Below are positions 1-64,000 of a DNA stretch of 64,000 nucleotides, piece after piece; the first letter of the stretch is position 1, and every line of letters begins with the position of its first letter. Source of the stretch: Chalara sp. BL73 (Eukaryota > Ascomycota > Leotiomycetes > Helotiales); the NCBI GenBank assembly GCA_918026815.1, contig CAKJVC010000124.1:124001-188000 (forward strand). Direction: 5' to 3'. Below the pieces are notes generated by a model. It was not told the DNA's origin. It worked only from the letters and a program-made list of their open reading frames with translations, and did no database searches. The translations under genes and the position numbers were made by a program.

Positions 1-1
1 C

Positions 2-214
2 CCTAGTGTGAGTGGGTTCATGTACTTCATGAGAGGACTTGGAACGATGTTCGGCAGTCCCGTTGGAGGTAAGATCTTGGGTGAAAGTCGAGTGAGCAAT
101 TACAGAAATATGGTGCTATTTGATAGCGCATTGCTCACAGGTGCAGCTATTTGTGTTGTGGTAGTAAGGTGTTGGGACGCTGTCGAGAAGAGAGGATGGA
201 AGTGGAAGGCTTAA
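2..214 (+). CDS. MFS transporter, monocarboxylate-type, C-terminal end (partial)
   Basis: The reading frame enters from before the window and ends at TAA 212-214. The last 70 or so residues include the glycine-rich stretch GLGTMFGSPVGGKILG, a short loop, one hydrophobic helix (LFDSALLTGAAICVVVV) and a basic tail. This matches the final helices of fungal major facilitator transporters of the monocarboxylate porter (MCH/MCT) group, which move small organic acids or related solutes across a membrane. A GTGAGT at 8-13 resembles a donor site, but reading straight through gives the family-like sequence, so I treat it as coding. The substrate cannot be inferred from this fragment. Confidence 0.6.
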   Translation, partial: PSVSGFMYFMRGLGTMFGSPVGGKILGESRVSNYRNMVLFDSALLTGAAICVVVVRCWDAVEKRGWKWKA

Positions 215-1470
215 GCGCTTTTACTCTATCTAGATCGCAGATGTAAACACATTAAATATGTTCTTGTTCATGGGTCTACGTCCTCGAAAGCTTGACAACT
301 ATTCTCACGCCGGCGTTCTGCAGGGGTACGGTATAGCCACTACTCTTCCGGCTTTCAATCAGGATACTTCTGTTAGTTCCAATACTTAACATAAAGATAG
401 CTCAGCCAAGCACAAGTTCGTGTTAACGGCGAAATGGAAATACCAAGGCAAAGGACGGCCACCCATGCGCATCCGACTGCTCTGTTAGTCTGGACAGGAG
501 AAGTCCTCACTTTAAAGTCTATTGAGATCATCGCAAAAGCTAAGCCTGTGGTGCAGCCTAGACTGATTTACTGACCATTATTTGAATCCTTTAGAGATAT
601 GTCGCTCCATATTCTACCGGTCCACCAAAAGATGACGATGTCCAAGCATCATGCCAAGACCTTTCTCGCTGTCCGGCCATGACTTTGACGCCAAGGCTTT
701 ATCATCTCTTTGCCAAGCCAATACTTTTCCATATTGTGTAACGACAGGATACCCCCGCCCCCACTTTAATACCCCACAAAGTACCACCTACAGACCTATT
801 AGGATCGCCTACGTGCGTGTAGACTTTTTCAGGAAACTGAGATACATTGACTTCGGTACAACTGTTTCGGTGCTTCGCATTATCTTAGGAATAGAGGCCG
901 ACTTATGGGTAGTAATTTTCCGGAAAGCGTTTCGTGGTTTGAATGTGCTTTAGATTTTGCAGGAGCTCTTGCTGCGCTGCTTTGAGAGCTCCTCACATCC
1001 ACGATCTTTCTTTTTAGGGGATAGGTTATGATTTTCCAATAGATAATGTGTCAGGGGTACCAAATGTAGCGAGCTATAGTATCAGAGGCTCTTTCTTTAT
1101 TCAAAGGTGGCTAAAAAACTACCCTAGCCCTTTTTCTTACTATGTTTGGTACGTCGTTTGCATACCTAATCGTCTTAGATAAGCAAGAGTGATTAAACGT
1201 AGCTTCATTCCACAAGGCTCAAAGCTCGCAATAGCTCAAGAAATGAAGAGGATCTTCTTGATTCGCGGAACATTACTACTTGCTAGCTATTCAACCGAAG
1301 GGGTGGCCTAGGAACGGGACCTCCATCATTCGAAATTCTCAAATAAGTGAACCAGTGATCTGCGTGGAGTATTAAATCTGGTGGTGATCTCTTCACTAAT
1401 TCCATGTCTATTTCTGAATGCATGCTCGTCTAGTACCTACTGTTGTAGTCATTTCTCTCCCCAAGTAGCG
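215..1470. other. Intergenic, no supported gene
   Basis: Downstream of the transporter and upstream of the GH28 relic. The only long ORF (651-953, +) has no recognisable domain or fungal-style composition. I see no RNA gene or repeat. Confidence 0.5.
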
Positions 1471-2731
1471 ATGAGATATCTTACGTATATCACCTGGCTG
1501 GCTCTTTTCTCGTGCCTTGCACTTGCTGAGGATAGCGCTTCATCATGGGAGGAGCAATTCCTGCCAGCGCATTGAGAGATCTCAAGGCGACTCGCCCTCT
1601 TAGGACTTGCGTCATCCAAGCCCACCAAAACGGCTCGGATGACTCTCCTGCCATAATATCCGCCTTTAGCAGATGCAAAAGAAATTCTCAGATACGATTC
1701 CAGAACACTACGTACTACATAGGTAAAGCTATGAAGTTCAGTGATCTGGACAATGTGAAGATTGATATTCAAGGTACCCTGGTTGTATGTTAAACTTGTC
1801 TTCCTCGCATACAAAGTAGAACGTCGCTTAGCGTTAATACCGAGACTGATATAGTGGAGCACTGACATCCAATAATGGCTCGAAAATTCACTACCAATTG
1901 GTCCTGGGAAAGACCAAAATAGTTATCCTCCAGCGGCATACCAGAATCAAACAACTGCATTGATTCTTGGGGGCAAGAGACTTTGGATTGAAGGTTTTGG
2001 CTACGGAACTTTCGATGGCAATGGGCAGGTATGGTATGATTTTGTAAAGGGCCAGTCTAATTATCCCAGTAAGTTTGCTTCGAAGATGGACTATTGAAAA
2101 TGGCGATGACTGCATCGCTACAAAAGCGAACTCTACCAATATCTTGATCGAATATGCTACGTTCTACAAGGGACAAGGTGTTGCCATAGGCAGTGTTGGA
2201 CAATATTACAATCAATTCGAGATAGTAGAGAACGTGACGGCTCGGAATATTGTGGCTTACGGCTCTCGCTATATCGCCCGTATCAAGACTTGGACAGGCG
2301 AGCAGAATGACTGGCCTCCTAATGGTGGAGGTGGTGGCGTCGGCTGTAAGTGCGTTTTGGTTTATTTTCCGTTATCTTAGGAAACAACGGCGCTAATCTT
2401 CCCAGACGCCCGGAACATCATCTGGGACAATATTACTATCTACGATGGAGAGAAATCACCACTCGTTATCAACCAATGCTACACGAACGTCAATAAGGCA
2501 ACTTGTAGCACCTCAACATTCGATATTAGTAATATAGCCTACAAGAATCTCAGCGGCACAATCAAAACTCGAAACATGGCTCAATTCCAGTGCAGTCGGT
2601 CCCAAGGTGGCTGTGATGGAGTCTCAATGGAGAATGTCCAGTTCACAAACACCGCAACATCCTCCCCTGAACCGGCTAGCATTATTAGATGCAGCAATGT
2701 TAATAAGCCAGTAGGATACACGTGTAGCTGA
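1471..2731 (+). pseudogene. Exopolygalacturonase-like GH28 pseudogene
   Basis: Family GH28 enzymes hydrolyse galacturonan in pectin outside the cell. ATG 1471 opens a clear signal peptide (MRYLTYITWLALFSCLALAE), but that frame stops at 1573-1575. The GH28 N-terminus continues in another frame from about 1545 (NGSDDSPAIISAF, NVKIDIQGTL). After a probable intron, an in-frame TAA at 1873-1875 sits where the family usually has an aromatic residue. Then GNGQVWYDFVKGQSNYP (ending near 2069) is followed almost directly by RRWTIENGDDCI (from 2078) in a third frame. About 70-80 family residues, including the NTDG catalytic motif, are missing. The rest is recognisable: GDD, RIKTWTGEQ, then an intron from GTAAGT at 2345 to CAG before 2407, and a clean C-terminus to TGA 2729-2731. 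At least three independent lesions make this a dead gene. Confidence 0.88.
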
Positions 2732-3540
2732 ATCAATGATATATAATTGTTCTCTATGCTTGCTCGTCCCTCATATTTCTTCGTTCTGCTCCGCATACCC
2801 TATCTATATTAGGTCGTGAGGAGGCGAAACAACCCTCGATAAAATTCTGACCAATGCCGCAACCGAGTCTTTACCCATCATACTTTAATCACAAGTGTCA
2901 CGTCCTGTGCTCCGTAGCACACGTGATCTATATTAGCCTAGCTCTCAGAGTGCCTTGCGTATATAGCTTGCTCTCCTCGAGCTCCTTTTCTTTCTTTAGC
3001 TATAAATTCTCGTATAATACTACTGTGGCTTTTTATATTTGTAAATCCACCGCGCGTATCGTGACATTATTTATAGATTTCTTTAATTAATAGCCTAAAA
3101 AAGCTTAATATTGCAACAAAAAGAGGGCAGCGGGAGGGTTGCAATATAGGAGGTAAACACGTGACTGGCGGTGTAGTTGCAACAGTGATGTATTGATATC
3201 AAAAGCATGCTTGTAAGTCTAGCAGGAAACCTCAAGCTTGCCTTCTCCAGGGAGCTCTAGCTCTTCCTTATATCCCATAACAGTGCGGTATCCTTGACCT
3301 ACGGAACCACCAAGCTCTAGAAGTCGGTATCCCCGAAAAGCATTTCTATCAATCGGAGCCCATGATAGTCTAGACTATACGCTTTCATAGTGGCTGTAAG
3401 CCTTTGGCTGGCTGTCGGCTCGCTTACAGCCTGGAACCGATCCTAATCGCCCTGGGCTGTCACACCCTAACCGACAATTGAACTTCTAACCCTAACTCTT
3501 CAAATATCCTTAATCATAAAGGCTTTCAGGGTCAGATCAT
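2732..3540. other. Intergenic, AT-rich, with one short inverted repeat
   Basis: No supported gene. GGCTGTAAGC at 3392-3401 is repeated inverted at 3422-3431 and could form a 10-bp stem with a 20-nt loop. ORF 2854-3090 looks like random AT-rich sequence. Confidence 0.4.
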
Positions 3541-4574
3541 TTATCTATGCATTAACCCTCTCCAAATGCGTTGCATTAGATTAGGCCTAGGACATGAATG
3601 GTGTGGAGAAATATCAAACATGACCTCTGTCGTTGATGGTAACGGCCTATGTATCTCAAATACAACCTCATGCTGAATTGGATCCTTCACTTTCTCGTAT
3701 GTCCATGGTAACTCCACCACAAAAATTTTGACTCCTTTAACTTTCTCAAGCGGGGCTAATAGCAATTTCTCAGAACCCCGAAAGTTGTACATATAGATTG
3801 TAATCTTGAGCTCTGTCAAACTTCTCATCGAGGAGATGGTTGACCAAATCAGCTTCCATATAGCTTCTTCTTCCGGCCAGCCAGGGTTATAGTCTCTTGG
3901 CATTTGGTTCTCGTTATATAGAGTATCACCGAAGAATAAATTGGGCTTGATAAGGTATGATAGTTGAAGACAACGGATTGAATTTAAATGTGAAGACGGT
4001 ACAGTTGAAAAGAACCTTTCCGCTGTTGAAAGGTTGATCAAGCTAAATGAGACAGACGTATAAATCAACTTAATTGACTCATTATACCTAAAGGATGAAA
4101 ATATTGTTAGACAACACTCGGTGAATATTGATCAAGAACTTACATGCGACGGCAGCTTAATAGCAAGGAAATAAGTGATGGTAGTCGTCCACCTACTACA
4201 GCCTCTTTGCAGGGGCTGTGACTATTTCCCCACGAACTTCTCTGTACCAAAGATCCGTCGTGATCATGAGTGGCGATGCAAGGTTGACATACTAATTTGT
4301 ATATTTCCTTGTTAGATAGCTCCCCTGGGTCGTGCTCCTGTGCAATCAAAACAACATGCAATATCTCTCCAACAGCTGCTATTACTAATTGCTCATAAAT
4401 AAGGATGCGGACATCCAAGGAAAGTCTCTGGAAGAATGTAGATTCTGTTTGCTCGCTGACAGGCTCTTTAAACCAAATTGCTTGATTCTTATTAGGTATT
4501 ACCGTATGGCTGGTAGTTGGCCTAGTACGGAGGGAGCGGGGCAAAGACTCATCCATAATGAAGCACATAAACAA
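3541..4574 (-). CDS. DUF7730-like fungal protein (F-box-like N-terminus)
   Basis: Two exons, 4574-4144 and 4087-3541, joined across a 56-nt GTAAGT...TAG intron, give 325 residues in a clean frame. The start could instead be the second Met at 4556. Residues around 45-75 read FFQRLSLDVRILIYEQLV, which resembles the short LPxEIRxxIY motif of DUF7730 and related F-box-like fungal proteins. The exon junction rebuilds the typical SCRRMYNESIKLIYTSVSF block. The C-terminal half is a leucine-rich alpha/beta region with no catalytic motif. Proteins of this type are abundant in filamentous ascomycetes and their function is unknown. No signal peptide or membrane helix. The gene ends about 240 bp before the foldback element. 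Confidence 0.7.
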
Positions 4575-4807
4575 TAGTACCGAATTGTAGTAGGCGTTTT
4601 GACTATTTGTTCAGTTTTAGTATTATTAAGCAATTCCAAATTCCAACATGCGCCTCCATGTATGAAGGCGAGGATTTTTAAGGTGGGGCAGTGTTGTTGG
4701 TTACAGGCAGCAAAGGATTAGGCAACCAATACGTCAACGCCATGGTGCCGAGGGTTCCAATACACTTACACCTGGGGTAAGTTAATAATTCTGACTAAGC
4801 GCAACGG
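4575..4807. other. Intergenic with a degenerate copy of the foldback-element motif
   Basis: The segment 4763-4805 (CACTTACACC...CTAAGCGCAAC) resembles the element interior at 4828-4872 (CACTGACCCC...CTAAGCGCGTT), although it lies outside the 9-bp target duplication. Confidence 0.45.
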
Positions 4808-4816
4808 GTAACCCCG
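4808..4816. repeat. Target-site duplication, left copy (GTAACCCCG)
   Basis: A perfect 9-bp match to 5542-5550, directly adjacent to the first base of the inverted repeat. Confidence 0.7.
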
Positions 4817-5020
4817 GGGTCCGACTACACTGACCCCTGGGGGTCAGTTTAGAATCATGACTAAGCGCGTTCCGCACCCCACCAAGCCTGTAAGCACAGG
4901 GCAACAAGCCTATAAACACAGGGCAGCTAGCCTATAAATACAGGGCAATTAGCCTCTCAACACAGGACAACTAGCCCATAAAACATAATGCGACCAGCCT
5001 GTAAAATCGCGATTATAAAC
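4817..5020. repeat. Left arm of foldback element with six ~22-bp tandem units
   Basis: After the terminal GGGTCCGACTAC come a near-palindrome (ACTGACCCC-TG-GGGGTCAGT, 4829-4848) and six degenerate units of the form AGCCTRTAAACACAGGGCAA, from about 4884 to 5005. The arm is about one unit longer than the right arm. Confidence 0.8.
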
Positions 5021-5361
5021 CTGAAATAATTTCATTTGTGTATAATACTGTTTGTGGCTTGGAAAAAAGTTTTTTTTTCGATATTAAACTTTTTAATATG
5101 TTTTATTTAATATTTTAGCTATAATAAAATTTTTACAAATTGTTTTACAAATTGTAGAAAGTTTTTTACAAGTTCGTGACTGATTTTGCGAAATTGTTAA
5201 ACAAAAGTTGATTGCTACAGTCGCATTTACAAAACACTTTTTCTTGTAAGCTATTGTATAAAATAAATAAACTAATACGAAAAGCATAATACTACTGTTT
5301 TGCTTAAGTTTGAATTGATTTGTAAAACTAGTTTTAAAAGCAATATATAGTTGTACTACAA

Positions 5362-5541
5362 GTTTGTAATCGCGTTTTTACAGGCTGGTCGCGTTGTGTT
5401 TACAGGCTGGTCGTTCTGTGTTGACAGGCTAATTGCCCTGTGTTTATAGGCTTGTTGCCCTGTGCCTACAGGCTTGGTGGGTGCTGAACGCGCTTAGTCA
5501 TGATTCTAAACTGACCCCCAGGGGTCAGTGTAGTCGGACCC
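5362..5541. repeat. Right arm of foldback element with five ~22-bp tandem units
   Basis: Reverse complement of the left arm. On the + strand the units read TTTACAGGCTGGTCGNNCTGTG and variants from about 5375 to 5480, followed by the same near-palindrome and CGGACCC at the end. It is about 24 bp shorter than the left arm, which fits loss or gain of one unit. Confidence 0.8.
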
Positions 5542-5550
5542 GTAACCCCG
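5542..5550. repeat. Target-site duplication, right copy (GTAACCCCG)
   Basis: A perfect 9-bp match to 4808-4816, directly after the last base of the inverted repeat. Confidence 0.7.
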
Positions 5551-5916
5551 GGTCAATGCAGCGCTTACAGTGTATAGTGTTCTTGTAGCTTTTTTTGTAC
5601 TTACAGCGCTTACAGTATTTACTGTGTTTAAATAGTTATTCTTAACCAAGCGAAAAGTTTTAACGCAAGCTTAGCATTTTACTGTATAATTAACAAAATT
5701 CCGGGCGATATACAGTACTAGCCCATAAGTTCTCGTCCCCCAACAAAATCACCCCCGCCACCTAGTTACACTTTATTTAATAACTTTACAATCACATATC
5801 CAATTGATTTGATTTTGATTGCAAATAAATGACAAATAAGGCCTCTTTCATGTGCTCCATCCTTGAATTCCTTAGTATTTTGTATGCTAACCATTTGCTT
5901 TGATCACCGCCGCAAC

Positions 5917-5921
5917 CCTGT
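5917..5921. repeat. Target-site duplication CCTGT, left copy
   Basis: Five bases directly before the left LTR, identical to 12758-12762. Joining the flanks at this point restores the transposase reading frame. Confidence 0.85.
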
Positions 5922-6377
5922 TGTAACGTACGGGGTAGCCTCAGGCCTAGGTAGCTGGGCTTAGGGCTCGTTGGTTGGTATGGTATATATATGAAATAGA
6001 CTAGACACTGCTTCTCACTAAGGAATGAAACGTTACAAGTATAACAAAGACTATATTGCTAAACTATAATAAAAGTTAAGCACAAAGCTTCTAAACTATG
6101 AAACTGCAACTATTTATATACTATTTGTTGAGCTGGAGTTTCCTAAAGTCCTTAAAGTCTATATAAACTCCCAAGACTCCTCCAGACTTCGTCACGTGAC
6201 GCGGTCGCGGTTTTTAAGAGTCAATAAGCTATTTGCTTTTTTACTCACTTAAAGTCCTAAAATACTGGCTAATTTTAAAACCTACATTTTTAGAATTCTT
6301 ACTGGTCCTAAAACACCAGAGCGTCCTAAAGCTCCTTTTTTAAAGCTTTAGCAAGTCCCAGAATTCGGTTCGTGACA
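5922..6377 (-). repeat. 3' LTR of the chromovirus
   Basis: 456 bp, the same length as the right LTR. The outer (5922-side) half keeps GC-rich sequence such as GGGGTAGCCTCAGGCCTAGG. The inner half, from roughly 6140, shows C-to-T and G-to-A changes, for example TTTTAAAACC where the other LTR has CCTAGGACCC. Confidence 0.9.
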
Positions 6378-6392
6378 CTATTCCTTTTTTAC
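6378..6392 (-). other. Polypurine tract of the chromovirus
   Basis: The reverse complement of 6378-6392 is GTAAAAAAGGAATAG, a purine run ending exactly at the 3' LTR. This is where plus-strand DNA priming is expected, and it independently supports the minus orientation. Confidence 0.6.
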
Positions 6393-6512
6393 TTTAGCGT
6401 GCTTTCACGCTTAAATACAAGTAAAGAAATCTCGCGCGAAAAAACATAGCTTTTTTTTTTTCCCACTATACTACTTTAGCGCACGAGCAAAATCAAAAAT
6501 CGTAGTAAAAGT

Positions 6513-7064
6513 TTGTTCGAAAAAAAAATTCGTGAAAAATTTAAATTAGCTGATTTCATCGAGTTTGTCGGCGAAAAGATGTTTTTATGTACTCGGTGTA
6601 AAAAAAAAAATTTGAAATGTATTGCTGATTCAAAAAAAAAGCGTTTAGCGAAGTGTTCTAAATACATACGAGCGAAGTGTTTTTGCGACACGAGCGTTTT
6701 TTTGTTTAAGCGCTAAAACTCCGAAGTTCTACGTTTAGCTAATTAAATGTTTTTCGATCGCTAGCTGAAAAAGCTGAATAACGAAAAAAAAAAAGCTTCG
6801 GCTTAAGCCTAAAAAGCTATAGCTAAAATAGCCCGTTTCAAAAAACAAAAAGCTTTTATTAAAAGTCGTCGAAAAGAAATAGCTCGTCGTAGTTTTCGTT
6901 ATTTAAAAAAGTTAAATACTGCCGAAAAAAAAAAAAGAAAAAAAGCTGAAACAAAAAAAAACGAAATACAAAAGCAAATCGCTATTGCTAACGTCGCTTT
7001 TGCCGTTAGCGGATTTTATAACGATTTTTTAGCGAAATTCCTTAGTTTTTTAAACTTTTTTTAA
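6513..7064 (+). pseudogene. Extra antisense ORF of the chromovirus: Cys-rich plus coiled-coil protein
   Basis: On the opposite strand to pol and converging on its 3' end, one frame runs from about 6513 to TAA 7062-7064. It is broken only by stop codons of the kind RIP makes. The first part has a zinc-knuckle-like spacing: CTRCKKKNLKC, then KCSKYIRAKCFCD. A Lys/Arg/Glu-rich stretch with coiled-coil character follows, then a hydrophobic end (VAFAVSGFYNDFLAKF). The frame stays coherent far longer than expected by chance in a sequence this AT-rich, so it was probably a real gene. Its function is unknown. Additional antisense ORFs near the 3' end are known in some fungal LTR elements. Confidence 0.55.
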
Positions 7065-7139
7065 GCAAATCAAGATTTTGTTAATAAAACTTTGCTAACA
7101 ATTTAAAACAATTAAAGTTGTTTTTAAGTTTTTATGTAT

Positions 7140-10100
7140 TTTCTGAATATAAATAGTTTTTTTATTTAACGAAGTACTTAGTTTGTGTTTTAACGTATTT
7201 GCAGTCCAAAATTTGTTTTACTTTATACTCGGCGTTTAAGTTAACTAAAAAGATTTCGGTTTTTAGTATTAGTAAAATGCTCGATAGTGTTTTCTTAAAC
7301 AAAAATACGTAAAATACTAAATAAATATTTATATTTTTAAGCAAATCCAATTTGTAGTTTAAAAATCTTTTGACTTTTTTAATTTTGTACAGTTTTAATT
7401 TTTTGTAGTTTAGTTTGTCGCTTAGTTTTTTAATGTTAATATTTTTTTTAAGCAAATAAACTTTTTTTTTTTTTTCGAAAGTAAACTTTTAACTACGTTT
7501 TTTGTTGTAGTAATAAGCATTTTTTTTTGCTACAAACTGCAAGTTTTCCGCTAGTTTTTTATGCAGTTTTTTAATACTTTAAACTTTGACGTAAATATAT
7601 TTATTGTCGATATTTGTAATTTTTAGTTTTTTGTATATTACTAGCTCGTAGCTATAGTTGGCGAAAAATAGTAAAACTAGTATCGTTTTTGTAGTCGAAC
7701 TATTGTATGCGAATTGTACAAATAGCAATAGTTGAACTTAATTGTTTTGTTTGTAATTAATATAGTATTTTAAATATGTTTTTACTATTTAGTTTATTTT
7801 TTTCGTTTAACTATTTGTTTATAAATAAAAAAACGTAAATAGCTTTTTTTTAGCGCTTAACTGCGCTATAAAACTTGTTTAAAACTTAAATATAAAAAGT
7901 TTGTTTTTGTTCGATATAATTTTTTTTAGTAGTTTATACAAAGCGATTACTTTTTTAAAGAAAGTGTATACAAAGTTTTCTGCTGTACTTAACTTGCAGT
8001 ATAAAACGAGTATTATATATTTTGTTAGTTTTTTCACTACGACTAAAATAAAATCGTATTTTACTTTTGTTACTAAATTTTTAAATTTCGAAAGTTTAAC
8101 AATAAAGTTTTAAAATATTAATTTTTATAGTATAAGTAGTATCGAAGTTGTTTGTATTTACTTATAAAAAACTCGGCGTAAAGCTTTGTTTTTAATGCAA
8201 GTATTACAACCGCTAACTACCGTTTTTACTATAGCTTTTAGTTTTAAATACTAAAAAGTTTTTGCGATTTTTTTATACGTTTTTCTAATTTTTTAGTATT
8301 CGTATACAAAAAAGCTATATTGTTTTTTAACAAAGTTTTTTTTAATTTTTTTAAGTATATACAGTTTTTTTGTTTTTTTTTGTCGAAGAATCCTGTTATT
8401 TTTTTTATTTTTTTCGAAAGTTTTTTTTAGTATTCGTTGTACGTTTAAATTTCGTTTAGCGCTATTTTTAAAGCGTGCTAATTATAGTTCGATAAAGTTA
8501 TGCTTTACTGTTGCTGCAATTTTTTTTATATTTAAAACAAAGTTTTTATTTTCGAGCTTTTTAAATAAAGCTGTTTTTTAGTATACTTTAAAGTTTTCGT
8601 ACTTTAGTTTTTTACTAAGCGCGTTAGTTTTCGTATTGTTTGTTCCGTTAACGTGTTTAATAACTAAGTCGAATTTTGCTAGTTTTTTAGTTTATTTAGC
8701 TAATTTTCGATTGTTTAAAACTTTAGTAGTAGTAAAAGTTCGGAAATTTATATAATCGGTATAAATAGTAACTGTGAATTTTGCTTTTTGTAAATAAATG
8801 CGCTAGTGCTTTAGTGCTTCTACGATTGTAAGCAGTTTTTTTTTATAAATATTATAATTCTATTTTGCTAACAATATCGTTTTTAAAAAGTAAACAACGA
8901 AGTATAGTTTGTTGTTGTTGTTTTTTTAGAAATAAACTGCTTTTATTATTATATTCGAAGCATTAGTTTTAACTATGCTTTTTTTATTTTTATTATAGTA
9001 TTAAAAAATTAGTTTTTTAGCGAATTTGTTTTTAATTTCTTTAAAAACTGCTTTTTAATTTATTTTTTACTCGAAAAATACGTTTTTTTTAGTTAGTTGT
9101 ATTAAAAAGTAAGCTAACTCTAAATATTTTTTAATAAATTGTCGGCAAAAGTTAACAAACTTTAAAAATAATTGCACGTTTTTAACGTTACGTAGTAATT
9201 TTTATTTTTAAATGTTTTTAATTTTAATAAAATCGATAACGAAGTATTTTGCTTCGACAATATATTTAAAAAATTTACTTTAGTAACGCTAAATTTACAC
9301 TTCGACAACTTTAAGCGAAAGTTTATTTGTGCGAATTTCCGCATAACTTGTTTTACGTGTTTTTCGTGTTTTTCCGGTTTTTTCGAGTAAATTAAAATGT
9401 TATCGAAATAGTATACAACTGTTTTTTACAAAAAATTTTTTAAAATGTCTTTGTTTTGCTTTTAGCAAGTTGTAAAAGTATTAGTTAAGCCGAAAAACAT
9501 AACTATATACTTTTATAGCTCCGAAAGTAATATAAAAGCTGTTTTTTATTTATAGCTTTTTTTAATTCGTATTAAAACAAACGAGTTTTTTTAATTAAGT
9601 TTAGTAAATATTTTTGCTTTAATTAAGCTGTTTCGCAAATACTAGCTACTAAATACAGGATATACGTTTTTTATTGTAATACTATTCAAATTACGATAGT
9701 TTACGCAAAGTTTTTTTTTAGAGTTTTTTTTGTTTTTTTTTTTTTTTGTGCTAGCAGTATATTCGATACTGTTAGTAATTTAAACTTTTTAATTTATTTT
9801 TTTTTTGCTGATTTTTCTATATACTTTTTAAGCGTTTTTAAAGTTTGTAAATTGTATAGTTTTAGTTTTTCAAAAAGTAGCTTTTTTTTTTTTTTCAAAT
9901 TAATTTTATAATTTTATAGTTAATATTTTAGTAAAACACGTATATTTTGTAAGTTTTTAAACAGCTGTAAAAATTTTTTATATAATACAAGTATTTAGTC
10001 GAATGCGTTTTTTGCGCTTCGCTGCACCGAACTTTTAAATTTTCGGAATTCCGGCTTAAAAAAAGCAGCGCTAGCTTTTTTCTCGCTATGCGTATTCTGT

Positions 10101-11040
10101 AAGTTACTTTTTACACAAGTGCATTTATTAAACTAAATACTGTCGTTCGTTTAGTTTATATTTAAATTGTGCTTTTTAACTTAAAAAGTCTCGAAAATAA
10201 CATTATATTTTTCGATTAGTATAACGTTTAATACTATTTTTTCGGTGTGCTTTTTTAATATAACTATTTTTATAAACAAAGTTTTTTTTTTAATTTATTT
10301 ATTTATGCCGACATTTTTTCTATTTATCGCTATTACTTAATACGGTTTTTTTTTGTATATAGTTTTAATAGTTTTTTTTTAAATATACTTCGTATTAATA
10401 TACGTGTTTATTGCTTCGGTATTAATTATAACTTTAGTGTTTTTGCTTTTAAATTTTACTTTTTTTTTAAGTTAGTACAGTTTTAACGTAGTTACTGCTT
10501 GTTTTAGTTTTTGTTCGCGAATAACGTTGCTATATATAACGTTTAACTATATTTTGTAATCGAGCTTTTTTTTTATTAACTTGTAAAGTTTATTTTTTTT
10601 TAAGTAATTGAATTTTTGTTTTTTATTTTTTGCGAATATTTTGTAGTTAAAATTTCTAGTTATTTTACACTAAAAACAGCGTTTTTTTTGCTTAACTATT
10701 ATTTCTTAAGTATCGTTTTTTTTTAAGTACTGTTTCAGTTTTAAAAGTTTTTTTTTAGCTGTATATTTTTCGATAGTTTTTCCGTTTGCTAGTTAAAACG
10801 CTACATAGCGTTCGTTTTTGTATATAACTTTAGTTTTTATACCGAAAAATTCCGTGTTTATGTTTTTTTTTTGCAGTTTTTTTTAATAATCAAGCTTTTT
10901 TATATTTGTCAAAAAGAACTATACTCTAGCTCTTTTTTCGAATAAAGCTAATTTTTATTTTTTACTAACTTCCGAGTATAGTTTTAGTGCTAGCGCTAGA
11001 CTTATAGTTCTTAAAGCAAAAAAGCCGGGCTCCGAAAGTT
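7140..11040 (-). pseudogene. Ty3/gypsy pol polyprotein relic (RT, RNase H, integrase, chromodomain)
   Basis: Read on the minus strand, dispersed but ordered motifs survive. The reverse transcriptase active site YFDNILIYS lies at about 9387-9410; the canonical YFDD has lost its second Asp by G to A. The RT thumb KLSKCKFSVTKVNFL lies in 9344-9162. The end of RNase H (LAKFDLVIKHVNGTN) is at 8682-8641. The post-integrase region KIKKVKRFLNYKLDL...NIYLVFYVFLF runs downstream from about 7400. The chromodomain start AEYKVKQILDCKYVKTQTKY lies in 7231-7165. Stops and frame breaks fill the gaps. The upstream limit, including protease, is not resolved. Confidence 0.85.
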
Positions 11041-11062
11041 GTGTTATTATTTTTATGTTTTC

Positions 11063-11238
11063 TGTTGAGAATCTCTATTTTAGAGGTTCAAGGAAGTGTC
11101 ATGTATATGTGATCAAGCACGTGACGTTCCGTCACGTGGTTGGCTTGGCATGGAAAACTCTGTATATAGAACGCGTAGCATACAACCTCACAATACACAC
11201 CTGTAATTCCTACGCTTCCGCACCCACCCTTTTTAATA
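11063..11238. mobile_element. Probable solo LTR inserted after RIP
   Basis: An island of normal base composition inside the AT-rich body. It begins TGTTGAGAATCTCTATTTTA and contains GTGACGTTCCGTCACGTGG, TATATA and the pyrimidine-rich stretch CTTCCGCACCCACCC. A 5' TG and about 170 bp suit a small LTR, possibly copia-type. TTTTC precedes it at 11058-11062 and recurs at 11239-11243, a weak candidate duplication in a T-rich context. The end point is uncertain by about 15 bp. Confidence 0.5.
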
Positions 11239-11239
11239 T

Positions 11240-12300
11240 TTTCGAGTTTTTTTTTAAAAAACTTATAAAAAATCTTTCGTGTTTTATATTTTTTTACATG
11301 TTTTTTTATACAAACTTTTTTAACTTAAATAGTATTAGTCTGTTTTTTACTGCTGTTTTTTTTGTAAAATAAAGCTATATACTTTTTTTTGCTGCAAATA
11401 TAACACAGCTTGTTTTTTTTTCTGTACTGCATTTTTTTTTTAAATATAAATTTCTTTTTTTTTGTAGCGTTTAACTTTATAAGCTCCGGCTAACGGTTTA
11501 GCTTTTTTTTTAAATTACGCTTTTTTTTTTTCGTTTTTGTAGTACCGGCGTTTTTTTATAAATTTCTGATTTCTGTAAAAATTACTAATTCTGTTGTTTA
11601 TTAATACGGACATTTCGATTAATAATTCTATATTCGTAAAGTTGTTTATTCGAGCGAATTCGACTTAAACGTAAACTTTAAGCTTTTTTATGTAATAGCT
11701 AATTAAAGCCTGAGCGTTTTAGTCGGTTTAAACAGCGTGTTTCTTGAATTTCGTAGCGTAAACAATAGTCGTTTTTGTTTATTGTAAGCTATACAAGTAT
11801 CGTTTAACAGTTTTTTTTTCGTTTATGTTCTCGAATACTGTTTTAATTGCTTTTTTGAATTTCGACTATTTTTTTAATACTATTTTAGTAGCTGCTATAT
11901 ATTTGTCGATGTTTTCGTTATGTTAAAAGTAGTTTTTTAAAAGCAGCATAACTTATTTGGCCGCATTTCTTTTAAAATAAAAAACAGCGAACAAACAGTA
12001 AGTTTTTTTATAAAAAAACTTGTTGTTGTTGAATTTCTAGTAAATTTCTATTTAAAAAAAAAAAGTTTTTAAATCTTTTCTGTTTCTGTAGTATTTGTCC
12101 GGCAAAAAAACTTTTAAAGTTTCCGAAACTTCGACTTTAATAAGCTCGACGTTAAAAAGCTCGATGTTTTCGTTTTTGTCGGTAACAGTAATGTTTAAAA
12201 TAACTACTTTTTTTTTTGCTTTTTGTTTAACTGTGCTAGCAGAAAAACTTTTTGTGTTAAATGCTATGTTGCTTAGTTACTTTAAGACCGGATGCTTAAA
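11240..12300 (-). pseudogene. Probable gag region of the chromovirus, unreadable
   Basis: By position, between the 5' LTR and pol, this should hold the primer-binding site and gag. I could not identify a capsid or CCHC knuckle through the mutations. ORF 12095-12334 (+) is a by-product of AT bias. Confidence 0.3.
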
Positions 12301-12301
12301 G

Positions 12302-12757
12302 TATAACGTACGAAATAGCTTCAGGCTTAAATAGCTAAGCTTAAAGCTCGTTAGTTAGTATAGTATATATATAAAATAAACTAAACACTGCTTTTTACTA
12401 AAAAGTAAAACGTTACAAGTATAACAAAAACTATATTGTTAAACTATAATAAAAATTAAGCACAAAACTCTTAAACTATAAAACTGCGACTACTTATATA
12501 CTATTTGTTAAACTGAAGTTTCCTAGAGTTTTTAGAGTTTATATAAACTCCTAAAACTTCTCCAGACTCCGTCACGTAACGCGGTCGCGGTTTCCAAGAG
12601 TCAATAAGCCATTTGCTTTTTTACCCACTTAAAGTCCTAGAATACTGGCTGATCCTAGGACCCACATCCCTAGGATCCTCACTGGTCCTGGGACACCAGA
12701 GCGTCCTGGGGCTCCTCCCCTGGGGCCTCAGCAGGTCCCAGGATTCGGTTCGTGACA
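12302..12757 (-). repeat. 5' LTR of the chromovirus
   Basis: 456 bp. The mutated half is again the inner one (12302 to about 12,560). The outer 12,600-12,757 keeps GC-rich sequence such as CCTGGGGCTCCTCCCCTGGG. This is the mirror image of the left LTR. Confidence 0.9.
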
Positions 12758-12762
12758 CCTGT
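12758..12762. repeat. Target-site duplication CCTGT, right copy
   Basis: Five bases directly after the right LTR, identical to 5917-5921. Confidence 0.85.
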
Positions 12763-13904
12763 ATAGCATACTATCCGCAAGCTGTTCAAATAAACTATTA
12801 AGTAATAGGTCTCAAGCCTCAATTAAAGCGTTTTCTAAAGCTTTAATAGCATTTTTTCCTTTTCCTATTCTTTCAAATTCTGAGTGCTTTTGTAGAACGA
12901 GCTTTTTAAAGTAGTACTACACGTGTTCGATAGAATTCAAATCGAGAAAGAACGGAAGCTAATTAGTCACTAGTATTGCGTTATCCACAAACTAATTAGT
13001 AATTGCGCGAGCTGTATGAATAAGTGCGTTGTCGTGCATGAAAGTAAAGCCAGGTTGCTAATAAGTAAATATTTAATCTTCGAGTACTTCGAGGTAAAAG
13101 CGTGCAAAGTAGTTATGCTTTTTTAACTCGAAGTCTCGACTTAATATATAAAAACCAAAACGTTGTATTTTTCCTGCAATAAACCAAAAGCAAGCCTATA
13201 CTATAACTGATATATCTCGGCTTTTAAAGTACGTTAATACTATTTTTGGTTCCTATTTTTCAATAGCTGTACGAAAGCACTATTTTTCTGCACGGCTTTT
13301 TCTGCGTTCTGCCGAACACTCGTTACTCCACATGTATTTTTTTCAATCGTCGAAAGTTTAATTTTTTCGAGCTTTGCACTAAAAATACTTCTTTTTAGCT
13401 ACTTCAAGTGTAAGTGCGGGTCGCTTTTTACAACGTTAGTTGTGGATGCCGGACGGTTCGAGCATACGCTTCAATGTAAAGTCTTCGTATTCCCACTCTA
13501 TTTCTTTTCGAATCTCGTCGTACGTGTGTTTCGAGTGTTGACGAACATGTTTTACAAAACGACGTACGTGATGTACATTCTATTCCTTTGGCCGGCCGCT
13601 ACGAGGCTGTAAGTGGCTTTCGTTGCGTAAATGATCGAGGTAAATAGTCGATTTGACAGTCGATATTGGCTCTTTTAGGACCTTTGCAATGTCGCTCACT
13701 TTTGCACCTAATAATGCCGCTCCAGTGATCTGCCCTCTCTTGTGAGAAGTTAAAGGCTTCTTTGCAACCTTATTACAAGATATAGGGCCTAAAGGAGTAC
13801 GTGAGGTAGGCATATTGTCAATTGAATGAAGGAGGGTTGAAAGTATGAGGATCGCGAATCGCGATTTTTCGCGTTTTAGCCGAGGACTTTTGGTGGGTCA
13901 CTGT

Positions 13905-14130
13905 ATACTATAAAATACATAGTTGCAATGTAACTACGTTAAGCAGTGCATCAATTGCAGGCCAAAGTTACAGTGCAAGTAGATGCAGAACGCGACGCGA
14001 GATCATTTTGGTGGGGTGCCCGGGGGGGTAGTTTTTGCATCAAAATTATAAACCTACCATAGTGGTGAATGTATTGAAACCCCTTCCAGGGGCACTGCCT
14101 TGCATAATACTTTTTATTTTTCTTGGTAAA
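13905..14130. other. Intergenic between the transposon island and the next gene
   Basis: No gene. It includes the stretch CGCGACGCGAGATCATTTTG followed by a run of seven G, possibly the end of another old transposon, but no partner end was found. Confidence 0.3.
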
Positions 14131-16318
14131 TCATCCTACAACTGAGCTGAGGGTCCAACGCATACACTTGTAATATGTCGCCGTGTTGAGCGGTTTTATG
14201 TCACTATCGAATGGGGCACCTGCATCAATAGAAGATTAGTATGAAATTTAAGAGGAGTCTGTAGCATGAGAAACTTACATCCATCAAACCCCACCATAGC
14301 CGCCTTTGTGCAATCCTTCTGGCTTATTTTGTCAAAATTTACCTCCATTGGCTCCTTCGGACAACCCGCTTGGTCAACTTTCACCTCTATGTAGACAACT
14401 TTGGAAGAGTCACCATTTGCTGGATGAATTGACATTATCTTCCTTCCCGCCTGTCCACCGGTTCCCAGCAAATTGCCTGTTATAAGCTGTGGTTTCCAGG
14501 CCCAGTGCTGATTTCTGGCTTGATTGCAAAACTCACTAGCAGCTTTAGTAATATCGCCGCGCTTATACTTATCACCGGCTCCGAAACCACACACTGGGTT
14601 TAAAACGACGGGTTCAGGAGGTTTTGGAGAGTCTGGTTTCGGCTGCTCTGAATTTGGCTCTTCTGGCTTTATAATCTCGTATTTGGCTATTCCACACTCT
14701 TGTTCAAATTTTCCTGACAAAGCCATAGTATGCGAATTATAAGAGCCTTGTTGCGTAATTAGCATTGCTATTCAAATCTATAATCAAAGGTTACTGACAT
14801 GGCGTGGGAGCAAGGAAACCATTATAGATATCCGCACAACTTTTCTGGCAGGCCCCCGGTTTATCCGTCCAAGAGAATCTAAATTTGTAATCCTCAAACC
14901 CTTGGAGTCCCGCTTCTTTAGTTGTTAAATCCTTTGAAGTGTTTGATGAAATATCGTTGGAATGGCCTTTACAAAAGTGCTTAACGAGACTGTGATGGCA
15001 GTTAGTCAATGGCTCGATAGTTAGAGTTAAATGTATGACTAACCCTTTAAATACTTTGGTCTCCATGCTTGTCTTCTTATCTGAGCACTCTGGCGGCTTT
15101 ATCATCTCCTGAGGCTTAGAAAAAAGAATTTGCGATTGAGCATCGAACCAAAGTTTGTCAAAAGGTTGCCCTTCTCTGGTTCCGATTACTACGCACTCGC
15201 AATACTTAAATTTGCCCTAAAACTTTATTAGCACAGACAGTAATGGACCTGGTCACTTAATTTAATACCTACTGTGGTACAAAGTAAACTTTCCTCTCCT
15301 TTACAATCATCATTTGGGCAAATAGGCTTAATCAATTAATGTTAGTAGGGCTTCGATAATGTTAGTGGCAAATTATGGGAAGCTCACTCGCGCATTCTTT
15401 GGAGGGGGTTCTGAGCATATTCCGTTTCCTGTTATCCCTGTTCCTTGTATCTTCTTGGGGACTTTGATAACTTCAGGGACTAAATGATCCTTTTCCTCCA
15501 CGCCTGGGAACAGATAATGGTTTGCTTGATATTTGTCCGCTCCAAGCAATTGCCAATGCAACCAGAGATACGAAACGGTTCCTTCTGCTACTAGACCAAT
15601 AGATTGCCCAGCTGCCGCTGCGGAAGCACGCAGTCCGGCTATCAACTTCGAAATGTCGTATGGGCTGATCAAAAGGCGTTTATTGAGTACTGACTCTATC
15701 TCATTAATCAGTGGGAACTTTAGCGCGTCCCGTACAAATGTATTGAAACCACACATTCGTTTTCCGTATTCCAAGGGAGCTTTCCCACATGGAGGTCCTT
15801 TCAAGGCTATATCCTCAAGGCCTTTTCGAAATGCAGGACCTGTAAGTATCTCAAGATCCCCAGCAGCGTTGCTGGATATTGCAATATTCACATCAACAGT
15901 TACTGTGACTGCCGGAGCGCCACTGGCCGTTGAAGTTACTTGGATTGTCCTCGTTATAACATCTGAGTTGGGACCAATCCACTATAATGATGATTAGTAT
16001 AATTGCTTACACCTGGCCACTGGATTTTAGTTGTGAAATAAATTACCTTTGTTTTGCCACTTTCTTCAGTAAGGTATTCTAGGGGATAGAAGTATTAGTA
16101 TTTATTCATCATTACTTTCACTTGGAAATGAGTAAGTCTTTCTTACTGGTGTTGGCCCCAATTGAACCACGCATCTCTGAGATTGGAGGAGGATCTACTC
16201 CGTTGACACCAATTTGACCAGAAGCTACTGGCTCAACCGCTTTTATTTGTGGTTTTATGGCCTGAACAACCATGAACATGCATGAAAGCACGAAAGTTTC
16301 AAGTAAGGCAATGCACAT
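14131..16318 (-). CDS. Secreted cysteine-rich protein, 590 aa, unknown function
   Basis: Six exons join in frame: 16318-16147, 16078-16047, 15981-15388, 15216-14799, 14746-14279 and 14219-14131. All introns are GT-AG; most are 51-68 nt and one is 171 nt. The protein starts with a signal peptide (MCIALLETFVLSCMFMVVQA). Next come a Ser/Thr/Val-rich beta-like segment (ITRTIQVTSTASGAPAVTVT) and a helical region with GPPCGKAPLEYGKRMCGF. The Cys-rich second half contains CQKSCADIYNGFLAPTPC, a Pro/Glu linker (KPEEPNSEQPKPDSPKPP) and CGFGAGDKYKRGDITKAASE, ending with four more Cys. I do not recognise the family. The even Cys spacing and secretion suggest a disulfide-bonded extracellular or wall protein. 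It lies 230 bp from the transposon island but shows no RIP-like decay. Confidence 0.72.
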
Positions 16319-17750
16319 TTTGAGGAATCTGTAAGGAATTTATGAAGCTCGTAATATTAGGAATAAAGGTTCTCCGGATTCTCTTTCTAGACTTTCTACA
16401 AGAAACTTTAACACAGATGGATTACATAAAGAAGTTATATTGTTTTCTACTTATCAATACTTGATTTTTCACTTGTTTCATCCATGTAATAGGATTGAGC
16501 ACCGCCTTCCGTCCTTCAACCGCAATAACATGATGGCCGCCACCATTGATGAATTGTGACACTACATGCTATAATGATAGCAGCGTGGCTGAGGAGCGTA
16601 GGTAGTATTATTAGGATGCATCTTGGCTGTAAGTATTGCTTACTAAGAAAGTTATGAAAGTCGGAATACAAGGAACAAAAAGTGATACCTGCAAGTTTCC
16701 GGTGTCTGTTGGTTCAAATGAATAACCCCCCCACCTTCGCTTATGTACGCTCCGTACCCCTCAACATACAAAAACACTTCCAATAACTCAAGAAATGAAT
16801 ACATAGAGTTCCAAGCGCCCTCAATCCTTCCCTAACTAAAACCTAATTCTAACCACTAACTTTAAGTCCTTAAGCCTCTACTTCCTTTATTTTTAAAAAA
16901 ATAAATAAGCAATAAACAATAAACGCGCTACAAAAACACCAAGGCTCTGTCCACGTGACTTGAATGTTAAAACGGTGCCGAGGCTGAGAGTTGAAAGCTG
17001 TGTTTGGTGACGAGGGCGGAGCGTACATAAGTGAAAGGAATGGAAGGCGTGCTACATTCCTAATCACTCATATGCTAAGGTTTCACCGAGTCTTTTAATA
17101 GAACTCCAAGCCTAAAAACTATTGGTCTTAATCGGTTGGTCTGTTGGTTTGTTGGTGTTGGACTCTTGGCTTCATGGTCTGACCCAACCAGTGTTCAAGA
17201 GGTCAAGGCCGTTGGATTATCTCAGCTCGGGATAGATATGGAGGCTTGTGATTAAGATTTATTGAAGGATGGAGGTTAGAGTTCTCCAGCCACGTTAAGG
17301 CCCAAGATATTGGCAGAGGTAGGCGGCTATTTTTCACTCATTTTCACAATGGACCGTAACATGTATTCTTCGACTAGTTAAATGAATTTAGCGGCTACGA
17401 CAAATTCACACCGAGTAGTTGAACTACCACTAATGCTCAAAGCTATCAACCAGTGCAGCAGTTATTGTCAACTACTCGGACGTGTTATTTAGTTATGTTT
17501 CAATCTATACTATACCTTGAATATATGGTGGGATCCGTACCCTGAACTCACCTGCTCCAAATACCCGGGTGAGATCCAGGAATAAACCGCAGCCATAGCC
17601 TAGCTGAAGGATCTTTTCATAGGTTCTAATACCTCATTTATGCTCTTAGTCAACTTTTAAAAACTAAGGTAGTATATGACTATATATGCAGATCATCTCA
17701 AGCTAAACAAACCTGAAGATTATTGATTTACTTGTTTTCTTTTTGCCAAT
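16319..17750. other. Intergenic between divergent genes
   Basis: It holds the promoters of the 590-aa secreted protein (minus) and the metallopeptidase (plus). A TATA-like TATATATGC lies at 17681-17689, about 65 bp before ATG 17751. ORF 16870-17067 is not convincing. Confidence 0.45.
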
Positions 17751-19205
17751 ATGTATCACATTTTTTCTATCACCGTGGTTGCAACCATTTTAGCAGCTAC
17801 TAGCCACTGCTATGTCCTTGATAGCAGCTGTACATGTGGGCAACCCAGACCACATTGATATCTAGTGATTTGAAAGTGTGCACTAATGGAGAGGTAGCAA
17901 TTAAAACTGAAATCAAAACGGCCATAACGAAAGCGTTCAATATGTCCCGCCGAGTCGTCAAAGAACTTGATGGAGGAGTCCATAACCCCTTGATTAAAGA
18001 ACTTGCAACGGATTTGTTTGGGCCAGATCCAGCGGTTTGGAGGAAGGTATCAGGCAAGTCACATTTAGTTTACTTCCTGCGATTTATCTTGTCCATTTAA
18101 TTTTTTCCTCTCATTCTTTTCTTTTTGGTCTTCTTTACTTTTTCGCAAACCTAATAACAATACCTCGACTAAATTAAGAAATGCCATCTGTAGTTTCTCT
18201 TAGAGACTTTCACTTCTTAGTGAGCACTAGCTAACAAATATTATTAGAAAGATTTTTTGGTGTGATGGCATTAGAATCTGAGAGTCCAGCTCCAGCTCAA
18301 CCGCATGATGTGGTAGGTAACTTCGCCTCCTTTGAATAATTAGAGAACAATACTCAACCAATATGCTCCACAGATTATATTCTGCGATTGGTCCACGGCT
18401 GTAGACCACTTTGAAAATGGTAAATTAATTGGTAAACATGACGGTTATTTTTTACATAAGCTCGATGATAAATTCTACAGGTCATGCTCCTCAAAATCCA
18501 AGCCTGTGTTTAACGACGCAACAATGGCATTTACCACTAGAATGCACATGCCCAAGGGCAAGGTACCCAGAGTAGCCGATGCTATTCATCTCTGTTCTTG
18601 GTATATGAAAGTACTCAAAGAACAAGGATTACTGCTCCCGCAAGATGCTGTTGGAAAAGCAGCGAAGGCATCATCAAGTATCTTGAATAATTTCAGATCA
18701 AAAACACCCATGGATTCTTTAGCTCGACTTGAGCATATTTTGATCCATGAGTTTACGCACACAACCTTAGCGGGTGGTTCTGACGATGTTGATGGTGATG
18801 GATTGTTCACGAATCCTTATGGCTGGAAAAATGCTGTAAGTATGAAGAAGGAGGAAAACGCAGGTATGAATTATTCTTCTACCCTTCACTAAGCAAATTA
18901 GGCAAGACTATGGATTATTGAGCTCTGGGGAAGATGGCGATATGATCCCAGGCATCTATCTTTCTACCGAAATGATTCATCTGAGTCTAGCTGTGCTACC
19001 TTGCCAAGTTCTCTATTTAAAATACAATTACTGACATTAGGCAGACTCACTCGCATTTATGGCGGTAGCAACAGACATAATTGTCAACACAAAGTATAAA
19101 GTGACTAAGGAAGGGAAAATCGTGGAAAAAACATCGCCGAAGAGAAGAAGGCGTCGTACACTAGGACTTGAACAATCCATCTCGGTCATTTCAAAAGCAA
19201 TCTAA
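17751..19205 (+). pseudogene. Secreted HExxH metallopeptidase (M35-like) with a frame break near the N-terminus
   Basis: ATG 17751 begins a signal peptide (MYHIFSITVVATILAATSHC) and YVLDSSCT, the usual mature start of this fungal group, but the frame ends at TGA 17856. The rest follows one base-shift away (ISSDLKVCTNGEVAIKTEIK). Exons after that are to 18053, 18248-18312, 18374-18863 and 19045-19205. The first intron uses a GC donor (GCAAGT, 18054). The zinc site is LIHEFTHT (H-E-F-T-H), followed by GWKNA and ADSLAFMA, as in deuterolysin-like M35 peptidases. No intron can bridge 17815-17860 while keeping both parts, so a 1-nt indel is the simplest reading. Its role would be extracellular protein breakdown. 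Confidence 0.65.
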
Positions 19206-20534
19206 GACCAGATATATTTAGGATAAACCTTAACAATAGCGTATGCTGATAATGGTAGATTGCTGTTGTTGTAGGGTCGTTTGCGGAATTCTCGTTCGTG
19301 AACTATGTACTAGGGGTGCTTCTCTTGTACTATCAGGCTTTCTAGAATGCGACTTAAGCGTATCAGGAGCGAAGGTCGAAGATGGCGGCCAGGATCCGGC
19401 GATATTGAGTCTGCGAGAGGGCACGATGCCTGTAATTATAGCCAGTATTGAGGTACTCAAAGATGATACTTTTGTATTTTCTAAGGTCTCACACCAGCGT
19501 CAGCCGTTACCGCATGTCGATTGACCTGTAGAGAAATTCTAAACTCTCCTTAATCGGTATCTCCCGTCAAGTACTCGGTTGAACTATCCAGATCAGATCA
19601 ATTGAAGTCAAATGAAATAGTGTTTGCTCATAGAAAAGTCTAGGGCCGCGGGAAGAAGAGGACATTATAAGGGCTCTGCAGCACATCCTAGTCAGACGCA
19701 CTTCCTGGCACACAAAATACTATGGATTGGGCGTTTAGGGGGTTCTAATAGAGCTAACATGTAATCTTTACGTTTGGATACAGGCTATTTAATTAGTAGA
19801 ATTACCGCACTGTGTGTCATCAGACCTCCGTAAACCGTCATGATCACTGACACGATCTGAAAACGGTATATATTACCCTCCTTCCTTACCCTACGATTGA
19901 GGGGATTAACAAATTTATAATAGCATCTTAATTCGCACGTCTATAACAGTCCAAAATGCTGTTATCATTTTGTGGAATATCATCTAGCCTTAGAGGATCT
20001 CCGAAAAGAAATGATGATAAAAGGGCAAGCACACCATCGAAAACCACATGGGCCAAGGTTCGATCATAATATTTTCGACAATATAGCAATTAGTAGTCGC
20101 TCTTCTCCCTCCTCCATTTTGACAGCATAAGCCCGTTGTCGGTTATGCTAGGCAGATCACTGTTTGACATGCTTAGTCTTTGACCAATTAAAAGATTAGA
20201 AAAATAGCCTGCACTCTCATTAGTACTTTAATACTTTTAAATATTATGATGCTAAATTAAAACAAAATTATGAAAATAAGTAAAATAAACTTAGCATAAC
20301 GACAATGTTGATTTAGGTTGTTGTATATTAAATAACTGTATATCTGAAGACTCTTTCAAACAATTTAATTACAAAACGTTTCAGTTCAATTACTATTACA
20401 GTACAGTGCGACTCAAAATCAGTTTCACAATTCCACACTTAGTTTGATGCGGTTTTCCCGATGTGACTTTATCCCTATGTACGCGCTATGATGGCCCACA
20501 TTTCAAGTCTATCTCCGATTCCAAGCAGTCAGAA
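19206..20534. other. Intergenic, AT-rich in its second half
   Basis: No supported gene. Overlapping ORFs at 19230-19524 on both strands lack domains. 20,200-20,420 is strongly AT-rich. Confidence 0.4.
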
Positions 20535-20892
20535 TTAGGTACACAATTCCCCGTCACCATCACCACCATCTTTTCCATTATCTTCTTCTAGTTTCACCCA
20601 TTCATCGATTGCATTTAGCTGATCATACCTTTCTTGAAGATACTTGACTATGACTTCGGTTTCTTGAACTGATTGTGTTAGGAATTGTCTTCCAGATATC
20701 TAGAACAGCACGCGCAAAGAATATACACATCCCAGCTGTGGCTGCTAATGGATTGGTCATTGAAACTTCGCCTCCTTCCAAGGAATGGGAACCAGTAACG
20801 CCAATGGTAACAAATATTTTTGCTACTAGTGCGAGTCCCACAAAACAATTCGCTACATATGTATTAAAAGCCGCCGTTCCCTCTTTGAGCAC
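20535..20892 (-). pseudogene. Decayed gene fragment, membrane-type protein
   Basis: One minus-strand frame reads VANCFVGLALVAKIFVTIGV ... NPLAATAGMCIFFARAVLDI. The adjoining frame then continues, without room for an intron, as SGRQFLTQSVQETEVIVKYL and an acidic tail DGGDGDGELCT before TAA 20537-20535. Both parts look like real protein, so a frameshift near 20,700 is likely. Further minus-strand fragments at 21,100-21,470 (HHWKDEDIENILEVGW) may belong to the same dead gene. I do not recognise the family. Confidence 0.3.
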
Positions 20893-22159
20893 CTGCTGTC
20901 AAAGCAGCATTAGAAACATGTATGGTTTGGGTAATTTTTGTGCCGAAATAGTAGATTCATCCATCAGGTAAGTGAAGAAGATGGCGATGTCGTGACAGTT
21001 CTACTAAAGGGTATGATAATATGGGATGTCCGTCTTGTTGCGATGATAAAGCACTGAACGGACTGCGCCAAAATAAATATCAGTTGATATCTTCTCCGTT
21101 GCTACAGCATAACAACATCATGAAGTGGATCTATAAAGATACGTACACGCTCCGCAGATATTTGGCCAAGTCCCTGTCGTCCATCCAACCTCCAAAATAT
21201 TCTCAATATCTTCGTCTTTCCAGTGATGACTTTCAACAGCTGCTTTAGGGCTTGCAGATGACCCAAGGTGTTCGAAGAAATTTCCTTGTCGAAATTGTTC
21301 ACATTGGGTCGGTCGCTGCTCCAGCCAGATGGATTCCAGAATCGAGACAACGGCAATACGTATACGAAAGCTTGGCGCATCAAGAATCCTAGGCAAAGCA
21401 TGGCTAGAACGAAATTTTCCGCCATGATTCCTCTCAGCATCGGAGGTTTGTGCATTGCTCGAACTACCAAACCAATTTAGTGGTCTAGCAATAAGGAGTA
21501 TTTAGTACTTGGTGGCCCTAGAAAATATAGTAGTATTGAGGAACTCAGGATATAGGAAGGGGGCATAACATTTTCCCTCTGTAGACAAGGCTAACTTTCT
21601 GCACTGCTACTTCAGGGATTTGTCAGATTTTGTGGTATAGTTCCAATTGAAGCTAATGGGAAAGATGGGTGGCTGTTATAAACCCACTTAGCATGTGTAG
21701 TCCTAGAAACCTGGCGATTTCCCAGGAAGATAGAGTATCACAGGAACTGGGGAGACCAGTCATGTGGGGGACAATGACTCAGGGGCCTCGTATGCCCTAT
21801 TTAAGTAGACAGCTTTTCTTGGGATAGAAACTTTGGATTGTGCAACTCAAGAACTTGGCTGGGATTGTAAAGGGGCTTTTATATATAAGGAGCTGTGTGA
21901 TTGTAAAGTGTATGTAATTCTCTTAGCCTGCCCAATGCAATAGATATGAAGGATAGCCCTAATTTGTATAATATCAAGCTCAGAACTAGTCATACCTACA
22001 GCCAAAAGTAAGGCCAAAAGAGCAATAAGAAACCAGAAGGTATGCCAGCCAGTAAGAATCAGAAAGATATTTCATACAGGATACCTGACCAAACCCCTCG
22101 ATGATGGCTCTCAACCCCATACCCTCCTAACCCAACACGATCTCCTCTCTTCTCAGCAC
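20893..22159. other. Intergenic, possible further gene debris
   Basis: Short minus-strand coding-like fragments at 21,100-21,470 and nothing recognisable at 21,480-22,159. The latter is downstream of the two-pass membrane protein gene. Confidence 0.35.
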
Positions 22160-22984
22160 CTAAGCATTCAGCCCACGATACGCTACCCAACTCGCATACC
22201 TCCTCAACCTCCTCACGCTACGCGCTCCTTGCCTAACCGCTCCCCTAGCAAGCCCATCGTTCCCAGCGCTCTCGCGCTGAAACATCTGCCGCCGAAACGG
22301 ATCCGGAGGGAGGCTCGCGGCGTCTGCTCTCATTTTTCTGAACTCCCAGTCTCTGAACCGGCTGATGGCGAGATTGAAAATGATGCGGACGGCGACGAAA
22401 AAGAGGGCCGCGGCCGGTAGTGCAACCAGCGCGAACCACCACGGTGCCGAGACGCTGCGAGCGCCGTCAACCCTCCCTTTTGTAGTGTCAGAAGTTGGAA
22501 CGGTGTATTTATGGGTAGGGCTGATGGTGAGGATGGCTGAAGGTGCAGTTCGTGAAATAGATAAGATGCGGACAAGGAATGGATGTCAATGTTAGTGGTG
22601 GCAAGGCTGTTACACCGGTGGTGGCGTTGCTGAGGGTGATATAATTGGAGCTGAAGGTGGTGAGGATGCTGATGTAGTCACGTTACCCTGTTTTTCAAAG
22701 CTGTCGCCGTTCAGGTATTTGCCCTGGCGCGCATAGACTAGGGCGAAGACACCGAGGATGGTAAATAACACCATGAAGCTGTTAACCACTGCATATGAAT
22801 AGTATTTCCAATTGCGTTGCCAATGGGTTCTCGTGTCGACCAATTTCAATGGTTCGGATTCCTTCTGGGACTCAATATCTGGCTGGGTCTGGATCTGAGC
22901 TCCCGTGGGGAGAGGTATTTCGGTGAAGGACGTTGCGGGTGGAGGATGATAGGGGTGTGTGCGGCGGTTTGGTGGTACCCACAT
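22160..22984 (-). CDS. Two-pass membrane protein, 243 aa, unknown function
   Basis: Exon 1 is 22984-22614 and exon 2 is 22520-22160, separated by a 93-nt GTAACA...CAG intron. The joined frame is 244 codons. The N-terminus is proline-rich (NRRTHPYHPPPATSF) and hydrophilic. The first membrane helix, near residues 83-107, is YAVVNSFMVLFTILGVFALV. A Ser/Pro-rich luminal loop follows (SPPSAPIISPSATPPPV...TSDTTK). The second helix is WWFALVALPAAALFFVAVRI, then an Arg-rich tail (RRLRRYASW). The two parts fit well: the splice removes the stop, and both flanks continue in protein-like sequence. No family recognised. Membrane topology and the basic tail suggest an internal-membrane or plasma-membrane protein. 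Confidence 0.65.
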
Positions 22985-24319
22985 CGTGTCTTATGAATGT
23001 AAGTCTCGGTGCGGATATTTGAAGCCTATGCTCTTCTGTATATGGTAATAAATGTATGCGTGGTGCAAAGTGTTGATAGTTAAGAAGATAAGTGAGCCTG
23101 CTCTATGCTCTTCTGAGAATATTAAGGGTAGCTCTGCTCAAAGAGATGGTTGTGAGAAAGACTGCAGAGCAAAGACGTCGTAGCGCCCAGCACTTTTGAA
23201 AGTATGAGTTGGGATGTGAGTCAATCACCGGTTTCATACGCAGAAAGAATTGACTAGGATTCAAATTCTGATTGATCCAGAGGTAGGATGGTATGATTTA
23301 GATCAGTATAATTTGGCAGTCATTGACTACACCATCCTTGGGCTAACCAAAATGAAGAACGTCCCATCTTCATACTCGAATATGCTCAAAATAGAACCAC
23401 CAGCTCTCAAGCCCTTAAATATTCTTTTTGCTTACCTTGAAAGTCCCAAACCCTTTGTTCTTATACCACGAGTTCCACTTGAAACAAGGCCTCTCTTTGT
23501 TGTCAACCCGCAAAGAACCATGACTGTGATGGAAAGACAAGACAGAATCCCTGCAACAGTTCTAGGAATAAGACCGCGCTCCATGTTGAAAGCAAAGCTT
23601 TGGAAGGCGAAGAATACCCAGAATCTCAAATGTGTTTGAAACTATCATATCAAGACCTCTGTGGGAACTTGCCAACCCATCTGTGTTTGCAGCGGCCCTA
23701 TATACAGCACACTAAACCTAAAACAATGCTTGTAGAACATTCGTGCCATGAACTGCATAGGGTACCGATAAGAACGGGTAGGATAGATGGGCTGCACTGC
23801 CAATCCACTTGTGAGACAACCTGGAAGAGAGTATATGGAGGGGGCAGAAGTACTATGGCAGGTTATCTGTCTAGTCGGTAACTAACACAATAGTTGAAAA
23901 AAAAGAGCCGAACTAGAAGATTCTAGAGAGCCTAGGAAGTGTTAGCCCCGTACTTGGCCCGACAGTGCGGGTTGGAGGGAACGTTTGTAAATTCTGATGC
24001 TTTCAGCAATTCAAAAGGCCCAAGGTATTTTAAGCAGAGTCAATTAATGCGTGTGTCTGAAGGAAGTTTTTTTTTTTTTGCAGATTTCCATTTGCCCTCT
24101 GCCCTCACATACGTAATCGAGGAAGAACCACCAGCAAAGTATATTCAAATAAAGGTCAATAATTTACATCCTCGTTCATCTATAAATCAACAATTCCCCA
24201 CAAACCTGCGCAGAAAAGCCACCTAGGGTATCTAAATCGCTGCCCAAAAGAAACAACAAACCGGCCGTTAGTATACACACCTAGTAAAACATCCCCCTGC
24301 TTATATGCATCACCCATTC
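22985..24319. other. Intergenic, no supported gene
   Basis: ORF 23250-23639 (+) starts from a non-ATG codon and resembles no family. A T12 run lies at about 24,069-24,080. Nothing else recognisable. Confidence 0.4.
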
Positions 24320-26494
24320 TCAAATATCATAAAAATAGTCCTCATTCAACTCCTCTCTACTTGGAATTACCCCTCTCCCTTCTACAAATCCTTCGTCATC
24401 AAGCCTAACGTTCAGCAACCTGATATTCATGCTATACTCCTTTACCAAGTCGATCAACTTATTCGTCTCCGCGGTGATCGGCTTCTGATTCAACAACATG
24501 AGCAATCCATCTAGCCATTCACTCGCCTCACTCTGCGTTGTGGGAAACAGTGTCAGTATTGGTCTCTCTACCGCCTCATTCTTGGTTCCGGAAGTATGGG
24601 AGCGGGAATCAGGGGCCGAGAAACTGTTGATGGTGATTTTGGTGGAGGTCAGGGTGGTGGATTTGGCGTGAGAGAGGGTTTTTAGGGTTGAAGAGGAGGA
24701 GCGGGCTGAGAAGTCATCTTGTCCTTGGGTGGCAGAGACGTTGGAGACCACGGAGCTAATTGTGCTCAGATCGATCTTCTCGCCAAGCTCATCCAGCTGC
24801 GGATCCTGTTTTGTCTTGTTATGGAAATCGGCGTAGTGAAGATATCGTCGATTATGCGAGAGTTTAAGAAAACGCCATGGGTTCTCTACTTGGTAGTTGC
24901 GAGTGTCATCGTGCTGCGTGCGGGGCAGCCAGGCGCCTTCTAGCAGGCAACGGACGCGCTGCTCCTTGACAAACTGGATGGCGTCTTGGTTGAGCTCCTG
25001 GCGGATGTTTTGCAAATGTGGGCCCCATTTATCTTCAAATGTAACCTCTAGCATTTCCATCTGTAGCTCGCGGAGTCTGGTATACTCAAACTCAGCGATC
25101 TCTTCTTCCACCTCTGCTACCTCTTTCTGGCGTGTTGCTTGGCCTACAACATGGTCGATCAGAATCCGTACCAACTCCGCAACTTTTTCAAAGTCCTCGC
25201 CCTGTACTGCTCCTGTAGCCTTCCATAATCTGAAGAACGCGTGCAAACCGGCAATGTGTAGTTTCGGCCATTGCAGTATCAATGGCTTGAAGATCTTATC
25301 GTAATTTTTCATACCATCCAACACCAAGTATGCCTTGGCATCTTCGACATCAGAATTCTCGACCTCAAAATGCTCATAGAGAATCAAAGTGACAGCCAAA
25401 CTTGCTTGTGCAATTGGGCATCGTTCATGCATCGGCTTCGTGGACTGTTCAAGCAAAAGCTTCTGAAACTCATCCTCCATCTTCCGCACGTACTCCGTAA
25501 GGTCCATCATTCCCAGATAACCCGTTGGTTCAAACTCATAGGCGGGGCTCTCGGTGAGAAATCCCAACCGTCTCCACTTCTCCGGATTATGCTTCCTGCT
25601 TCCCTTCCGGCCGCTACCCTCAGATGCCAGCTCCTCCGCTCTTGTGACTCCATTGCCATACTCCTTCTTCTCTGGCGCGCTTGCCAGATGCAGACTCTTG
25701 AGCGCGCGTCTATGCTCCGGCTTCTCCAGATCAACCTGGGTATCCCGCCACTTTCCCAGCAGTACTTTCGTTAGTGCCTGGTAGTCCAGGAGGGGATTCG
25801 CCAAATCCTGTAAAGCTTCACCTTGCATCAATTTATAAACCGCCATGATTACGCCTAAATCCTGCAGCTTCTTGATGAACTTCGGCCACTCCTCCGCCAT
25901 CCCACTAACCTTGCCCGTCGTCTTCTCCGGCTGAATATTATCATGCGTAATTGAATCCCTCATCAACGCATTTAACAGCATCAGAGCGTTAGCGCACAGC
26001 GCATGATCCGCACTTCCCAGCTGGCTGACCACCATCTCGAAGAACTGAGGATAGACCGCAACAGCGGGTTTCAGGGCACGAAAGCCATAATTAAAGCTAT
26101 CCTGCGCGCCAGAGACCTTCCTCGTCGCCTGCGGATGGCTAACGATCGCAACCAAGATGCTCATGGCACCTCTCAAAATATTGACCAGCGGATGCGTAAC
26201 AATTAGCTCCACCACGCGCTCAACCAGCTCGCCCGCGGTGGAGGACTCGAATATCTCCCACCCCATATCGACCTCCAGCAGCCTGCTCAGGCTCTGCAGC
26301 GAGTATGCCAGCGTGTTACCCCCGGTCGTCATGATACACCGTCGCAAGACCGCGAGGCCGCCGCTCGAGATGAACACGTCTGCGAAAGCGGGATCGTTGA
26401 TGCTGGACTGCAGCTTGAAGACGGCCATCTTGCGCACGGCATCCTCGTCGCTTTGCAGGCGGGCGAGAAGCGAGGGCACATCGCCGCGATCCAT
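24320..26494 (-). CDS. ELMO/CED-12 family protein, partner of a Dock-type Rac/Rho exchange factor
   Basis: A single exon of 724 codons. The N-terminal third is an alpha-helical ARM-like repeat (SLLARLQSDEDAVRKMAVFK, LAVLRRCIMTTGGNTLAYSL). The ELMO domain lies in the middle, around KPMHERCPIAQASLAVTLIL and AYLVLDGMKNYDKIFKPL. A helical linker (VAEVEEEIAEFEYTRLRELQ) leads to a C-terminal PH-like segment (RCLLEGAWLPR, WRFLKLSHNRRYLHYADF). In fungi, ELMO (Lmo1 in yeast) binds the Dock protein Dck1 and activates Rac/Rho5 at the membrane, controlling polarity and, in some pathogens, infection structures. Length and domain order are normal for the family and nothing is broken. The start is the first ATG, in good context just before the helical repeat. 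Confidence 0.9.
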   Translation of the reverse strand: MDRGDVPSLLARLQSDEDAVRKMAVFKLQSSINDPAFADVFISSGGLAVLRRCIMTTGGNTLAYSLQSLSRLLEVDMGWEIFESSTAGELVERVVELIVTHPLVNILRGAMSILVAIVSHPQATRKVSGAQDSFNYGFRALKPAVAVYPQFFEMVVSQLGSADHALCANALMLLNALMRDSITHDNIQPEKTTGKVSGMAEEWPKFIKKLQDLGVIMAVYKLMQGEALQDLANPLLDYQALTKVLLGKWRDTQVDLEKPEHRRALKSLHLASAPEKKEYGNGVTRAEELASEGSGRKGSRKHNPEKWRRLGFLTESPAYEFEPTGYLGMMDLTEYVRKMEDEFQKLLLEQSTKPMHERCPIAQASLAVTLILYEHFEVENSDVEDAKAYLVLDGMKNYDKIFKPLILQWPKLHIAGLHAFFRLWKATGAVQGEDFEKVAELVRILIDHVVGQATRQKEVAEVEEEIAEFEYTRLRELQMEMLEVTFEDKWGPHLQNIRQELNQDAIQFVKEQRVRCLLEGAWLPRTQHDDTRNYQVENPWRFLKLSHNRRYLHYADFHNKTKQDPQLDELGEKIDLSTISSVVSNVSATQGQDDFSARSSSSTLKTLSHAKSTTLTSTKITINSFSAPDSRSHTSGTKNEAVERPILTLFPTTQSEASEWLDGLLMLLNQKPITAETNKLIDLVKEYSMNIRLLNVRLDDEGFVEGRGVIPSREELNEDYFYDI

Positions 26495-28047
26495 TTTGTA
26501 TTCGCAGTTCTAGCCGTCTCAAGATCCTTGTTTCCGCTGTTCTCTTGCCGTACGTTGTCTAGAGACGAGAAGTATCGCTCTGTCTTCGCGGCGTAGGGAA
26601 AGGCGCGGCGAGCTCACGAGGCAGGCCACTTGGCAGAAGAGATTGGGAGACCGTCGGAGAAGGGGTCAATGCCTTCGTCGGGAGATTGTGTAAATGTTGA
26701 CGGAGAGCGTAGTTTGATAAGGGTGATGCTTTTTTGCCGAGACAGTGAATGCTGCATTAAGAACTGATCCAGAAGGCGGTGAAAATTCTTGGCAGGGGAG
26801 ATCTACACACCCGCTCTGTGCTTTCAGGGGGTAAAGATCTCCGTGAAATTTCATAGGTCTCGCGGACAGGAACTTCCCGATATTAGACTTTTTGTCTAAC
26901 AAACAAATATGCAGACATTCCTTAGATGAGAGGTCGGTTAAAATAATTTTGCAAAGATGTACTAAAATTATCAACATTCTGTATCTAAAGCAGCTCCAAG
27001 CTCAACTGCTCAGAACCCTTCCAACTAACCCATCCCGCCCACTCAACAAAGGACTCACAGGAGAGCATAATTAAAATTTTACAACACAATCTCATGCATA
27101 AGAAGATTCGGCTCCAGCGAAGTTGATGTCCAGCCTTCAGATTCTACCTCAGAGCCCGTCGCCCTGATTCTCCCGTCGATTATATGTTAACAAGTCAAAG
27201 AGCCCCGGATTGATGACATTTGCAAACCCAATGGGTCTAGCGCCAGCTCGCTTGCCTCGGTCGTGACCGCTTTTCAAGAAAATCAGCCAGTCTATCTCCT
27301 GCTACAAGCCAGGGATATGCCAACCTGAAATCAAGTGCAATCTAGAATCCTAGGCTTTAGAAGCTAGCGGCTTAAGGTACTGTTACCCAAGCATCAGGTA
27401 AACCTAATTCGAGACTTCTGTCTCTCAGTCGCTTTTCACTACCGTAACCAACCTTTGCTTGCAGACCATGCTGTTCTGCCACTGGAAAACCTCGGACTTC
27501 TTTGCACAATGTTTGGGAGGTGAACTCGGGCCGCTTTCCAATAAAGTCATAGTCTTTAAACTCAACCTTAAAGAATAGAATAAGGTATTTGGGGTTTCTG
27601 CTTATCCTAGACTTCTAATGTTATACTATCACTGTAGCAAAAAGCCATAAACTGTAGTGGATGCGTGATTGCTGTTGCTTGTCGAATACTTTGTGTCTAG
27701 GAACTAGTTATATTAGCTCTAATACAATTATCTTATCCGCTTCCTGTTCCATTCTCTCTCTTTCCTTATATCTATACATAGAGCCCAGCAATGAACTGAC
27801 AGGTCTAGGCATAGAATTTAATGAAATTAGATTAACCCACTGGATGATCTTAATGCCGCCGGGCCAGGGCAATATAGTTCCCTCCGCCACTTCTTTCACA
27901 AGATCTGGCATGTCGTTCTCGGAATATTGCAAAATTTTCAGGTACACAATGACAACGACTAACTGAGGAAGCGCTAATTTCTCTGTTTGACCGCTACCAC
28001 GTTTTTTGTTCCTGGCGCGTTCCTGCTATAAGCCGCCTGGCCAAGCC
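26495..28047. other. Intergenic, promoter of the ELMO gene plus sequence without recognised features
   Basis: Small ORFs (26666-26977, 27661-27966) lack domains. 26,495-26,700 is the ELMO 5' region. Confidence 0.4.
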
Positions 28048-30354
28048 TTAACCAAGTATCAGATCAATCCATTCCAAGTCCAAGGATTCCCAAGCGCTCT
28101 TCTCGACACGAGCCAGGCCTTTCCTGTACGCGATCCCATCCTTCCACTCAATCCAGAGCAAGTTGTAGTACTCGTACTTCCCAAATACCGGACGAGGATC
28201 TTCACCTGGTATCTCAATAGACATAAAATTCCAACCAAGCGAGTTCGGGGACCAGTTGAAGCCTCGAGAAATAGCTACGAGCTCGCACTTGTTTTCTTCG
28301 AGAGTATAAATATCGTCCACGAGCTGTCTGGTCGGTTGTAGGGCGCCGATTACAGCCTGGCTATCATCTAGGAGGGCAAAAAGCAACAGCGAGCGTTCCC
28401 CGATGCGTGCGTTCGTATGAATCAAACTTTTTCTATTGAGCGTAAGCTACGCTTTTTGCGTTCTGCATTGAAGCAATGGGTCTGAGTGCCTCGGTATGAT
28501 TTCGCTTGATGCGTTCGCCAAAGGTATTGGATACCAGAATTTCTGGAACTGCATAGACCTGTGAGTATACCAATGACGCGGCATCACCTTTTCTACGGGG
28601 CAATAGCCATACTGCTCCATCTGATACGGTGCCTGGTATCTTTGCCTTTGCCACCCTTCAGGTAATGTATCTTCATTCTTAACAAGGTATCGCAGCCTAA
28701 AGTCATGTAAATCATTAACCTTGGTTGCTGGTCCATCACGGTATGGCATGCTTGACCACTGAACTATTGGAATCGTTCTTTGATTGACAGATCCGAGGTC
28801 AGTTCTAATTGGCATTAGAAAGTCACAACCCGAATTATTCGACGCTTCGGGACGCAGCACGCATTTCCAACCCAACCACGACCAGCTTGGAAGGCTAGAA
28901 CTGTAACTTGCTCCGGATAGGGTTCCAGAGGCCACTCTCCTCTCACAAAGGGAGCCACTTTTATGTTCCCAGCATAAGGCTTGATCGATAAAGAGGGTGG
29001 GAAGTCCACAAATGAAGCCGCCTGAGAATGATTTGGTCAAGGCTGTCGTTACACCAGCAAATGCTGCAAGAGCATCCTGAGGATACGTCAATGTTCTAAA
29101 GTTATACTTTGCAACCAGTGAGTTATAATCTTCAAGAAGGAGCCTTTTTGGGTTCTGCTTGAGGGAGATCCCGCGGCTCTGGATAGCTCCGGGATATGTG
29201 TCGAGATGCTCTCGAAATTTACTACATCGACACTCCCATGCTACACTATCCTGATCAAACACAATCTTTCTATTCGAAAAGTAGTCTTCCTGGAATGTCC
29301 AACCGCGACCCGACCACGGATCGCTGAGCCCATCGCGACTTCCACGTATGAGCACAGATCCGTCTTCAAGCGTTATTTTAACCTGGTCGAGATTTCGAGG
29401 CTGCGAGATACCACGAAGGCCCTTCAAACCAAAGTTCGCGTCCGCACCTTGTTTAGCAATGATTGTGATTTTTGCGCTTGCGAATATCGCAGCCATGTTA
29501 TTTATCTGACTGTGTTTCTCATGCATATCGTCTTGAACGATGCATAGGGCATCTACCCATAAATATCTCTCATTTAGCAGGTTGACGACACCTATAGCAT
29601 CTCTTATTGTTCTTGGGACGCCAAGAAGTTCTAGCTGGAGGAAAGACTGGGGCCGGAGTAATCGAGCAAGATGATCCTTCGTGGTTTGGAAGAAAGGCTT
29701 GGTTCCCCACACATAACTTAACGCAACATAGTCTGCTTTTATCCGGCCGCCCCGAACGAGGCGCAAATCTTGAGTATCAAAGAGCCAGACGGGGCGAAAG
29801 AGCGATTCCTTGCTAGTAGTCGGTGGGTGAAAGCTTGGGCAACAATTCTGACTTATACAGAGGCTTTTCCAACGCGCGAGTATCCCATCCTCGATCCAAG
29901 ACCTATCAACCAGGATCCCGAAGCCATTGTGATTGCGCGCGTCCTTGCTTCTGATTAAATGTATGGGATCACTGACCGCTATCATCTTTTCAGACCAAGC
30001 ATTTATGTTACAATCACCCATGTTAGAATCTGCGGAAAACCGACCTATTCCTGCTTCACACAGGTTTATGTTAAAACAGGCTTGGAAGAACTTTGGATGT
30101 AAGTCACAGCGAGTACTCATCATCACCTCTTGGAATCCTCCGAACCGTTCATGATTGGAAGATTGCTGGCCCCTGAGCAGCGAAAGAAGCTGTGAGCAAA
30201 CGTCGCATTGGATGCTAACATCGTCAGTAGATTGAGATGATAGCAGGGTATCGAATCCTTCTGGAGCACTATCTGCATGCTTCCTCTTTCTGAGTAAAGG
30301 TGATTCATTGGACATTGATTCAAGGAGATGCTGATGCTGATGTGTAGGTTCCAA
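28048..30354 (-). pseudogene. HET-domain (heterokaryon incompatibility) gene with one in-frame stop
   Basis: HET proteins trigger cell death on fusion between incompatible strains. An intronless frame from ATG 30354 gives 635 residues, with HET blocks ADYVALSYVWGT (residues 208-218), YLWVDALCIVQDD and GRGWTFQEDYFSNRKIVF. It stops at TAG 28449-28447, immediately after the conserved CRTQKA. The same frame then runs on for 132 codons (SLIHTNARIGERS, DDSQAVIGALQP, YYNLLWIEWKDGIAYRKG, WESLDLEWIDLILG) to the usual family C-terminus at 28048. No plausible intron removes the stop. It is either a truncated allele lacking the C-terminal region or a recent pseudogene. Everything else is intact, so the lesion looks young. 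Confidence 0.85.
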
Positions 30355-31072
30355 GGTCTACACTTTTTTGAAGCGGATGACCTCAGCTCCTGCAAGGCCG
30401 CCACATAGCAGGCGACAAAGGCATTGTCCCTCTGGTCACGTGAATGGCACCGTACTAGGGTATTTAGGGTGTTTAGGGCAGATACCCTAAAATTATTCGA
30501 AATTAGGGCAAGATTATTTTATCCACAGCTTATCATATGTAAGGGCACTCGTTCTTAAACGCACCAAGCGGTTTATTCCCTCTGGATGTGAATCACAGCT
30601 TCCGCACCACTCAAAGTTCGTAAGAATTTTATAACCCCGAAATTCAGGATATTGAAAAAAAACAAAGAGATTTTGATCTAGGCATATGATTTCCAGAAAG
30701 AACAAGACACGCCAGACGTGCATGTTCAGCCAACCAACAGCAAAAAATAACTTAAACTCTAAAACCAAACAAACAAGTCCATCGCGTCAAGAAGCTCTTA
30801 AGCAAGAAGGCAAACAGGAGATATTCTGGACGTTGTATTAATTTCCCTTAATCAAGATCTGGGTCTATGTAACCTGTGTTCCGTATGTACAGTAGAGTAC
30901 AGTACAGTACACTATTTTCATCTAATTCTATGAGGTCGTTTCTGAAGTGTTTCTATTTACCAGGTAAAGTAAAATATTCTGTAATGGGCAAGTCTGCGTC
31001 GTGATACTATGCGTGCCATGCGTGCCATGCAATTCAACTCCCGCTAAATTTCAGTTCCGTTTAAGTAATTCG
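30355..31072. other. Intergenic; short imperfect GTACA repeat
   Basis: An (AC)AGT/GTACA-type simple repeat lies at about 30,887-30,911. GCGTGCCAT occurs twice in tandem near 31,011-31,028. TTTAGGG/CCCTAAA occurrences near 30,460-30,500 are isolated. Confidence 0.4.
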
Positions 31073-34000
31073 TCAATGTCTCTCGAAGGACGCTTTGCTG
31101 GCGCTGTCAGCCTGATGTGGCGCACCTACTATAGGTAGCTCTCCTCGATCTCTCGCGCTATCGTTTGAGACAGCTTGCGGACTCACGATGCCCGTTCTCG
31201 GGTCGATCCGCTGTGTTGTATTTTCCTTCCCTTCCAGTCCCGTTTCCACCCTGTGATCCCTCCTTATCCCGCCGGCGAGTTCAATATTCTCCATCTTGCC
31301 ATCCTTTTCATTCCATGTCGTCCTTGGTGTCACCGCGCTGCCTGGATTCGAAGCTTCAGGGATATCTGGCATATCGCTGACTAACGGGTCTCTCGTTCCC
31401 GCTTCTAGTTCTCCAAGATCCATCTCCTCGTCTAATGTATTACCGCGACGGTTGCGACTGAAAAAGCGATTTCGGTGTGTCTTACCGCTAGTGCCCGAAG
31501 TCATCTTTGTTAAGCCCGAATCCTTCGAGGTGATTTTGTCCAAGGCTGTGCTATCTTCACTGTGGCGAGAGTCGCGAGATTGGGAATTACGACCGCCTCG
31601 CTCTTGTGACGAAGATGTAGTATATATCGTCGGAATGCGAGGCTTAGGCTTATCGTCGTAGACATCACCAAAGTCGGCTCCCGAGGATATACTGGACATG
31701 CCTAGGGAGAAATCTACACGCTTGCCCATAGCACCGATAGACTCGCCGCGTTGACGACCGCCAGGGCCAGATGAGGTTGATACACCACGGTGACGAAGGA
31801 TTGATGGGTGCGCAGTTGGAGCAGTACCAGTATGGACGTTCGACTCCAATGGGGAAGCGACGTAAGGTGTATCGCGAGCCAGAGATCCTGAGCGAGGTCC
31901 AGGTCCACGAGGCTCGTCTGGTCGATCCGGGCCTTGAGGCGGCTGCTGGGGCTGCGGGAAGGCACCATTGAGATGCATTGGAAATTCTGGAGCGGCGCCA
32001 GCAAGGCGCATACGCGGCCCTTCCATACCGAGCTCTTGCATCGTGACCATCATAGCGCAGATGAACTTGTTGCGGCGTTGAAGACGGAGAAGTTCATTTT
32101 GCCAGTTGGACTTGTAGAAGAATACCACGTTCAATGTAATGGAGTAAGCCTCGTAGATTGTCGTAAGCTCCGTGAGGATGTTCTTCTGATACTCCCTGTT
32201 TTCTGATGTAACGAACTCCAAAAGGCGATTGCGAAGGGTTTCGATCTGCTCCAGGGTCGTTCCAAATTTGACAGTTACTGGAACGGCTTCGGCAAGACCA
32301 CCTGACCGACGTTGATTCAAGATGAAAAGGGTGTTAAGGTAGCTATTTGGAGCCTGGACCACATGACCTTCCATCTTCTTGAACTCAGTGTATAGAAGGG
32401 AGATCTCTTTCACAAAGTAGTCATCACCTTGCATATTGGAGCCGGTATTTCCGTATATCCTGACACGGTCACCAACATCGAAAGGGTGCTTGACGAAGAC
32501 GAAGATCAAGGATTGCAAGAACTCCTGAGCAGTAGCCGAGAATAGCCAAGATAGCGCTAACACGGTGGAGCCCAGAGATGTGAGAGCAGTTGAAGCCGAG
32601 ACAGAGATCAAGGAGATAAACACCAAGATAGTGATGACAAAGACAATGAACAAGAACACGTCGTCTAATTTCGAGACGACCGAATCCAAATCCTTGAGTG
32701 AGGCAGTAATGGCTTTACGCTCACGGCCAATCTCGACGCAAACAGCTTCGAGCTCTTCCATAGAGATATCTCCATTAAGATCCTTGTCGAACATGGCAAA
32801 TGCTGCAGTAGCCTCGTCGTCATTATCGAAGGCCAGTCTCAAATCATCCGAGAACACGGTTTCCGCATCCTCGTGGACGAAGGTGCGATAAAGCCGGCGG
32901 GCCAGGACTTGCGAGCCAGTGGTCGAGTTGAGAAGCTGAAGGATCACCTGATGCGGGTGAGTGCTACCAGTAACCTGTTTCCCGGTGAAATCACCTGCTA
33001 CTTTCCCGGCCACATCACCGACCTTGTTGAATACCTGATGCGCGTTTTTCTTGGCTTTTTGAACTATGACCATGGGTGTTCGTACTCCGGAGGAGGCACC
33101 TTCAGTGTTTGGCCCGCTCTCAAACTCGGAATCCTCCATGGCAATCTTTTCCTTAGAGTAAATGTATAATTTCACCAAACTGGATATTTGGAACTTGTTG
33201 ACCTCAATTCGATCGGCATAAGTCCGTAGATGGAAGCTTATCGCGATGAGCTGAATAATAATCTTTTCGATGAAGTTCAACACTGCCGCAACAAACAAGG
33301 AGATGATAACGCGGTTCATTGTTCTCTCCCAACTCCTGGTGTCTTTGCTACCATCAACATGATGATTCTTCATGGTTGGGAGGAACGAGATTTCGATGGC
33401 AAGCCACCAGAAGAATATAGTAGCTGGGACTTCAAGGGCTTTCCCTAGATCTCTCCATTTCTTGCTGTTGTTAGTGAAGAGACTGGCGATCATGCCCATA
33501 GGCCAGGGTATCATTTTTGAGATGATCTACACATGTCAGTCAGGAAAACTTAAATGAACCCATGAACATACTCTTCCAAGCCATAGGGTCAGCCACACAA
33601 TCTCTAGCCAGATGCCAAACCAAAATAACCTGACACCCCCCACATCGGCGTTCTCGAAGACAAGAAGTCCAAGCAAAACCGGTACTAGTAGTAGAATGGC
33701 TACAGGCGATATATAACAGAAATATCGAACCAGGAAGCTTGACTGGTGCACTCGCTTGAAAAGTTTGGCCAGCCTCGTGGTAGGATTTGCAGGTGGCTTG
33801 TAGATCTTGGTCTTCTCATGTATAGGCGTCGTTCCAATATCAAAATCGTCAAGAGGTTCCGATCCACCATTCCGTGACCTCGACCGTGCTATTGACTTTG
33901 ACCTTCCCACATGTGTTTGGTCGTCAGATTTGTCTCCACTGGATGCGACCCTTTCGGCGCGTAACATAAGGAGATCGTCATCAAGTCGCTGCGATATTTC

Positions 34001-34231
34001 TCGCTGCGCGGCTGGTGATAATGGAGATTGGTCGCGGTTGCGGTCGCGGTCAGCCACTTTTAGATGATCTGAGCCCTCCGTATAGCTTGTGGTAACCCTC
34101 AGCCGTACGTCGTCTGTCTCGTTCAGTGTCCCATCCTCGTCTGAAGACCGTCGGTCCGTGGACTGAGGGCCGTTGTTGGGTAGAAATGCGGGAAAGGAGT
34201 GTTGCTCCTTCTCCAGCACTGGTGTCGTCAT
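31073..34231 (-). CDS. Mechanosensitive ion channel (MscS family) with EF-hand, Msy1/Msy2-like
   Basis: Exons 34231-33572 and 33526-31073 flank a 45-nt GTATGT...TAG intron; together they encode 1,037 residues. The N-terminus is a long Ser/Arg/Asp-rich cytoplasmic region. Membrane helices include [55 protein letters not shown] and [20 protein letters not shown]. An EF-hand loop ([14 protein letters not shown]) precedes the fifth helix ([19 protein letters not shown]). The pore helix and MscS beta domain follow ([31 protein letters not shown]). The tail is long, disordered and Pro/Ser-rich. Fission-yeast Msy1 and Msy2 share this layout: ER-membrane channels that release or tune calcium after hypo-osmotic shock. 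All parts are intact. Confidence 0.92.
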
Positions 34232-36452
34232 TTTGTTCGTAGTGTATGTACAGACGCTTCACGCTCTTATAAGTCGTCGTGTATCATTAAAGCTGGAGAG
34301 TAAGAAATTAAAAACTGGTTGGGAGCTCGAGTCAGCTTTGGATCTTGGTATGTGTGGAGAAGGGAAGCGATACCATGTAATTACTGATCTTCTAGACGGT
34401 ATGGCAGAAGATCCGGTGCGGTGGTATGGAGAATGTTGAACAGTCGGGAAGACAAACGAGTGTAATGTGTCAATGACCAAAAAATGGGGATTGTTTGGTG
34501 ATGGTGTCGAACTGTCGCTTGAACAAATGTTGGGGGTTGTAGTTGATGTGGGCTGCTGCTACCGCATATATCTCGCTGTAACCTTGACCAGCCTTCCCTT
34601 TGACAGGCTGTCTCCGATAAGCCAATTGGCAAAAGTAGCCGCCACCTCCTGCACCTCTTTACTGAATGGAGACCGTTGCGGGTATGGCATGCAGGGCTTG
34701 CTGGATTGCAGGCTGTTTTGAGTCTCCGACAGAAACAAGAACCGGCCCTAAGTTGACGAACGGTGCAAGCCACCGAATCCACCGTGATGGATCAAGATTG
34801 TGATATAGAAACGGGTGATTGGCGTTAATGCGAAGGTTTCGGCGTCGGGTTCACCAGGGCATTCTGTAATGACATCATCCTGAAAGAATTTTGTGTGGAA
34901 AAAACCCGAAAGCTTTGCACAACGCGTCTTTCATATTACAGAGATGGGGCTTTACAAAAAGAAAAAGATCTGAATCAAGATCAAACACTATTCTTAAGAA
35001 TTACTTCAAATTCACGGCCTTGAGATATACAGAAGGATAGCCAAACCTGCTGAATTGCACATGCAAGAGTTAACTGGAGTATTTCCCCCCCCAATTCTAA
35101 ATTAAGGTGCTGACCCTGATTCATTCCCCTTTTTTTTTCCTTCCCACTTTATCTTTGAAATCCCTGCAATCTCGCCGATAAGAATTCGCCAAGAAGGGAT
35201 GGCCAAGCTGTCGCTCACGCCATCGCACCAATCGTGGCGTTTTAATCGGCATGGTCCTTGCACTTCCAAGATGCCCGTTCCATTTTCGAATTTCGTCTCT
35301 CCATCTCTCTTCTTTTGGTGCGAACCAGTAAACTCACTTCGATTGCCGACCTCGATCGAGAGAGTCGAGACCATTGTTGTTGTCATTGCGCGTACGGATG
35401 AGTCGTCAGCTTCTCCAGTGCGGACCAGTGCGACTCCTTGATCATGAACCAAGGGCACGAGGTTTGTTCACGAGCTGGTACCGTCCAGGCGCCATCTATC
35501 TAACCTGTTAATGGTGAATATTAAAACTCTTATGTGGCTTGTACTTATGCTTTAAATATCTGTTCAGCGACCCTGATATTTATCTGCCAAGCCATCTACC
35601 GATTTTAATTCGAACATCTATTATCAGTTTACTCAACAAGAATTCCATTGGACATTGATCGCGCTAACAATTATTTCTACCATCAAATTTTCATCATGCA
35701 TCACCCGAAGATATGCCATTTTAGTTTCTCAATCTTCTGCATCAATCCGTCGACTTTAACCAAACAAAGTTGAACTCCACAGTTAGAGATTGCAGCATCG
35801 ACCTGATTGCACGCTTTACAAAACCCCCCAATTCAGGCCACAGCAACTCTTCCCCTTTCATCTCTTTCGCCTTCGACTTTCATAGTGCTTGCTCTCTACT
35901 TCGTAGCGAACGGGTATGAGCTACAGCACCGGCTAAGTTTCGGAACTTGGTGGTGAAGAACTCAAATACCCGAGCCGAACTAGTGGGCTCCTCCCTTCCC
36001 TTCTTCACCATTTCCATTTAGTCTCGTGACGGATCACCTGATATGGTCTTGAGCAAGCCTGGAGCATGAATTTTATGAGGGGCTGTAAGGATACAAGATA
36101 CCTTCTTTTCCTTCCTGTCTTCATCTTGGTCTCTCAATGTCAACGTCTGTGCATCGTGGCAGCGAAAATATAGGTCAACGTTTTATTCAAATCCTTTCAT
36201 ACCTGTGTGCGTACAACATCACTTCTCACCAAGGATAGGAGATTTTATCAAATTAGAACACCGAATTGCTCATATAAGAAACAACTACAAAACCACCGTA
36301 CAGAGAAGCAAACAAAGTGAAGAGAAATCCATCAACGCCTCCAAGCGTCCCGCCGCCCCCTGCCTATTCCGTCTCATTCTCTTCCACGGGCGACCGCAAT
36401 CACCATAAGACCACTGCTACGAATTATGCATCAACCCAGATGCGGACCCGGC
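34232..36452. other. Intergenic, 2.2 kb, pyrimidine-rich
   Basis: Overlapping ORFs on both strands at 35,102-35,458 have no domain. The stretch includes the MscS 5' region. I saw no repeat or RNA gene. Confidence 0.4.
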
Positions 36453-37455
36453 TTAGCGGATAGCAGCAGCAACCATCATGTAATTCGTAGCAGGGCCCGC
36501 CTTTCCATTGCTGACCCCCTGCATCTTGCACGGCGCATCGACGTTGAGGATGTACTGAACGCCCTTGCACCCGGCGTCCGTGGAGCAGGCGGCAAGGCAC
36601 TGTTCAAACGGGAGTGCGTTCTGCTTGTATATCGTCTGCGCGCCGCCCAGAAGATGGTTGCAGTAGGTTTGGAAGTTTTTGCTGCCGTATCGGGCCACCT
36701 GGTTGTGGATGCCTGGGCAATTTGGAATCGCCGGCCCCTTTGCTTTGGCTTGATTGGTATTCGCTTTCTTCAGAGCGTCCTGACATTTCTTGTTATCATC
36801 GCTGTTCTTAGCCTTCTCTTTGTTGCAGGCTGCGAGCTTGTCCGTCAGGTCTTTCTTGCCGGCCTCACAATCCTTCTTGCTGGCTTCGCAGGCCTTTTTG
36901 CCAGCTTCGCAGTTCTTCAAGTCGTCTTGGCACTCCTTATTGTCTTCATCGCATTCTTTCTTGCCTTTGTTGCAATTGGCCAGCTTTTCCGTGAGGTCCT
37001 TCTCGCTGGCTTCGCAGTCTTTCAGAGCGTGCTCAGTCTCGCTGCAATCTGTCGGCTGGGTTTCATTTTCCACTGTCTCTTCTGGGCTCTCCTCCTCCTC
37101 TTCCTTCTCGGGAGAATCGCGACGCATAAATACGCTACCACGAAGCTCCTCCTCTCCAGTTTCCCCTTCCGAATAGAGCTTACATTCGTCGTTAGTGTAA
37201 CGCCAGGCGCTTGCCTTGCAACCGCTAAGGGAGCTGCATGCAAGAGCGCAATCATCCGGGTTGTCAATCGTTTTGGTTTCCAAGAGGCTCTCAAACTTTC
37301 CATCTGCCCTGCAAGCATAGGTGATCTCATAGCCATTTTCATAGGTCTTTGAATCTCCTTCCTTCTCAGGACAGATCTCCGCGTATTTCTCTGTCTCCCG
37401 CAGCGACAACAGCCGCAAGGATGGTAAGCCCCGGTAGAAGAATAAATAGCTTCAT
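36453..37455 (-). pseudogene. Secreted coiled-coil protein with two PAN-like Cys domains; 1-nt frameshift after the signal peptide
   Basis: ATG 37455 begins a signal peptide (MKLFILLPGLTILAAVVAAG) whose frame stops early. The mature protein lies one base over, starting TEKYAEICPEKEGDSKTYEN. Removing one G from the GGG run (minus-strand complement of 37397-37399) would give a single frame of 333 residues. The N-terminal Cys domain has DDCALACSSLSGCKASAW. The centre is a Lys/Glu/Cys-rich coiled coil with repeated CEA-K-K-CEASKKDCEAGKK units. The C-terminal PAN/apple-like domain has CNHLLGG...CLAACSTDAGCKGVQY and ends MMVAAAIR. PAN folds bind carbohydrate or protein, so a wall or adhesion role is plausible. 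An ATATAAAT box lies at 37556-37563, about 100 bp upstream. A consensus error in the G run is a real alternative to a true lesion. Confidence 0.65.
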
Positions 37456-37555
37456 TGTCGATTCTAGAGAATTGGATGTCGGAATATTGCGACAAGTACC
37501 AAAGTGATTGTTGGAAGATACAATCAGAAAACCTAGAGAGCGGATTCAATCACAC

Positions 37556-37563
37556 ATTTATAT
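37556..37563 (-). promoter_or_regulatory. TATA-like box of the PAN-type gene
   Basis: ATATAAAT on the minus strand about 100 bp before ATG 37455, a plausible core promoter. Confidence 0.35.
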
Positions 37564-39296
37564 CATATAACCTTAGCAGTAATCCAGAATGAACCATTTG
37601 TCTTTGACCCCTTCCATCTAGACTCGATATTAAGCCGACCAGCTTTGTCTGGGCGAAACGGTATGCATATAACATCTCAAACCCGTCCTGGTTGATCCCA
37701 CCAACCTTAAACCACCCCAAGACAAGAGCAAATCGCAATTCCAAGATCGAACCACCAAACTCAGCCAAATAAGAAGTAAACAGTTGATGCTACGCAGCAT
37801 TGAGATCATTCCCGCCCATGATCTACAGAGTCGAGATCCTCATGACCGTAGCTCGGTTCGCCCTTGCGTGGGGATACACACCCATATAGTTCCGGATCAA
37901 ATATGCGATTCCGACCCCCCGCGTCCGCGAAAGTACGACCGAGCGATTGGCGCTGAGAATTCATGCCCCGTAGATCGGCAATGTGTCTTTTTTTTTTGAA
38001 GAACTTTATGGTCCAGAACATCTTGGTGACGACCGTGATGATGCGTTTGAATCCTGGCTGTTCCATACCGGCCCCAGAATGAGAGGCGGCGAAGCGCAGG
38101 GCCGTATTTGGAGAGCATGTATAATAGGGTAGATATCGAAACTCGAAACTTTACGTGGCATGCAGAAGTGTACATGATATCACGGCGCTTTCGCCTTGCC
38201 TCTGCCTAGCTTAGCTTGCATGATTTCTTTCCTCCTGCGAGGGAACTTGCGAAGATTCAAGTATAGAGTCCACGGGATGAAGAGCCCAAGCTTATGCCGG
38301 CCGTAGTCGGCGCCGTTCATCTGCCTAGACTACCGGTCGAGAGATCTACTAATGCAGCGCTGCTGCGGCCTTAAGCCATTCTATCAGCGCAAACTCGCCG
38401 TTTTTCCGGAAGAGCTCTACAGGGTTTGTTTTATAGTTTTATGCATGTAAAACTGGCTGTTTATAACGGACAGCTACAGTATAATATCGGTGCCAACTTT
38501 CCCGGATAAAGTTTTGGGATCCTGTTTGCGAGGTTTGCATGGCTATTATCTAAGCCCCCTTCCCTCTTTCTTTTTCGGTTTCTCGGCCGACCAGCGAGGA
38601 GTCGTCTGGTTATTCGATTGTATGTAGGTAGCGAATGATGCGTAAAGGGGATGATAAATCCCCTGTGGTGGTGCTTCGACATGAAGCAACCCCTTTCCGT
38701 GGCGGCAGCCTCACTAAAAAATCCTGGGTAGCTGTGGATTTGGATTTGGATATCGAGTATTACCAAACGTGACCAGATCCGCGGATCTAAACGTTAGGAA
38801 TCGTAATTTAACTCTAAGTCACAGAATTTGGAGAATGGCGGTGACTGCAAACGATAATCCTTCCCACAAATTGAACAACGCTTGTGCTACGGCACATTTA
38901 ATGTATTGAACCTGAGCAGTATTTATATTGATTGAGGCCGGCAATATGCACTGGCAGCGGCAAAAAACAGGGGAGTATGATCTGAAACTACCATATTATG
39001 ATAGGGTTAGACTAGCGAAGGAAATTTTGCAATTAATGGATGTAGGATTCTTGGGGGTTTGATTAAATTTGTATGGAGCTAAAAACTATTTTTCTCTTAA
39101 ACGGCTTATACATTACGCACTTTCTGCCTCAATAGTGAGGATCCCTCGTGAATTTGACGAAAGCATGTCAAGAGGTTTGGGAAATTTGACTACAGGAAAG
39201 GACATTGCACTCAGCCGTTAATATAAGTAGCAGATCACATGATAGTTAATCGAACAAGTAATGAATCAGTAAAGCGGCCACAAGGCCTGGGCAGAG
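37564..39296. other. Intergenic, no supported gene
   Basis: Several short overlapping ORFs (37,784-38,175 and 38,461-38,766) without domains. Confidence 0.4.
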
Positions 39297-42200
39297 TCAG
39301 CCTGAGACAGCAGTGGATATTGGAGTCGATATATGGCACTCACCAAGAACCAGGGTTACAATTGAGATAGTATTTCCGAGACTTAACAGCTTGTGGGTCT
39401 CATCTCCTGTGACTTCTGCCAGGCTCTCTCGTGTCAAGGCCGAATCAGCAGGAAGCTTGGTGCTATCTGGTATAATCCCAGCAGGTGACTTCTTGGAATC
39501 GCCTTCACCTGCTGTACTAAAGGTTACCAAGGCCGCCGATGGATACTGGACTGGCTGTTGCTCCTTTGCTAGAGGGGCAACTTCGCCTTCTTGAGGATCT
39601 CCAAACATCAATGCATTCTTCTTGATGAGCTCGAGAATTCTTGCCTTATTCTCAAAACCCCACCGCTCAACCAAGTCCGTGAGAGACATATCCTCACATT
39701 CATGCAGATTGGTATACTCACACTTGAGCCATTGCTCTCGGCGTTCTCGTCCGCTGCGTACCACTATCTTCACACGCGTTTGTGGGGAATTCGAGGCAGA
39801 CAAGTAAAAGCATGGATCAGCTCCGTATTCTAGGAACTTTTCGACTACATAGCCGAAGCAGCGTAGCATTTTTTTAGTATTGTATATCTCCGTGTGATAG
39901 CACTGCAAAAGAATATTGTGCCAGAGTGTCACCTCAGCAGTTTTATCACCAAGCGCTAGATAAAATTCACCCTTTTGATCTTGCATAATAGGATATAGCC
40001 CAGTAAGGAACAGGTGTGAAGCTGTTTGTGGAGATATGCCACGAGTATGAAGACAATCTATCACATCAGGCAGACCCTGCCCCGTTTTATTCTCGAGGCG
40101 TGAGAGAATGCAATTCATCAAACGCAAGGGAGTAAATAGAGGGATAGCCGCCGGATTGCGCTCTAATTCCCACTGGACAAAGGCATAATTTTCGTGGTAC
40201 GCTGCTAAGTAGATAGGATGGCGTAGGATGTGTGGCGGGCAAGGATGGCGTTTTGGGCGGCGTGCGCCTACACGGGATATGAAATCCACAGGAATAGTAC
40301 CCTTAAACCTCGTAATCCCTATCCATCTGGTATTATCGCAGTCACAAGCGCCTACGTCTTGGTGGCGTTGCCACGCCAAAGCCAAGGATACAAGAAACAG
40401 ATATGGCGGCTTGTCGAGTTTGGACTTGAATCGCATAGGTACTAGTGATGACTCTACGGATTCGAAATCGCTGTACATGGCAATATCGCCGGGATCTTTT
40501 GACCATAGTTCCGCAAGCGTAAGTTGAGAAATGGCATCCACTGTGTCGAATCCGTTCAAATATTGTTTCATTCGGTTATTTTGTATTGGACTCAACAGAA
40601 ACTCGGCGACTGACCGATGTGTGATTTTAATAATCTCGGATCCCTTTTCTTTTTCATCACGTCGTACTTCCAGGAGACCTCGACAACATCCGTTCAACCG
40701 CTTCCGCGCTAAATCAAGCCGTGAAGCTCTCACATCCCAGTTTACAATCCGACTCCGAATTTCCTCTCGCAAAGCAAACGCAGGGTCTTGCGTATAGTCG
40801 TCTAAAAAAGAGTAAGATAGCAATGTTAGATAGTGTTCATGGTGGGCCCTGAGATAGTCGTTTAGATTAAACACCATGGAGAATGTTTGATAAGCTATTT
40901 TGAGGTCGGAGTTAACTAGTGAGTTCAGAATGTGTTCATACAGGCTATCCAGCTCCTTGGGAAGATAATCAATCTCTCGTACCATAGTTTCAAGATTGGC
41001 GCCGTTTTCAATTTGCTCGCGAATTCTCTTGACTACGAGGGCAACCCACATAAAAATTCCTTGAGCATTTTCCACGATAGCTGTCGCAAGAGTTAATTTA
41101 TCATTTTTCTGATCTATATGTTGCAGCTTGTCAAGAACATAACGTGTCATATCTGATCTAGTTAGGTCGTGGAGGCGAATGCGCTGGTCTGCTGGGAACC
41201 CGTTCATGAACACGTTGTACTCTCTACTGGAGACACATATTTTGACATTTGTTGGTGCAAGGTTTGCCCAATTATGGAGCAAATCTACTAAGGTCTTAGC
41301 GTCTTCTTGGTGAGTTCCTTCATACTCGTCAAGTCCATCAATGAAGAAACAAAAGCAGCGGCCTTTGTATAGTTTGTGATCTGAAACTAGCTGGGAGAAC
41401 GCCTCCCGAATGACCTTGTCAGATATTGGTGACTTGCTCTGGATCTGCCAAGGCATTAATTTAATTTGGTTCCAGTAGTCTGGAACTGTATCTTGTATGA
41501 GCTCTGGGCAGGCTTTCAAAACATCGTGTAGCAGAGACCTGATGAGGCCTGTTAATGATTTCTGCAAAAGCGAGCCCGGCTTCCAGAAGAAGAAACTAGC
41601 AAAGACTAAGTCGTGGCTCCCTTATGTTTTCGTTAGCCAGCGGTTCTTTGGGTGTGACTAATTAGCAGAAGATGAGAGATTTACCAGCCCACTCCTCGAG
41701 CAATAGCTTGGTGCGGCTATGGTCGCAGAGATACTTCATTAATGTGGATTTGCCAGACCCTAACTTGCCCGAGATATGGAAGATGCCGGTTCCTGATGAC
41801 AACCAATCAAGTAAGGATTCTCTCGCAGAAGCTTTTGCCTTGTCTTCAAAGGACACCCCACTCTCCGATTCATCTTCTGACTGACTATCAAGGACGTTGT
41901 TCTCAGATGACGCATCACTTTCTGATTCACCTTCTGGCTGACCATCAGGGACGTTATATTCCAAGGATGATATACTCTCTACTTCATTTTCCGACTGAGC
42001 ATCACAGGGACCACCATTGAAGATCCAACCAAGAGTCTTGCTATGTGCATCGTCAACTGTCTCATATCGTCCATACATGCCCTCAAAAGCTAGAGTTTCA
42101 AGGACGCGATATTGAAGAATCACCTCGCAAGTATTCTCTGGCATGCCCATGAGCGACTTTAACTGAGCTTGAGCCCCTGCTGTGAGGCATTCAATGGGAA

Positions 42201-42782
42201 TTCCTTGACGTAGGTGCTCGATTTGGCTGTGCAGATACTTGAGCTTTGTGGAATCATCCTTTGCTGAGACAACAAGAGCATTTAGCCTCGTTTGAGTTTT
42301 TGAACTGATGTATAGTGTTAATAGGCTTGCAGTCTCCAAGTGAAGACAGCATCTCACCTTGTCAGATAATTGAGTTGTAAGTCCAACTGGGCGCGACATT
42401 GGCTCAAACCCTCCTCCAGTCTTTTTCGTTCACCCTCATACATCTTGGTCTTTAAGCTAGCCAGGAGGACAGAGCTCTTCGACTTCTGACTTTTGGGTTT
42501 GAGCTTTTCTACGAGCTTAACAATCTGCCTCGCCAGGTTCTCGCACTCTGTCGCAAGCTTGCAGAGAGCCCTCTCTTCTCCCAAAAGTTGAGCATTATTA
42601 GGAGGCTGAAGTTTGGCCACAAAATCCCTCATCTCAGTCGCAATCGTCTCGGAAGTCCAGCTCTCCTGGGTAGTACCTGAAGCGGACCCATATATCTCAA
42701 TCGCACCGCTAACTATTTTAGTGCTATAGTCGATGAATTGCAGAATATTGGCCGCGAATCCGATGGCCGTGATAGGATCCAT
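39297..42782 (-). CDS. NACHT-type STAND NTPase with fungal N-terminal helical domain
   Basis: Exons 42782-42358, 42304-41685 and 41620-39297 join in frame to 1,122 residues. The start is the Met of MDPITAIGFAANILQFIDYS, the usual opening of the fungal STAND N-terminal domain. Next come a helical coiled-coil region and an acidic Ser/Glu repeat (about residues 250-300). The NACHT domain has a P-loop GKLGSGKSTLMKYL, ASFFFWKPGS and a Walker B CFFIDGLDEYEG. The C-terminal half is helical, without clear ankyrin or WD repeats, and ends in TISIVTLVLG. A GTGAGT lies in that last stretch, but splicing it also ends the protein within two codons. Such proteins sense non-self or heterologous signals and form signalling oligomers; the effector partner is not identifiable. 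Confidence 0.87.
41865..41985 (-). repeat. Intragenic acidic tandem repeat in the NACHT gene
   Basis: Two to three degenerate units of about 57-60 bp encode variants of NVPDGQPEGESESDASSE and NVLDSQSEDESESGVSFE, between the N-terminal domain and the P-loop. Confidence 0.6.
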
Positions 42783-45002
42783 GGTCGAGGCTGGGGTGGT
42801 CAGGAATTGAACAGCTTGGGTCAATCCTCGAGGCTATTCCCACCGCTGAACACAAACATGAACTTCCCTCAATGTACCTAAAGCCGATGCAACTAATTGG
42901 TGATTATTACTTATGCGACCACCCCTTCGCTCCTCAAGGTTTTAACACAGCGTTTGCAATGATTGAACAGGCAAACACGAGGAGAGTATCACGTGGTTGT
43001 TACCTATGGCACTTGTCACATCAGGTTACTATATGCGTTATTGCCTCAGGCTAGTGCGTATTTTACTTGGTTTGCGAGATTTTTATGCCTTATGCGGTTT
43101 CATGCTTGAATAGGATGATTTTCTTCCGGCAGTCATAGAGCCATTTGAGTTCTTTCCCCCTCTACAAATTTTGAGAGCTGTGTCAGCTGGACTTCAAATA
43201 CTATCCTGATGCACCTCGCACATTCCAATACGTCGCCTCTGGAGAAGTTACCGTCTAACGCATCACCTAACCTAATACGATCATCTACTGTTTAGGGAGA
43301 ATCCGGCTTGCATGACCGAGTCCGAATGAACAGTATTGACTGCTGTGTCTGCTCTATCGTTGTTATTAAATAGGTTTTCTGTGTTAGAGTTACTTGTACG
43401 GTTGAACTAATCGGTAATAAGTACAGCCAAACCTAGTTATACCGGACTACATGCATCTCTCTCCTTATATCGCAGAACTCAGCAAAACCAAGCAAGGATG
43501 CTTCATACCAAAGTTAGGTCTACTATATCGGAATGCCGTTATAACGGACTTTTCTATCTCGCTCATATAACATCTTTTGTTTTCCATATAGCTAGGTTTA
43601 ACTGTAAGTAATCTTAATTGTTAAGGTTACCGCATAAAGTTAGCAAAGCTTGAAGAAGGTCAAAGGATAGTACTCGAAATGTACACACTTCTAGATAGCT
43701 GCCAATCGTATTAAGGAAGGTAAAGAGTGATTATGATAGGTAAAAAGGGGCAGCTATTTTGACGAAGGCTCGGCTATAAGATGAGCATTTAATACTGAGA
43801 GAAATAAAAAGTTTAAAAAGAAAAGAGCAAATAACAAGCCTCAATGCATCGGAGCAATATACGTAAAAGACCAGGGCACTCTATACACGCCTGGGTTTAG
43901 AGTGGCGTCTTTTTTGTCCCTTTCGAGACTATTAAGAAACAACAGCATAAAAAAGCAAATGGTAGCCTTCGTGCAAGCGACCACCGGATTGATCAGTGCG
44001 TCTGCGCAGAGCAGATCGAGCGTGGTCCGCTGATATCTAGAAAAAAGACCCTCCACTTGAAAATATGGCTTACTAGCCTTTGCACTGTGTATGATATTAT
44101 ACAACATTTAAAATATATCCATTACAGCTCGCTTCAGCGCGCCTTCGCTCTTTCGTTAAGGCAAGGCAGCAGATGTTCACGAGGATGCACAACTCAGAAC
44201 CTGAATGCCATGGTAGGCAAACTGGGTATAGCGAGATATAGAATACTCCACACCAATTGAGGGAAGGTGGACGTCATAAGACGAGTTATGGGAAATAAGA
44301 GACGGTAAGGCGGAGGTAGATTTCGCGTTTCCAATACCAGAGCTAAGAGACAAGAAGATGGCAATCAATGAGTATCCATACAAGTCGGGCGTTGTATGGG
44401 GAGAATGCGTACGGCAAACTACTTGGGGGTTGATAGGCTGCTTCGTAACCTTGAGGTGGCGTTTCTGGAGCCTCAGTGATGGCTAGAGCTTGTCTAGGAG
44501 AATACGGTTGACTGCGGGATGGGGAGAGCCTGGAGCGTGTGGATGCGGTGGCTGGCGGCGTGGATGCTCAGCTCAAAAGAGGTGTGGCAGCCATTCGTGC
44601 CGGACGGAGGCACACGAACATTACGGGAGCTGAGTCGCGATTCGCAATGGCCATAATTATACATTGGCTGGAAGGGATGGCCCATTTCCAGCTCTAGGAT
44701 TTACCATGGGCGAGAATTCGAGAATTCTATGGTGCTAAACAGGAATGGTTTATAGGGAATTTCACACTGTTAGCTGTTAACTTGCCGTCTGTCACCGCGT
44801 ATTTAACGCTTGTACAAGAGGGTCTCTCAACTTGGATTATATGAAAGCATTGCAAGATTCCATAACTATGAATCATAAGAGAGGTTGTGGGTAAATATTA
44901 GATTCGACTTAGAATTAATTAGGACCCAAGGATAAGACCGCCGACTAATCCAGAAATTTGAAAAGCTCGTACAAGTTAGTTCCATCATCCTTCGTTGCCT
45001 TG
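42783..45002. other. Intergenic, 2.2 kb, no supported gene
   Basis: It includes the NACHT 5' region. ORFs at 43,841-44,685 on both strands lack domains. Confidence 0.4.
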
Positions 45003-46181
45003 TTATCTGCGCTTATCTTGCTTTCTTTCGTCCTGGAAAGCAGCCTCCGCTACCCCATAGGCCGCGAGAGCCAAAGGAGCCGCAAGCCCACCAGTTAGTA
45101 CAGTGACCCCAGCTCCGACTCCACCGACGAAAATCCGCCCTGCCCACCTCCCCAGTTTGTTCTCCCTCTTTTGCTTTTCTATGTTTTGACGGCGATTCTG
45201 CTCCCCTCTATACGCGTCCATCTCCTTCTTGTAATTTTCCGCCGCCTCCTTCTTATCATTCTCATACTGAACCCGCAACATCTCCCTCTCCTTCTCCATC
45301 TTGTCCAAGTGTTCTTTGAGTGTTGCCTTCTCTGCCTCAAGTGCTCGCGCGGCCTCGAAATTTTGCTGCCTTAGGGCATCTTGGTATTCCTTTTCGACCT
45401 CCTTGAGATCGTGGGTATGAGCCTCTTTGGCTCGTTCGACGTCATCTTCGACTGCTCGACCGGCCTGCGTGAGATGAAGTGGCGTTTTGTCCTGTGCCCA
45501 TTCTTTAACAACCTGAGGTAGAAGCGTCTTGCCCTCACAGAGAGGACCAATAATCTGCATAACTGAAGCCGACGAGTCACCAAATCGCGCGTATTTAACG
45601 CCGCGATCGAACATGGGTTTCCACAGGTTCTGGCTCCCAATCAATTCTTTCTCTCGGTTTGCTGCAATAGTCGGGTCTTCCTTGGTCCACTTCGTGGTTA
45701 CAAATGTGCAGCGGGACATGTTTTTAGGACCAACTACTTTAGCGAACATATCGAGGTTCTTCTTTGCGCTGCCAGTGAGGCGTTCATGCGTGATTGGATG
45801 GAGATAAAGGATACCAGCGATATCCTCCCTCTGGGCATGTAGATCAGCCAGTTGTGTGCTGATGCGGCGAAGCATTTCACGGTCACTGATATTGGTATCA
45901 TTAAAGCCGGGGGTGTCGATGAAGTAGATGTTAGTTTGAGGGATTTGGTAGATCTGTGGTTCCGCCGTGCCTTATTTCGTTAGATTCATTCTGTTCAAGT
46001 ATGATTTCCAATACAGTTGAGAGAACATACAAGACTCAAGCCCATCACCCACAGTAGGATTGCAGCCAAAATCATCAGGGTTTACGGATTGTGCACCGGA
46101 TGTCTTGATAAAGGTGCTTTTCCCAACGCCTGTGCAGCCCATGATGGCGATGATAACTGGTTTCTCGGTGTTCGGCGCCAT
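45003..46181 (-). CDS. AIG1-like P-loop GTPase with C-terminal coiled coil and hydrophobic tail
   Basis: Exons 46181-46031 and 45970-45003, joined over a 60-nt intron, encode 372 residues. I start at MAPNTEKPVIIAIMG; the upstream in-frame Met at 46235 is less likely. G1 is GCTGVGKSTF (about residues 14-23). The intron falls just before TAEPQIYQI, and G3 is DTPGFND. Then GILYLHPITHERLTGSAKKN and CTFVTTKWTKED (G4-like) follow, as in fungal AIG1/septin-like GTPases of unknown role. Residues about 200-325 form a long charged coiled coil (RAKEAHTHDLKEVEKEYQDA). The end is glycine-rich and hydrophobic (IFVGGVGAGVTVLTGGLAAP), perhaps a membrane anchor. The fold parallels immune-associated GTPases of other eukaryotes, but its function here is unproven. 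Confidence 0.85.
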
Positions 46182-48098
46182 TGTCAAATAAAACTTTATA
46201 AATAGTACGTAGTTGTTATCCGCCGTGTTTTTCAAGACTCAAATATAGCCATTTCGAGGGACGGATTGACACATATTTATACCACTGAATATAGAGCTGA
46301 AGCTGGAGAATAACAGCAACGCAATAACGCCTCATAAATTCGACAAGCACGGCAGAGCAATGTTCTAGGTCAATGGGACCTGTGTCACGGTCAACTTTTT
46401 AGCGGCTTCAAATATCCTACGGGCTGATATGAGCCTATCATTATCATATATGAAAGTCAAATGTGTGATGCTTATATTGTCCTGATGTCTAGACTCTCTC
46501 CTGAGAAGTTGATCTGGAGCTTCTCCGCTCAATATGAGACAGATTAGACAAAGGGTGGTAGCACTCATCTGACTAAAGACTGTAGCTTAAAATGGAATCA
46601 CTTCACCCAGCTGTGGCCTCGTGGCTCAACTGATAAAGAAATCAATATTGAACGTGCGAAGCACTCGAGGCCGATTAAGATGTCGTGTTGAAGAAAATTG
46701 CCTCGCCGTCCAAATATGGCATATTTCAGCGATAAGCTGAAGATACCTAGCTGGGCGCGACGCAAGGTAGCCAATGGAATGTATGCTGGGTCGGGGTGTT
46801 GCATATGGTGGCGTTCCGGGGAACATGATCGAGCCATGTTTCAAGTTCTAGAACACAAGAAATGGCACCATTTTATTTCTAGCTAAATCATTCAAGTTTT
46901 AACACAGGACAAAGTTGTTTTTTTATTTTTTATTCTTATTTTTTATCTGAGCTGATGATTTGGCTCTCTTATAAATAGTTGGGCGAGCTATTAGACGGGA
47001 GCACACACTAGCCATGGATGCTGGAGCTGTGCGTGGCGATCGCATCTCTATCTGCCACGATAGTATTTGATTTGCTACCCCTGTAGATCCAAATATATAA
47101 AATGCCTTGCGGTAACCACATTCGTGTAGTCAGCCATGATTTTTTTTCAAACTAGGTGGCGTATCCAAACAAGATAGTGTGTCCGTATGCTTCTCACCAG
47201 GCACCCGGTTGCTGGTATCTATCGCCGGCTGCACTGCCAGTTCAGCCGCCTTCCATCCTCCCTGATGCAGCGATTGATGCCAAATTAGTTATGCTATTTA
47301 GAATGATGATTCGCTGCAGGAGAAGAAAGTTTGATCATAAGTTAATATCCTGTTGATTTTTGAAGCCACCTCTACGCCAAAGAACTGGGTAGATAAATGT
47401 GCCGGAGAAGCCAAGATGAAAGACTAAAGCGTCAAATCGGCAGGCACTCTCCTCAGTTTAGCCAGGCCTCCTTGACAGACGAAGTCCAACGGTTCGGCCC
47501 GTGATAAGCGAGCTCTTCTCGGCGTGCTCAGCATTTGGAGTATTTTATCAACAGAAACCATCTCTGGTGCTTTGGAAGGAAGGTAGAGCATAGTAGACTG
47601 AAGAAACAAAGCTGGAGTAATAGTAGTAGTAGAGCAATCGTTGAAAGGTAATTTTCCCTGATCAATTCACCTCTGTCCGGGACCTAGTCGCTAATCACAT
47701 TGCTACTTATGCCGAGGCTCTGAAATCCCACAAAATACCCTCTTTCGCGTCCTTATGGTTATGAACAACACCTGCTGACATTCTTCCGCCGTACGAAACG
47801 TACATGCAGCGTCGATATAATATAATTAAACATGTATCCACAACTTTACAGGAAAGATAGACGGGATACTCTCGATCACTGTATATTAATCTTTGGTGGG
47901 ACGACTCAGAAGATATAACCAAGCAGTTCTATTCCTGTGTATACCATGTGACAATTTAACATCTCCTTAAAAAGTAGGTGCTTTTCCCCCATACGCCAAA
48001 TCGCCAAACGCCTCCCAAGACCATTGCATTCCTGACCATCCAAACTCGAATCTTTGTACAACAAACGCTGCCTATTCCAGTTACTTTACAACCTTACA
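46182..48098. other. Intergenic, 1.9 kb, no supported gene
   Basis: Overlapping ORFs near 46,600-46,890 on both strands lack domains or clear starts. AT-rich at 46,910-46,960. Confidence 0.4.
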
Positions 48099-48873
48099 TT
48101 AGAAGCACTGGGCGCTGTCTCCGTTCACATAGACCCTGTTGTTCGCTACCACAACCATCTCCCCGTTCCTGCCCGAGTTGCTCGCGGTGTTATACATGGC
48201 CTCAACTACCCCACCCGCGACCGACTGGAAGTGTTTGACGACATCCGCCACCATCTTGTCAAATGCCGGTCGAATCTGCGCATCAATGGAATTCTTATCG
48301 GCGATGAACAGCTTGATCACAGGGCTGCGGCTCACATCTGCATGTGCGGCAACGCGAGTGTTGAACTTGGTGAGCTGTGCTTGGTAGCCCGATGGAGAGA
48401 TATGCGCGAGAATTTTACCACTGGTGGCGCTCGCGGACCCCCCGCCAAACATAACCACCCCGACGCAGCTTGAAAGGCCCATGGTCCAGGCTGTCCTCCC
48501 TCCTGCTACGTATTGCGAATCAGACATGTCGACATATGTCGTAGTCTGATCGACCAAGTCGGACGGGTACCAGCCTTGATAATCTGGTGCTCTTGCTGAG
48601 ATGCTTCTGCCGCCCTTCTTCTTCGTGGGTGGCTTGAGCTTGGGGTCGGTCTTTGGGCAGGCTGCTTTTCCGGCTTTTATATCGCTACATTTGTAGTTAG
48701 ATAAAAAGTTATAAGGGGGAACCAGTTGGGGCATACCATTTACAGAACTTGTTCGAGGCTTTGGCTAGTGCTCTTATGGCTAAACTTGGCGCTGTTGATG
48801 TCCCTGGTATGGCATCACAGAGTGCTGGGACTGCGAGGAGCAATCCAAACGCGATGCTGCTGAGGAATTTCAT
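48099..48873 (-). CDS. Small secreted protein, 240 aa, unknown function
   Basis: Exon 1 48873-48737 and exon 2 48684-48099, with a 52-nt GTATGC...TAG intron, give 240 residues. The signal peptide is MKFLSSIAFGLLLAVPALCD. The mature part has a Lys/Pro-rich stretch (PKLKPPTKKKGGRS), YVDMSDSQYVAGGRTAWTMG, SSCVGVVMFGGGSASATSG and a C-terminal domain ending GEMVVVANNRVYVNGDSAQC. Five Cys remain after the signal peptide. I do not recognise a catalytic motif. Size, secretion and a long C/A-rich leader after a TTATATA box (49,027-49,033) resemble fungal effector or wall-associated proteins, but that is only a resemblance. Confidence 0.75.
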
Positions 48874-50116
48874 TTTGAGGCTTGTCGAGAGTTGTTTATG
48901 ACTGAGAAAGGTACGCGTTCAAGGGCTGATCTGGTATGGAGGATGAATTGCGATTGTGTAGTGGAAGTTTTAGGTGTGATTGTTTATTGTAATTGTGATT
49001 TTGTGCTGCTGATACTGAGAGATTGCTATATAAGATGCTCATCGAGCTTTATACTTCCCCTCGGGATGTATAGCCTCTATTTGGAGAACCTATTCCCACA
49101 CAAGAACCACTCTTCATTCTGACGACCTCCTTGATCCTACACTTTTGCTCCAAATTTTTGAGAAGGACGGCTGAGCCCACTCCTCACGAAGTGCCATAAC
49201 ATATTGAGACATGCGGAAGTTTATTGAAATGTGGACCAGACAGCTACAAGCTAACCCAAGTTCTCGAGTAGGCGCAGACTGAGATTGATAATCTTGGCAA
49301 GTAGGAGATACAAGATATCTAGGTGAATTTTAAGGTGCATCCTCGCTGACTTTGAGGGAGTGTTCCCCCTTTCCGGCAAGATCCCTTTTCCCCTCCACTA
49401 TTAAGTAAATCCTTCTGTTTGGCGAACCAATCCAATAGAATGGTCTACACGCCAGGCAGTTCATCTGAACTGCCTCAAATGCGTGTGTTGAGCCTCTGGA
49501 AATGGATGATGTATGGATCCGGCTAAGATCCGAATTCCTAGAAGACGCCTGGAATATGCATGCTCGTGTAACTGGTGGCTTAACCGACAAATCACTCTAT
49601 ATTAGGGCCAAGGGTGGCTCGTGTGGTTCTTTCCAGAATCGATTTCTATTCCTACAGCACATCCTCGCTCATTTACACGATTGCAGCTTTCTGGAAGGGT
49701 CGCTTGTTTTGTTGCTGCGGTTAAGGTTACATAGTGCAAGCAGCCACATCCACTCCCTTGCCCCGGCGACCCCCACCAAACTTCCATTGCGTTCTTGAAC
49801 AGCGGCGAATCCTTTATTTAGAGGATCCTGGATACTTCCTCCTAGGAGCCAGGAAAATAAAGTAAAAGTATGTACTCACTCCTTCTATCCTGATCGTCAG
49901 ATGGGTCACGTGATCAGCATTTTTGGGTTTACCGGTTCCAAACGGGGAAGTGACTATCAATGAATTGGGTTTTGAGAACAGCTGTGCCTCAAAGCCTCAA
50001 GGCCAAGGCTTGCCTTTTATAGCTGGTGGGGGTATAGAAATATCACGACCTCCCATCAGGTTGTTAACTCGAAATAAAATCACATATTCAAAACTACATC
50101 CTGAATTTCGACCAAC
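48874..50116. other. Intergenic between divergent genes
   Basis: Holds promoters of the secreted protein (TATA-like box at 49,027-49,033, minus strand) and the ankyrin gene. ORFs at 49,330-49,798 are not convincing. Confidence 0.4.
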
Positions 50117-51467
50117 ATGGAGCATCCCCTTTCTTCACCTCAACAGCCGGCAGCAACGCCTACTGACTTTATTCCTCCATACGACACACACATAAGACGG
50201 TTTCCACTACCCGGAGAAAATCCAGAAGAACATACACCCTATCTCCTCCTTGTAGACGGCATCGACCAAACACGACATGCACCCCCGGTGTTCTCATCTC
50301 CGGAAAACAAAACCGTCCGTGAATTGGCAAATGCATGTTCATCAAGTAACCTCCCCCTCCTTCAATCTATCATCGCAGACTGGAAATCACAGACAATACC
50401 GGATCCGCCCCGTGGACCTCCTTCTTACGAGACATACGCCTTTGAGTCTGTGTTTTACCAAGCCATACGTGAAAACCAGGGAAGCGTCGTGAAGTACTTC
50501 CTTGATCAGGGGATTCAGATGTGTAAACTTGCAACTTATCAGGCAGTTAAATGTCGCTCTTCTTCCGCCGTGTGGGAGGCTTTTCTTGACCATGGACGGG
50601 ACGTCGCTTCCTTGGGTGAGACTTACACGGGCCGATCACTTCTTTGGTATGTTTTCGATCCCTCTCCATTAGTTTTACCAGTGGAGCTTCGCTATTAAGG
50701 GGATGCTAAGTGCGGTAGCGAGGTTTTGCAAGAGGGCGGCGACGAAGAGCTCGTGAAGTGGTTTCTGGAGCACGGCTCCGATCCAAATGCGCTTGTTGGA
50801 GGGGGAGTGTGGGGCGTGACTAATTTCATGTAAGTTTTCTCGTCTCGTTTCTAATTCCACCATACTTCGAGCATCAGATTGCGTATCTCTGACTGAACAA
50901 ACTATAGGTGGGCAGCGCGCCACAATTCTCTGCCAATTCTGAGGTTGATGCGGGAACACGGCGCAAAACCTGTGGCTGGTCTGCTTCCCTTCGCGGTTAG
51001 GAGGAGTGAGGCACGTCTGGAAGTCCTTGAGTTCCTCTTAGATATGGGAGCGCCGATTGATGGGAGGGAGTTTGAACATGATGCAAAGGCAGCTCTGCAT
51101 ATTTTTAACCAGGGATCAGCATTAAACATTGTTTGCGGGACAAAAGATAGTGATGAGGTACGAGTATTGAGTGTAAAACTTCTTTCATTACTGCAAACTC
51201 TAGTACGTTTCAGCTCCTGAGACGTGGAAATATGTTTCAAGAGTGGGAAGCCACTGGGGATTGTAGTTTGTGAGAAAATAAATTGAGAGAGAAACTAACA
51301 AGGGAACTTCAACACAGATAGTAGAGTTTCTGCTGGAGAGAGGAGCGAGCATTGACGTGCGCGGTTGGGAGGAAAAGACAGCACTGGAGATTGCGAGAAA
51401 TTTTGGAACGGAAAAAATGGTTAGGTTGATCGAAGCAGCCCGACAGCGGAAAGAGGGTTTAAGGTAG
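50117..51467 (+). CDS. Ankyrin-repeat protein, 346 aa
   Basis: Four exons, 50117-50646, 50719-50829, 50908-51157 and 51318-51467, join in frame. The first acceptor (after GCGGTAG at 50718) is the one I infer to keep the ankyrin frame. Other acceptors hit stops or break the repeat. After a Pro-rich start (MEHPLSSPQQPAATPTDFIP) come ankyrin-type helices: YQAIRENQGSVVKYFLDQGI, DEELVKWFLEHGSDPNAL, LEVLEFLLDMGAPIDGRE and IVEFLLERGASIDVRGWEEK, then TALEIARNFGTEKMVRLIE. Four or five degenerate repeats, no other domain, no signal peptide. Such proteins are protein-binding scaffolds, often rapidly evolving in ascomycetes. The function is unknown. Confidence 0.75.
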
Positions 51468-53068
51468 AGGAATATCGAGCTATAGCTTTTCCTATGATGG
51501 GATTAGGTTAGCACATTGAAATCGCGTATGAGAATAGAATCAGATTCGGGGGGATTTGAAAGCATCGTCTCAAGCAGCAATTATATCAGTTCGATCTAGC
51601 GAGTCAGCAAGTTGAATATAACTCAAAGATATAAGTTATCACTTTTTGATATGCCTCTTAGTCATCTTCTGCCCTCCGACGTACAAATCTTCACAAGTAT
51701 CATATACTGAATCTAATGTACAGAGGGTAATCAGAGCGCTAGCCCTCTCTATAGAACCATGTATACTTTAAAATAGCTCCACTTTAAGCCCTGGGATTAA
51801 CTTGTAGTGCTAACTGAAATTAAATATTCGTCGAAGAGGTTAAACCTGGGGCATCCTTTGAAGAAGATGTGTAGCGGAGCAATATTATAGACCTTATGAC
51901 TCAGGATTATGGGTACCAATCTATATTGATAAAAGTTTACATATGCATATCGAAAAGGGCAATTATTTTCTTTCCCATCTCCAGATTATTCACCTTTTAG
52001 ATGCTAACAAGTTTCAGGTGAAAAGACCCTATCTCTCGTAGTAATAACCCGCGATAATAATAACGGTGTATTCATGCAGTGAATACATACATCTTTTGCT
52101 TCAAAGATAGAAATGTATGCCTTTTGAGAGCAAATAGAGGGCTCAATGAAAGGATATAAAAGGCCCTTGCTCTTTGCTCTGGAGGTCCAGAATTAGCTAG
52201 TCGCAAACACAATAATCATGTGGCTAACGCAGCATGCACCTAAGAATTTCATCCTATCACACAAAAGGCGTTGAAATTTCGCAGGTCTGTATGCTAGTAT
52301 AACATGCTTTTGGGACAACTATCTGCTATGTTCCACAGTGTATTTTATGCAAACTGAGAACCCTTCTGCACATGGGTTGTTGTCAAGGTATTCATTATTG
52401 TCAGTGTTTTTATAACATGCTGGTCAGTGTCTAACAATAAATTGAAGCTCCTTCGTATTATTAGTTAAACTTTTCTCTCTCTTATGCTTTGCATTAGGTT
52501 AGGGAGCTTGTCGCTCTTGCTTGAGTGCTAACCATCCTCGGATTAGCCAGTTACTTGAACAGCCTAGGTAGGCAACCTGTCTTTCCCGTTATGTGATCCA
52601 CCATCTGTTTCTTAGCTCACCATACCCGAACTGACCCACCGCTTACTCACACCGGATTCGTCAGGCTTTGGCAACAATTTCTGAGTATCTAAATAAGTTT
52701 CTAGGGACCACAAATTAGAGAGTTACCAAAATAGATCATTGATAGACCAGTCTGCTTCTTCGTCCACAATATGAGTTAATTGACAGCAATCGCCATACAG
52801 CAATAGGACTATGTCTTATTGGAGCTGCCATGCTCTGTTTCTTCATTATATTCTACCTCTTCAAAAGAATGCTCTCTATATAGGAATTACTCGTACCAAT
52901 ATTCATTATTACTCCTCTCCACATTGCGGGGCATTCGCGTAATGGGTGACACCGAGAAATAGCACTAAATTCTTAATACAGAGTCTTCATTACACTTCCG
53001 AGCGTGCTCTCATCAGCCACTGTTCAGGTGCTTTAAAACTCATCGAGTGCCGCAATCGATGGAACCCC
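51468..53068. other. Intergenic, 1.6 kb between convergent genes
   Basis: Moderately AT-rich. I saw no gene, repeat or RNA. Confidence 0.4.
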
Positions 53069-54229
53069 CTACTCCACAAAACCAACCTCCGGGTAGCACC
53101 CGTTCGGGTTCTTCACAACCGAGTTCTTACCCTTGAGAACGAAATCATAAAAGGCTCCCACAAACTTCGTCACAATATCAAAGCCTCGTTTCCCATCCAA
53201 CGATCCCACCATTCCCTCAACAGCCGCCGGTATATCGCCGCCATTTCCCAAGCCAAGGAGATGAACAAGGAGCGGCAAATCAGAGAACGTGTAGTGTTGC
53301 GAGCCCTTCAGGCTCAATTCCCGTTTCCAACCTCTAAGATGCTTCCAAACATAAGCCCAGGTAGGATCTGATGTTTGGTTGTGGCCAGTGTGGGCAAAGA
53401 GAAGGAATGGACGACTGATATCTTTCTGTATGTAGCCTGGACCAAAGAAACCTCCATCGAGATTGATGCCACCAGCGATCCGTTGATCTTTGATCATTGC
53501 GGCTGCAGAGGTAGCGCCTCCCAGACTGTGGCCGAACATTCCGACCTGATTGGGTTTGAACCGAACACCAGGAATCAAAGTGCGCGAGACAGATTCCTTG
53601 CTGAGCTCGTCCAAGACGAAGATTGCGTCATCGCGGCGCGTAGCAACAGCTAATGTAAGCTTCGGGTCCTGTAGAAGGACGGTGTAGTTGTCCGAATCGA
53701 TAAAGCTTGTGGCATATACAAGCGTCCCATCTGAAAATTCAACGATATCAGCATCATAAGGGTGGTCGATAGTGATAACGATGTAGCCAGAACTTGCGAC
53801 GGCCTGGGCTATAGCATTGTAGTAATGACGTGTCGTGCCTTGGCCGGGCGAGAACAGTAACAGAGGAAATTCGGTCGTGCGCCGAGACTGCGTCGAGTTA
53901 CAGAGTTGAAGCTCGAAACTCCCAAATATTCCGCTGGGAAGTCCATACTCAGAGAGTTTGCTGTCTTCAAAGGCTGCAGTCGCGGGAGCCATGTAAGGTT
54001 GAGTAGTCATTTTGCATTGCGATCGCAAGACTGGATAGAAAGCGGAGACCATGATGGCTCGCCTCTGAGAGGTGGGTGCAAATGGATCTTGACGCTTCTG
54101 GTCGACCATTTTTGAGATTGTGAGGCCGACTCCATAGGGACCTGATGGCTCTGGAATGAGAATCGAGCCAGCGGCAATGGCCGAAATTGCCAATGCCTCA
54201 AGGAGGACTCGGAAACCGTGGATTTGCAT
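53069..54229 (-). CDS. Secreted alpha/beta hydrolase, PAF-acetylhydrolase-like
   Basis: A single exon of 386 residues with signal peptide (MQIHGFRVLLEALAISAIAA). The alpha/beta hydrolase core includes FPLLLFSPGQGTTRHYYNAI (oxyanion region) and GYIVITIDHPYDADIVEF. The nucleophile elbow is GHSLGGA with Ser235, then NLDGGFFG with Asp258, and SQHYTFSD with His312. The Asp-His spacing and IDHPYDA are typical of fungal PAF-AH/lipase-like esterases that cleave short acyl groups from phospholipids or similar esters outside the cell. All three catalytic residues are present. The gene is transcribed divergently from the Zn2Cys6 regulator at 54,850, 620 bp away, which makes shared regulation plausible. 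Confidence 0.85.
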   Translation of the reverse strand: MQIHGFRVLLEALAISAIAAGSILIPEPSGPYGVGLTISKMVDQKRQDPFAPTSQRRAIMVSAFYPVLRSQCKMTTQPYMAPATAAFEDSKLSEYGLPSGIFGSFELQLCNSTQSRRTTEFPLLLFSPGQGTTRHYYNAIAQAVASSGYIVITIDHPYDADIVEFSDGTLVYATSFIDSDNYTVLLQDPKLTLAVATRRDDAIFVLDELSKESVSRTLIPGVRFKPNQVGMFGHSLGGATSAAAMIKDQRIAGGINLDGGFFGPGYIQKDISRPFLLFAHTGHNQTSDPTWAYVWKHLRGWKRELSLKGSQHYTFSDLPLLVHLLGLGNGGDIPAAVEGMVGSLDGKRGFDIVTKFVGAFYDFVLKGKNSVVKNPNGCYPEVGFVE

Positions 54230-54308
54230 ATTTTGTTTGCTGTCTTAAGAATCTGATGATGATGGGATCGAGGATGAAGAGATTTGAACATTGGCGAGGA
54301 TATTCTTT

Positions 54309-54316
54309 ATTTTATA
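54309..54316 (-). promoter_or_regulatory. TATA box of the secreted hydrolase gene
   Basis: TATAAAAT on the minus strand, 80 bp upstream of ATG 54229, in the region shared with the divergent regulator. Confidence 0.45.
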
Positions 54317-54849
54317 GGTTATGTAGTCAATGCAGTAGGCTTAAATTACAAAGCTATCTCGAGTCAAGCTACGGTAGCATTTCAACGTAAGATTCAAATT
54401 TGTAACAAAAAGAAATGAGTAGCAATAAGTCTGATACTCAGCTTCGCTCAAACGTTTCCTGTATAAGCTAGCTTATGTGTCCTTGGCTCAGCCATCCTCG
54501 TTGGAATAGGTGATTTTTAGCCTCAATGCTAAGATCAACTCAACCCCAAGTGCCCTGAGCTTATATTGGGGCATAGTCACAAGCCTTACAAGACTATACA
54601 TGCCGCTGTGGACTGATGGTAGTAACCTACTGTGTTGCCATTGGTGGGGAAGGAAATGTACGCTAGCTCGAATGCTTCCATTTAGGGCTTGGCGTATCTT
54701 GGCGAGCCCACAGTCAGGTGGGACGAGCGGGTCATCGTCGACATGAACTTAATCCGGCCTCCCCGCCATGTAGACGCGTTCAATTATTCCTCTTTTCGGA
54801 TTGGAAATTCTCTCCATCATGTATCGTCTTATTTCAAGCAACTTTCGCG
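54317..54849. other. Divergent promoter region, hydrolase and Zn2Cys6 gene
   Basis: No gene; the ORFs here are short. Both genes start away from this stretch. Confidence 0.4.
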
Positions 54850-56321
54850 ATGGACGCAAAGGATCTAGTTCCAAAGAAGGGAACTGCTAAAACTCTTGGA
54901 CCGCTTGACAAACGGAAAAAGAAGACTCGGTGCAAGGCATGTGCGCAACGTCGTATCAAGGTAAGGCTGCAGGAACCCTTCTGCAATGCGAATCTTCAAT
55001 AGCGCAACAACTCACAAGACCATAGTGCCAGGGAGGTTTCCCTTGTCAATTCTGCCGTCAGAACAAACGGTTATGCGTCCCTCCATCACCACAGAACGAC
55101 TCGACCATAGTCTTCATCAATCAGACACATGGCTCGCAACTCCCATACAAGCCCAAACAGGAATCACAGGCTATCTCTACGTTGCTTTCGCTACCGCCTA
55201 AAATCAAATCAGATACTGTAACGCAACTCACCAGGCATTTCTTCACTGGTTTTCTGGACACTAATGACTTCACTGACAACCAAATTATGTCCGAACGTAT
55301 CTCATCGCTCTACCAAAGTTCTCGAAGTCTCTATCATGCTTTGATTTCAATTGCCGCCCTTGATGCTTCGAAGCACGCAGCTGGATGGTCAACTAGAGAA
55401 GTGAAAGCGGTAGAGCTAGCGGCTTTCAACTCATACCATATATCCATGGTTGCGCTGAGTATTGATCTAAAAGAAGATCGTCTCATTACCAATGACGCGT
55501 GTCTCTGGAGCACGTTTCTTCTGAGCATATTTGAGCTTATGTATGACGCCACTGGCGATGGTTGGGTGCAGCATTTTCTCTATGGGACGTCAAGAGTCTT
55601 ACAAGTGCGCGGTCCTCAAAATTGCCGCTGCGGACACGGGCGGAGTCTATTTCTAAGTATGCGGGTCTTTGAGATATGTAGATCGGCAATTTATGTTGAG
55701 CCAACATTCTTGGCAGACCCTGAATGGCTGCAATTATTGTCTGAGATTCGGGATGAGAATCCGGTGATATGGCATCCCAAAGAAGCGTTGCTGGATATTA
55801 TGACAAGTGTTGTTGCTCTGAGTCATAAGGCTCACGTATTAGACCAGGCTAGTCGAGCTGCGTCGCAAGATGCTCTCCTCAGTCTCGTTACAGTGGGCAA
55901 TCTACTGCAAGCTGATCTGTATCGATGGTCTTCCATTGCGTCTAGCCTCGATCTGGGAAACCCGCTTATTGACAGCCAAATCCTTATCGCTCGGATATAC
56001 TATCACGCCACAAGCATATTTCTTTCCGGTATCTTCGATTATCGGCCCTACTATTCCTCCCTCCAGGTTCAGACACCATCGCTTTCTCAATCAGAGATCG
56101 ATGTACACGTTGATGGCATTTTGGGTCTGGCTTCTCTGGCTCTAAGCAGCACATATCTGTCAGGAGTTCTATTCTTCTATCCCCTGCGAGTTGCTGGTGC
56201 AAGAGTCCAGAGCGATAATGACAAGCAAAGTTTATTACGCATGTTGGAAAGGATAACCAGTAGGAACTTCGTTGTGGCAGGTGCATTTGTAGCTGACTTG
56301 GAGAAACTGTGGGCGTCCTGA
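54850..56321 (+). CDS. Zn2Cys6 binuclear-cluster transcription factor
   Basis: Exon 1 54850-54960, a 65-nt GTAAGG...TAG intron, and exon 2 55026-56321 encode 468 residues. The DNA-binding motif is split by the intron exactly after RRIK. The six cysteines are 28, 31, 38, 44, 47 and 54 (spacing 2-6-5-2-6), with basic residues KRKKKTRCKAC and CQFCRQNKRLC. From about residue 90 follows the fungal-specific regulatory region (HFFTGFLDTNDFTDNQIMSE, LYHALISIAALDASKHAAGW, FLLSIFELMYDATGDGWVQH), which is all-helical and ligand- or partner-binding in this family. It acts in the nucleus as a pathway activator or repressor. The best candidate target is the divergent hydrolase next door, but no binding site was tested. 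Confidence 0.88.
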
Positions 56322-58948
56322 ATATACCGCAGAGAGAGCGATATAGGTTTGCTCATGCTATTGACGAAATAGAAAGAATGTCTGACATTTCTCCTCCGTA
56401 CATCAAGACACTCGCATTCATTCCCATTTGACCACTTTATTTGATCACTATCTCTATCTGTAAGTACTTCCTCTTGCGCAATCAACATAGACCCAAGCCC
56501 GGGACAAATAAGCTGGTGTAGGAACTTGTTCATGCAGCTGAGGTACGTGGAGCCAACGGATCATACAATGTTTGTGAAAATGACATAAAAATGAAATACA
56601 CAACACAAAGCACAGCGACAGCAAACCATAGAACCAACTCCTGATTTAAACCTTGGGATGTTGATACCTCTTGCAGAGAGATTATAACCAACTTATCGAC
56701 CACCTCATGTCTGTACATGTATACAAATCCTAGACAATATAGAAACTATACCATACTTCCCAGAGGGCAGTGATGCCGTGCAGAGCCAGTTACCAGGGGT
56801 GTAGGCTATTTTTGCGACTCTTATATACTTTAACAGGCGGGAGATAATGTGCTTTTTCAAATCAGTTCAACTGTGACAGGAATGATTTAATGAAAAGGTT
56901 TGGAATGACCAGTCTAGGAATAAAAAGGAGTATTGTCTGTTCTAGTCGCAAAGTTGCTTTATACCCAAATTAAATGCAGAAAAATATAAGCCACGGGTCA
57001 GGACATTTTCTTTTTGTGGACAGTGATAAACGAACTTGTTCATTCCATATCTGTAACACTGTACAATTTTGTAGCACAGCCTTGTTATTTGACAATGTGT
57101 GTAAGAACAATGAAAACGGTGTCATAACAGGCAACTATCAGAAGGCAGGTGAGAACTTTACATATTGTAAGCAAATAAAAATTAAGAATTGTACAATAAT
57201 TTGTCAGTGCAAAGAACTCATTATGTTCCTCCGCTCCCACATTGAGAACACCATAGTCTACATACCCATCTCGCAATGCTAGTGGTCTGCAGCGTACTGG
57301 CCACATGTATCATACTTCAAGCTTGAAAGACCACAGCCCTGAGGATAAAGACGGGGAGTTCCAAAATTGAGACGAACGTAAAGCAAGCGTGGCTAATTAA
57401 TTTTCGAAGCGGGAAGTCCAAAGAATATTTACTTGCCATATTAAAGAGATAGTGAGAACCTGGGTGTGCCTGGACAGTGGACAACTTCCTCAGCAAACAC
57501 TCTAGGCTGAGGGGGGGCTTTCTGGATGGCAAAGGCCAGAAAACATTCTACGATCCCCTGTAGGAAGAATGACCCTTGGACAGAAATTGGTAACCATGAA
57601 GAAGTTCTGTCACCAAAATGAAATGAGCTATCTTCATTACTGAACAACAAAAGCTTATCACAACAGCGAAACTCCTTAAATTATCAACAACATCAACACA
57701 ATCTGTTTGTAAATTATGAAGTCATCTCGGCACTTGATAATCCCCCGCAAAACTTTTAGAACTCCTCACTCTAGTGCTTGCCCCTCTCATTTACAAATAA
57801 ATTCTTGTACGCGCCCCTTCTGTGATAATTTGTAGTGAAAGAATGCTAGTTCCTTATATATGCTAGCTATTGATTGCAATACTGAGAGATTTTGGTCAGC
57901 ACCAAAAATCAAGAATTATCCAGCTTGTGGCAAGAACAGCAGTAAACCAAATACCTATATAAGAAAAGAGAGAAACATTTCAGATAAGATTTAAACCTGG
58001 CAAGGAACTATTACGGGTGGTAAATGTGTAAAGGCAAGCTAAGTAATTACCTTGCTCTCCGATTGTATAGTTGTGAATCTTTGTTTCTTGCTTGAAACTC
58101 TGCTACCCTTTCTTCCCTACGGTGAATTTTAGCAGATACACTGTACGGCCCCACAATAAAAGTTCAAGAGTTGACAACATGATACGATTGACGATGCGAC
58201 TTAAAGGCATAGACATGAGAGAAAAGCTGTAAAGATAGTTTCGCATGGAAAATGTAGGATTAATATCACCTGGTACAACTACGCTTCTGCAAAGAATGTG
58301 AGACCCATGGACCCATGCTAGTGAAATCTTTTCACAAGCTTGCTCTCAAACTCGTTCTCGAACCAAACATCCACCCTGTTGTCTTAATTTTTGGAAATCG
58401 ATTCGGTTCGTCCCCGCCTAAGTAACACCGGATCATGCGAAACCATCTACATGTGACTGACTAACATGAAATAAATTGACTCGCAGCTCAGAACAACCAT
58501 CCAAATCACCAACTATCCTCACCGCAACTTCAAAATCCTGCCTGCAAGCCCACCTTAAAGCTTGAAACATAGAAAAATGAAGTATATACCCGATAAAACA
58601 CGTATTGGGTGTTTTCTCTATGCCATCAAAAGAGCCCTGACTAGCAGATCTAGTATTGAAGCCGCTACCAGATCCCTCTCTTAGTTCTAGCCGAGTCCTG
58701 GGTATTACACCTTCCTACTAGCAACTCTGAAGCATTCGTAGAAGGCAGGAACCTCTGCGACGTTTCTAAGAACTATCTGATATTACAGGAGCAAAATGGA
58801 AGGCGCAAAAACAAGTCGACCCCAATTATGCGGATTTTCTCTACCATCGCAAATCTCTATCCTAATAACCCATACCAGACTAATTGAAATCAGCCTGAAG
58901 CACCAGCGTAGTGATGGCTGCCATTTCTAGACAGACTTCAGAGAAAGA
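56322..58948. other. Intergenic, 2.6 kb, no supported gene
   Basis: Only short ORFs (for example 56,974-57,282) without domains. Low GC content in places. Nothing recognisable. Confidence 0.4.
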
Positions 58949-59317
58949 TCAATTCCCTCCCCCTTCAAGATCGACTTCCCCATTTACATCGACCGGTGAC
59001 TTGTCTTGTCGCCCTTCACGTCGGCGGCGAGCTCCTAGGATGAAAAAGAGGAGGAAAAGAAAGTAGAGGGCGGAGGCCGGGCTCGAACCACTGTCTTTGT
59101 TGTTATGATTATCCGTGGAAGAGTCTGACGGCTGCTCTCCCTGGTCTTCTTCAGAGCTGGCTTTCTTGTGTACCCAACGTGCTTGAATGTCTGGGTATCG
59201 TGCTTTCGCGGGAGATAGAAGGAAGGTGGACGGAGCGAAGTGGTGACGGGAGAAGCGGCGGGTGGAAGGCGCCGTCCGGCCATTGACAAGGAGCCGCATA
59301 ATTAAAGATCGTAACAT
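58949..59317 (-). CDS. Small mitochondrial-type membrane protein, 122 aa
   Basis: I start at Met 59317 because MLRSLIMRLLVNGRTAPSTR and the following SRRFSRHH-like stretch form a basic, serine-rich mitochondrial presequence. The ORF extends upstream to 59566, but that part lacks protein-like features. A polar region (KKASSEEDQGEQPSDSSTDN) follows, then one helix (ASALYFLFLLFFILGA) and a basic RRRREGRQ stretch. The tail is acidic (VDVNGEVDLEGGG). This layout fits a single-pass inner-membrane protein. No family name recognised. Confidence 0.55.
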   Translation of the reverse strand: MLRSLIMRLLVNGRTAPSTRRFSRHHFAPSTFLLSPAKARYPDIQARWVHKKASSEEDQGEQPSDSSTDNHNNKDSGSSPASALYFLFLLFFILGARRRREGRQDKSPVDVNGEVDLEGGGN

Positions 59318-61444
59318 AGTTGATCGCAAAATGCTGGCAAATTGTTTTGATGAACAATGAATGTCGGATAATAGATAAGGGACGATGGATGATTGTTGTA
59401 GAGAAACAGAAACCTTGAAAATCTGGTGTGGGACTTTTGATAAATAGTCTTCGGGAAGTGGCTTACTATTAGAAAGGTTAATCATAACGCATAGTAGCCC
59501 GCCGAAGCACGCCGGAGCACGAGCGCGCCTCTTGAAGGTCGCGGCCACGAAGAGTTGTGTTTCCAAGACGAAACATATTAAAAAAACAAGTCAAATAACA
59601 AAGACACTCCTTAGTTTACGAAGGGCAATCGAAACAACATGTTGCGCGCTGAAAGTTTAGTAGAGTGCATGATGTATCTAGTTCTTTAGCGAGAATATAG
59701 TCGCAACGAGAATACTAGCAGAGAAGGTTGGCGGTCGAACAAAAATATCTTCGGCCATTAAAAACCGAAAGTTGTGGTGGCGGGACCCGAATGCCGCTGT
59801 ATATAACACTTAACCCCAAGATATACAGGCGCCTTCTTCTGATTATTATTAACTTATAGTTCGCAGGAATGTTTTCTTTCCGAGTTCTGCCCGGTTCCGC
59901 TGTTCTTCGATTAGGGGTGTACTCGGTCAACGAGAGTTTAATGGAATCGGTGCTGAAGATTAGATACGCTCAATGACTGTACAGAATCACCTGAATAGTC
60001 CAACATAACTCAAGTTTACGTAGCCCACAGAAGAAGAGTTTCTGAAATCCACAACCGTACAGCCGTAAGGTCGTTTCTTAAGCATCTCAGACTTCCTGCA
60101 ACACATAACTTTATATCTTAGGACCACCTTTAGAACAGTGAAAGTTAGATCACATGTATAACATCTCTAGAAGAATGCCGGTGAATGCGTCTTTTGGGGC
60201 TAATATAATGAGGTTAATAAAAGTATAAAAGATTAAAGACACTACTTGAGAATTTCCAAGTTACTGAAGTTGCCCTCCAAGACATATGCGCATGCGATTC
60301 GAGGCTTTGAATTGGATTCCGTTTTCTTTTATGTGTCTATGGCACATGTTAGCCATGCATTAACAAAGAAAATCCTTCAACTTCCCGTTAGCGGCTCAAC
60401 ATGAATGTCGTCATCGAAAGGTAAGTCGCTGCCGCCAAACAAAAATCCAAAGCTCCTTTAGCGAAATCGACAAATAAATCTGGGCAGGGTAAAGAATCAA
60501 GAAGACCGAAAAAATGACTCCCGAGAACAACCGACAGGCAATATCCAGGAGGCTTACGAATTGCGATATGTGCAGGTAATTCCTCGCCACCAAACTCCCA
60601 TTCTATTTAGCCGATTTGAAAGTGCGTGCAATCCTGAAGAGTTCGTAAGGCAAACGGGCCTTCCTTTATAGACCGCATATCTCAACCCTAACGGGACGCA
60701 TCAGATCCTAGAATATGCCGACGCATCTAGCTCACGCAATCCTAAACACGACCAACACGTCGCACCAGAACACGCAGCGGGACAGGAAGGCCATAAAAGA
60801 CCCCCTTTCCTCTCGGTACGAGAGCATGACTTTCCATCTTTCTAGCGATTTCATGTGCGCGTGGCGAGCGAAGGAAATACAAACCTCCCGCGTTCTCACG
60901 GACGCGGGATAATGCAGCTGCAGAGGGCTGCCAAGCTTCATGTTTGGGTGATAGAGACGTGCGCCATACCATTGCCATTTGAAATCTTGTAGCGAAAGCG
61001 CTGTTGCGGATGGTTTCGTTATCGGGAAGGAGAGTGTTGTCCTGTAGGTGAGACATGTTAAAATAATAGAAGTGTGATTAGGCAGCGGGTGATATGCTGG
61101 ATATTTCGAAGGGTCGTATACTATGGATATGCTAGAGTTAAATCGTATGCTAGCACCTAGCACACGTATAGCTGCCTCCTAGACGTCGGGGGAACGTTGT
61201 ATTCCGCTGCAGAGCTTGCTTTAATCGGCTCAGATTACTGGTGGAATATCAGGAGAGAAATAGACAGAGTTTACAAAAGACCAAAGTCATGATAAGACCG
61301 AAGCAGCTTGCTTAATCTTGAACTTAGATTGTAATGTCTGTGTGGATATCTAATTTCGTGTATCTAAATCGTAAACCGTAAGGTATGTGTACATGTACAT
61401 ATCTATCATCAAACCTGTCTGTAACTTTTGTATATCCAAGACGC
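59318..61444. other. Intergenic, 2.1 kb, possible small gene not resolved
   Basis: A minus-strand ORF starting MSHLQDNTLLPDNETIRNSA (61,056) has a protein-like start and a GTATGG just downstream of MAMV that could be a donor, but I could not complete a convincing gene. Nothing else recognisable. Confidence 0.35.
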
Positions 61445-63673
61445 CTACTGATCATTCTCCTCATTGCTACTGCTGCTTTGCTCTTCTTGCACAGCATCAT
61501 CATTTGCTTGTTTCGGACTTCGATTATCGACCCATGGGGCGATAGCCTCACACCCTGCGGGCACTCGCACCTTATCCCTGACATTACATGTGCGCCAAAG
61601 GGTCTCTTTAACTTCTCTGCCAACTTGATCAATGCTGTCCATAGCCCAGATCACGTCCAGATGCTCGTATTCCTCAATGACTTTCGAATGTACAACCCTC
61701 ACACACGGTTCTCTTCCTCTCTCAAAGCGTCTCAGCAGCCGGCGTCCATCTACCAGATCATCATTGCCCGCGACCCACAGCGCAAAAGGTGGGACATGCT
61801 CATCATACCACGCCGTGCTCCCTTTAGGCTTCCTCTCCCCCCTCCTCTTCCCGGACGAATATCGCTGCGATTTCTCCTCCTCTTTCTCGTCTTTACTCTT
61901 CCCTTCCTTCCCATAATAGTCCTCCATCTCATCTTCCCTATCCTCTTGATGCCCTTCTTCCTTGGTTGCTAAAATACATTTCTGCTTCGCAAAACATTCC
62001 CGTCCCAACCACCAACGCATACTCTCCGCGCTCACATACACAGGGCTAAACTGGAACATCCTATTTCGTAAGCCGCGGTCCCAACGGGAGTCGGACCAAT
62101 CGAAGAGAAAGCTGAAGACGCGATATCCCATTGCGCCGTAAAGCTTGCCAGGCAGAGTGGCATGCATAGTCATCATAAAGGGGATGAAGGCGTGGATACC
62201 GAAAATTATGCGGAAGAAAGCGGGGGATATGACACGCATGAACTTAAAGTATGCTTTACCGATCAGAGGGCCGGCGTATGCTGCAGGAGCAAGAGCGCAG
62301 AAGACTGTCAGTTTACCGCCGAGGTCAGGACGTTGCTCTTTAGCAAGGGCGACGAGTGTTTGTGTGGTCCCTTGAGAGTGTGCTATAAGGCCAAGTTTTT
62401 CGAAGCCAGTCTCGGAGAGAACGCGAGACGTAAGAGCTGGTAGATCCATGACACCCATCTGGCGGATGTTCCATGCCCACATCCTGGGATCGGAATAATC
62501 AAGGATGGCATGCTCAGGCTTGAAGCCGCAGCGATTGTTCCCTAGCCACACATCGTAGCCCTGCTTGCAGAGATAGAATGCGAGGGAGTCATCGTCATTG
62601 GTACAGTATGCGCCGGCAGATTGGAGGAGCCCGTGGATCATTAGAACGGGGAATTTGGGTTTCCTAGAGGGAGCATATGGTCGAGATGGTGGAGAGTTGA
62701 TGAAGACGTCGGGGCCACGAGCTGCTCTTTCTTCGACTGTTAAGGGAGTAAACTCAAGAGGATTGTAGACATGCCAGAGCGTGATGATGAATCCATCTTC
62801 TGTCTGGACCTTGAACTCCTCTATATCCAGTCCTATCCTCCGAGCATAATATGCGGCGTCGCAAATTAGTGGGTCTGGACCGCCTTCGGTAGGTATGAAT
62901 TGCCCATGTGCAGCATCATCCTCATTATCACCATCCATGCCTGACCTCGAATTCCGTCTCCTTTCATGTTTTTTCCATGCTTTCTCTGTCTCTTTCCTAA
63001 TCCTCTTTTTCTTCTTTTCTTCTTCGAAAAATTGTCTCCTTTTATCTGGATTTCTAAGTGTCACGCGGAGCCAAATATGCTTAAACATTAACGGTATACT
63101 CGTGAACGCCGAACCTAAGACTATAATCCCTAGAAACGCTAAAGATAACACAAAAGATGTCGCGCGGAAAAAGTAGCAGTGTATGTTCCGCAACAAGGAT
63201 GGAGGTCCGTATAGAGGCAGAGGCGGGAATAAAGGATTTGTTCTTGATGGCGGCATCGCTCTGCGTAAGGACCCTTCCCCAGATCTCTGTATATGACCCT
63301 TCCTCTGCAGTGGCGTTGATCCAGAGACATCAGGGCCGGCTGCATTGATACGCTTGTCACCCTCAATAGCAACTTCTGGCAGACCGTCGATATCATCCTT
63401 GAGGGTATTGAGTTTTGCCGCCTCTGCCAAAGGTACGCCGGGCAATCTGCCCCCATCTGCCAGTTTTATGACCGTATCTTGAGGGGTGATATACTCGGCC
63501 GCGATGGCTGTGCCCGAATTATTGCTGGACTTGTTGGGTGCAACGTACGATAGCTTCTCGGCTTGATGCGCGTATCTGATTGCTGCAAGTGGTGACACGG
63601 TGGCGGTTGGGGTCACGGAGGATTTGGATGCAGCAGAGGCATCACCCGGAGCACGGCCAGTGTCACCCATCAT
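61445..63673 (-). CDS. Steryl ester hydrolase / acid lipase (Tgl1/Yeh family)
   Basis: A single exon of 742 residues. A long Ser/Lys-rich cytosolic N-terminus leads to one membrane helix (VLSLAFLGIIVLGSAFTSIP), then the family's lipase-associated N-terminal block (DAAYYARRIGLDIEEFKVQT, EDGFIITLWHVYNP). The hydrolase core has FPVLMIHGLLQSAGAYCTND, GYDVWLGNNRCGF, the nucleophile AHSQGTTQT (about residue 410), GNDDLVD and the acid/base His in EYEHLDVIWA (about residue 671). These enzymes release sterols from steryl esters in lipid droplets or the plasma membrane. A Lys/Glu-rich insertion (GKEGKSKDEKEEEKSQRYSS) before the Asp is longer than in yeast. All catalytic residues are present. Confidence 0.93.
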   Translation of the reverse strand: MMGDTGRAPGDASAASKSSVTPTATVSPLAAIRYAHQAEKLSYVAPNKSSNNSGTAIAAEYITPQDTVIKLADGGRLPGVPLAEAAKLNTLKDDIDGLPEVAIEGDKRINAAGPDVSGSTPLQRKGHIQRSGEGSLRRAMPPSRTNPLFPPLPLYGPPSLLRNIHCYFFRATSFVLSLAFLGIIVLGSAFTSIPLMFKHIWLRVTLRNPDKRRQFFEEEKKKKRIRKETEKAWKKHERRRNSRSGMDGDNEDDAAHGQFIPTEGGPDPLICDAAYYARRIGLDIEEFKVQTEDGFIITLWHVYNPLEFTPLTVEERAARGPDVFINSPPSRPYAPSRKPKFPVLMIHGLLQSAGAYCTNDDDSLAFYLCKQGYDVWLGNNRCGFKPEHAILDYSDPRMWAWNIRQMGVMDLPALTSRVLSETGFEKLGLIAHSQGTTQTLVALAKEQRPDLGGKLTVFCALAPAAYAGPLIGKAYFKFMRVISPAFFRIIFGIHAFIPFMMTMHATLPGKLYGAMGYRVFSFLFDWSDSRWDRGLRNRMFQFSPVYVSAESMRWWLGRECFAKQKCILATKEEGHQEDREDEMEDYYGKEGKSKDEKEEEKSQRYSSGKRRGERKPKGSTAWYDEHVPPFALWVAGNDDLVDGRRLLRRFERGREPCVRVVHSKVIEEYEHLDVIWAMDSIDQVGREVKETLWRTCNVRDKVRVPAGCEAIAPWVDNRSPKQANDDAVQEEQSSSSNEENDQ

Positions 63674-64000
63674 GGCAAGTGCAATTGATAACTGTTATCG
63701 CAGTGGGACCAAAACGGGTGGCAGCATTACCAATTAATGCTTGCAAGTTGTAGCAAGATGGATGCATATACAAAGAATAATCTATAGAAGTAAAATAAAC
63801 AATTGGAACGAGATGGGAAACGACAAGAGCAAGGTGAGAGAAGAAGAACTACGTGTAATTCTGCGGTGTGGATGATGATGATGATAATAATAATAGTAGA
63901 TGTAGATGATGATGATGATGGCTGAAATAGCGGGATAGGAATTTATCCAAGCCATGGCGGGGAAGTTAGGGACATTATCTGCCAATTAGGCCCGGATGGA
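63674..64000. other. Intergenic with trinucleotide microsatellite
   Basis: 5' region of the lipase gene. It contains the ATG/ATA trinucleotide repeat listed separately. Confidence 0.5.
63870..63919. repeat. (GAT)n/(AAT)n trinucleotide microsatellite
   Basis: GATGATGATGATGATAATAA and following units, then a second GAT run. It is likely to vary in length between strains. Confidence 0.85.

What the first reader, a model, noticed from the sequence alone, without database searches (positions are those of the whole stretch)
6130..12600. RIP tract has sharp edges inside the two LTRs, leaving both outer LTR halves intact
The two LTRs are the same 456 bp, yet the left one is mutated only in its inner part and the right one only in its inner part. 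Position, not sequence, therefore decided what was mutated. The adjoining Tc1 sequence at 12,763-13,560 is also mutated, so the outer right LTR half is a spared island. This argues for two mutation episodes, or for a boundary that stops mutation near the junctions.
Basis: seen in the sequence. Interest (0 to 1): 0.75.

Follow-up and report, generated by a model that had tools for sequence, protein, structure and literature searches.

The report
Repeat-mutating defence that spares repeat ends
In this fungus a genome defence that riddles mobile DNA copies with C-to-T mutations leaves roughly the last 100-250 letters at each end of a copy nearly untouched, and picks its targets by the letter before the C, both unlike the textbook version of this defence.

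Summary
The element at 5922-12757 is a Ty3/Gypsy chromovirus coded on the minus strand, with 456-bp LTRs and a CCTGT target duplication. Each of its LTRs is mutated mainly on the inner side. So are the rest of the family examined: 27 of 27 distinct left LTRs and 19 of 19 distinct right LTRs. In 11 paired copies the two LTRs differ by 920 transitions and 6 other mismatches, split by position. A Tc1-like and a hAT-type transposon show similar spared ends. In one host copy broken by a later insertion the interior beside the break is spared; a second broken host points weakly the same way, others do not. So distance to the end of homology, not LTR biology, probably sets the boundary. The target motif is YCH (pyrimidine before C, no G after), not the CpA of classical RIP. 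Best reading: a RIP-like, homology-directed mutator that needs unbroken homology on both sides of a cytosine. The enzyme is unidentified. Crossover, gene conversion and transcript-limited mutation are disfavoured. A shield around transposon ends is not excluded.

The parts
5711..5921 (.). left part of the Tc1-like host transposon (begins TACAGTAC; includes one copy of the CCTGT target duplication)
   Evidence: comparison with 7 other copies
5917..5921 (.). target-site duplication CCTGT, left
5922..6377 (-). left LTR (the 3' LTR in coding orientation)
5922..6050 (.). spared outer part of the left LTR (graded edge, somewhere in 6025-6146)
   Evidence: change point between LTR positions 126 and 139
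6146..12578 (.). heavily C-to-T / G-to-A mutated tract (motif YCH), interrupted by the insert at 11063-11238
7087..9731 (-). remains of pol: chromodomain about 7087-7227, integrase H2C2 8182-8292, RNase H 8671-9051, reverse transcriptase 9267-9731
   Evidence: Pfam on minus-strand pieces with X at stops; H2C2 and chromodomain scores are just under Pfam's cut-offs
11063..11238 (.). GC-richer short insert inside the element, consistent with a solo LTR of another family (apparent TSD TTTTC); right end read by eye
   Evidence: a second copy, about 95% identical, sits in L053
12302..12757 (-). right LTR (the 5' LTR in coding orientation)
12594..12757 (.). spared outer part of the right LTR
   Evidence: last right-mutated site 12578
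12758..12762 (.). target-site duplication CCTGT, right
12763..13905 (.). right part of the Tc1-like host transposon, mutated in its middle, spared near its right end

Best explanation
A RIP-like defence recognises two homologous DNA tracts and mutates cytosines in the motif YCH on both strands. A cytosine is hit efficiently only if homology runs on unbroken for roughly 100-250 bp on both sides, so each homologous tract keeps nearly unmutated ends. In an LTR element the homology ends at the outer ends of the two LTRs, so the outer parts escape while the identical inner parts are mutated. A lone 456-bp LTR would be touched at most in its centre. Shown: position dependence, the motif, end sparing in three transposon types, and sparing at one internal break. 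Inferred: that the cause is homology recognition, that it acts before meiosis, and which enzyme does it. In the window the likely order is: Tc1-like copy mutated, Gypsy element inserted (CCTGT), Gypsy element mutated.
For: 27 of 27 distinct left LTRs are more mutated in the last 100 bp than in the first 100, and 0 of 19 distinct right LTRs are. Reference-free within 11 copies: 6 v 293 and 408 v 17. 10 of the 11 pairs share a 5-bp TSD and the TSDs differ between copies, so these insertions are independent. Change points vary by copy, 37-202 bp from the outer end in 24 of 27 left LTRs and 87-206 bp in all 19 right ones, unlike a fixed sequence boundary. hAT-type copy B against little-mutated copy A: YCH mutated 322/394 in the middle, 0/17 in the left 150 bp, 0/15 in the right 150 bp. 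Two more hAT copies: 0/21 and 2/19 in the first 200 bp. Tc1-like copy of the window: 50/109 in the middle against 9/66 at the ends, p = 8e-6, zones chosen after seeing the bins. Internal break: Gypsy host copy A, cut at element position about 1942 by Gypsy copy B, has 4/19 mutated columns within 100 bp on the left and 11/21 on the right, each the lowest of 28 copies (median of others 0.95). A hAT host on C169, cut by another Gypsy copy, is low beside the cut on both sides: 4/21 v 74/143 within 157 bp (p = 0.005) and 6/22 v 108/223 within 160 bp (p = 0.07); with 100-bp windows 3/12 and 3/12 (p = 0.13, 0.14). The unbroken Gypsy copy B dips at the place matching A's break, 12/19 and 12/21, its two lowest of 23 windows.
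Against: Only one internal break is strongly spared, and its right side only moderately. No sparing was seen at: the break of copy X on C196 (right side only held); the hAT host of X (13/19 v 71/118 on the left, 6/10 v 121/183 on the right); the short insert in L053 and the right side of the window's insert. Unclear: a solo LTR in a hAT on C3 (2/17 and 4/11 v 53/145). These must be read as later insertions or too-short breaks, which is not shown. Outer parts are mutated in left LTRs C132:80743 (0.69), C85:54030 (0.41), C69:178639 (0.29) and C182:146627 (0.18), two of them beside other copies of the family, and in C127:218825 (10/22 in the first 100 bp), a left LTR with a deletion that my flank test filed under 'other'. 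The dip in copy B is only the 4th lowest of 29 copies when any 200-bp window is allowed. The spared width differs between families. No mating experiment.
Confidence: 0.72

Rival explanations
1. A chromatin boundary or bound protein at transposon ends shields DNA for 100-250 bp around each end, whatever the homology.
For: Would explain sparing at the ends of three transposon types and on both sides of the A/B junction, since B's end lies there.
Against: Needs the same shield for unrelated ends (Gypsy LTR, hAT, Tc1-like). Host X and its hAT host on C196 are mutated right beside inserted ends, although this could be order of events. The dip in unbroken copy B at the place matching A's break is not expected, but it is weak.
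Confidence: 0.13
2. The mutated tract is the transcribed part of the retrotransposon (R to R): mutation is tied to transcription or to RNA.
For: Inner LTR parts plus the interior are roughly what a Gypsy transcript covers, and in the window copy both edges lie near the same LTR positions. Weak same-strand clustering of mutations in two of seven hAT pieces (B 299 v 284.1, sd 6.5; L044 61 v 53.5, sd 3.5) and a strand difference in L080 (33/159 v 14/180).
Against: Edges vary between copies by over 100 bp. Similar sparing occurs at both ends of hAT-type and Tc1-like transposons and at an internal break. No same-strand clustering in the other five hAT pieces.
Confidence: 0.05
3. Recombination: a mutated one-LTR circle integrated by one crossover into an unmutated solo LTR, or gene conversion restored the outer halves.
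For: In the window alone the two breakpoints nearly coincide (LTR 277 and 293), as a single crossover would give.
Against: The split is in every LTR of the two classes examined, with different TSDs in the pairs; breakpoints vary; non-LTR transposons show it too. Two LTRs on C100 with clean ends and mutated centre fit recombination after mutation, a side product.
Confidence: 0.03
4. Selection or mobility: only copies with intact ends spread, so intact ends are a survivor effect.
For: Transposase binding needs intact ends in DNA transposons (general knowledge).
Against: Reverse transcription makes both LTRs alike (general knowledge), so an asymmetric inner/outer pattern must arise after insertion. 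The spared host DNA at position about 1942 is no functional end.
Confidence: 0.03

Closest known systems
Repeat-induced point mutation (RIP), Neurospora crassa type
   Same: C-to-T on both strands, in repeated DNA; short repeats largely escape
   Different: Motif is YCH with no CpA preference; ends of the homologous tract are spared, whereas in N. crassa mutation is described as covering the extent of shared homology (PMC4858203, passages and section 11 read; that section does note a paucity in the first ~130 bp of one artificial construct)
RIP in Zymoseptoria tritici
   Same: repeat-directed C-to-T in transposons
   Different: There 240 of 242 new mutations in the duplicated region were CpA, and the most distal windows of transposons, mainly LTR ones, held the most new mutations (PMC10294615, passages read): the opposite distribution
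RIP signatures of Leotiomycetes (Botrytis, Sclerotinia, Phialocephala, Hymenoscyphus)
   Same: same fungal class; C-to-T bias in transposons; CpT as well as CpA reported (PMC4352252, passages and section 7 read; PMC5148876 and PMC8254937, passages read)
   Different: In the text read, these studies score the base after the C (dinucleotides or RIP indices); no test of the base before it was seen
TpCpG hypermutation in Microbotryum violaceum (basidiomycete)
   Same: a T before the C is part of a reported motif (cited in a passage of PMC4352252)
   Different: there G follows the C; here a following G is avoided, and C before the C serves as well as T
crapaud LTRs of Podospora
   Same: LTRs of full copies mutated, solo LTRs largely not (PMC10787394, passages and section 11 read)
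   Different: no inner/outer split within one LTR is described in the section read
APOBEC3 hypermutation
   Same: 5' neighbour (TC or CC) decides (recalled)
   Different: here both strands of integrated DNA are hit and the two LTRs of a copy differ; a cDNA editor would leave both LTRs alike (recalled)

Membership tests
classical RIP | C-to-T transitions on both strands in repeats | tested here: met
   920 transitions against 6 other mismatches in 11 pairs; C-strand 212/279 and G-strand 224/310 in the heavily mutated hAT copy
classical RIP | CpA preference | tested here: not met
   hAT copy: CA 0.51, CT 0.49, CC 0.41, CG 0.07, but 5' base CC 0.78, TC 0.57, AC 0.11, GC 0.07; LTRs and Gypsy interior agree
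classical RIP | mutation over the whole extent of shared homology | tested here: not met
classical RIP | short repeats escape | tested here: inconclusive
   isolated LTRs of about 456 bp have nearly clean ends and a centre mutated 0/36 to 15/36, apart from the C100 pair and C127; they could be recombinants
classical RIP | depends on the RID methyltransferase | not testable with these tools
   four PF00145 matches at three places; their sequence could not be fetched, so RID and DIM-2 were not told apart
classical RIP | acts before meiosis | not testable with these tools
   no crosses
Ty3/Gypsy chromovirus | LTRs, 5-bp TSD, RT-RNaseH-INT-chromodomain | tested here: met
   (integrase H2C2 and chromodomain matches just under Pfam's cut-offs)
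hAT transposon (C77, C88 copies) | 8-bp TSD and matching CAGTG/CACTG ends | tested here: met
   (TSDs ATTGAGTG and TTTGGGAC); transposase domain not tested; the family name is recalled from these marks
Tc1/mariner (5711-13905) | transposase of the family and TA target | tested here: inconclusive
APOBEC3-type cDNA editing | one-strand G-to-A, both LTRs alike | tested here: not met

The most novel reading that the evidence does not exclude
A distinct branch of repeat-directed mutagenesis in Helotiales whose mutator reads the base 5' of cytosine (YCH), as a deaminase or a re-specialised RID might, and whose pairing step demands unbroken homology of about 100-250 bp on both sides. The twofold end exclusion would itself explain the minimum repeat length of RIP. 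Broken partners leave a matching imprint in the unbroken copy they paired with, so natural genomes record who paired with whom.
Probability: 0.35. Interest if true: 0.88.

Novelty: new variant of a known kind. Interest (0 to 1): 0.72.

Why it matters
How RIP senses homology without recombination is open. Paired LTRs are a natural control: the same 456 bp sits at a homology end and inside the tract in one copy, so the reach of recognition can be read from genomes. If end exclusion is general, it links the edge profile to the minimum repeat length, explains clean solo LTRs, and predicts that transposon ends stay usable while genes die. A 5'-pyrimidine motif would be missed by RIP indices that score the base after C.

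Tried and rejected
Single crossover of a mutated circle into a solo LTR: my first idea, dropped when searches showed the split across the family. Transcript limits (R to R): dropped for variable edges and DNA transposons. A correlation between how mutated a copy is and its edge was not significant (Spearman 0.23, p = 0.26). Strand clustering of mutations: weak in two of seven hAT pieces, absent in five. The first nested-junction count (0/12 v 10.0) used columns partly defined by the test copy and its duplicate; it was redone without them (0/6 v 5.1) and by rank. Columns may be defined by A or B too. L059 and L060 are truncated or deleted copies: no sparing and partial sparing, order of events unknown.

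Rows dropped: three LTR rows identical to others; the reference row; two LTRs held only in part (L038, L059). C127:218825 was filed under 'other' by its flank. Several kept rows are near-duplicates (for example C126:605889 and C126:615847).

Left undone: classifying the PF00145 methyltransferases and a search for APOBEC-like deaminases, because the genome machine stopped answering. The right LTR fetched (C180) was not analysed.

Literature: ten searches of an open-licence library. I found no report of spared repeat ends or of a YCH motif in the listings and the text I read; the nearest is the TpCpG motif of Microbotryum (passage). Subscription journals are not in it, so this is not proof of absence.

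Full report
The window lies in a 58.7-Mb genome in 199 contigs. A window protein (31073-33514) has its nearest named relatives, 70-74% identical, in Helotiales such as Cudoniella, Lachnellula and Mollisia, so this is very likely a leotiomycete fungus; the species is unknown.

What is there. A Tc1-like transposon (5711-13905) was split by a Gypsy element (5922-12757). The Gypsy element has 456-bp LTRs and the target duplication CCTGT. Its pol remains read on the minus strand: reverse transcriptase, RNase H, and weaker integrase zinc and chromodomain matches. So the window's right LTR is the 5' LTR. The two LTRs differ at 80 sites, all transitions. The right LTR is mutated at positions 2-277. 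The left LTR is mutated without a break from 293 to 441, with seven scattered sites before.

It is not a quirk of this copy. Searches of the own genome scored 40 of 134, 40 of 87, 40 of 106 and 40 of 122 candidates, so copy numbers are lower bounds; 68 loci were cut out. From them I aligned 59 LTRs: 28 left, 21 right, 10 other, classed by the flanking hexamer. With identical rows and the reference row removed, 27 left, 19 right and 9 other remained. Against one little-mutated solo LTR (C7:9896) as reference, counting only YCH sites, left LTRs are mutated 91/590 in the first 100 bp and 875/1133 in the last 100 bp; right LTRs 375/417 and 60/796. All 27 left and all 19 right rows show the split. 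One left LTR with a deletion (C127, filed under other) is 10/22 mutated in its first 100 bp. Without any reference, the LTR pairs of 11 copies give 6 left-mutated v 293 right-mutated sites in positions 1-150, 83 v 113 in 151-300 and 408 v 17 in 301-456, with 6 other mismatches in all. Ten of the 11 pairs have matching TSDs, and these differ between copies. Since reverse transcription makes the two LTRs alike, the asymmetry arose after each insertion.

Shape of the edge. By distance from the outer end, the mutated share is 0.07/0.05 (1-50 bp, left/right), 0.24/0.10 (51-100), 0.55/0.39 (101-150), 0.61/0.45 (151-200), 0.71/0.74 (201-250), then 0.63-0.80 left and 0.85-0.93 right. Per-copy change points vary: 24 of 27 left copies lie 37-202 bp from the outer end, the other three deeper; the 19 right copies lie about 87-206 bp from it. 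The profiles are similar on both sides and vary by copy, which suits distance from an end and not a fixed sequence.

The motif. In mutated LTR parts, C is changed in 0.63-0.89 of YCH sites, 0.02-0.33 of ACN and GCN sites, and 0.15-0.50 of YCG sites. In the hAT copy B the figures are 0.66-0.94, 0-0.17 and 0.10-0.21. In six more lightly mutated hAT pieces the 5' base matters about tenfold: A 0.03, G 0.04, C 0.34, T 0.26. The Gypsy interior agrees, counting variable columns only. Classical RIP is CpA. Here the 3' base matters mainly by excluding G.

Other transposons. A 3.8-kb hAT-type transposon has 8-bp TSDs and CAGTG/CACTG ends. Its mutated copy on C77 against a little-mutated copy on C88 gives 322/394 in the middle, 0/17 and 0/15 in the outer 150 bp, rising past 0.8 at 251-300 bp from both ends. 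Two other copies give 0/21 and 2/19 in the first 200 bp. The window's Tc1-like copy, compared with seven others, gives 50/109 in the middle and 9/66 at the ends (p = 8e-6; zones set after seeing the bins). Of those seven, three are identical, a fourth differs only by two gap columns, and another two are identical to each other, so transposition has been recent.

Internal breaks. Gypsy copy B inserted into host copy A of the same family. A's own TSD is GTAAC on both sides and B's is CGCAG; the flanks lie on contigs C126 and C184, which seem to be the two ends of one nested locus split by the assembly (flanks). At A's break (element position 1939-1944) the host is spared: 4/19 columns mutated within 100 bp on the left and 11/21 on the right, each lowest of 28 copies, whose median is 0.95. 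In a stricter count, with columns chosen without A or B, it is 0/6 against 5.1 expected on the left and 8/14 against 12.0 on the right within 150 bp (p = 0.008). Copy B, unbroken there, dips at the matching place, its two lowest of 23 windows. In a free scan B's dip is only 4th of 29 copies, so I call it suggestive. A hAT host on C169, cut by another Gypsy copy, is low within about 160 bp of the cut: 4/21 v 74/143 (p = 0.005) and 6/22 v 108/223 (p = 0.07), not significant with 100-bp windows. Copy X on C196, the hAT host of X and the short insert in L053 show no sparing; a solo LTR in a hAT on C3 is unclear.

Reading. Homology ends are the common factor of LTR outer ends, DNA-transposon ends and A's break. 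I propose that recognition needs homology on both sides of a site. Doubling the 100-250 bp exclusion gives 200-500 bp, near the 400-bp minimum quoted for N. crassa in PMC10294615 and PMC3562529 (passages). The main survivor among rivals is a shield centred on transposon ends.

Known work. N. [quoted passage not shown] Z. tritici has 240 of 242 mutations at CpA in a duplication and most new mutations in the outermost transposon windows (PMC10294615, passages). A survey of 1,239 fungi concludes that RIP-like defences share a CpA preference (PMC12543289, abstract, passages and section 9). Botrytis and Sclerotinia are scored CpA and CpT by a 3'-base tool, and a TpCpG motif is cited for Microbotryum (PMC4352252, passages and section 7). 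Passages of PMC7296669 and PMC11969663 showed no discussion of edges. End sparing and the YCH motif therefore look unreported in what I could search (the ten searches named under tried and rejected).

Noticed in passing
window 11063-11238: GC-richer insert inside the mutated tract, likely a solo LTR of another family (TGTTGAGAATC.., apparent TSD TTTTC); a copy about 95% identical sits in the C112 element (L053).
   Followed up: partly
L003/L010 (C148:127806) and L007/L015 (C148:101684): Two opposite-facing isolated LTRs about 26 kb apart lack TSDs of their own, but ATTTT lies upstream of one and downstream of the other, as an inversion by LTR-LTR recombination might leave.
   Followed up: no
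L012, L014 (C100:165526, C100:157449): Two near-identical LTRs with nearly clean ends and a mutated centre, as expected for a solo LTR formed after mutation and then duplicated.
   Followed up: partly
L070-L075: Tc1-like copies at different places are identical in two groups (L070-L071; L072-L074, with L075 differing by two gap columns), so this family moved very recently.
   Followed up: partly
C126:603973 and C126:613906 (L065, L054): A nested element pair is present twice about 10 kb apart with the same left-LTR sequence, a late duplication or an assembly repeat.
   Followed up: no
window, L018/L045, L021, L023/L044: Copies of this Gypsy family or its solo LTR often sit inside other transposons (Tc1-like, hAT), as chromodomain integrases may favour.
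   Followed up: no
G000:C79:18167, C82:1038281, C164:36864: Three places match the C5 DNA methyltransferase family PF00145; not classified as RID, DIM-2 or Masc2.
   Followed up: partly
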